A DNA stretch of 64,000 nucleotides. Source: Xestospongia bergquistia. Lineage: Eukaryota > Porifera > Demospongiae > Haplosclerida > Petrosiidae. The notes under the pieces are model-generated. The model did not search any database. It saw only the letters and a list, made by a program, of their open reading frames with translations, and was not told the origin of the DNA. Made by a program: the position numbers and the translations under genes. Shown piece by piece: positions 1-64,000 of this stretch. The DNA lies in contig OZ014422.1 of NCBI GenBank assembly GCA_963965975.1, positions 4,921,155 to 4,985,154 of the forward strand, read 5' to 3'. The stretch's first letter is position 1. Each line of letters opens with the position of its first letter.

Positions 1-2506
1 ATTGTATTCCATTCTCTAATTTTGTCAGTAACACCAAAATTTGTTCTCTAAAACTCAATCTAAAACTTTGTTGCACAAAAGTCCAACAAGGCAAATTTTA
101 GAGGAACTACATTTTAATGTGCCATTATTAGAATACTTATATTATAGTTATTTTACTATAATACACAATATACTTGTTGTGTATAGGAAATTGTTCTTGG
201 TATATAAATCTATATTACCTTCATAACTGCCTCCTCTGTAATGTCTAGTTGATGCTTTAATTCACCCAAGTCTATGAAAAAGACAACATTATATAAAATA
301 AGTCTTACAGAACATGTTTATTATAAATTAACTAGTTTATCATTAAAATTAGATACATTGTCCTCATATCATATTTTATTTACCTTGGGGATTTAAAGAT
401 TTTGTCAACCGAATTATTTCTCTAATAGTTGGTACAGCCTGTGGGAAAAAACAAAACATAAGATCTTGTTCTAGACAAGCTGCAGTCAATTGCTATAATT
501 TAATATAACATCATATTATGTTAACACATATCAATAACAATATACACCTGCATTATGATATTAATCTACACCTTTAACACATCATATGTGGATAATGATT
601 GGATATTCTATTTTAAATATGACTAACCACTGGGACTTGAGCTTCCACTGAATTCACTTTGACAACAATGTCATTTACTGCAAGAGAATTAATATGCAAG
701 TAATAGTATTAACTAAACATCTCTTCCCCTTCAGATATATTCAATAGTACTTTAAAACTAACATGAGAAATTTGGGACAAATCCAACTTGAGATGTGAGA
801 TTAGATTTACATACTGGACACTCAGCACTTTGAGTGAGGCATCTTTTGATACAGTCATGACTACAAAGATGAAAAGATCATGATAAGGACATAAATTATG
901 TAAAATGTAGATATATCTCCAGATTATAATTAACCTTACAAAAAGTGGAATAGCTATGCAAGATCACAACAGTAATGTTGTATTCTTTTCCCTAGACTGC
1001 AATGCCAAGAGGACTTGGTAGTCTGAAGAAAACTAGTGAGGCTACTTGTTTGACATCATGCCATTTGTAGACCATATTGACTATAAGTTTGAATATTTGA
1101 CAGTCTAAGTTTGACCATGCACTGCCTGACAAACTCTCATTATTCTTACATTAATAATAGTTAGTAAAAATGATAAGGTAATCCTTTATACTAATATACA
1201 ACAAGGTAATCTAAAAACAACTATCTCACCAGAAACTGTGTCCACACGATGTTACTTGAACAGCTTTGAAGACATCAAAACAAATAGGACTATAGAAGAG
1301 CAATAATTATATGATCAACACTAGTCATTATCAAGTAATGTGTATCCTAATCCAATTTTAACGCAATGTTAGCACAATTTTAATGCAATATTAACATAAT
1401 GTTAGCACAATTTTAACTCAATGCAAATTTAGCATAACTTTAACACAATCTTAACAGACTTTTAATGCATTGCTAACACAATTTAAACAGATTTTTAATG
1501 TAATCTTAACACAATTTGGACACAATCTTAACACAATTTAATCAGTCTTAATGCAATGTTAATACAATCTTTACACAATTTTTATGATCTTAACTCAATT
1601 TTAACACAATCTTAGTACAATTATAACACAATCTCAACACATTCTTAACAGTGAGCCAGGCTATATAGAGTCTGTAGCCTGTTGGTGACAACTTTTCACT
1701 AAGAGAAGAAGGATCTGGGGACAAGCACATATAGGACTCGTACATCCTCTTACAGGCCACAGAAACGTCTCATGCACTTATAAGATCCTCCTTTTTATTG
1801 AATACCTATTCTACATGAAGTTGGCGATGGCTAGTAAAGTTCTTCTAAAACTCTACTCTTAAAGTAGCATGTGATGGGAGGCAGCACTAGTTAGTAAAAG
1901 ATGATCTGTGCTTCTATTTGAAAGATCATCTCCACATCCAACACAGCCATTTTGTTTAAGGCGTTTTTCATTCTCTTAACAATGCTCAGGTCTAATGTTT
2001 GCTCTACTTATATCTGCATTCCTGCTGTATATGTGCATGTCTCCAGACTCTTCCTCACTTAGCAATGCCAGACTATAGAGTCCATGAGATTGAGCTGAAA
2101 ATCAATACACAAATAAAAGGAATGATGGACCTAGTAGACAATCATGACATAATGTATTTATACTCACACTGTATATCAGATCATTGAACTATGAAAGCCA
2201 ATGGGACTGTCCAAGATAACATATTAATACTCCTCTAAACATGTTACCCAAGGTTTGAATTGTCCTACTGGGTTTCTGTATTAACCATATTCCAGAAGGA
2301 AAAGTTTGATACACATTTACCACCAGACCCTTTCTCTAGGCAAAGGCTACGTTAATTTCAATGTTAAAGTTTATTCTGTATTAATAATATCACAAACACA
2401 GCGTAACGAGACATTACCATATTATATCACTTTTAGTGACTTTCTCAGATCCTCTTTGAATAATAACACCTTCTTCCTCGTCTCTTCTTGGTCTTTTACG
2501 ATCCAT
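1..2506 (-). CDS. RING-finger E3 ligase, COP1-like (N-terminal part, runs off the window)
   Basis: Spliced minus-strand gene. Exons: 2506-2418, 1289-1230, 860-763, 677-628, 438-384, 271-219 and probably 47-1; all junctions are GT-AG and in phase. The protein starts MDRKRPRRDEEE, then a C3HC4 RING at about residues 30-69: CPIC, then CGHSFCHDC, then CPVC, followed by FVPNFSLNDIVVK. The RING plus this 'PNF-LN' tail closely resembles COP1 (RFWD2), an E3 ligase whose RING, coiled coil and WD40 propeller degrade transcription factors in the nucleus. The WD40 part would lie beyond the window, so COP1 identity is inferred from the RING only. The first intron is 1.1 kb and carries repeats. The last exon can be read in two frames. 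Another COP1-type RING protein remains possible. Confidence 0.65.
1360..1650. repeat. Imperfect short tandem repeat (about 11-16 bp unit)
   Basis: Degenerate iterations of 'TTAACACAATTTTAA'-like text fill this stretch of the first intron of the RING gene. Unit length drifts, as expected of an old, decayed microsatellite or minisatellite. No coding content is seen. Confidence 0.7.
1656..2095. mobile_element. Non-autonomous inverted-repeat element, copy 1 (decayed)
   Basis: This block is homologous, in opposite orientation, to 8789-9228. The shared text includes the segment around 1860-1960 (fragments such as CAGCACTAGTTAGTAAAAGA and TCTATTTGAAAGATCATC) and the ends. Its own ends are roughly inverted: 'AGAGAAGAAGGATCTGGGG' near 1700 faces 'CTCCAGACTCTTCCTCACTTAG' near 2040, and both termini carry 'gactct/agagtc'. 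No coding capacity is seen. It looks like a MITE-type element in the RING gene intron, older than the copy at 8.8 kb. Confidence 0.6.
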
Positions 2507-4241
2507 TCTAGAAAAGACGCGCGGTAAGTATTATTGCTGAGATCAAATAATGGGTGTGGTTGTGTACGTTTGGAGGTGTGGCTTCCTGTAACCTGCCCAT
2601 GGGCGTGGCATACAGTTGCAATAATCTTTGAGAGATGGAGTTATGTCAAATAACATACATACATTCAGTTTCTATTCTGTGCATTAAAATGATTTAATCT
2701 GTACACATTACCATCATGATGTCAATGCTACTGATCTGAAGCTAGTCTCATGTGACCATCTAATTAAATAACATCTTGAGGGCATGTATGTCAATAGAAA
2801 AATATATTTTTAGCTGCTAATTCTGAACTACTTAATATTTAGTTACTTAGCCTGGAAATAGCTAAAAATATTCTTTACTGATTTATATTGCTAATGTTTC
2901 TGTCTTAGGTGAGGTAACCGTGATTTTGTGGCTGTAATGATTTAATACATTTTAATTCACTTAAAGTTAATAATATGCAAGTAATGACATCATGTAGTAT
3001 GCAAAGAACATCATGCATTTTATATGGAATTTCTAGTTCCTTAACAGCTACAGATAGTGCTCCAGTTTTTATATATCAAATGGAATTTCAAGATGTATTG
3101 AATGGTACAAACCACTTCTGTCTAACCCTGAGTCAGGGAAATTGGACATAGCAAAATTCATGAACATTATTGTGGTTACTATTTGGTGAACCCACAAGTG
3201 CTTGGAAACTGGCAAGCTTAAGGTATAAAATGATGTATATGATCAAACTACTATTAATGATACTACATTATAAGGACTAATGGAGGTTTCAATTTTTGAG
3301 AGGGAAAGTTTCCTATGATCCATGATAACTATACTGGAAAGCAATTTAAGTGGTGAAATGCAAAATAGGCATGATATTATGTTACAGTGGAATGCAGAGA
3401 ATGGCATTCATTTTATATGGGATTTCTAGTTTGCTATTTTCCTTTGCTCTGACACAGCAATAATCACAGTATTGTATATTATTAGACAAATTGGATGACA
3501 CAAATAGGTGTCACTGTTGGCTATTTAAATAGCCGTGGATATAAAATTCTAAAAGTTGTGATGATGCTGCTGCTGTAAGGGACTGGATTATTACAAACTT
3601 AGAAGGCTGAAGAGTTGGCATAAACTGTGGTGTTGCTCAAAAACATTTTCTTAATCAGAAACTTTGACTAGTTATTCCAAATTCAAAGTTTTTTTTTCGG
3701 TAAAAGCAAGATATTCATTGGTTACTGTGTCCTTCAGCAGTTATGGTATATGTTATGGTTAATTTCATTCTTCATTCTAGTTGGAAAATATATTTTTGAA
3801 ACATTTATAATGAATTGGAATCCTTATGTAGCTTAAATAAACTAGAATTGTTTGAACAGGCTAACAGTATCAATTTCAAAGTACCAACATGTTGGTACTG
3901 TGATCAGTACTAACACCTTGTAATTGAAACAAACTTAGTAAGGAATCCTTAATTTTAATACTCTGGTTTCCCAGGCCTTGTTTATTTATTCAACATTCAT
4001 TTGAAGCTGTTATGTATAGTATCTCTGTAGACTTGCATCCGGCAACAATGCAATGTTCTACACCCAAACAAATAATGTATAGTATAAACATATTAATTGA
4101 TTATTGTCAACAATTGATACATCAATGTCAATAGTAGTCTATTAAGTCATAATACTTAAGCAAAACAATTTATAATTCATACGGATAGGTGAATTCTATT
4201 AAAGGGTATGCATCCAGTGACTTTTGTAAATTTTCAGTCAA
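2507..4241. other. Intergenic region, no gene seen
   Basis: It lies between the divergent RING gene and the first member of the two-exon family. AT-rich with no convincing exon on either strand. A perfect 20-bp palindrome lies at 3880-3899 (AGTACCAACATGTTGGTACT). A short phrase, 'TTTTATATGG(A/G)ATTTCTAGTT', occurs twice (about 3018 and 3412), suggesting a local duplication. Confidence 0.6.
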
Positions 4242-4978
4242 ATGCGTGATATGCTGCCAAGTAGTCATACTATGTCACTTGATAATGGTATTCCTATAAC
4301 TCTTACCAGCTACATCCCTCCTGGTATGGAAATACTTGTGTTTGGACAATACCATACTATGGTAACTGAAAATGATATTGCAATAGCTTGGAGAGTTTAT
4401 CCATCAGGCAATCCAACAACAATACAGTTCATGTATCCAAATGAAACACAAGTTGGTGCTTTTTATGTCCAAGATAACACTAAGATCACAATTGGACCAA
4501 TAGTAGCTGATCCTGGAACATTATGGAACTATGTCACTACATCACAAACAGACCCTGGAAAGCTGCAATGTGATAGTAAGTAACTTTACTGAACTTGACT
4601 ACTTTGGCTTAAAATTTTTCTTGTTTAGATTCTATTATTTCTAGATCAAATAGTTTGTATGCAGTGTTCAATAAGCCCCCTATATCTGGTGATCAATGGG
4701 AAGGACGGGCAGTTAATATTGGTCTTTATAAAGGGGGAGATTTGTTCATGGCACAAACTAATGTTGGAGTTGGAAACTATGTTGAGTTTGAGCTTCATCA
4801 AAAATTGTATTTTGGAGTGCTTGTGAATTGGGAAGACCTGACTTCCATTGATGAAATCCTAGAAGTGTCTCAAATCACAGAAATAGACCTTACTCAATTT
4901 CCTAATGGATTGGATATCACACTAACACAAGAGAGCAATACAAAAAAGTTTAAATTCAGTACCAAGTCTAAAATTTAA
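4242..4978 (+). CDS. Two-exon beta-rich family protein, member A (function unknown)
   Basis: Exons 4242-4575 and 4629-4978 join in phase 1 (GAT A|AT) to give 227 aa, or 217 aa from the Met at 4272, which aligns better with the other members. Exon 1 carries the family signature GIPITLTSY, PPGMEILVFGQ and AIAWRVYPSGNP. Exon 2 carries WEGRAVNIGLYK, GVGNYVEFELHQKLYFGVLV and 'E-x-D-L-x-x-F-P-N-G'. There is no signal peptide or membrane segment, and the strand/turn pattern suggests a soluble beta-sandwich. I do not recognise a named family. The layout (F-x-K/Q-N...AW-V...YP...G-A, then N-I-Y/G-L-Y-K...KLYFGV) recalls uncharacterised bacterial and fungal proteins, a memory that needs a search. Of the four members this is the only one on the plus strand. 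Confidence 0.7.
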
Positions 4979-5624
4979 ACTGGACATAAACTTATATCAT
5001 ACGTTTAGTTCTTTTCATCAGTGCTATTATAATTGCTTGTTATTTTTGTGTTGACATTGGTTAAACCTTATTAATTTTAAACAATAGCACTGTAACTGTA
5101 TTCTGCTATCCACTAATTATAATTTTATTTTATTTAACAAATTTATTATAGCTTTACAGTATCATTTATTAAAAGATTATCAAATAAGTTAGCCACAAAG
5201 TGGCAGAAGAAATACAATGAAATGATGGTTTGGTTTCAGGCATGAATATTTTTGCAATTATATAAGCTATACTAATCTCTATCTATGTACAAGGCACCAG
5301 AGTAAATGGAGAAGTGGAGTCAGACTAGACGACTGTGCAGATCTATCAGCATTCATTCAGAATGAAATTTCCTAACTGTCGCTATTTACTGTTCATTTGC
5401 AGACTTAGCTACTAAATTGTTATTTGTATATGTAAAATAAAAAGTAAAAATTGATAGTTTCATTATTTGAAAATTCTGTAAAGCCTTTAATAAAGGTGAA
5501 AATTTACATTAACATGAACTAAATCAAAAGATGAAGTGATTCAATCTAAACATCTAGCTAAATTGATAAACTTTATCTATATTGCAAATCAAATTAAAAG
5601 TCTTGTGAACTTGTACAGAGCTAA
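4979..5624. other. Convergent intergenic region
   Basis: The 3' ends of member A (+) and member B (-) face each other across this stretch. I see no further exon. 'AATAAA'-like polyadenylation text occurs on the plus side near 5437. Confidence 0.5.
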
Positions 5625-6309
5625 CTACATCTGTTGAGCACTGAAGGAATATCTGCCTCCAGCTGGCTCTTGTTTAAGGATGACGACAATACCATTGGGA
5701 AATTCACTAAGATCAAACTCAGTTAGAGCGGTAGTAATTTCCAGTGATGTAAAGACATCACCAACTTGCATATTGCGTACTACTCCAAAATAGAGCTTGG
5801 GCTGAAGCATGAAGTCAACCTGATCACCAACATGAACACTGGGTTGAGTCAGCAAGAGTAGATGATCTTTGTAAATGCCAACATCAAACATACGACCACT
5901 CCATGTTGCTGGAGGGACATTTTGAACAACAATTGTATTGTTGGGATTTGCAGGAACACCAGTTTCTGTAAGAAGAATAAGATTTGTGAAATGAAATCAT
6001 ATTAGAATACACTATACTTTCTTTCAAAGTAGCCGTTTCTGATGAAGTATCTTGAGTGATCAACCAAGATGATCCCAGTTTTGCTCCAAATGGTCCAGCT
6101 GTGATCAGCTGATCATCAAAATGATAAGAAGCTCCAATCTCGATTTCGACAGGATACACAAATTCTGAGCTAGTTTGAGCTTTGAGAACATGCCATGCTA
6201 CATAGTATGTTTTTGGTGTATCAGTACTATAATTCTTGGTAAAGACAACCACTTCAAAGTCAACATTTCCAGTGGAATTGATATATTTGATAGGAATTTT
6301 GCTAGCCAT
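5625..6309 (-). CDS. Two-exon beta-rich family protein, member B (divergent)
   Basis: Exons 6309-6018 and 5965-5625 join at the same phase-1 junction (GAA A|AA) used by the other members, giving 210 aa starting MASKIPIKYINSTGNVDFE. It keeps VVVFTKNY, YYVAWHVLK, FVYPVEIEIGAS in exon 1 and MFDVGIYKD, GDQVDFMLQPKLYFGVV, 'E-F-D-L-S-E-F-P-N-G' in exon 2. It lacks the roughly 24-residue insert found in C and D. Of the four it looks most like the bacterial and fungal proteins I recall, notably in the 'A-N-P-N-N' linker before the second half. The start at 6309 is chosen because the residues upstream are not shared with relatives. Function unknown. Confidence 0.7.
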
Positions 6310-6784
6310 TTCTTGGAAGTCACTAATTTTTACTTGTAGCACATGAGTACATCAGATGTACATATTTGTTTTATACCTGCAACAACTAATTGATTAGTCA
6401 ATGTTGACATTAATTTCCTTCCACAAAATTAGCCTTCATTTCCTATGTTTATGTATGTTTTGACCTTGGTTTATTAGTGTGTTCATGATATAGTAAACTG
6501 ATAATATGTTTACTCTTTCAATATTTACCTAAGGCTGATAAATAACAGGAAATTTCTCTTTTATCACACACAATAGCAGCTTAAGAGACAAAGATTGGAG
6601 CATTTATACTGAATTTTATAATTATACTCAGTGGATTACTTTATAACTCATTTACCTAGTATATAAGGTTTGAAAACAATATTATTTTGTAATAATTATA
6701 ATACATTGTTAATTAAATGACACTAACTTAATAACAAGGTAGTCTCTACAGAAGTAATTAAAATGCAATTGAAAGAAAATGCAG
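6310..6784. other. Intergenic; right part duplicated at 10.7 kb
   Basis: No exon seen. The segment from about 6590 to 6784 ('TTTATACTGAATTT', 'GTGGATTACTTT', 'ACCTAGTATATAAGGTT') recurs at about 10720-10896, downstream of member D. One edge of the C/D tandem duplication therefore lies near 6.6 kb. Confidence 0.6.
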
Positions 6785-9700
6785 TCAAGTAGATGCTTTA
6801 GCAGTAAATGTTAACTGCTGTGTGACTATATCTTGTTTGAGTGTCACAACAGCTCCATTAGGAAATTTATTAAGATCAACTTCAGTTAACTGGGAAATTT
6901 GTGCCTGAGGAGTTATAACATTTGCTGGTACAGGGAGTTTTAAAACAGCAACTCCAGCTGCTTTTGAAACAATGTTTGGAATGAACATCTTTCCTGGAAC
7001 AACAAAACTATTCGAATCATTTACTAAAACACCAAAATATAGTTTCTTATGCATTGTTAGCTCAGCGTAATTCCCAACTCCTACAGAAGGCTCAATCATA
7101 AACAGGTCTTTGTCCTTGTATAAGCCAATGTTAACGACTCGACCTTTCCAAGGACCACCAGATGGAGGTGGTTCATTTAATATTGCATACAAACCATCAG
7201 GCCTGGGCGCTTTCAATCCTATAATGACAGGAGTAAAGATTGAACTAAAAGTATATTATTTGTCAATACATAAAGAGTAATATATATATATATAAGATGA
7301 CCAAGAAAATAAAAAATAAAAATTCATTAAATGTTATAGGGATGGCAATAAAAGAGATCTCAAACAAGCACAAAAGTAGGAGTAGCGGTCTATGGACATC
7401 CCTACAAAGTAGTCAGAGGGACAGAAATACCTGAATGCAATTTTTATATTTGAAAGTTACATTATACTGCATTGTGAGTATATATTTCTTAAGGAAAATA
7501 CCCACAATATCATATGCATAATGGTTTGTTGCAACAGTTGTATGAGGCAAATAGTGCCTTCAATCCTATAATGACAGGAGTAAAGACTGAACCAAAAATA
7601 TATTATTTGTTAATACATAAAGAGTAATATAGAACAGAATTAAAGGACAAAAGAACAGAGCTCTCGCTGTGTTGCTGTTACTCCGAGTTTCACGCGTTAT
7701 GCAATCGTCAGACAGCTGTCTGACGATCGCATAATGTGTGAAACTCGGAGTAACAGCAACACAGCGAGAGCTCTGTTCTTTTGTCCTTTAATTCTGTTCT
7801 AACCCGCTCTGTCTAAACGACATCGAGCACTCTTCAACAGACTTAGATACTTCAGTATAAAGAGTAATATATATATAAGTCTAATAAATAAATAAAAATT
7901 TATAGAAAAATTCATTTAAATGTAGGGATTGCATCTCCAAATAAAGTAGAAATGGCAGTATGTGGACATCCCTATATAGTACCTACAATATCAAAGCCAT
8001 AATGATTTGTTGCAAAGAAGTTAAAGACTGTTTAGTTAGATAGAAAATGAGGATTTTCCATAAGAAAATATACTCATCATCATAATGCAGTAAAATGTAA
8101 CTTCCAAATATAAAAATTGTGTTCAGGTACTTCTGCGCATGTGACTACTATGTAGGGATGTCCATATACTGCCATTCCTATTTAGGGCTTGTTTGAGATG
8201 TTTTTACTATCATTCGTTCATTTAATGAAGTTTTTTTAGAAATTTTGTCTACTTGTTTATGATGTTTCTATTTGAATTATGAATTTATTAAAGTATGTTC
8301 ATAATGTCTTTTCTTTATTATTACAGGTTGAATGAGTGCACTCAGGATATACTATACAACAGGGCATTGCTATAACTTATAATGACTAGCAATATTATAT
8401 TATGCACGTATCACAAAGAATGATATATTTATATATATGTATAACCAAACTAGATATACCTAATTTAACTGGTAATGCATTGTTTATTGAATGTTAGAAG
8501 ACAAGACAAATCTGATCTTCTTAAGAAACAGGAACAAGGTTACTGACAAGAATGTAAGTATATACCTCTGAGAATGGGCCTTGTAATAGAATAGAATATA
8601 TTTACTGGTCCAATAACCTTCTATTAATGAGCTATATTTTTCCTAATGAAAATAATTATAACTCATAAAAATGGCATCTCTTACAGAGGCTAACCTACAC
8701 AAACCGCTACTTTCATTGTTAACAGTGCTAGAAATAAGACCTCTAAAAGTGGATATTTCACGTGAGAACCTACCTTTCTGTGTAAATAAATGTTAGTCTG
8801 GTGTTATCAATCCTTTGCTAAGAGAGGAAGGGTCTGGGAACAAGTGCTCTTGTAGCAAAAAAACAGATTTATGTAGAGCATACATAGACTTTAGTGTGAG
8901 TGAAAATGCAAAATGGCTGATGTGACATGCATGCATTGGATGTGGTGATCATCTTTCAAATAGAAGCACAGACCATCTTTTACTAACTAGCACTGCCTCA
9001 TGTCATGTATTGCTTTAAGAGCAGAGTTTTGACCTGCTTCAACAATTTTGATAGCCATCATCGACTCACACAAAATAGGTGTTAAGTGAAAAAGAGGACC
9101 TTGTAAGTACACAAGATATTTCTGTGTCCTTCAAGATGTTTACAGGCTATACAAGTCCTATATGCGGTTATCCCTAGACCCTTCCTCTCTTAGCAAAAGG
9201 TTGGCAATGCCAGACCACATTAATCTTTATAAGGCTAAGATAAAACATCATGCCATCCCTAGCTACATAGGTATGGGGCGCTGTTTTTGTCAAAATTGGA
9301 AGTTTTCATGATATAATAAATAAGTCATTATTTAATAAAATATATGGAAATAGATGGACATTTCAATTTCAATATAACGGGGTTATACGAAGTTTTAATA
9401 TCCGTCCTCGACTTCTCTAAATAATAGATCTACAATATACAACCAAAAAGTCAGGTACCTAACCTAACTGGAAACATCTCGCTGACGTAAGAGACAGCTT
9501 GTGGTGCTCATGGTCAGTGTTTTATTTAACTAAGTAATAATAAAAGTAAATCATAACATGTTAAATGTACCATTGAACCCATTTAATTTTGACACAAACA
9601 GCGCCCCATACATAGGCAATACTATCATTTACCTAATTACATTGTTCTATTGACTTACTATCAAGTTGTAGTTCTCCAGGGTCTGTTTGTGATGTAGTTA

Positions 9701-9980
9701 CAAACTTCCACGTTGTACCAGGATCAGCTATTATTGGTCCAATTGTAATTTTACTGTCATCTTGATCATAAAAAGCACCAACTCCTGTTTTATATGGGTA
9801 AGTGAACTGCACTTTCATTGGATTACCAGAGGGCCAAACTTTCCAAGCTATTGCAACATCACCCTCTGTCACAATATCATGATTTTGTCCAAACACAAGT
9901 ATCTGCATACCGGGAGCAACATAGCTGGTAAAAGTTATAGGGATACCATCAACACCAGCCATTTTCTCTTCTTTTGCCAT
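6785..9980 (-). CDS. Two-exon beta-rich family protein, member C
   Basis: Exon 1 is 9980-9659 (start MAKEEKMAGVDGIPIT, taken because member D starts identically) and exon 2 is 7218-6785. They join in phase 1 (GAT A|GA) to give 251 aa. The 2.4-kb intron is packed with transposable elements and a truncated family fragment, so pairing these two exons is an inference supported by the matching phase and by member D. Exon 2 contains PPPSGGPWKGRVVNIGLYK, GVGNYAELTMHKKLYFGV, an insert of about 24 residues (PGKMFIPNIVSKAAGVAVLK) absent from A and B, then 'E-V-D-L-N-K-F-P-N-G'. Nearly identical to member D in both exons and in intron text. No signal peptide. Function unknown. Confidence 0.68.
7318..8245. 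repeat. Long inverted-repeat (foldback) element, interrupted
   Basis: The outer segments 7318-7540 and about 8040-8245 are inverted copies of each other: 'GCAATAAAAG...CAAACAAGCACAAAAGTAGGAG' against its reverse complement, then the 'TTTTTATATTTGAAAGTTACATT' part. An uninterrupted 480-bp version lies in the member D intron (11425-11905). The centre here has been invaded by a truncated copy of the member C exon-2 boundary (about 7549-7630) and by the palindromic insertion at 7631-7856. Confidence 0.7.
7631..7856. mobile_element. Palindromic insertion with 14-bp flanking direct repeats
   Basis: Positions 7631-7800 form a 170-bp palindrome, two 85-base arms matching at 82 positions and centred on CAGCTG (7713-7718). 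A 56-bp unique tail follows (7801-7856). The whole insert is flanked by perfect direct repeats of ATAAAGAGTAATAT (7617-7630 and 7857-7870). Paralogous empty sites with a single copy of that phrase occur near 7270 and near 11385. The three arm mismatches are all transitions, as expected from recent mutation of a once perfect palindrome. No coding capacity. Confidence 0.85.
8789..9228. mobile_element. MITE-like element with inverted termini of about 45 bp, copy 2
   Basis: Left end (about 8789-8832) and right end (about 9174-9228) are inverted copies sharing 'CTTTTGCTAAGAGAGGAAGG' and 'GTCTGG' with a few mismatches. The interior has no open frame and is homologous in reverse to 1656-2095. A lone terminus of the same family sits at about 11908-11975 in the member D intron, followed by the same host flank ('ATTAATCTTTATAAG', 'CATGCCATCCCTAGCTAC'). 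Confidence 0.75.
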
Positions 9981-10139
9981 ACTTGTCTTGATAATCAAAT
10001 TTCTCTTGCTTGACTTAGCTGTTATACAGTGACGGCAGGAACAGAGTAAGCTATATATCTCACGTCGTCCGACTGGAGTGAAGCTACACGTGATGGGCGT
10101 GTCTGAGAGCAAACATGGCAATAGAATTTTATTTTACAG

Positions 10140-10720
10140 AGTTTCCAGACGTTTCCCTCCCGCGGGCAACGCAAGACTATATTAATGAGAAGGCTAACTT
10201 ATTGCTTGCAATTACGTAAATAAATTTATAATTCCAATAATCAAGTAACTGATAAAGAGAATTGTCAAGCAATTTTGCTTAATTATTAAACTGAAATTAA
10301 TTAATAACTGAGATTAAATTGTCTTGTAGTAATTTTTTGCTTCGTAAAGTTAAAAATAATTGGACAAATTAGAACAAAATAGACAAATAGATTAAAGCAC
10401 TCAATAGATTTTTGATATATATACTTTATCCACAATACTACAAACAATTATTAAGTTCAAAGATCAAGGTGTGATATGGAAGGTAATTCAACTGCTGTCA
10501 TACAAAAAGGATCATTTTGTAATTGACCACTTTTCCAGAGCTAAAGGTAACAATAGCAATTAAAAACATTTTATATATTTTAATCGAAATACCTGATACA
10601 AATGACAACATTTAAAGTCATATTAAGCATGAACAATAAGACATCATTCTATTCATAATTAGATAGTGTTCTCTTTAGCATTTACCATGTTCTGTGAAGC
10701 TTGCTTGAGATGCAAATAAT
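10140..10720 (-). pseudogene. Displaced fragment of the DH-PH-MORN gene (last exon plus a DH-domain exon edge)
   Basis: Positions 10140-10590 match 19070-19790, including the terminal exon of the DH-PH-MORN gene; the remainder, about 10595-10720, matches 22838-22980, an internal intron and exon edge of the same gene. The roughly 3 kb between those source segments is missing. The junction reads ACCTGATACAAATG, fusing a donor-side ACCTG (as at 19788) to the 'ATACAAATG' found at 22835. Introns are retained, so this is a DNA-level duplication with an internal deletion, not a retrocopy. About 230 bp present at 19140-19375 is also absent here. Confidence 0.75.
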
Positions 10721-10896
10721 CTGGATGTTTATACTGAATTTAATAATTATACTTAGTGGATTACTTTGTAATTCATTTTACCTAGTATATAAGGTTCGGA
10801 AACAATGTTAATTTTAATTTTGTAATATAAAAATTAAATGACATTAACTTAATAACAAAAGAAGCCCCTATAGAATTAATTAAAAGTAAAATGCAG

Positions 10897-12410
10897 TCAA
10901 ATAGATGCTTTGGCAGAAAATGTGAATTGTTTTGTGACTATATCTTGTTCGAGTGTCACAACAGCTCCATTAGGAAATTTGTTAAGATCAACTTCAGTTA
11001 ACTGGGAAATTTGTGCCTGAGGAGTTATAACATTTGCTGGTACAGGTAGACTTAAAACATCAACTCCAGCTGCTTTTGAAATAATGTTTGGAATGAACAT
11101 CTTTCCTGGAACAACAAAACTATTCGAATCATTTACTAAAACACCAAAATATAGTTTCTTATGCATTGTTAGTTCAGCGTAATTCCCAACTCCTACAGAA
11201 GGCTCAATCATAAACAGGTTTTTGTCCTTGTATAAGCCAATGTTAACGACTCGACCTTTCCAAGGACTACCAGATGGAGGTGGTTCATTTAATATTGCAT
11301 ACAAACCATCAGGCCTGGGCGCTTTCAATCCTATAACGACAGGAGTAAAGATTGAACTAAAAATATATTATTTGTCAATACATAAAGAGTAATATATATA
11401 TATATAAGATGACCAAGAAAATAAAAAATAAAAATTCATTAAATGTTATAGGGATGGCAATAAAAGAGATCTCAAACAAGCACAAAAGTAGGAGTAGCAG
11501 TCTATATATGGACATCCCAACAAAGTAGTCACATGGACAGAAATACCTGAATGCCAATTTTTATATTTGAAAGTTACATTATACTGCATTGTGAGTATAT
11601 ATTTCTTAAATAAAATACCCACAATATCATATGCATAATGGTTTGTTGCAACAGTTGTATGAGGCAAATAGTCCCATAAGAAGTTTAAAGTAAATGACTG
11701 TTCAGTTAGATAAAAAGTGAGTGTTTTCTTTAAGAAAATATACTCACAAAGCAGTAAAATGTAACTTTCAAATATAAAAATTGTGTTCAGGTACTTCTGC
11801 ACATGTGACTACCGTATAGGGATGTCCATATACTGCCATTCCTACTTTGGGCTTGTTTGAGCTGTTTTTTATTACCACCCCTACATTTAATGAATTTTTT
11901 TTGAAATTGTCCCCAGACCCTTTTTCTCTATCTTAGCAAAGGGTTGGCAATGCCAGACTACATTAATCTTTATAAGACTTCTACTTTTATAGTTATCATC
12001 GTGAAAAAAGAAGATAAAATATCATGCCATCCCTAGCTACCATAGACACTACTATTGTCTGCTTGATTACATTGTTCTATTGACTTACTATCAAGTTGTA
12101 GTTCTCCAGAGTCTGTTTGTGATGTAGTTACAAACTTCCATGTTGTACCAGGATCAGCTACTATTGGTCCAATTGTAATCTTACTGTCATCTTGATCATA
12201 AAAAGCACCAACTCCTGTTTTGTATGGGTAAGTGAACTGCGTTGTCGTTGATTTACCAGAATGGCAAACTTGCCAAGCTATTGCAACATCACCCTCTGTC
12301 ACAATATCATGATTTTGTCCAAACACAAGTATCCTCATACCGGGAGCAACATGGCTGGTCAAAGTTATAGGGATACCATCAACACCAGCCATTTTCTCTT
12401 CTTTCGCCAT
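10897..12410 (-). CDS. Two-exon beta-rich family protein, member D
   Basis: Exons 12410-12089 and 11330-10897 join in phase 1 to give 251 aa. Near-identical to member C: same start (MAKEEKMAGVDGIPITL), same insert in exon 2, and only scattered substitutions (for example HSGKSTTTQF against PSGNPMKVQF in exon 1). Its intron is 0.76 kb and holds one intact foldback element. Both C and D are open throughout, so the duplication is young or both copies are under selection. Upstream of the start is a TCACGTGA octamer at about 12594. No signal peptide or catalytic motif recognised. Function unknown; a secretory or enzymatic role cannot be argued from what is visible. Confidence 0.72.
11425..11905. 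repeat. Foldback element with inverted repeats of about 200 bp
   Basis: Left arm starts 'AAAAATTCATTAAATGTTAT' and the right arm ends with its inverse ('TACATTTAATGAATTTTTTT'). Between them the arms pair through 'GGACATCCC' and 'TTTTATATTTGAAAGTTACATT'. The element lies in the member D intron; the interrupted homologue is at 7318-8245. Open frames inside it are by-products of the repeat. Confidence 0.75.
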
Positions 12411-13022
12411 ATTTTGTCTTGATAGTCAAATTTCTCTTGTTTGACCCACAGTGACAGCAGCAACAGTGTAATTGCTGATGATAGTTGGGGGAAGGAAACG
12501 TCTGGGAGCTACACGTAATGAGTCGGTGTGCCTGAGAGCAAACGAACGACAATTAATTAATTAATTTCATAAGATTCATTTGATTACTTGTCGATCACGT
12601 GAACATTACAATCATCATCTACAGTGTATTGCTCTATCTTGTAATAATGGAGTGATGAAATTCAAGGTAAGATAGTCTGTTAATGAAGCTATTGTTGTAT
12701 TATATATGGATTGTGTTAGACTTATGATGTTTTTTGTCTTATCTTCTTATATGTTATACCAGTATTACAATACCATTCAGAAATGGGAGGGTGTTTGGTG
12801 TTATTGTGTTAATACCGGTCCTATTGAATGTAAGTGAAATTATTGTAATTGTATGTTGAATCAAAGATTATTGAAAGACAAAACTTGTTTAATTTATACA
12901 TTCTTTGGCTTGATAAACATATCAGTGATACCACTCATGACATAAGTCATATTGTATCATATTCATTGTTGTAGAAACGTTGTTATATAATTTATAGGTC
13001 CATTCACATTTCTTTTCATTTA
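12411..13022. other. Intergenic, no gene seen
   Basis: Upstream region of member D followed by AT-rich sequence. It contains a TCACGTGA octamer (about 12594) and an AATTAATTAATTAATT run (about 12550). No exon supported on either strand. Confidence 0.5.
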
Positions 13023-13912
13023 CTATACCAAGTAAAATAATTCTTTGCATTGTGTACTTTGATATACCTCTCTGTAGTAATTTTTGCTAGACATGATCAG
13101 TGAAACATCATTAATGGTATTGTCAATGGTTTCATCTGATAATGATGTTAAAAGACTATTTGTTGTAACTAGTTGTCCGTGTTGTGACAAGGTTTCGATA
13201 CTTCTTTGATCGACAGTCATAACTAGAATTCCTATAGCACAAGAATTATATATAGTGTAGTAACAAATTCATTGTTCATGTCATCACTGTAGTATCAACT
13301 AATATCATCAAACTTTTGTGCATAATTATGCATTCAAACGTTTTTCATGGTTTATGTGGAGATTGTGCTTTGTTTGCTGGTTCATGTGATAACCTATTAA
13401 ATCTAGAAGATGCTTCAATTATAATATAGTCTTTCTTATTTGTTGCAGGATATCTTCATCTGTACATTGATCTAATAAGACATACAGATAATCCATATCT
13501 CTCTGTATCTCTTCTTTCATGGCAGCTGTTGTAGTGTATTCCCCTAAGACTTTTACTTCATGGAATATTTCCTCATTCCAAACATTGAGTGACTTTATAG
13601 TTACATTTGATGGTTCTGCTGGAATATGACTTAGGTGATACTTAATAACAAGATGAATATATTTAAACATTGTTACATTGAGAAGAGTGGTCGTGTATAC
13701 AAACGTTGCATTCCTTGCATCGTATATGGCAATTTCGAAAGATTGTTTGTTGTTTCTTGATGATGTAGCGGTTTTCAGGTTTTGATGTAGAGTTAACTGT
13801 CCATTTATTATACTGAGTTTCTGTTATAGCTTGTATTGAAAGCTTCATGCTATGTACATGTCTGTTATTAATGATACCTGTCACACAGTACTTTATCCTA
13901 CGCAATTTTTGG
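13023..13912 (-). pseudogene. SWIM-type zinc-finger protein, C-terminal remnant (broken)
   Basis: On the minus strand, 13905-13663 reads through 'WTVNSTSKPENRYIIKK' and CHIRCKECNVCIHDHS, and 13670-13419 in the next frame reads 'YIHLVIKYHLSHIPAEPSN'. Together they resemble the C-terminal SWIM region (C-x-C ... C-x-H) of transposon-related or domesticated SWIM proteins, in which 'CPVCNVCIHMYSC' is followed by 'CKHIHLV'. A frame change and the missing 'CKH' show it is degenerate. A further open frame at 13220-13023 may be its tail. The N-terminal portion appears on the other side of the Ginger-like element, at 18022-18105. Confidence 0.5.
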
Positions 13913-14120
13913 TCCTAGGACCAAAAATTGCTAGGTTGTTTTTTATCCCACCCTGCATTATTGTATCCGCATGTGTCGCTATCTCTCCAAACTGAACAAA
14001 GAGTCCTTGCTGTGCAAAATAACTGATCAAAGTCTTTTTGGCAAATGATATACTGTTAAGAGATTCACACTTTACTGTTCAGAGATTCACACTGGTCGAG
14101 ATTTAGCTGGAAAAGAAAGT

Positions 14121-15933
14121 ATGGCTGAGGGAGACGATCTAATTGATGAAGCTTTTCTTTATGTATCAGAGAAGAAATATCCAGATGGAGCCAGTGCAAC
14201 TAGGAAGAGAATAATTAGAAAAAAGGCAGAAAAGTTTGTCATAGTTGATGTACTACAAACCTGGAAGAGAGAAGCAGGTAAAATGAAAAAAGTTTGTAAA
14301 ATAAAGTTTCAATGGTTGTTGGAACTATTGTAGATAGTTAAATACATACAGTCTCGAAGTGAGCAATTAAAGATTGTGAAATCATGTCACATGGGTCCAA
14401 CATCGGGACATATGAGGTTTAAGAAAACAGTAGGACAAATTAGGGAATGATTTATGTGGAAAGGTATATGGAATGATGTCAAAGAAGTGGTAAGTTTGTT
14501 TAAAATTTGGTGTTGTCTTTATCAACACATGTAGGTTGCTACCTGTGATGAATGTCAGAGGATGAACAAAAATCCAATTGTTACTAACAATGAGCTTCAT
14601 CCTATACCAGTACATTCTCCATGGTACCATGTGGCAATTGACTTTGTTGGCCCAATGTCTCCAACATCTAGAAATGGGAATCGTTTTATTCTCACTGTGT
14701 CAGATTATTTTACAAAATGGGTGGAGGCCCTTCCCTTGCCTAGCAAATGTGCCCATGGTGTCGCTGAAACTTTATTCAAGGTAATGATCATTATTAAGTA
14801 AAATTATAGAACAATATCCATACAATTCACATTTGCCACAGATTTTTATGAGAATGGGTCTTCCTAAATTGTTGACAAGTGACCAAGGCAGAGAGTTTCA
14901 TGAATCCTCTCTGCATACGCCATTTGAACTTATGTTTGGTAGAAGAGCTGTCATACCAATTGATGTTGAAACAGAAAAAAAAGAAGGGAATGAACTCCTA
15001 CATGAATATCTAACAAACACATCTGTAAGTTAGTGTTTTCCTCACTGATTTTTACTAAAAAGGAAGAAAGACTATAAAAGTGTATAATGTGTATAATTAA
15101 TTACTGTTATATCAGTCTTTTATTAATTATCATTATTTTATACAGGAGGATGTTATAGTCACTGTTGATACTCTAACTACTCAAAGAAAAGCCTTGCTTG
15201 AGAATGCAAGAAAAAATATAGAAGTAGCACAGCAGAGACAAAAAGAGCAATATGATCGAAAACATTCAATTCCACCAAAGTTTAGAGTTGGAGTCAAAGT
15301 TCTGAAAAAAGATTTCTTACGCAAAAAGAGGAAGGGAGGGTGTATGGATCACAAGTGGCTAGGACCATATGAAGTTATAAAAGATGTCGGCAAAGGTTTT
15401 TTTCACTCAAAAGTGTAGAGAGTGGTAAAACTATTAAACGAATCCATGGTGCCCACTTGAAAGTCTATCATACACCTCCAAATTCACCAAATTCTAGCAA
15501 TCTCCTATCACCTTTCAATCCTAATGATCACTCAGATATACCTCCATCACCATTTCACTTAGACAATAATTCCCATATCTCATCATTAAATCATTCAAGT
15601 GTTCCAACGTCATTTGACCATGACAATTCTTCTAAATCTCTGTCATCATTAGGCCTAAATAATCATTTGGATGTTCAAGACTCTCTTTTATCTTCAGAGT
15701 TTTGTCAAAATAATACTTTCACAGTAAATTGCAACTTTCAATCATTCACACCTATTTACTTTCCTGTCACTGTATCACCACCACCTGTCTTTTCCCCTAT
15801 ATTACCACCCTCTTTACCATCTCCACCTCAAAAATCTTCACCCATCACTTTGTCATTGCATCCTTCAGTAACACCTCAACCTCTTATTTCTGTGCCTGTA
15901 GCTTCTTCATTCCAACCCTCTTCATTATCATAA
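14121..15933 (+). pseudogene. Ginger-like integrase, inactivated
   Basis: Exons 14121-14277, 14338-14489, 14535-14780, 14842-15024 and 15146 onward join in phase. The HHCC zinc finger is visible (CH..., GH..., CDECQ at 14535-14555), the first catalytic Asp in AIDFVGP, and the second in TSDQGREF. The text then jumps straight from REFHESS to LHTPFELMFGRRA, so roughly 100 residues that should contain the catalytic Glu are missing. There is also an in-frame TGA in the zinc finger (QIRE-stop-FMWKG, about 14450) and a one-base slip in the T-run at 15396-15403 inside the GPY/F module (KWLGPYEVI...). After that the frame reads KTIKRIHGAHLKVYHTPP and a Ser/Pro-rich tail to 15933. Confidence 0.8.
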
Positions 15934-16052
15934 CCTGTGACTATTCTACCTATCACGGGGCAACCATCTCTTAGTTCTGTAACTATTACTTCATCATCTT
16001 AACCTTCACAAAACATTCATGCCAAACGTCTTGCTATAAAAATGCGACTGAT

Positions 16053-16943
16053 TTGCTAAGGCTAGCAAATCTGAAAGAGGTAGCAAATAACAGTGAACAG
16101 ATTGATAGGGTTAATGTTGATGATCTACAAGACACAATGAAAGTAGAGTGTATGTGGGTGCAGAAGCTATCAAAGGCTGATGAACATATTCTATTATCTG
16201 GGGAGTGGTTGAATGATACCATTGTAAATGCATCACAAAGACTGATCACAACATCTTTTCCTCTCTGCAATGGGTTACAAGATACCAATCTTGGACAAAC
16301 TCTAGCATTTGATATTCAAAGGTCTCCATTTGTTCAAGTGTTACATACAGGATATGATCATTGGGTGACTATCTCCACATATGGATGTGACCTTGGATTT
16401 GTTGATATTTATGACAGCTTACCACCTGCAATGAGTTCATCACTTCAAAGACAAATTGCAGCAATTGTTTGTTTGCCACCCACTCATAGAGAAATCAACA
16501 TCAGGTATGTCAGTCTTATCTGTTTTTAAGTTTCATTTTATCTTTAAAGGTATAGGTATTGCCAGTCACAAGTTGGCTCATCAGATTGTGGTCTCTTTGC
16601 TCTGACTTTTGCCTCAGTGATTGCTATAGGAGATGATCCAGGTAGATATACATTTGAGCAACGAAAGATGAGAGACCACTTACACAGCTGCTTAAATAAA
16701 GGAACTTTTTCAACGTTTCCTACAAGACGTGTTGGTCGAAAAGTCCATAAAATCACCAATATTGTAAAGATACCAGTATATTGCAAATGTCGGATGCCAG
16801 AGATCAAAGATTTAAAGATGATTCAATGCAGCACTTGTTCTGAATGGTACCATATTGATGTTTGTGTGCAAGTCTCAGAAGAGATCATTAAAAAGAGATC
16901 TTCCATTTGGTTATGTGACAACTGTGATAAAATTTCTGTATAG
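16053..16943 (+). CDS. Ulp1-like cysteine protease with C-terminal PHD finger (transposon-encoded)
   Basis: Exons up to 16504 and 16556-16943, separated by a 51-bp intron; the junction ATC AG|G TAT restores the motif CQSQVGSSDCGLFAL. The catalytic set of the C48 (Ulp1/SENP) fold is present: His in GYDHWVTI, Asp in VDIYDS, Gln in SQVG and Cys in SSDCGLF. Upstream DEHILLSGEWLNDTI matches the 'L....WLND..I' region typical of Ulp1 proteases. The PHD finger follows: YCKCRMPE, MIQCSTC, EWYHIDVC, WLCDNC. The frame is open from about 16053 to the stop at 16943 while the integrase next door is dead. The start codon is not certain; the frame may continue from the linker upstream. Ulp1 domains remove SUMO-like modifiers; the substrate here is unknown. 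Confidence 0.75.
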
Positions 16944-17034
16944 TTTAAAAGTTTATTACAGTAAAATGAAAATTAATGCTAACCTTAAATATTATTAGTA
17001 CAGAATGAAATATAAGAAGTTATATTTTTATAGA

Positions 17035-18000
17035 TCCTAGGATAAAATATTGCAAGCAATTTATTATCCATCCTAGGATAAAATATTGCAAGCAATTTAT
17101 TATCCTAAGATAAAATAATGCAAGCAATTTATTATCCTAAGATAAAATAATGCAAGCAATTTATTATCCTAGGATAAAATATTGCAAGCAATTTATTATC
17201 CTAAGATAAAATAATGCAAGCAATTTATTATCCTAAGATAAAATAATGCAAGCAATTTATTATCCTAAGATAAAATATTGCAAGCAATTTATTATCCTAG
17301 GATAAAATATTGCAAGCAATTTATTATCCATCCTAGGATAAAATATTGCAAGCAATTTATTATCCTAAGATAAAATAATGCAAGCAATTTATTATCCTAG
17401 GATAAAATATTGCAAGCAATTTATTATCCTAGGATAAAATATTGCAAGCAATTTATTATCCTAAGATAAAATATTGCAAGCAATTTATTATCCTAGGATA
17501 AAATATTGCAAGCAATTTATTATCCATCCTAAGATAAAATAATGCAAGCAATTTATTATCCTAAGATAAAATATTGCAAGCAATTTATTATCCTAAGATA
17601 AAATAATGCAAGCAATTTATTATCCTAGGATAAAATAATGCAAGCAATTTATTATCCTAAGATAAAATAATGCAAGCAATTTATTATCCTAAGATAAAAT
17701 ATTGCAAGCAATTTATTATCCTAGGATAAAATATTGCAAGCAATTTATTATCCATCCTAGGATAAAATATTGCAAGCAATTTATTATCCTAAGATAAAAT
17801 AATGCAAGCAATTTATTATCCTAGGATAAAATATTGCAAGCAATTTATTATCCTAGGATAAAATATTGCAAGCAATTTATTATCCTAGGATAAAATATTG
17901 CAAGCAATTTATTATCCTAAGATAAAATAATGCAAGCAATTTATTATCCTAGGATAAAATATTGCAAGCAATTTATTATCCTAGGATAAAATATTGCAAG
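17035..18000. repeat. 32-bp tandem array (about 30 units)
   Basis: Units of 32 bp alternate between two forms, one with TCCTAGGATAAAATATTGC and one with TCCTAAGATAAAATAATGC, each followed by AAGCAATTTATTA. A 4-bp TCCA insertion recurs after 6-8 units (about 17068, 17327, 17522, 17749), giving a higher-order pattern. Each junction is the perfect palindrome TTATCCTAGGATAA. The last unit runs into the element terminus, so the array may have grown from the terminal repeat. Confidence 0.95.
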
Positions 18001-18021
18001 TCAAAATTTTTTGTCCTAGGA

Positions 18022-18910
18022 TAAATGTCGATTGATTTTGCCTTTCGTATACAAATACTTTAGTGTGTGATGGAATGCTTCAACATAAGGTTTAATGTAA
18101 TGAAAGAAATGTTATAGTTGCATTGTATTAAACACAGATTGAAGTATTCTTTATCACATACCACTAGTAATAGAACTGATTATATTAGACTAGTTTGAAA
18201 ATGCATGTTTTACCTTGGACATAATGCCTCCCCCATCTTTAACATTACTTTTTTGGAATGAATTTTTGATTATGTCTTCTATATTAACTCTCTGCATGAT
18301 ATGTGCAATGTATTATCAACACATTAATAGTACTGTTTGTGTCATACCTGTACAGCTACTTGTAGATTTGATTGATTACTGATCTGAACAATCCACATTC
18401 AACTGTATTATGTTAAGTATACATTTTATGTACATTATATGTTTTTACTAGTAGTAGTTATTATAGTTTCAGTTAATTTGTGTACACCGGTATCACTTAT
18501 GACTAAATTAATATATCAAAACACTAATATTGACTATAAGTACCTCTCTTCAACTTGAAGAAGAACTTGAGTAAGAAATTCATGAGCATCTTCCTGATCA
18601 CCTGAAGATCATGTGGAATGAATTCTATAAAATATGCAATTTGCTTCATATTACAGTTTTGTCAATTACTGTTCAGGTGATTATCGATCTCTGTTGGTTA
18701 TATCACCTTAGCCCCTCCTGCATGCAGAGATTCTTCAATCTTTTATCAAGCATATGCAGCATAATCTAGCTAAGAGTATATTTATCTCATTATGATATTG
18801 ACAATAACAATTCTTCCTTCATGTTTATTTATATATTCTTGTAGGAGAGAAGGACTGTCCTAAGAGTTGCATTTGCAAAGCAACTGTTTCCTAGATTTGT
18901 TAATCATGAG
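18022..18910 (-). pseudogene. USP-like and SWIM-protein N-terminal remnants
   Basis: Minus-strand pieces: 18905-18842 reads TNLGNSCFANATLRTVLLS, the Cys box of C19 deubiquitinases; 18601-18544 reads GDQEDAHEFLTQVLLQVEER, the second USP signature; 18263-18215 reads IEDIIKNSFQKSNVKDGG; 18105-18022 reads KPYVEAFHHTLKYLYTKGKI, which resembles the 'FHR-x-LK-x-x-YL-x-GK-x-N' segment upstream of SWIM domains. Stops interrupt the whole. The 18022-18105 piece ends exactly at the Ginger-like terminus and continues in sense at 13912, so one degraded gene was split by the insertion. Whether the USP pieces belong to that same gene is unclear. Confidence 0.5.
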
Positions 18911-19008
18911 GGAAGACTTAAGTCCATCATATCTCTCAGTAATCCAAACTGAGCACAGTATTATGTGCATTATGTTTTATTACTGTTTATAATTCATTAA
19001 AATGTCAT

Positions 19009-19012
<4 letters not shown>

Positions 19013-19042
<30 letters not shown>
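19013..19042. repeat. (TAA)n microsatellite
   Basis: About ten consecutive AAT/TAA units. Just beyond, from about 19070, begins the block that is duplicated at 10140. Confidence 0.9.
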
Positions 19043-19044
<2 letters not shown>

Positions 19045-19652
19045 GAAAGCCACGCCCCTATGAATATTAAGTGTTTGTTAGAGTTGCCGTTTCCCTGCGG
19101 GCGGCGCGAGACTATAATTATTAATGAGAAGGCTAATTTGTGACCAGATTTGCAATAAAGGATCACATCTATCAAAAAATTTATTTAAAAACATTTGAAT
19201 GTAAGTAATTACGTTTAAAGGATATCTACTAAATTTTGCACTCAAGTTATCTATTGTTTTTCAACTGAGATATGATTTGGTAAATATCTAGTGAAAAATA
19301 TATAACTGTGTACAAAGCAACTGTGTGTTTTTTAATTTTTTTAAAAAGGTGCTTCATAAATCAGGTCACATTTATTGTTTGCAATTATGTAAATAAATTT
19401 ATAATTCCAACAAATCAAACTCAGATTCAAGTAAATTCAGTCGCTGATAAAGAGAATTATCAAGCAATTTTCCTTAATTATTAAACCGAAGTTAATAACT
19501 GAGATTAAATTGTCTCATAGAAATATCTTTTTAGATCATAAAGTTAAAAATATTTTGGGCAAATTAGAACAAAATAAAGAAATAGATTAAAGCACTCAAT
19601 AGATTTTTAATATCTACACTTTATCACACAATATTACACACAATTATTAAGT
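19043..19652. repeat. 3' flank of the DH-PH-MORN gene, duplicated at 10.1 kb
   Basis: No exon. From about 19070 the text ('TTTCCCTGCGGGC', 'TTAATGAGAAGGCTAA', 'GATAAAGAGAATTATCAAGC') corresponds to 10140-10450 at lower identity, minus about 230 bp at 19140-19375 that only this copy has. Confidence 0.7.
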
Positions 19653-22600
19653 TCAAAGATCAAGGCGTGATATGGAAGGTAATTCAACTGCTGTCATACG
19701 AAAAGGATCATTTTGTAATTGACCACTTTTCCAGAGCTAAAGGTTAACAATAGCAATTAAAAACATTTTTACATATTTTAATTGACATACCTGGGCTTCT
19801 ATAAGACCATACGCAATCTTTCTTTCACCTGATCCATGTTTTCTTCCCCTCTCCCATTGTCCATTGAATATTGTCCGCACTGTAGTCTGTTCTTCTCCGT
19901 GACCATGTTTCATATCAAATCTCCACCCTCCACTGTATGACCCATATTCTGCAGTCTCAATACCACGACCTTCTCTTTTACCATTTATCCAGTCACCTAC
20001 ATTATAACAATGTAATGATAAATTAGGTCTTGTTAAGCTATGATTAGTGTCTTAAATATATGATTGTCAAGAGTTAAAGAATTGAAAAGTTAGAACATTT
20101 CTCTAATGTAGTCTGTACCTGAATACTTGTAGTTTGCAGCAGGAATAGAAATATCTCCTTTGCCATTAGGTTGATCAAGATCCCATTGGCCAGTATAAAC
20201 TATATCATCTGTTCTAGTTAATGTACCAGTACCTTGACGAAGACCCATATCCCAAGTCCCTGTATAAGTTGATCCATCTTCATAAGTCATTGTACCTTGG
20301 CCATGTGGCTATAGACAAAATACAATAACTATATTATACAAAGATCTTTTACCATATCATATTCCCATTGTCCTTTGTATTTCTTAACTGGTGTATATTG
20401 CATTTCTCCATATCCAACCTTTAAATTGTTTTTAAATTCTCCAGTATATATTTCACCTGTTGAATACTTCAAAGTACCTGGTCCATGTCGCTGTAAAAAT
20501 ATATATCAACCCTCAGTCATTAATAACTAGCCACACCCATCACCTTATTGTATTCCCAAAAACCATCATAAATATCTCCATTGCTGTATGTCAAAACTCC
20601 CTTTCCATGACGCAAATCCCGATCCCAGGAACCTTCGTATTTTCCTAGTAATTTACTGGTAAAAGTACCTGTGCCTTGACGCTACATTTAAAATAAATCC
20701 AAAGTATTTCAATGATATATAACACATACCATCCCATTTTTCCAGCTTCCTTCGTATAGATCTCCATTGCTGTACTTCATTGTCCCATGACCATGCATCA
20801 AGTTATGTCCAAATTTCCCTTCATATATATTACCTTGTAAAGTCTTAAGTGTACCATTACCATGACGCTGTAACCAGCAATATATGGAAATCATGTCTAA
20901 TAAACATCATATCTTACAAGAGAATTCTTCCATTCTCCATTATATTCCACACCATTGATACACACTAATTTACCATTTCCTTCAATGTGACCAGAATTGA
21001 ATGTTCCACTGAATGTATCACCATTACTATAAGATATTTTGCCCTATATGATTGTAATAATAATGACTTGGTCTACTGGCTAAAGATACTGATAAACATT
21101 ATAATATCTATCATTACTGTACATTTAGTTATTATATTATAATATTTTCCCATAGATTCACTATCAAATATCACAAGTGTATTAAATAGTACATTGATAT
21201 AATGGATGTTTATAATAACTGGAAGTAATTTTTTCAATGGCAGTTTTAGAGACAAGCTTTTGTAATCAATATCATTACAAGATGCAGCTATATAAACAAA
21301 TGATTGAAGCATTTTCTAAGACAACTGTTATATTAATGCAGATCAGTTTGAGCTAATTTGACTTTGTACAATGGTGAACAGAACAACTAGATCTCAGAGT
21401 AATAAGAGATAGACAAAGAAAAAGCAAGAAACTTCTATAGTCTAAAATGAGAGTTAGTTCAATTCTAGATCTGAAACAAGGTAGTCAAAGTCTAACTACG
21501 ACTATAATCTATGAAAGCTTTGGTGTCATTTTAAATTTTTATCTATATTGATCATACTGTACTTAGATGGTTATCTGCATAACAAACCTCTCATTGGATG
21601 GATAACTGTACAATATAATTAGATATTGGATTCATCTTGCTTCCTTTGGACTTACCCAAATACAGCATAGACTCCTCATATTAGACAGTCGTCCAACATA
21701 ATCACAGCAAAGTTATTTATATAACCAGCTAGTACTACTTATAAGACAATTGTCCCTAACTTAATTACCTTTCCATGTCTTAATCCATCTTTCCAAGACC
21801 CTTGATATACATCTCCAGTGTAATAGCGTAGTTCACCCCACCCATCTATTATTATCTAATAATGAAGGAACAAAGACCACACTTTCCATGTACTTTGTCT
21901 ATCTTCTCTCCATCGACCATTATAAATATCTCCAGTATTATAACGAAACTCTCCTTCACCACAACGTTCATTTTCAATCCAATCACCCTACAAAACAAGA
22001 TAATGAATCTAGTTGCTACCTGGAATTAACTTACAATATATTGTGAATGATTAGGCCATAGCATTGTCCCTTTCCCATTACGCTGGAAAATATTCATACA
22101 AGTCAGTAGATGGCTAAATACTTACCATAGCATCATAATAGTCACCTGTATAAGATCTTTGATCAAAATAAATAAAGTGAGCTTTACGTGAAGCTAGTTA
22201 AACAATGAGCTAGAACATATATATATTATATATTATCTTACTTGAATCTAATTTATCATTACGAAGGCATTGATTGGTACTCATTAAATGGTGATAAATT
22301 GTTTCTTGTAATTTGGGGAGCCAAAGCTTTTTCTCTGCATTTGATCGGACATATATTCTGTATGGTCGTTGTGGTGTATAGATTTCAATTGCGTCTTCAC
22401 TGCCTACAGTGGTCAGTCATGTCAAACAAGTTAACATAACATGTATTACTTGTTTGTGGGTCTCGATCTTCGACATCTTCAACCCAGAGTGCTTCAAGAT
22501 TGAGGTTAAGTTGAACAGTACTTTGTCTGGTATCTCCCAGAGCAAATACCAGTAAATCATTGAACAATATACACTAAATAAATAAATAAAAAACAGTCAA

Positions 22601-24412
22601 TAGGTCCTACATTTTATTACTTGATATAATTTCTTGATGTTTTGGAGATAAACTTGACCTTCTTTGACTAAGGAGCGATTTGGTTGTTCCAAATCCTATG
22701 ACACACATGAGCATTAGCTTAATATTAGGAGTGTCATACCGATAAACCCTGAACTTTGCTCTTGAGATGTTCCAATGTCTTTTTCGTCTGAGCCTCTTGA
22801 ATTTGCAGGTTAATGTAATCTGCTAATTCTCCCTATACAAATGACAACATTATTTAAAGTCATATTAAACATGAGCAATAAAACATGATTCTATTCATAA
22901 TTAGAGGGTGTTCCTTTCAGCATTTACCATTTTCTGTAAAGCTTGTTTGAGATGCTGATAATCTGGATGACTCTCTTCTGTTCTCTTGATAATATCCTAT
23001 TAGTAGTGTTATTTTTGAAGCCACACCCACTAGCCCACCTACCTTTAATAAAAGTATATATCGAGGTACACGTTGTACAGGAGTGATGAGGAACATGGGT
23101 AATGTCAGACCAGGAGATATGCGAGGATCACTATGACACACCTAGATAAAAAACATGAGATACTATAACTATTATGTCCACAACTCATATTTAACACTAT
23201 TATAATGATTTAGTGACCAAATAAGGTATTACAAAACTTCCCTCTCTATATAGCAGTTATATGTCCATTACAGCCTTAATGTATTCAACTTCCATTATAA
23301 TTACTGAATCATTTTCAGCATTTATCATTATCATTATTATCATTATCTTTATCTTATCTTTATCATAATTATCGTTATCATTACATTTACTTCTATAATT
23401 ACAATTATCATTACCACTACTAGAAATGTACATATAATGATATGACAATGAATAGATAATTACATATATTTGGAATTAAATTTCAAGAAAATCAGTTTTA
23501 AGGTTTTTCGGACTTAAATGACATCATGAACATGTACTTTCATAATCAAGGATAGGCTTCCCCAATTTTTAGTGGACATTTAAAATTAAATTACAACTAC
23601 TGTAAAAAACTGTAATTAATTATAATCAATTAAATTTACCCATTATAATTACCCTATGACTGTTATCTAGTTACATCAAACTTACTTGGAGTTGAGTTTC
23701 TACATCTTTTCTTCGACGTAGTTTCAGGACTAATGACTCAGCACTGTCATAGTTACTGCAGTATATGGCATACATACTTTTATGCATTTGAGTAAACTGA
23801 GAATAACAAGCTATAGGATGATGTCATAATGTTACTATAGTTACCATTCCTAGGAAAATATCACCAATACATTGTACTGGAGTCCATTCTTTAAATCTTG
23901 AATGAAGCAAAGCTAAGAAACCTCGATTAAATGCTAAAATACTAATAAAATAAATTATGAATAAAATTGGTTATAATTATGACTACTTACTCATCAACAT
24001 TAGCAAATATATGACTAGAGTCCTCAGCCAATAATGGACTTAATTGAGGCTTAAATACCTATATATCATAAATATTAAGATAATAGATGATGTCAAATTA
24101 ATGTACCTCAACAACCACTTCAAGTTGTTTAACATAATTGTATTCTGTTGTGTATAATTCATGAAGTACACGTTCTCGTGATTCTGTAGGAAACCCACTA
24201 ATAGATGAGGGAAGATCTCGAGTTGAAGCACAATGTGGAACCTCTCGTGCCACTGCTTGGACAACTTCATAAATCTAATATGATAAATAACTATGTTCCA
24301 TTAAATGAAGTATTATTTAGCAAAACAGTTACCAACACTCTTAATGGTTAAGATCAATTGACTATGAGACAGTCATTTTTCATAGTCTGGTAAGCATAAC
24401 TTACCAAGTCAG

Positions 24413-24456
<44 letters not shown>

Positions 24457-25486
24457 ATATATATATATATATTTCTTACACTAGCATCATGTAGTTTGGC
24501 ATCTCTTTCCTTCATTTTCAATACCATATCTTCCAAATTTGTATTACTGTCTGGTATAACCTATTATATTAATATAAAACAGACTATGATGAATTATTTA
24601 ATTATATATCATAATTATTACATCAAATGATTCTTCTAACTCCACAGAATTTTCAAAACAGGTGTCACCTTGAATATGTGATAAATTTTGACGACCAAAA
24701 GTTCGCCCAAAGAATGAGCTACGCAAGCTAGCTGTGGGTGTGGCAGGAGCTATAAAATGAGGATAACAAAGAAGCACAATGACATCATTTTTTACTTGTT
24801 GTTTTAGGGGTGTGCTTTTCCTCTTCAACAGAATCAGAGAGAGATGATGTGTCCTCTGTTCCTGAACTCTTATCAGCACCAGAGCTCTTTCTATCTCTGC
24901 TATTGTCTCCATCTTGCTTGTGTTCTTCAGATACTTCAAGGATCTGCTCTGGTAAATTAGTGTTATCATTTAAAGGCTTTGGTTCTGGGGTTCTTCGAGT
25001 GGGTTTTAAAGAAGGAGGTGGGGGGCGTGGTGGTAGAGGTTTCAGAGCTAAACTTGCTTTTCCTGGCTTAGGTAATAGAGATAGGTCTGTAGATGCTAGC
25101 CGACCTTTAGAATCTTGAGTTGTATTGTTAGAAGGTGTGGTTTGTTTATTGACACGAGGCATTGTTTTTGGAGAACTTAATTGAGGGGGAGTAGGAGGAA
25201 GAGGACGCTCCTCTTCATTAGGCACAAATTTTTTTCTTCTAGCAGGTGGCTTAGGAGGTGTGGAATGAGGAGAAAGTTCTCGTTTTGTTGTACCCCCAGC
25301 AACAACCCAACCATCTTCTGCTAACGTCATACTGTTTAAATCATTGAAAGACCTTGATTTAACAAAACCATCTGATTGTGTCTTTGGTGAATTGGGGATT
25401 ACATTCTGTTGTTGTTCTTGATATTGTTGAATTCTAGCTTTTACATTGACTGGATTTTTTCTTTTCACAAATGATAGCTCAGCCAT
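19653..25486 (-). CDS. DH-PH-MORN protein (alsin/ALS2CL-related Rho-family exchange factor)
   Basis: Twenty-four exons join in phase to a 1,090-aa protein, start 25486, stop 19653. Residues 1-230 (exon 25486-24796) are basic and proline-rich with SH3-ligand-like runs (KPPARRKK, PLPPRPPPP). A DH domain at about 301-535 carries LYTTEYNYVKQL and LPMFLITPVQRVPRYILLL, the conserved DH helix. A PH domain (about 536-655) includes ILFNDLLVFAL and YTPQRPYRI. About 17 MORN repeats (665-1062; for example YEGSWKNGMRQGTGTF) follow, and a short tail ends RLDL. DH-PH-MORN is the order in alsin and ALS2CL, which act on Rac/Rab5 at endosomes. Here there is no RCC1 propeller before the DH and no VPS9 domain after the MORNs. 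Exons at 20867-20730, 20681-20544 and 20490-20353 are each 138 nt, two MORN repeats apiece. Ortholog status to ALS2 is uncertain. Confidence 0.85.
24415..24471. repeat. (AT)n microsatellite in an intron
   Basis: Nearly pure AT dinucleotide run interrupted by GTATG, located in the intron between exons 24560-24480 and 24274-24107 of the DH-PH-MORN gene. Open frames through it are artefacts. Confidence 0.9.
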
Positions 25487-25890
25487 ACTGGGAATATAAA
25501 GACAAAACATATATTGTATTTTCATTTTCATTATGAACACATACTAATATTTTTTTATTATTGTTAATAGTCTCAGAAAAAAGGTATGTTAAATGCATTA
25601 TTGTCGTCGTCTAGTGCTCAGAGTTACCGTCTCTAATAATATGACATAATACTACAAAGTCGTGAAATCCAATGGCTTTTAAGTTTGTTTATATTACATA
25701 ATCGTACTATTAAAATGCTTTAATATTAGCTAGTTATCTTATACAACAAGTTCTTTAACTTACAAGACAGACCTAATGAGGCTATTCAAGTAGATTACAA
25801 CAACGCATGTACTGGCACTGCACTTTTGATAGATAATATCGCCACGCCCATTATCTCCACCCACATGTACTTCTCCAAAACAAGAAAATA
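25487..25890. promoter_or_regulatory. Divergent 5' region shared by DH-PH-MORN gene and DHFR
   Basis: 404 bp separate the two start codons on opposite strands. A likely splice acceptor (TTCCCAG) sits just before the 25486 start, so the DH-PH-MORN transcript may have an upstream leader exon. No specific factor site is claimed. Confidence 0.45.
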
Positions 25891-28602
25891 ATGGCGGGTT
25901 CATTGAAGAAGTTTAGTCATGTTGTAGCCGTTGAAAAAAATGGTGGGATAGCTTACAAGATGAAGTTACCATGGCCTAGAATTCCGTAAGACAAATCACA
26001 TACAATAATATATTAATAATTATTTTAATTGTGCAGAACAGACAAGAAGTTCATGAGTCATATTATAACTACAACTAATGATCCAGGTTAGACAATGCTA
26101 CTATTAATATTACTATATACTGTTATTGTTATTGTTAATACCTTTAGTAATCTTACTAATACTATTGGATGTTTACTCTATATTAGATAAAAAGAATGTA
26201 ATTATAGTGGGTCGTCTGACATGGGAATCATTACCCAAAAGGAAGAAATCATCATCTCGTTGTTTCTATGTGGTCCTTTCCAGTCGACCTAGGTAAATAT
26301 AACTGAACAGTTTCTGTAGTTGCGTCATTAGTTAATGATTCTTCAGATTTTGTGTTAACTTATGATTCCTTTCTTTGTTATAGTTCAGAGATATTTGGTG
26401 CTGATCTTGTCTCTTCCAGTCTCACATTGGCCATGGAACATATTAGCTCACCTCCTCTCTCTGATAAAATAGAAAATGTTCTAATACTAGGTGGGGCAGA
26501 AGTATATAAAGTAAGTCAGTTAGGTATTATACAGTGAGAGGTGTTATGTAAATTAAAACAAACTTTGAGCTATAGTCTATTTGTGTTCACCTTGCCGCCA
26601 AAAATTTGTAGTGGATGAAATTATAAATTGAATACTTGTAGTGGTATTATTTGAGTTATCACATGAAATAAAAGTCCATGTGTCTGTGTGTATAGACTTG
26701 ATTTCTTTTCTTGTAAGAACAAATTTATTAGTTACAGTAGTATAGTACTTTTACCTATATCTATATGATTAAACTTTTATAGTTACAATATATTTCTTAC
26801 CGTAATGGTTTCTCTCTTCAAGTGGCAGCCGTTTTATTGATTAACGAATTCATGAGATCACATTCCTCATGGTCATTGACATCTCCTATACTTTGCTTAT
26901 GGAAAGTACAATAAATCTTGTTATTGTGAGTCATATCATATAAAAATGACGTCAAAAGAACTGGATGATCACCAGAAGACCACTTGACTTTGAAATTTTG
27001 AAATTGGTCGAGTTATTAGAAAGTTATGATAATTTTATACTGGCAAAGTGAACATTAATAGATTATAGTGTTGTTTTATTTTATTTTTTTACTTCTAGTC
27101 AGTTATAGTTAGTTTTGCTCTTAGAAACTACTTGTAGTTAGTTCCTGTACTAAATGTTTTAGTTACTGCATATGGTTTTGGTTAATGTAAATAAAGTATT
27201 GGGTAGTCAGTTACAGTGTGTGCTAAATAAAACAAATTCTTGTCACATGTGCTAAGGCTGGAGAATCCACAATTGCATAAGGAGAGGAAATACCTCAGAT
27301 TACATTGTCTAATAAGTACATTCATTCATTATAGTGTTTTTGTCTATCTAGCATATTGGAACTGAGATATGTTATTTATCTTTTAATTATGATCACTTTC
27401 TATACAATACCATGTAGCAAGAAAATTTGATGAGAGTTTTAATTTTGTGATTAGGAATCCAAATTTTAGCTTGGCAAGCAAATTTTATCCTACCCAAAAT
27501 AACTCACTATATGGTATTATGAAAATAGTATTATGATTACCAACTATATATAAACTGTTTTACTGGGTTCATTCTACAATGTGAACTCCAACAATGTCCA
27601 TTCCCATAATGTCAATATACAAAATGTTAACTCCTAAATGTCTATATATCAAAATGTGAATCATTGTTATAGAGACTAAATATATTTATAACAACTGTTA
27701 CACACATTATAGATCTTATTCAATGTTAATTTTTAATAATATTCATATGATTTTGAAGCTATGCCTACTATGTTCTTGATTGCAGGATAAAAAATTAGTT
27801 TAATTAATACAAGAACTAGAGTGAAATATAATATTTGTTTAATGAATGTAAATTATATAAGAAATAGAGGAAGGGTTTGTGTAGAGTATGTCACTAGAAG
27901 AGATCATCTTGAGTGCATATTGTGGTGACTATATTCCAAGCTCTATTGAAAGATTGTTAGACTTTGGTTAAGAGTATATAATACAAATATGAGTAGTAAC
28001 ATTCCTAGGATTTAATGTAGCAAGACTGGCATTTCCTAGAACATTATACAATATGTGTAAGTTTATTAATTCACAGTTATAATAATAAGTATTAATAACA
28101 TGATCATAGATCTTATATAACATATGGTCCAAACAAAACAGAGTTGGGGAAAAATACAATAATATATTAACTCATTTCCAATTATTATATAAAACACATG
28201 TTCTGAATATTGTCACCTTTTGTCATATTAGTGTTATGTACTTTAAAAACATATATAGTCTTGTCTACAAATTGTGATTGATCTTAATGCTATCAGTGTA
28301 CTATGTATTAACACACATTGGTCTGTTTCAACTTATTATGATAATTTTCTTGACTATTTCAGGAGGCACTGGCATCTCCTCTCAGTGATAAAATCTATTA
28401 TACTGAAGTATTAGGTGAATATCAAAGTGATGTATTCTGGCCTGGGTTTGATGAGACTCAATACAAGTTAATAGAGTAAGTGCTCAAAATGGAAGTATTT
28501 ATTATATATTTTGTGGAATATAGAGATGATATAGTTCCTAAAGGAGTGTTTGAAGAGAATGGAGTGAAATTTCGCTTTTTAGTTTATCAAAAAATTAATT
28601 AA
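25891..28602 (+). CDS. DHFR: Dihydrofolate reductase
   Basis: Six exons (25891-25985, 26037-26086, 26187-26292, 26384-26510, 28363-28475, 28524-28602) give 189 aa, the usual metazoan DHFR size. Family marks in order: VVAVEKNGGIAY (active-site start), LPWPRIPTDKKFM, NVIIVGRLTWESLPKR (NADPH phosphate loop, where relatives read GRKTWxSIP), CFYVVLSSRP, VLILGGAEVYK (the GG dinucleotide-binding turn), IYYTEVLGEYQSDVFWP, and FRFLVYQK. It reduces dihydrofolate to tetrahydrofolate with NADPH for thymidylate and purine synthesis. The fourth intron is 1.85 kb with no gene inside. The 3' end lies 56 bp from the stop of the convergent neighbour. No thymidylate synthase fusion. Confidence 0.95.
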
Positions 28603-28658
28603 ATCTATAAATAACAACAATAACAACAACTTTGCTCCTATTTATTACATAAAATACT

Positions 28659-30311
28659 TTAAAATTTAGTACTTTCATTTATTGGACATGCAGTAGTTTC
28701 AGTTATTGGTGGGCGTTCAGTTGAACTGGTAGAGCTACTATCACTTGCTTGACATGGATAGGGGCATTGTTCTTGATCTGATATTTGAGTCTCTTCAATA
28801 GAATGTTTAAGAGATTTCTTACGAATAAATATGCATGTTATGATAATAATGGGACTAATTACTAGAAGGAATATAACTATCACCCCAAGTGTCCAAAGCC
28901 ACTTCATATTGTCTTTTTTTGCTTCTTGCTCTGTGGGTTTAGAGCCAGTAGTTGAAGTAGTAGGTCTTGAAGTGGAAGGAGATGTGGAAGAAGGTATGGA
29001 AGGAGATATGGAAGGAGGTATGGAAGAAGGTATGGAAGAAGATGAGTCATATATAACTGACAAATTAACTATATAATGTATTGGAGAGATACCTAGCGTA
29101 GATGAGATGACAACTTCATATCCATCATGCACAGCAAGGGATACCACACCCAATGATGATTTGATTGAGAAAAGGAGGTGTGTCTTAGAAATGCTTGTAA
29201 GTAAGGGACAGTTTGGTGGAGGACAGGCTGGTTGGACGAATATAGGTGAAGTAGGAAACTTGTCAAACTGGTTTTGTGGTGAGAACCGAAATAGTTGGGC
29301 TTGTTTAGTGACATAATATGCTAATGTTTTATTCACAAGTGCTATGTCAGCAAGTTTATATTGTTGACCAGTATCCAATATTCTGTGTTCTCCATTACTC
29401 CAATTAATAAGAATTATGTGGTCACTATTTGCAAGCACAGCAAGAAATCCTGCTGATGTTACAATGAGATCATCAATGGGAATTCCCCTGCTTAGTTGTA
29501 TAGAGACATAATTACTACTGGTGAGGTTTTTAAAGTGTACATTTGAAATAGTGGCATTATCAACGAGTGTAGCTGCACACATTATACAAAATGTACTTTC
29601 ACTCACACTTTTAATTCCATTAATGTAAGTACATACATGAGGTGTGCTCACTGGTAATGTTGTCCCTGTACGTAGATTAATCACCATTAAATTATTACCA
29701 ATAGCTGTTACATAATATACATCGTAATTAGGGGCTGGACCCTTTACTAATATTCCATTAAGATTTGGCTGGACATCCAAATCTTCACGAATTGTTGAAT
29801 TCTGTAGTGATTCTAGGTTAAACTTAAGTACTGTGATTAAGAAAAAAGACACAAAGTCGCTAACTGGACACAAGAAATAAACACTGGTTGCTGCCACCAT
29901 TAATTGATATTCAGGAGGACAGCTCAAGGGTACTGCCTTATATTGAGTAATGGGTGTGCTGGTATTAACAATCAATAATGTGGCATTATTGACCATGAGA
30001 GTCACATTCTTATTGGACAGAATGCTAATATCTGAGTGAGGATTGGGCTGAGGTAGAGGTAGATATGGCTGACTGTGACTATATTGTGTAGGCTGCTGTG
30101 CAACAGCAGAGGTATAATTAAAGGAGACAACTTGATTGGAGAGGTCGTTTGCAACAGCAATCACTTTTCCATCTAGGTTTGTTGCTTGAATGAAACCTGA
30201 TAACAAAAAAAAACAGTATTGGCATAGTTACAAATACAAAAGAAAATAGCACATTGACCTACCTATTATAGAACAGCAGATAAGATACAAGAATAAATAA
30301 AATTTCCCCAT
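28659..30311 (-). CDS. Type I membrane protein with Ser/Thr/Pro stalk (unrecognised)
   Basis: Two exons (30311-30263, 30196-28659) join in phase 1 to 528 aa. Exon 1 encodes a signal peptide (MGKFYLFLYLICCSIIG). The ectodomain (about 20-390) has many N-glycosylation sequons (NVT, NAT, NTS, NSTI, NKT, NLS) and repeating strand-rich modules with 'V-I-N-L-R-T-G-T' and 'ILINWSNGEHR' phrases that suggest a beta-propeller. A mucin-like stalk of repeated S-I-P-S / S-P-S-T units follows, then one membrane helix (LWTLGVIVIFLLVISPIIII) and a cytoplasmic tail of about 60 residues with CPYPCQ. I recognise no named family. A surface adhesion or recognition role would be inference from layout only. The stalk coding repeat is likely length-polymorphic. 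Confidence 0.8.
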
Positions 30312-30485
30312 TTCACTGGAAAATATGGTAAGGACTACAGAATCACTCGAAATAATAAGAAGCACAGCAAATAAACTCCCTGGGAAAGCACCAGGATTTT
30401 GATGAATCATCTTGAGGTGTGGCTAATAAATATTTATTATTTAACTAGGAGGATACCATAAATAAACCACCGACTTCCTCCAGGA
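30312..30485. promoter_or_regulatory. Divergent 5' region, membrane protein / TPR protein
   Basis: Only 174 bp separate the two opposite start codons, so the two genes probably share a bidirectional promoter. No factor site is claimed. Confidence 0.45.
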
Positions 30486-31481
30486 ATGGCCGAATCTCTT
30501 GAACCCTTCGATTCTGATGACGAATTCATAACAGAAGACGATAGCCAAATAAAAGAGTCATTGCATAATAGACTGGATCAATATTTAACAGCTAGTCAAT
30601 TGGGCCGCTTAGCTTACAAAGCTGGTGATATTCAATTAGCTACTGATCGGTTCAACTTAGCATTGGATATAGAGTTGCAAGTGGAATTGGAGAGTTTTAA
30701 TGATTTTGGTGTGACTGGAGAAATATTACGTCAAGAGTTAGAAAGACGTGTAGGTTTTCAACCTACTCAAAAAGATGACAAATCTTTATATAGTAAAGTA
30801 CTTCCAAAACTACAGAATTTATATGACCGAGCTGATTTTGCGGCAGCTATGAATCCCTCCCAATCCAAATGGTATATACAAATGGGCGGGGCTCTTTGTC
30901 TTCTAAATGAATGGGAGAAAGCCAGAAAGATTTATGAAGAAGGTTTGAGACATAATCCTCAAGACCTATCACTTCAAACAGCTTTACATCGTCTTAATAA
31001 GCTGGATGATTTAATGAAGTTACTAGGAGAATGTAAGGTGTCAAATGACTCATCTGTAACTCTTAGACGACCGTCTTCCACAAGCCAATCTGATGATGAA
31101 ACAGATGGAAATGTACCAAGATCACGCTCATTCACTCAAGACAATATTAAAAAGAAAGGAAAAGTGAATCATCGTACTATGTCACCATTAGCTCGAATGT
31201 CTCTCCTATCGGAATCTCCATTAGAGATTGGGACAGTGTCTGTTTCACCAACTCGAAAACGTGCGAGTGTTTTTAACATTTTCAAAAAAAATAAATCAAT
31301 TACAGCATCTCATTCCTATGAAGATTTAGCAAAATCTTCTAAGCAACAATATCGTGAACGCTCTGCATGGAAGAGTCTTTTCACTACCTCTGTATGTTCT
31401 CTTCAATTGAGTGAGTCTAGTCTTGGTTCTCGCACAATACAAAGCATGAGGGCAATCAATGCACTTACAGATACATCATGA
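30486..31481 (+). CDS. TPR-domain protein (unnamed)
   Basis: A single open exon of 331 aa, unusual here because most neighbours are split. The acidic N-terminus (EPFDSDDEFITEDDSQ) precedes TPR-like helices: LGRLAYKAGDIQLATDRFNL and, at about 135-165, WYIQMGGALCLLNEWEKARK followed by IYEEGLRHNPQDLSLQTAL, a good canonical TPR pair. The C-terminal half is Ser/Arg-rich (PSSTSQSDDE, SRSFTQDNIKKK, SVSPTRKRASVFNIF) and probably disordered and phosphorylated. It is likely a scaffold or adaptor. I cannot assign an orthologue. The start at 30486 fits an upstream purine context (AGGAATGG). Convergent with ferrochelatase. Confidence 0.8.
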   Translation: MAESLEPFDSDDEFITEDDSQIKESLHNRLDQYLTASQLGRLAYKAGDIQLATDRFNLALDIELQVELESFNDFGVTGEILRQELERRVGFQPTQKDDKSLYSKVLPKLQNLYDRADFAAAMNPSQSKWYIQMGGALCLLNEWEKARKIYEEGLRHNPQDLSLQTALHRLNKLDDLMKLLGECKVSNDSSVTLRRPSSTSQSDDETDGNVPRSRSFTQDNIKKKGKVNHRTMSPLARMSLLSESPLEIGTVSVSPTRKRASVFNIFKKNKSITASHSYEDLAKSSKQQYRERSAWKSLFTTSVCSLQLSESSLGSRTIQSMRAINALTDTS

Positions 31482-31962
31482 TCAATATGGTATGTTTTAT
31501 CATTCATTCAGTCTTTATTTTTATATGAAATGTTCTTTAGTTTTATATGAAATGTCATTAGCTTTATACTGAATTACAATGATATTTGGTATTTTTACAA
31601 CCAGTAATGTTGATATACCTCATTAAGATATGTGTCATGTAATATTGTGGTAAAAATATTAGGGATCTATGATGTGTAACAAGTTATTGTTATAAATGAG
31701 TTGTGTAGTTGTTAATGGATTAAGCTCATACCATACCATTTAACTGACAACATTTGATAGCTATATAAATAATGTCATTACCTCTTCAAAGGAATTCCCT
31801 TACTTACAAATTGTTTCTACTAAACTACACAGCCGAAAGAATTTCAGCAAAATCAAGCCACACCTCCAAATATTGCAAATACAGGATAATATAAATGTTC
31901 TTAATTTTTTATATGAAATGTTATTAGCTTTTTACAGAATGACAATGATTTATTGGTGTTTA
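31482..31962. other. Convergent intergenic region, no gene seen
   Basis: AT-rich 3' flanks of the TPR gene and ferrochelatase. A phrase 'TTTTATATGAAATGT(C/T)ATTAGCTTT' recurs three times (about 31520, 31540, 31905), a small local duplication. Confidence 0.5.
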
Positions 31963-33650
<1,688 letters not shown>

Positions 33651-33824
33651 GTTAATCGACAAAGTAATCTTAGTAGAAAAACACGACAGATTTCTGGCAA
33701 TGGTCGCTAGGTACCCCTAGAAGGACCACAAAGTCACGCAGTGTATAGTAATTCATAAATTATATGTTACAGGAAGCTGGAGCCACACCCTCTATTTATG
33801 CAAATTTTGGAGGAGTAGCTAGCT
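33651..33824. promoter_or_regulatory. Divergent 5' region, FECH / Rab
   Basis: 174 bp between opposite start codons, too short for two separate extended promoters. No motif is claimed. Confidence 0.45.
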
Positions 33825-35074
33825 GTGATGGAGACGTTCGACGCATTGGCTAAGTTAGTAGTAATTGGAGACTCTGCTGTCGGTAAAACTTGTCTGATTT
33901 TACGATACACACAGGACATTTTTCGAGAGAACTTTTTGCCAACAATTGGTTTGTTATCTTTGCATTTTATGTATAGCATATATAATATATATATATATAC
34001 TTTTGTAACCGTCGCAGGAGTTGATTTCAAAACAAAAGTAGTTGAGGTAGGTTCTAAGCGCTATAAACTTCAACTATGGGACACTGCTGGTCAAGAGCGC
34101 TATGACTCTCTACGTCGAGGATTTTACCGTGGAGCAAAGGTATCCTTTTGCCTGCATGTCACATGATTGAGTTGTTTGGAGAATTATAAAGTTTAGATAA
34201 CTTTACTTACAGTGCATTTTCACTCCTTTTATCTGACAGGGGGTTGTGATTGTATATGATATTACTAAGATACAAAGTTTTGACAATGTCACAAAATGGA
34301 TCGATGATATGCATTCGGTATGACATAATATAGAAAGTATACTGAATTTTTTGTAGAGTACAGGACCAACTCAGCCACTAATTCTCATTGTGGGTAATAA
34401 ATGTGATCTTGAAAGTCAGCGAAAGATAACTAAAGGGACAGCATTACAACTTGCTCACAATGCTGGAGCTTCCTTTGGAGAAGTGAGCGCAAAAACAGGA
34501 GATGGAATCGAAGAGGTATGATATTATATGTAGAGTATATTAATACTGAATGTCACATATTCTATTGTTTTAAGTACATTCTTTAAAGTTTAAAGTTTAA
34601 CAATTTCCTGGTATCCATTACATTTATTGACACGTACCTCATTCCACTTGCTTGGTCTTTTTACAAATAATGAAAAATGTATTGGAATACTTTGATTAAA
34701 GGCACACATCTGAAGTTCGAAACACTAAGTGTTATCATTGTTACAGTGGTGATATTGACAGCTGTAATATTTAAATTACGTACATATTATTTAAACACTC
34801 ACATATTATACACAAGTTTTTGTTGATAAAAGTTTGAAATATGATGTGTTTAAAATTGCAGACTTTCCAAGCCTACATACAGAAACTATCAGAGCACATT
34901 GATAAGGAACAAGTCCGCATACAAGAATTAGGAGGTATTGGTCATAGTGTTGATATATCTGAAGATTGGATAAGCCAAACAAATGATGGTTACAAATGTT
35001 GTGGTGGTGGACAAACTGCATCAACTAGTTCAAAAGAACCAAATAGCAAACTTGAATTTAATGTATTAATTTAA
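33825..35074 (+). CDS. Rab-family small GTPase with atypical C-terminus
   Basis: Five exons (33825-33948, 34018-34139, 34240-34317, 34357-34515, 34862-35074) give 231 aa. The G-domain is complete: P-loop GDSAVGKTC, effector loop FLPTIGVDFKTK, DTAGQERYDSLRRGFYRGAKG (switch II), NKCD, and SAK in EVSAKTGDG. A start at 33828 is equally possible (MMETF). The hypervariable tail contains KCCGGGQ but then runs on about 22 residues to KLEFNVLI, so the cysteine pair that Rabs use for geranylgeranylation is not at the end. It may have another lipid anchor, an unseen alternative last exon, or none. The G-domain resembles secretory Rabs of the Rab8/10/35 group, but I cannot fix the subfamily. Tail to tail with COX7C. 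Confidence 0.9.
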
Positions 35075-35201
35075 TTTATATTTATCAATTGAATAAGTCT
35101 TATTTTTTAATACCTTTCTTTCAAATTTTTAACAACTACTAATAGTTTATGTAATAAGTACTGACAATGTTTCAGTTTCTATGTTCATCACCTGAAGATA
35201 A

Positions 35202-35481
35202 TTATGTAGCTTTCTTGTTCATTTGGAAACGAACCATAACGAAAGGCAAAGAAAATCCTAGACAACTAAATCCCACAAGAGTAACAAAGAGACGTGGTTT
35301 GTTCTTTGTTTGAAAAGGCATAGTCTAAAACCAGACAAAAACATAAACTGAAAGTAAATATATGTATTCTTACTCCTCCTGGAGTGTTTTCAATCTCTCC
35401 TCTCAAGGGCCGAGCAGCTGTACGAGACATCAACGAGTAATTTCTCGAGAGTAATCTCCAACCATTTCTGAAAGTAGCCAT
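35202..35481 (-). CDS. COX7C: Cytochrome c oxidase subunit 7C
   Basis: Two exons (35481-35374, 35324-35202) give 76 aa. The presequence MATFRNGWRLLSRNYSLMSR is Arg-rich and lacks acids, as for the mitochondrial matrix. The mature part has MPFQTKNKPRLFVTLVGFSC, then a membrane helix ending LPFVMVRFQMNKK, matching the COX7C pattern (N-x-W/P...F-x-x-P-F-x-x-V-R-x-Q). It is a nuclear-encoded single-span subunit of complex IV in the inner membrane. The start is set by the divergent neighbour and by the presequence. The identification rests on short but diagnostic similarity. Confidence 0.8.
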
Positions 35482-35652
35482 TTTAGTATATCTAATCACG
35501 TGATCCAAAATAAGCTTACTGATCACGCCCATTTCTAACATGGCAACATAATTGTGCAATGATTTGTCTTAGAGGTGAGTATATCTAACATGACCAATTA
35601 TATAGTCAGTATATCTTCAGGTTTTCTTAATTGTCGATTTGTGTATTCATTA
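35482..35652. promoter_or_regulatory. Divergent 5' region, COX7C / AKAP7-like, with TCACGTGA
   Basis: 171 bp between start codons. It contains the palindromic octamer TCACGTGA at 35496-35503 and, on the plus strand, a leader-exon donor (GAG|GTGAGT at 35575) with an acceptor at 35621, so the AKAP7-like transcript has a spliced 5' leader. The same octamer sits in the IDH/4E-BP divergent region. Confidence 0.55.
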
Positions 35653-36929
35653 ATGGCTACGACATCTTCAGCAGTGTCCACTACTCAAGAGGGTGAGGGT
35701 GTTGTCTCAAGCTTGATCTCAAGGACGTGTGATTCAGTGCCATTTTCTGCAGTAGCTATACCACATACACAATCAGTGTCATTAGTAACTAGCTCTGTAC
35801 CATATACAGCAGTTGGAGTAGATCAATTAGTGGAGAAAAATGTTGACATTGCTAATGCAGATGATGAAAATGATAAAGATACCCTTCAACCATTTAAAGT
35901 AGTGGAAAACTCAGACTGCGATGCTTTTGATTCAACTGATGAAGTTTTAGTAGAAAACTCAGTCTTTGATGCTTCTGATTTGAGTGATGAAGGAAATTGT
36001 TCATTATTTTCAATAGATGTGGAAAGTTTAGTTTTAGAAGGAACAGATGGAAGACCAAAGAGAAAGTTACCAACTGACAGAAAAGTTAAAAAGAGGAAGA
36101 AAGTAAAACATGACAGACCTATTCCTAATGCTTTTATAGCATTGCCAGTTAAATCACAAATAATGAGGGACCAAATTGAACAACTTCATCATCATATGCT
36201 ACAGAAGGACCCCAAATTAAAACCTTTACTTATTCCATTAAATAGATTACACATCACATTAATGGTATTGAAGTTAGATACTCAACAAGATATTGATCGG
36301 TACGAGTAGAACAATTGATCACTAATATTTGAATTGTTTTTTTTAGAGCTAGAGACTTGTTAAAACATAGCAGTCTTGTCATACAAGAAATACTCCAAGG
36401 ACAAGATCTAACACTAGAATTCTCACATTTGACATCATTTGGTACTAGAGTCCTCTATGTTGATGTTAATAGTGAAAGCAATATTCTACTTAAAAAAATT
36501 GCAGGTTTGTTAAAGAAAATATAATACAGCATACTTAGGATAGATTTGCATTTAAAGTACTCAATTACATTAACATAACTCTCTTTTACAAATTTTTATT
36601 AACACTATTTCATTCTCTTTGATTTCAATATTTTAACAACTGTTTGCTTATTTACAGGTCAAGTTCGACAGCTGTTTGAAGACAATGGTGTGCATTCAAC
36701 TGAGAAGAGACAATTTACAGCTCATATGACAGTTGCTAAAATATCAAGAGATCGTAGACGTTCTGTTAAACAACTCACTAAAGACACTTACTCTGACTGG
36801 GAGGGTACCTTTGGACAAGAAAGTATAAGAGAATTAGAGTTATTGTCCATGACTAAATGTGATGAAACTGGTTATTATTATTGTTTTGCAAGAGAAGGTT
36901 TTGTTAGTTTCACAAACTTTTCCCAATAA
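35653..36929 (+). CDS. AKAP7-like 2H phosphoesterase-domain protein
   Basis: Three coding exons (35653-36299, 36347-36504, 36658-36929) give 358 aa, after a spliced 5' leader. Residues 1-125 are acidic and low-complexity. A basic patch (RPKRKLPTDRKVKKRKKVKH) follows, consistent with nuclear localisation. The C-terminal 190 residues match the AKAP7 nuclear-localisation-signal/2H domain: PNAFIALPV, then RLHITLMVL and FTAHMTVAKI, the two H-x-(T/S) motifs of the 2H fold, and DETGYYYCFAREGF at the end. In vertebrates the nuclear AKAP7 domain cleaves 2',5'-oligoadenylate; both catalytic histidines are present here, so activity is possible. No amphipathic PKA-RII helix is evident to me, so the anchoring role is uncertain. 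Confidence 0.85.
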
Positions 36930-37087
36930 TCATATTATTTTTATAGTTTGTAGTAAATTTTATTTTAATTTCACTAATGCCGTTACAAAATGTACAAACC
37001 AAATGAAGCAATAATAATTTAAATAAATACTAATAAAGAATGGCTAATATTCCTAAGTCAGAGATGAGATTTAGGGCATCCATCTAG

Positions 37088-39026
37088 TCATTTCAACTCC
37101 TGCTTCTTCTTTAAATTTTCAGCTAACTTGTCAAGGAAAGCAAACGTATTTAGATAATCATCAGGAGTAACACTATTGGAACAAATCCAAATACCTCAGG
37201 TGATATAATTCACAACAACATACTTTTGTATTCCTTTAATACAACCAGCTAAATCTTTGGTCATGAAGCCAGCTTCAATTGTCTCTATACATACAGCTTC
37301 TAAGTTATCTGAGAAACGAGCCAATTCAGGATTATCTATTGGACATTGAAATGTTTAGTGGTAATGATATCCATTGCAATCTTACTGTCTAGCTTGGCAC
37401 GATGAGAAAGACCACGAGTCCATGCAAAAATAGATGCTTAAGAAAGAAGTGTGATATGTTGAGATTAAAATACAACTTACCAATAGGATTAGTCGATGTC
37501 TCTTTGCCTTGTTGGTGCATACGATAATGTCTTGTTACTGTTCCATGAGCAGCTTCACTCTCGATAGTTTTACCATCAGGACAAACGAGGACACTTGTCA
37601 TCATACCAAGACTACCATAACCTACATAGACATCATAAAAACTTGGCTAGATTTTACATAGTGTACAGCACTAGAAATCACCTTGAGCAACAGAGTCACT
37701 TTGTACATCACCATCATAGTTTTTACAAGCCCATACAAATCCTCCTTCACTTTTTAAAGCTTGAGCAACCATGTCATCAATGAGACGATGTTCATACCAG
37801 ATACCCTTAGCTTCAAATTGAGACTTGTAATCTCTAAAGAAATGAAAATTTGAAATAATTTTCAAACTCAATTGAAGACTTGACTTTTGATAAATCTCTT
37901 CAAAAATGTCTTTAAAGCGACCATCATATCGTTTCAAAATAGTATTCTTGGTGCTATATTAGATACAATAAATTCGATCCACTTGACTTGTACATACCTC
38001 ATATAAAGTGGCCAGCCTTTGTTAAGAGCATATTGAAAAGAGCTATGAGCAAAATCACGTATGCTCTGATCAGTATTGTACATGCCCATTGTAACACCAC
38101 CGCAATCCTTAAAGTCAAACACTGTATGACGCTCAGGTTGTCCTCCTACTGGAGTATAGACTAATTCCACCTTTCCAGGTCCAGGGATAACAATGTCAGT
38201 AGCTTTATACTATAGAATAGTTAGCATTTGTAATAAGCACACTTTCTAACTCACTTGGTCTCCATAAGCATGACGTCCAATTACTATAGGCTTCTTCCAA
38301 CACGTAACAAGACGAGGAATATTATTACAAATGATAGCCTCTCTAAAGACGGTACCACCCAATATATTTCTAATGGTACCATTGGGTGATTTCCACATTT
38401 GTTTAAGGCCAAATTCTTCCACCCGTTGTTCATCAGGAGTAATAGTAGCACATTTAATACCAACATTGTATTTGTGAATAGCTTCAGCACAGTCCACAGT
38501 GACTATTGAAAATACATAGGGATACTCCTTTAATTATTACAATTATAAACCTTGGTCATTGGTTTGATCACGATATTCAATTCCCAGGTCATAGCTTTTA
38601 ACGTCTAATTCAACAAACGGGAAGATCAGTTTCTCCTTAATAAGTTCCCAGATAATTCTACATGTGTGGTATTAACTATTAATATATCAATTGTAGCACA
38701 TTCTGTAACATACCTGGTCATTTCATCCCCTTTTGCTTCTACAACAGTGCCACCTAGTAAAGTATGTACAAGAACAAAGAGAGTGAATAGAACTTAAATA
38801 ACAGGACTATTAACTACAAACGCTAAAGAAGTAAGCAACTGAACGTACAATATAACTACATGCACATATATCTCGTATTAAAATTTAGCAGTTTATAAGT
38901 TTTCTTACCTTGAATTTTGGTTGTCATTGCTCTTGCTAATAGCTGATTTGACGATTTAAGGCTCAGATTATATACAGCTGATAGTTTTAAAGGTGACCGC
39001 GTGACAAGCGCTAGAAAGGAAGCCAT
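37088..39026 (-). CDS. NADP-dependent isocitrate dehydrogenase (mitochondrial form)
   Basis: Eleven exons (39026-38909, 38753-38714, 38657-38551, 38502-38255, 38209-37998, 37953-37885, 37833-37682, 37621-37481, 37436-37386, 37335-37224, 37172-37088) give 444 aa. A presequence ([20 protein letters not shown]) precedes [20 protein letters not shown], where cytosolic IDH1 begins. Substrate residues are in [19 protein letters not shown], metal-binding Asp in [13 protein letters not shown] and [19 protein letters not shown] site in [12 protein letters not shown]. It oxidises isocitrate to 2-oxoglutarate, making NADPH. The 51-bp intron 37834-37884 has an in-frame-looking interior, so read unspliced it adds 17 residues; splicing restores the family consensus IYQKDYKSQF. 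The internal ATG before TTKIQ could start a cytosolic form. Confidence 0.96.
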
Positions 39027-39339
39027 ATTCAAGATAAGGTGATTCTAGTTATTATACAACCGGCTAATTATCACAATTGTAGAGGTGATACCACGGTATC
39101 GTTTAGTACCTATATAGACCTAAAAAAAGGAATCACTTCAGAAACACCCTCTATCTTACTGCGCATGCTCGGAATTTTTCACGTGATTACGACTTTTGGC
39201 CATGTGACTGCTTGAGTTGCATCATAAATGTTTACGTGCTTTCTCTGCAACTACCGAGCTCTCTCCTGTTCATGCTATTAATGAAATGTTAGTAGATTGA
39301 TTTGCACATCAACTAAACGTCGATCTTACTCAGTACTTT
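39027..39339. promoter_or_regulatory. Divergent 5' region, IDH / 4E-BP, with TCACGTGA
   Basis: 313 bp between start codons. The octamer TCACGTGA lies at 39179-39186, with further ACGTG cores nearby (about 39232). This matches the octamer in the COX7C promoter, 3.7 kb away. In animals CACGTG is bound by bHLH-zip factors; which factor acts here is unknown. Confidence 0.55.
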
Positions 39340-39840
39340 ATGTCTGAAACAAATCCTCCGAAGCCGATCGGTTTGGATCGCCAAACCAGTAACAGCCTCG
39401 ACATTCCTTCACGTACAGTGGTCGTGAAAGATGCGGCAGATCTACCTAATTCATATTCAATGACGCCGGGTGGAACAATGTACTCCACAACACCAGGAGG
39501 TTTGATATTTTTTATTTGTAATGGGAGGGGTTGTAGGTGTGGTAATCTAAAACTCCAAGTTATCATTGTTCTAATGAATAGGCACAAGAATTATCTACGA
39601 CAGAAAAATGCTACTTCAGTTACGTGATTCTCCTTATTCACGTACTCCTCCTGTAAAACTGCCGCCCATTCCTGATATTATTGCTGAGGGTACCGTTGCA
39701 ATCCCTCCAACTACAAAAAGTCCAGACCCTATTCCACCAGAAAGTATGTGATATGAGTTGCACTAACTCATAAATTCTTTTGTCTTTGTATAGATCACTC
39801 AGAGCCGGAAGTACCATTTCATTTCGAAATTGAAACTTAA
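39340..39840 (+). CDS. EIF4EBP: eIF4E-binding protein (4E-BP)
   Basis: Three exons (39340-39499, 39582-39743, 39794-39840) give 122 aa, the family's usual size. [18 protein letters not shown] carries the two Thr-Pro priming sites (vertebrate T37/T46 pattern). [16 protein letters not shown] is the canonical eIF4E-binding motif Y-x4-L-phi followed by a Ser-Pro. Further SP/TP sites follow (SRTPPVK, TKSPDP). The C-terminus FHFEIET resembles the TOS motif F-E-(M/I)-(D/E)-I that docks Raptor. It represses cap-dependent translation until phosphorylated by TORC1. Its stop lies 157 bp before the GORAB start on the same strand, the only tandem pair in the block. Confidence 0.95.
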
Positions 39841-39997
39841 CTGGAGTGGCTGTTCAACGCTGAACTACTTTTTGCCATTCTAGTTTTTGTATACCGTGTG
39901 GTTTTTTTGTTTACAGGTTAATTAATATTAATAATTATTATACATGACCTATTTTAATAATTGTTTTAATAAGTACTGTATGGGCGTGGTATTTGAA

Positions 39998-41819
39998 ATG
40001 TCTACCTGGAGTGGTTTCTCAGACTATGAGGTGGAACAAATAAAGTTAAGTCAAGGTAATAATAGGCTGACACTCCAGCATTCATTGCAAAACAAATCTC
40101 CCCCTAATGTTGATAGAAGTGGTAGCGTTCATGAATCTTCTAGCAAAACAGTTTTTGGCAATGAACACACCACTCAGACAATAGCACTTCAACAGTCTGA
40201 AGTGGATAAAACTAAAGAGAAACACACTCCAACAACTTTAGTCTCCAATTCCTCAGTTTGTCAAAAGGCATCACAGGATTTAGCTTTGGAATGGTAGGTT
40301 ATATATAATCATAACAATCTAAATAATTAATATTTAATACTCAGTCCTCAATTAAGTCTTGACCAACTGTATCAACAACAACAAATTATGGAAGAAGAAA
40401 ACAAACAAAGAAAGAGCATGTTGGAAAAGACTCTTAAAGAAAGGTGTGTTGCATTACAATTAAATTAGAAGACTTACATTATAGACTCACTGGACTCAAT
40501 ATACTAGAAACATTCAAATTAGTATTCATTACAATTACAATTAAATCAGAAGACTTAGACTATAGAATGATTGAACTCAATATATTAGGGGCATGCAAAC
40601 AATTAATTTACATTAGGGACTTATTGGACTCAATTTATTAGAGACGTTCAAATTAGTATCGATTACAATTAAATTAGAAGACTTACACTATGGACTGAAT
40701 GGACTCAATATACTATGGGTATTTAAGTTAGTATCCATTACAATTAAATTAGAAGACTTACACTATGGACTGAATGGACTCAATATACTATGGGTATTTA
40801 AGTTAGTATCCATTACAATTAAATTAGAAGACTTACACTATGGACTGAATGGACTCAATATACTATGGGTATTTAAGTTAGTATCCATTACAATTAAATT
40901 AGAAGACTTACATTATGGACTGATTGGACTCAATACACTAGGGAAATTCAAATTAGTATCCATTGATCCTTACATCCAATGTTAAATGACAATTTAGAAA
41001 ATGCTAACACAAACTTAAGATATAGTAATTTAGTACATATAAAAATGACCACAGCTAAAGAGTTTATAATGATTTAATTGCATAATTGCTTCTTAAATTC
41101 TAATTCACTTTGTGTATTTTTATTATGCTGTGCAATGTTCATTTTTAATAGATATGAACAAACAGAGAAAGAAAGTGACATTCTACTTAAAGTCAAAACA
41201 GATTTAACACAACTGGATGAACTAGTAACACAAGATGTAGCTATATTACGAAGTAAGATTGAAGAGGCAAACAAAGTCTATACTATTGCAAGGTAATTTT
41301 TTGTGTAATATGACTCTGTGTAAACAAGTCTTTGTAATTCTTCTGACATAATGTATTTGTAATTCAAGTGTGGGCATTCCTTTTTAATAACTGACATTCA
41401 AGTATGTAAGCCTGCTAAACTATTTGTTTTGCTAGTCTAAATACATTCTTATAAGTGAATGCTGTTTATTCCTATTTAGGAAGAGATTTGAAAAAGCTGA
41501 GAAAGAATATATATCATCTAAAGTAGCTCTACATGAAGCTACTGAGAAGAAGGAGCTACTTTCAGAACATTTATATACTATAATCCAACATAACGAGCTA
41601 AGAAAGTCTCAAAAACTTTCTGAGCTTATGTCAGCATTGCATATTGAAGACAACAAAGAGGAAAATTGCAACAATTCTGCTGTTTTTTGTATGAAAACAC
41701 CTACTCCTGATGCAATAAACTGGCCATCAAACAAAGCAGCAAACAGACTCAAACCTGTCCTACCATCTCCTGTCCCTTTGGGAAGTTCAATGATCAGTAT
41801 TGTACATAGAATGGATTAA
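39998..41819 (+). CDS. GORAB: RAB6-interacting golgin (GORAB)
   Basis: Four exons (39998-40293, 40345-40443, 41152-41292, 41480-41819) give 291 aa. The N-terminus MSTWSGFSDYEVEQIKLSQ matches the 'W-A-G-F-S-E-E-E-L' start of the family. The coiled-coil core is highly recognisable: QLDELVTQDVAILRSKIEEA, then ARKRFEKAEKEYI and LYTIIQHNELRKSQKL, against vertebrate 'LDDMVSADIGILRNRI', 'ARKRFDRAEAEYI' and 'IIQQNELRKAKKL'. GORAB is a trans-Golgi coat-associated coiled-coil protein binding RAB6 and SCYL1. The vertebrate extended C-terminus is shorter here. The start at 39998 is chosen because upstream in-frame residues are unlike the family. The second intron contains a 75-bp tandem repeat. Confidence 0.93.
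40454..40970. repeat. 75-bp tandem repeat in a GORAB intron
   Basis: Six to seven copies of a 75-bp unit starting 'ATTACAATTAAATTAGAAGA' and ending 'TTAGTATCC'. The three central copies are identical; outer copies are diverged, and one has an internal length change, indicating recent expansion from the middle. Confidence 0.95.
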
Positions 41820-42191
41820 TGATTAAGAACTATTTTTAACATGTAAAAAAGGACATACACACCTATATTGGTATGATGAAAGTGATGATATTTATGAAAA
41901 TATTATGTGTACAAAAATACCAAAAAGAAAAATGATTTTATTGGAAAAGAACATTTACTACAACCAACAGATACAAAAATACTAATAGCACTTTAAACAA
42001 GGAATTGAAAGTTTGGTGAATTGGTAGAAAGCATTATTAATGGCTGTGCTTAAAAATAGATTTGTTGGGTGTAGTGCAAATTCATAGTATAGTAACATTA
42101 TGTGACAAAAATAAAAGATTTTTCTTAATTTTGAAGTAACAAGTTCGTACCAGTTCATGTACTAACTGAGCAAAGTTGGATTTTTGTAAAG

Positions 42192-45100
42192 CTAAGAAGA
42201 TGTCATTGGTGTTGCAAATCCCTCCAAAACACCAGATAAATCAGCATGATTTGGACTATTTGCAACCAAATTATTAGGAATAGGTAGACGACCTTTGCTC
42301 TTTCGTAAAGTTGGACTTAAATTACCACTACTTTTACGTTTCATGGGTGGATCACTTCGTCGCGGTATTTTGTCTGATGAAGAGAGAGATGGAGGTGATG
42401 GTGTATATGCAAGAGGACGAGAATGTGTTGTTGAGCTACTAGGCAAAGTTGAGGTGCTACTACAACCAGGTAATGATGTTGAAGGATGCAAGCTACTGGT
42501 AGAGTGGAGATAATTGGGTTGAGAAGTCAAAGATAATGTTGATTCCATAGATGGTGGAGCCAATGGTTCTAAAGGTAGTGAAGTTAAACGTAATGCTTTC
42601 TCTTCTTCCCTTCTTTTCAGACAAGCTGCTTTTGGATTGAGGTTACGTTCTATTGTGTTTGAATGATTTTAATGAGGTTATGAACAATTTATAAGTGAAC
42701 TCACCTTTCACTTGTACTTCTAAACTATTGATAACTGTGACTGCTTGGTGAAGAATCATAAGTTTAGTTTGAGCTCGTTCTGTTTGAAGATAGTGATGGC
42801 AAATATCACCTAGTTCCTTAAAAGCTTCATTGATATCTCTAACTCGAATTCTATAGATTAAAGGAAAACTATGATCAATCAGCATTTTAGTAATAGCTGT
42901 AAAATACTGTATTAAAACAGTTACAGTACTTGATATTAACCTTTCTCTTTGATTATTGGCACTGCGTCTTTCTTTTTCTTTCATACGGCGTTCATCATCT
43001 GTCATATTTCGAGTTCTTTTTCCATTACCTCCTCGGCTACCAGGTTTCTTGTCTTTTCCAATACCATCTTTAACATCTGATGGTTCAGTAGATGAATTAT
43101 GTGAGGAAGGTGTAGCAACAGATGAAGGTGAGTAAGGAGACATGGAAGTGGTCACTGTAGTGTTCATAGAGCCACCAACAGAAGCTAAAATAAAAAAGAT
43201 GAGTTATTAATTTATATCATTACATACTAGATGTGTTATGGCTTACTTGAAGTTGCCATGAGTTTATCATGTGGCTCTCTTCTTAGTTCATGAGGCTGTG
43301 AAAGATAGATTTAATATAGATAATATTTTACAGTATATATACTTACTGGTATCTCTGAAATTATATCATCAGGAAAAAAAGGTGAAGAAGGAGGAATGCA
43401 GGGATCTTCATATTGTGTCGATATTGGGGGAATTTGTTGACAAGAGCTTGTTTGTGGCCACGAATCTAGAAGGATTCATTATCAATATATATCATTAATA
43501 TTACCAATATACTACTTACCTTGTAAAGTATCTGGAGAGTACATTAGACCATCATTGTTACATGGTCGGCGTGGTAATCCTTCAACAACTTCATTTGGAT
43601 CTGAGAGACTCATTAAGCCAGGATCCTGGTAGTCTGGAGGCAATGGAGTTTGGTGAGTACTCGGATCAAAGAACTAGAAATATAATTTTATTGTGTAATT
43701 TTGTATAATTTCAACAGGTCATTGTAAGTATACCTGTGGTGGTAATAATAATTGCTGAGGAGGTGGAGGTTCCACTGGTGAGGGATGAAAAGGACCTAAG
43801 AAGTAGACAGACATAAATAAAAAATAAATATTATAATAATTGACAGACTGAAACTTTGCATATATTACTGATTAATTCAGTACTATATTTATCTCTACCT
43901 GTTCCTGGATAAGAAGGAGGAGGACCAATTGGGATTCTATAGGTTGGAGGAGGTTGGACAAAATGACTAGGTGCAAGACTAGGCTGAGGATGATGACCTG
44001 GAGGTACTGCCCATGGTAAGTGACCGTCTGTAATAAATTAATGCTATAATTTCATATGATGTGTTTATATGTACCCATTATAGGATATGTCTGAGGTGAG
44101 AAGGAAGAACTAGGTCCAAAATCAGGTTGTAAAGAGTATTCTGATGCTGGAAGATAAAGGCCTGTTGCTTCAGGTGCTGGTGAGAATGGTAGAGAACCTT
44201 GAGACTGAAAAAAGAACACTCAGTTTTGGTTTATGGCACATTTTATCAGAGACATGACAATCAACTATACACAATATTTTTACTAATCAGTCTAAACTTA
44301 ACACTTGACTCAAGTAGTTAATTGAATAAACATTGTTGATTGCTTTGACTACTTCACTGGGGGTATAATAGTATAATCCTATTATAATATTGTCTATGCT
44401 GTACAGCATTTTGGCAGAAATCATGCATGATTGTGCCAGAACTGGAATGATAATTAAACTATCACTTATTAGGGTGCTGTTATGAGTATTGTTTAACAGT
44501 TGACAATTATCAATTACCTAATTATTATTGACATACCTCTATAAATCCTAATGAAGAATTAGCTGGTGAAGTCAGATGAAGAGAAGATTCTTTCTGCCAC
44601 GCTGCAAATAGAATAGGACTAAGTAAACTACAGCAACTACAGGCTACTACTACCGTTTAGCTCTTATATATACAGTCATCATGTGTTTATCATCAGTTAC
44701 AGTAGCCACAAGACTCTATGATATGAAAGGTATGTCCACTACATGACTGTCAAAATAGTCTCATTGAGATGAAAGTGCCCATATTAGGCATACATATAAA
44801 GCTAGTAACAGAGTTCAGGCGTATGGAATGTCTATTATCAATGAATTTGCTACTGTTCTACGTAATTGACAAATAAATGGCATGAGCTTGTTCAACTTAA
44901 TGCCACTGTTATTTGGATACAAGAATTTATGGAACTTTAATCTGGTTGTAACTATCAAAACTAATTTGGTTGTAGCTAGATCACTATGCCTCTTCACATT
45001 GAAGAGTAAACAAGGGGGTATAATTGTTACTGTTTTGTTGTGATGCTCACTTTTGTTTGAAGAAGAACAACTTGAGATTGATTTATCTTTTTCTATTTTT

Positions 45101-47940
45101 AAAGTAGGTAGAAAAGAATGCTTTCCTTGCTCTTCTGGGCAATCTAAAAAGTTCAAACACAAATGTGATCACTTGTCAACAGATACATGTCTTCCTAAAA
45201 GACTACTAATATTCTAATTCTCAATAAAGGTCATCATCTTAAGTGGATTAGTGTACTCTGCAGTCCAAGACCAGGTGATGTTGAACAACATCTAAGCTTA
45301 TATGGGCCATCAACTCTAAATTTTTTTTCATGTATAGGGTATTAGTCTGACACCTTTTAAACTCATTTCATAGCAACTGACCTTGATGTTGAGCTCCTAC
45401 TGCAAACTGCTGAGATACTTGGCAATATTGGGATACTTCAATTTTACAAGAACTTTTGTTGCCACTCACTCCTTGACCTGTAAAACCAAGCATGAGAAAG
45501 AGGGAGTTATCTTCTGAGCAACTAGATAGCAGATACTGTAACCAGTGGTCACTGATCATATAGCTTCATGCAAACAATTGTTACTAGACTGAGTTGGTGT
45601 AGTCAATATACTGGCAATATGCCTAACCGTGGTGCATTTATATCTGTTAGGCCTTGAAGCCATTGTTATGGAGATCAAGTTTGAAACACATAACATTTAA
45701 ACCACATCACAGACAAATGTCTAGTCTGACTTAGTTTTGAAACGTCATGCAATGAGCTGAGCTAATATTAAACAAACTGTGGTTTGAGAAAAAAAATAGG
45801 TTCATTTTCCAATTACAAATTCTCATATTCAATTTTAAAAAAGGAAATAATTTTATATACCACTACTACCACTACTACAATGGGACTTTCACATGTTATA
45901 TTCTTTGATCTGGTTTAGCATTAGGTTACACCAACATACCATTTCTAAATCATCTTTCAGTATCTTTCTAAACAAAAAATAAGTTGCTAGTCTTCTACAT
46001 TAGTGTCTATTAGCATGAAGCTAAACAAATGAGTTGAGGTCAGAATCATAGAACCAACAGACAACTCCAGAGGAAGAAGAAAGTGTTAAAGGAGGGAACA
46101 AGGATATGTACATATGAGAAGTACAACTCATTTAAAACTCACTCAAAAATTGTATTATTAGTAGGTTTAGTGTATTATATGTCAAAGCCAGTAGTCTCCC
46201 TCATGCCTACTGCGAAGATACTCCTACTCTAAGCTAATGTAACAAGTTATAACAACACTGTTAACTCAACCAAAACAACCCTCCTCTCTCATTGGTAACA
46301 TGAGATGTCATCATAGATATTTGAGTAAAGAGAGACTTATCAAAACACACAAACTGAACTGATCTTTCATCAGTTAATACACTCTCAACTCATACTATTT
46401 AATTCTCCTTTTTAGCTAGGGTACTAAAAAATCCATTTTCTTCACAAGCTAATTTGAGTAGTAGGAGCAATCAATTATTGTCAACACAAGTTTTATCTCT
46501 TGTAACCACAGTACAGGTTACTATAGGCTTGCATTTAAGTATAATAGAGTATTGCTAGTAACAAGAAACATATTTAGATAACAATAAACAAATGTTAGAA
46601 TGTCATCAGAAATCAATAATATAAATAAATAATATCATATCATAATAAGTATCTATCAACAAATGCACTTTTGACCCCAGCTTATTATTATTATATTAAC
46701 AATATTCATAACTTTGTTGCTATGTGTTACCAAATATGCAATAAACAGGGACAAACAAGAGATTTAATTCTGTGAATAGTATTTAAAGAATTTTAACACC
46801 ATCTGCTCTTCACAACAAAACCACTACATCTTAAATATTAAACTAAGTTCCTTATAATATACATATATATTATGTAATAATAATTATATCAATAGTTTAG
46901 CAATTAATTAGGAAGATCAAAGAAACTATTAACAGATAATGAAGTAAATGACCTTTGAAGGTAACTACGCTTGACAAAGTTGGGAAATACCATAGTGCTA
47001 TCATCATATATAAATATTAACCATACAGGAGTACAGTGTGTAAACAAGACATGCAGTGCTAGTTGTACTTTCAAAAACTACAAAGTGCAAGTGGGTGGAT
47101 TTGTGTGCATCATGGTCATGTGCCTAAGCAGACATGAGAGGAAGAGTTGTCAAAAGTTATCAAGTCAGCAAAACAGATCAATAGGTCTATACAGGACATT
47201 ATAGTTCCATTGAAGGAAGTGAGGTGTTATTAGTCAAAGGTTAATAAGTTATATTGTGGTTGACCAATGCTAAAACATATTTGTAAAATCATTCTAATAA
47301 AGGGTGTTGGCTTGCAAGCCACAAGTCTAACAAATTTTGACCGCACCTATCACCAATGATAGATCATATCCCCTCACACCTATACCTCCCTGTCACAGAA
47401 ACTTTTAGCAGTCCTACTTTGAAATCAATCAACCCATACTCTTTTTAATGAAAAACTCCAGCCCTTTCTTTTGTCACTGTCACCTTAGTGTGTTTTTTCA
47501 GCCTCAAGTACCTCCTTGAGGTAGTCTATTGCTAAGAGTTCCTTTGCCACAGAGGTAAAATCTGTCTTAAAATAAACACTCCACCTCATCTGGAGAAATC
47601 TTAGAGTGTCATTAAGTGACAGTTATTACAACTTAAAAATCAGAATTTGTCAGAAATTCTGTCCCAAGATCCATCTAGCCATTGTAATAACATTAAATGT
47701 TGAATAGAACTAATTTCCTTAAGGTAACACCTTAAGTCTCTATTCTTTACTTGTATTGTACATTGTCATTAAAAGGATCACAATAAGAACATTAACTGAG
47801 CCAGGTGGCTCTCTTAGATAGAGTTAAGAATATGCTAACTTGTACTTATAGCAACAACATATTGCATTATCTACTATCTGAAGTGGCTAACCTTTAAGAT
47901 CACTTGAGAGAGAATCAGAGGCTCCACCCATGAAACCCGC
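42192..47940 (-). CDS. Class I bHLH transcription factor (E-protein, TCF3/4/12-daughterless family), 5' incomplete
   Basis: Eleven exons join in phase: 47940-47892, 44601-44537, 44204-44075, 44027-43899, 43795-43734, 43673-43520, 43465-43347, 43295-43247, 43184-42941, 42850-42705, 42649-42192 (at least 534 aa). The bHLH is diagnostic: [20 protein letters not shown], helix 1 [11 protein letters not shown], helix 2 [20 protein letters not shown], then the E-protein-specific [19 protein letters not shown]. The N-terminal part is Pro/Ser/Gln-rich, as in activation regions of E-proteins. It would bind E-boxes as a homodimer or heterodimer with tissue-specific bHLH proteins. The first coding exons (AD1) were not found; the gene probably starts between 47.9 and 50.5 kb, head to head with USP8. 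The 47940-47892 exon is the least certain. Confidence 0.92.
44602..47891. other. 3.3-kb intron of the E-protein gene
   Basis: No exon or RNA gene was recognised on either strand. Open frames on the minus strand (about 45160-44815, 45559-45368) lack matching splice sites or family similarity. Such long introns contrast with the 50-100 bp introns elsewhere in the gene. Confidence 0.5.
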
Positions 47941-50700
47941 CTGACAAACAGAACTCTACATAAGCAAAAAAGAGTATTCTAATTTCCTGTCATTAAACAT
48001 TTGTGTAACATATCAAAGACTTATTATCACATAAATGGGAGGGCTGTATAAAGCAAAAAGCTAAAGTCACATTACCTAATATAGGTACCAGTGTAAACAC
48101 AAGGGTGTACTCCAAAAGATAGTTGATTTAGCATATAGCAAATACATGAATAGAAATATTAATAAAAGCAAGTATGAATAGTCATAACTTGTTAGATGTG
48201 TTAAGTATTGTTGACACAAATAACAAGCCAGGAGGAGCTGCTCTAAGTGAGGCCTCTGAAAGGCACCATGTTGCTAGGCAACCAAGAGGTCTCAAAGGTG
48301 AGTCATAATATGATTACAAGATGACCACATCTTCAGAATAATATAGAGGAGGAGTGATAAATACCTGTGTTTTTAAAAATTAGAGGCATAAAATTGTGTA
48401 ACATAAATCATGACATTAGTCATTGTTGTTGTTTTTGTTCACCATCAATTGAAGCCAACAGCTGCTGCTAGATATTTTTGGTAGCTATCCAGTATGGTAT
48501 ATACAGCTTAAACTCACTAGCTATACTAGCAAAAACAACATATCCCACCTTATTAAGTTACTGAACCAACAACCCCTTTTGCAATGGAGCAGAGACTTGC
48601 TTGAATAAGATATGCAAACTCTTTTTCCAAAGTTTTGTTAGCTTGTCTTAGAGCACCAAACTCATTAGATAATTAGAGGGAATTGCTTATTAACATCACA
48701 AAGGCAAGTATTAATAGAAGGCAATGTTTTAGCACCACTTAGCACTAGGCAATTGACACTCATACCTGATTATAACATTAACCATACATAATCTAGTTAA
48801 AGCTAGCCTTGAGAGTCAGCCATATCAGTTTTCAATAGCTGTTTATCACAGTTACTGGGATAGTAAATACCTGACATTCTTTTGAGATAGAGATGCCAGT
48901 CAATATAATAAGGGTAGTTTTAAAGAATAGAAGGAATGCAAGTCATGATAAGCATGATTAATAATGGTATAATCAACCAAGTTATATAAACTGTCTAAAT
49001 ATACACAGAGATAATCATAAAGGGATAGACAGAAGAATGCATCTCTAGACTTCTATAAAAACAAGACTTGATATCAAAAATTACATCATCAATGACAATA
49101 GCAGTGACCTTCATTCATTATGTATGACATGACAACTACATAGACAGCCTAGAAACAGTAAATACCCTAGACAATAATGGATATGTGGTTATACTGATGT
49201 AACTTAGTTATGTCCTTCATTCCTCACATAATTAAACCTCGGGACTATAAACATGTTGGTATAATATCTACACACCAATTTTCACTTTTTGGAATTAATA
49301 GTTCAAATAACCACTACTCCTATATAGCAACCTCAGTAGACTTGTAGTAGAGAAAATGACAAATACACACTTATATTACTATAAAAGCATTAGGTTACAC
49401 AAGACCATGTCATGTAAGCTAATATATACTAGACAGAACTTCCATGGTTTCTTAATGCTATCAACATGTATAGCAAATATGAGGGAAAGGGAGTTGACAT
49501 TAACTGGTTTCTGACTAATGGCAGAAGGATGGACGAAGAATTATTCATTAGACTTAATGGAAAATTACTTGAGGTAGTCAGAGATCTTATAGAAACCAAA
49601 AAATATCACAACATCTGTGGCTGGGGGAAGAGTAAACTCAGTTGAGGAGGTGGTAGATCAAGGCAAACTTATCAGAGGAGGGGACAAGAAATTCTTTCTA
49701 AGAAACATACAGGAACTGGGTTAAACATGATATTTCTAAGAAGATAAATATGAGTGCTTGTGTTAAAAGTGAATGGTAATTCCTTGGGTTTGATGGACCA
49801 CCCTAACACTTGAGCCAATAGGACTCTTAAGAGGTGGCTCTTATCAGAATGTCCCAGCCACTTAAATACAATAGAAACACCAATACCACTTTACCTCTCC
49901 TATATATATATGATCCATTTTCAACTGTGAATAGATCACTGGCCACAACTATTCACAAACTGCCATTATTCATTCAACTACTACCAACAGAGATGGCAAA
50001 GGAACCCTTTTTAAGCTGATAATTAACTAAGTGCTTCACTCAATGCCAACTGTTAATATTGCTCAGAGCAGTTAACATCATTAGCATTTAGCATGAGAAT
50101 AAACACAATTAGCAGGACAGAGATACTGCAAAATACTTGAACAATTCATAGGTACAAGTCTTGCACAGCTCTAACTTGTACAAGAACTGTCTACACTAAA
50201 AATACATACATAAGTGTCTGCTTCTCACCTCTGTGTTTAGACTAGATTTGCTAGTTATTTCTGCACAAGTCCTGGGCATTCCACTATACATACAATATTG
50301 ATGATGATGGTTTAGATATTATCCCAAATTTTCCAAGACTGCTACTGTTGAAGGGAGTAGTGAGTGCCTGAATGGTGAATTGTTCTGCAGTTGAGAGAAG
50401 CCAAACAGAAAAAGTAGTAGTGATTGCAGTCTTACAAGATCAAGGCAACACATAGTTGCATGACTGAGTCCCACAATATAGTATAATCTATATATACTTA
50501 CCTGTCGCTAGTATTTGTTAGTCTTTCTATACGGACTTTGATGCTATACTCTTGTTATCCTTCGGTGACTACAAGTCAGTTACTGAGCTTTCTAGCAGCA
50601 TGTCTTGTTCATGTAACCTATTTATTAACTATATTCATAAGAAGGACTTTAATTAAAGGGTGTGTTCAAGGCGTGGCATATTATCACGGGACGAGACAAA
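47941..50700. other. Upstream part of the E-protein gene / USP8 5' flank
   Basis: It should hold the E-protein's first exon(s) and the USP8 promoter. I could not identify the AD1 'LSDLLDF'-type exon. A possible plus-strand exon is listed at 48174-48297. Confidence 0.4.
48174..48297 (+). CDS. Candidate coding exon, unrecognised (low confidence)
   Basis: An ATG-initiated frame MNSHNLLDVLSIVDTNNKPG continuing to ...RQPRGLK ends at a strong donor (AAAG|GTGAGT) with phase 1. Its GC content and residue composition are more protein-like than the surrounding intron. No partner exon was found downstream, and it lies opposite to the E-protein gene, so it could equally be chance. No function is proposed. 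Confidence 0.25.
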
Positions 50701-62707
<12,007 letters not shown>

Positions 62708-63289
62708 AAAATGATACAAACAGTCATTTTTTACTCCAGAAAAAAATTATATTCAGCAAGAATGTCATATGTATATCTATTGTTTCTTAGTAATTATCTT
62801 AATTATGTTAACTGAGTGATTTCATTGTAAACATTACACTTGTCACAGTTTGTATTGCACATATTTTGACGATAAAGTCGTTATTACAAATTATGAGGAG
62901 TTTTGTAACTTAGCCTCACTTATTGTCATCAACTTGTTAGGCTGCACAGATGTACATGAATTTGTAGGGTGTTTGTTCCTTAGTAAATGTTACACAACAC
63001 AGCTGGGATGGCATGCGCAGGTAATAGGTGGAGGCAATAAAATAGGCTTTTATGGTAAGTAATTAAACTAAAGTTTCCTGATTAACTTTATTAAGCTCAA
63101 TATCCTATTGATTAAAGAAATGTCTGAATATATCCCACATTATCCATTTCATGTGCACCTGTTTAAAATACTAGACATAACTTGCCACTACTGGCCAATG
63201 TTAATATGATAAGAAATAATTAAGAATAACTTAATAATGTCTTATGCATGATATAGCAAATGTCCTACTGTTTTGTTTTAAGAGTTAAT
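62708..63289. other. Convergent intergenic region, USP8 / GAMT
   Basis: 3' flanks of two convergent genes. A 70-codon open frame at 62850-63062 has no recognised similarity or splice partners and is not called. Confidence 0.45.
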
Positions 63290-63991
63290 TTAATCTTTAA
63301 TGATAGTGGGTGCTATCATTTGTTCGTAGCTGTAATATCGACATTCAGATGGAGGTGATATTGGCAATATTTCTGTTTTTATATTCTCCTTAAGAAAACC
63401 AGCTTCAATTAAGTGAGGCACCTGTGTTTCTTGAAACATTTGTTCAATATCAGTATACTTCCCTTTTAACAGCTCTCCCCAGGATGTCAGGTTACAATAA
63501 GTCAGGACACCTCCTGGTTTTAAGAGACGATAAGCATGCTCCTTAATAAATTCAAATTGATGGGTGTGCCATGTTTCTTCAGACAGTGGGTATGTATCAT
63601 ACATAATCCCATCAAATGAACCATCAGATAATGTTGGTACAACATCTTGCCATAGACCTTTAAGTGGTGTTACTTTATGTGGCATAGTAATTGACCACTT
63701 CAGTAGTCGATCAAACACTTCATCATTACATTCAATAATGACATGTTCATCAATATTACAAGATTGAATTTTTGTGGCTGATATTGCCAACCCAAAACCT
63801 ATTTCCAAAACCTTACCACCTCGACTACCAGCTATGGATGCCAACTTGTGCATATAAGGTGTTTCCCAGCGCTCCATGACAGGTTTCCCAAGAATCACTA
63901 AATGCTCATTACCATCTGTAAAAGTAGCTTTAGCTTGTTCCCATTCTTGCTTGCAGTCTTCACCATCTGAAAAAATTTTTCCACCCTCCAT
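63290..63991 (-). CDS. GAMT: Guanidinoacetate N-methyltransferase
   Basis: An intronless frame of 233 aa (human 236), start ATG at 63991-63989, 9 bp inside the window edge. Landmarks: [14 protein letters not shown] (N-terminal substrate-covering motif), [18 protein letters not shown] (SAM motif I), [15 protein letters not shown] (acidic residue binding the SAM ribose), [20 protein letters not shown] (active-site Asp region), [19 protein letters not shown], and the C-terminal [15 protein letters not shown]. It transfers methyl from S-adenosylmethionine to guanidinoacetate, making creatine, in the cytosol. The lack of introns stands out among heavily split neighbours and could reflect retroposition or intron loss. 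Its 5' flank is outside the window. Confidence 0.96.
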
Positions 63992-64000
63992 TATTTCTTT

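Follow-up and report, generated by a model that had tools for sequence, protein, structure and literature searches.

In the sponge Amphimedon, genes acquired by transfer have been described that have bacterial relatives, carry canonical introns and lie in tandem clusters, and 29% of the transfer candidates are of unknown function (Conaco 2016, PMC4784904). The gene family described here, from the sponge Xestospongia bergquistia, is like those Amphimedon genes in all three respects. The kind of event, in which a gene is acquired, comes to carry an intron and is tandemly duplicated, has precedent; the novelty lies in the family. Among described proteins, aegerolysins and PUD-1/PUD-2 resemble it in their small size, all-beta build and patchy distribution (PMC3683130). 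They differ from it in that no sequence match exists and the fold resemblance is weak and non-significant; moreover, the PUD chains are shorter, at 143-144 residues. The family is unnamed in the copies of Pfam, NCBIfam and PADLOC that were searched, and no account of it was found in the sponge and gene-transfer literature consulted.

Four two-exon genes in the window

The window is the whole stretch of 64,000 nucleotides that was analyzed, taken from a 7.0-Mb contig of the 146-Mb X. bergquistia genome. It contains four genes of the family, listed below; here and throughout, splice models are sequence-based predictions.

4242..4978, plus strand: gene A, exons 4242-4575 and 4629-4978, 53-bp phase-1 intron, 227 aa
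5625..6309, minus strand: gene B, exons 6309-6018 and 5965-5625, 52-bp phase-1 intron, 210 aa
6785..9980, minus strand: gene C, exons 9980-9659 and 7218-6785, 2440-bp phase-1 intron, 251 aa
10897..12410, minus strand: gene D, exons 12410-12089 and 11330-10897, 758-bp phase-1 intron, 251 aa

All four genes are complete, with two exons apiece and every frame open. The original prediction held that they share one phase-1 intron at the same place and a set of common blocks, and both statements were borne out: the introns are all phase 1, have GT...AG ends and lie at one aligned position, and the blocks VFGQ/VFTKN, AW.V, NIGLYK/DVGIYKD, KLYFGV and DL..FPNG are present in the four genes. For gene A, alternative introns are possible, and the phase-1 choice agrees with the family position. 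At the DNA level, C and D are closely related, with 6603-7555 aligning to 10728-11672 (93% identity, 960 aligned columns) and 9611-10014 aligning to 12041-12445 (92% identity, 405 aligned columns). Judged by these alignments, D is a young duplicate of C.

The intron of gene C contains inserted repeats. At 7630-7801, it carries a near-perfect palindrome of 172 bp with a folding z-score of -27. The 86-bp arm of this palindrome has at least 58 matches of 92-100% identity on 7 contigs, with 40 of the 286 candidates scored, and some copies occur as facing pairs approximately 0.9-2.2 kb apart. This pattern resembles the terminal inverted repeat of a DNA transposon that was active recently, together with its short derivative. 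The introns of C and D additionally contain related inverted repeats (7314-8244 and 11426-11902, 77-86% identity), which are probably older MITE-like insertions. Further along the window, open frames at 14535-15418 and 15975-16529 were read by eye as remnants of a retroelement integrase and an Ulp1-type protease; a Pfam scan of 14535-15030 and 15975-16526 gave no match at E<=0.01.

The family in the Xestospongia bergquistia genome

With B as the query, 67 exon-level matches at E<=1 were obtained in the 146,460,797-base genome. These matches, together with the open frames of all four genes and the 92-93% identical stretches of C and D, place the four-gene array beyond chance. Wnt gave 7 exon-level matches on three contigs of the genome, which marks the host as an animal. 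A splice model was obtained for 28 of the 29 genes attempted, spread over four contigs, and at least two more copies with stops were excluded from this set; the count is therefore a minimum, and the family comprises at least 28 modelled genes. The four-member array proposed originally is thus real as regards its four genes but forms only part of a larger family. A single cluster, on a contig other than that of the window, holds 16 of the 28 modelled genes. Fourteen models are B-like, and 10 of these lie at 4.60-4.66 Mb of contig C11. The 14 models of other types are A, C and D, six genes at 4.59-4.62 Mb and four at 5.50-5.71 Mb of C11, and one gene on contig C10.

Automatic splicing ranked phase 1 highest in 25 of the 28 models. 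The other three, C, D and c11_4622, scored best with phase 2, and for each of them a phase-1 intron also exists at the family position. In 24 of the 28 models, the most distant subfamilies included, a phase-1 donor falls in the same alignment columns (125-129). Outside these 24 are c11_4625B, c11_4648B and c11_4658B, for which the script aligned a different paralogue and each of which has a phase-1 intron, and c11_4619, a doubtful model that does not fit the shared donor position. The c11_4648B model is without a start codon, and the models of c11_4591 and c11_4622, as used in the donor-column counts and in the trees below, retain a few residues of probable intron. Since the intron is found in the very divergent c10_6387, c11_5497 and c11_5707-5710, it predates the radiation of the family. 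The presence of at least 28 genes, including very divergent subfamilies, indicates that amplification began long ago and has had bursts in recent times.

Peptidase matches were also recorded in this genome. A tandem cluster on contig C9 (G000:C9:1502757-1523261) consists of multi-exon matches to the papain family, and papain-family matches at C10:520393 and C6:1148570 lie in long open frames with no introns. In a check for silicatein-like peptidases, the active site was a cysteine wherever the motif was seen.

Bacterial relatives and their distribution

The original prediction pointed to uncharacterised bacterial and fungal proteins sharing this order of blocks, and bacterial proteins of that kind were recovered. 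In a tblastn search of 72,556 plasmid records, B matched a plasmid of Photobacterium sp. GJ3 at 2e-8 over 85% of the query; its matches to Burkholderia stagnalis (E 0.2), Calothrix (E 0.8) and Roseivivax (E 7) were not significant alone, and A, c11_5707 and c10_6387 as queries gave no significant plasmid match. With the Photobacterium protein as the query, Calothrix was matched at 1e-9 and Burkholderia stagnalis at 8e-74. A scan of 84,980 prokaryote species gave 37 candidates, and 23 loci were confirmed by tblastn; the scan used a single pattern and one genome per species, with B as one of the four rows of its search alignment, and sets a lower bound for close relatives. The carriers of the 23 loci span several bacterial phyla and are Photobacterium, Burkholderia and relatives (Burkholderiaceae), Comamonadaceae, Massilia, Sphingomonas, Caulobacter, Roseivirga, a Desulfobacteraceae MAG and a Calothrix plasmid. 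Two or three copies, counting partial ones, are present at 16 or more of the 23 loci. Among viral contigs, no relative of B, of the mixed alignment or of a cousin was detected.

The bacterial proteins, of about 205 aa, are homologous to the animal proteins across most of their length, with equal block order and approximately 20-30% identity. They differ in lacking the intron and in an MTGGG-like stretch near the end, which is found in most bacterial proteins (not in that of Calothrix) and is absent from the animal proteins. A bacteria-only profile, built from 33 of the 43 full-length bacterial rows, gave 56.3 bits for B, 30.4 for A, 21.1 for D and 16.5 for C, against 4.0 bits for the best control (588 reversed or shuffled sequences, of which 415 were reported). 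B is, as anticipated, the member of the window most like the bacterial proteins. Across the genome, all 14 B-type proteins scored 43.9-64.0 bits, ahead of all others. The 28 animal proteins together span 64.0 to 1.7 bits, and the 11 that lie outside both the B type and the window range from 16.8 (c11_4622) to 1.7, with c11_5707 falling below the best control. At such scores, it is chiefly their animal relatives that link these 11 proteins to bacteria.

The family is rare in the sampled bacteria. In four even group samples, matches at E<=0.001 were found in 1 of 292, 1 of 296, 1 of 369 and 1 of 247 genomes with the seed genome included and in 0 of 291, 0 of 295, 0 of 368 and 0 of 246 with the seeds left out. 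For the order that includes the Burkholderia seed, 5 of 399 genomes had matches (4 of 398 with the seed excluded, two of these being distant cousins only), and for the class that includes the Caulobacter seed there were 4 of 240 (3 of 239 with the seed excluded, all weak partial matches).

Two genomes of the Burkholderia order carry short tandem arrays of distant cousins (loci L086 and L087), two proteins of 208-230 aa, with a third protein of 170 aa next to them. The L087 cousins have no Pfam match. On a plasmid of Microvirga lotononidis (L094, 2902-3678), a family-like N-terminal stretch, 52% identical to a cousin over 42 residues (E 6e-5), is fused to RTX calcium-binding repeats, a feature typical of type I secretion.

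The neighbourhoods of the bacterial genes vary. The five Photobacterium loci have an uncharacterised protein between two family copies. In the Photobacterium locus L028, the upstream protein shows peptidase-like traces below Pfam cut-offs, while L029-L031 have a different, small protein upstream. In Burkholderiaceae, a phage-type lysozyme gene is present in 8 loci (one scanned), and single scanned loci contain two DUF2589 proteins and a phasin-like protein. One protein is common to four loci of Comamonadaceae and the Desulfobacteraceae MAG, and scans of two of its copies identified a phage tail collar protein. The MAG also encodes a C39-like peptidase that scores just under the cut-off. No neighbour common to all bacterial groups was seen in the loci examined, and the literature found for the DUF2589 neighbour contained no account of the family. 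These neighbourhoods suggest that the bacterial relatives are accessory, and possibly antagonistic, in function.

Tree and origin of the family

In a tree of the 28 animal and 43 bacterial rows, the split between the two was supported at 100/100. When the tree was rooted with two cousins, both from L087, and four very divergent Photobacterium second copies were omitted, the 28 animal proteins formed one clade (100/93), placed between the cousins and the main bacterial clade. The main bacterial clade beside it was weakly supported, at 86/32, and the program warned that long branches meet in the rooted tree. The direction of transfer (bacteria to animal), the number of transfers and their age are inferred.

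One animal clade and one common intron fit the course of events proposed originally, namely, a single acquisition, one intron gain and amplification. An intronless bacterial gene of about 205 codons would have entered an ancestor of the sponge once; one phase-1 intron would have been gained midway through the reading frame, ahead of the split into subfamilies; and tandem and dispersed duplication would then have given rise to the modelled genes seen today. Taken as a whole, one old bacterial transfer, followed by intron gain and amplification, is the best explanation and, by a small measure, a probable one. If true, it would show cleanly how a bacterial gene whose function is unknown can turn into a repertoire of many animal genes, and the common intron would put the events in order: entry, intron gain and radiation.

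We consider it rather unlikely that the family is instead old in eukaryotes and that scattered bacteria received the gene from them. Several bacterial phyla carry the family, the L086 and L087 cousins lie far from the main bacterial clade, and rooting with the L087 cousins keeps the animal genes as one clade beside the bacteria; on the other hand, the rarity of the gene in bacteria would also suit uptake from eukaryotes, its occurrence among the sampled bacteria is very patchy, and it is a single animal subgroup, the B type, that the bacteria match best. That B-type and other animal proteins differ strongly in their closeness to bacteria, and split in the tree, would also be in keeping with two or more separate acquisitions, one leading to the B type and one to A, C, D and the other types. 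Nonetheless, both groups fall in one clade (100/100 and 100/93) and have the intron position and phase in common, and since two intron gains at the same site are unlikely by chance, separate acquisitions are very improbable.

The existence of bacterial relatives might likewise suggest that the window stretch comes from a symbiont or a contaminant and was joined to the host assembly. This origin is refuted by the introns, by a gene GC of 0.31-0.34, like that of the remaining window, by the genome-wide repeat sitting within an intron and by the spread of the 28 modelled genes over four contigs, and its probability is negligible. The genes lie on a host chromosome and have a spliceosomal intron, as read from the sequence, which is what would be looked for in a domesticated gene. 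A single old transfer from bacteria remains the preferred reading of the origin.

Fold, conserved core and possible function

The structure prediction and fold search called for originally gave a divided result. A bacterial member was confidently predicted to consist of nearly all strands (pLDDT 91.1, pTM 0.83), but this fold had no convincing match among solved structures. Fifteen positions are kept at >=70% in both the 28 animal and the 43 bacterial rows; in B, they are I5, N11, F23, A38, W39, F50, V58, A76, G79, L95, N113, G166, T179, L183 and F205. No acidic, basic or cysteine residue is among them, which makes binding likelier than catalysis. The maximum 19-residue hydropathy of the animal proteins is 1.37, and signal peptides were judged by eye only. 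At E<=10, Pfam returned no family for B, the exons of A and C, two bacterial members or two cousins; these sequences also left unmatched the profile PF06355, which we take to be the aegerolysin family. NCBIfam and PHROGs gave nothing convincing, with one chance match in each (0.033, for a cousin, and 0.053, respectively), and PADLOC, PDB sequences and phage records gave nothing convincing for family members.

The family members would be soluble all-beta proteins with no membrane helix and no conserved catalytic residues, binding a ligand, a surface or a partner; their most plausible role would be in defence or in the recognition of microbes. Two things point to such a role: the amplification in the animal and the accessory nature of the bacterial relatives, which are often in tandem and in some cases lie beside lysozyme, phage-tail-like or peptidase-like genes. 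We infer this way of working tentatively. A membrane-binding or pore-forming role, as beta-sandwich proteins with an aegerolysin-like action that are kept for defence, seems improbable. A broader proposal is that a family found in scattered bacteria and one early animal lineage gave rise, after a single transfer, to a large, diversified animal repertoire of at least 28 genes in several very divergent subfamilies, which recognises or kills microbes through a two-lobed beta fold new among solved structures; this is unlikely. If the preferred reading is right, the simple bacterial members offer a way to test what the animal genes do.

Selection on family members

We compared 103 paralogue pairs from the 28 coding sequences, restricted to pairs with dS of 0.05-1.2 and with models rebuilt with phase-1 introns. 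The median dN/dS was 0.26 and the maximum was 0.88, with none above 1; gene conversion may have affected these values. The family genes are thus mostly constrained, with purifying selection on average, and some young gene pairs are less constrained than the rest. For the C/D pair, a dN/dS of 0.65 hints at relaxed constraint.
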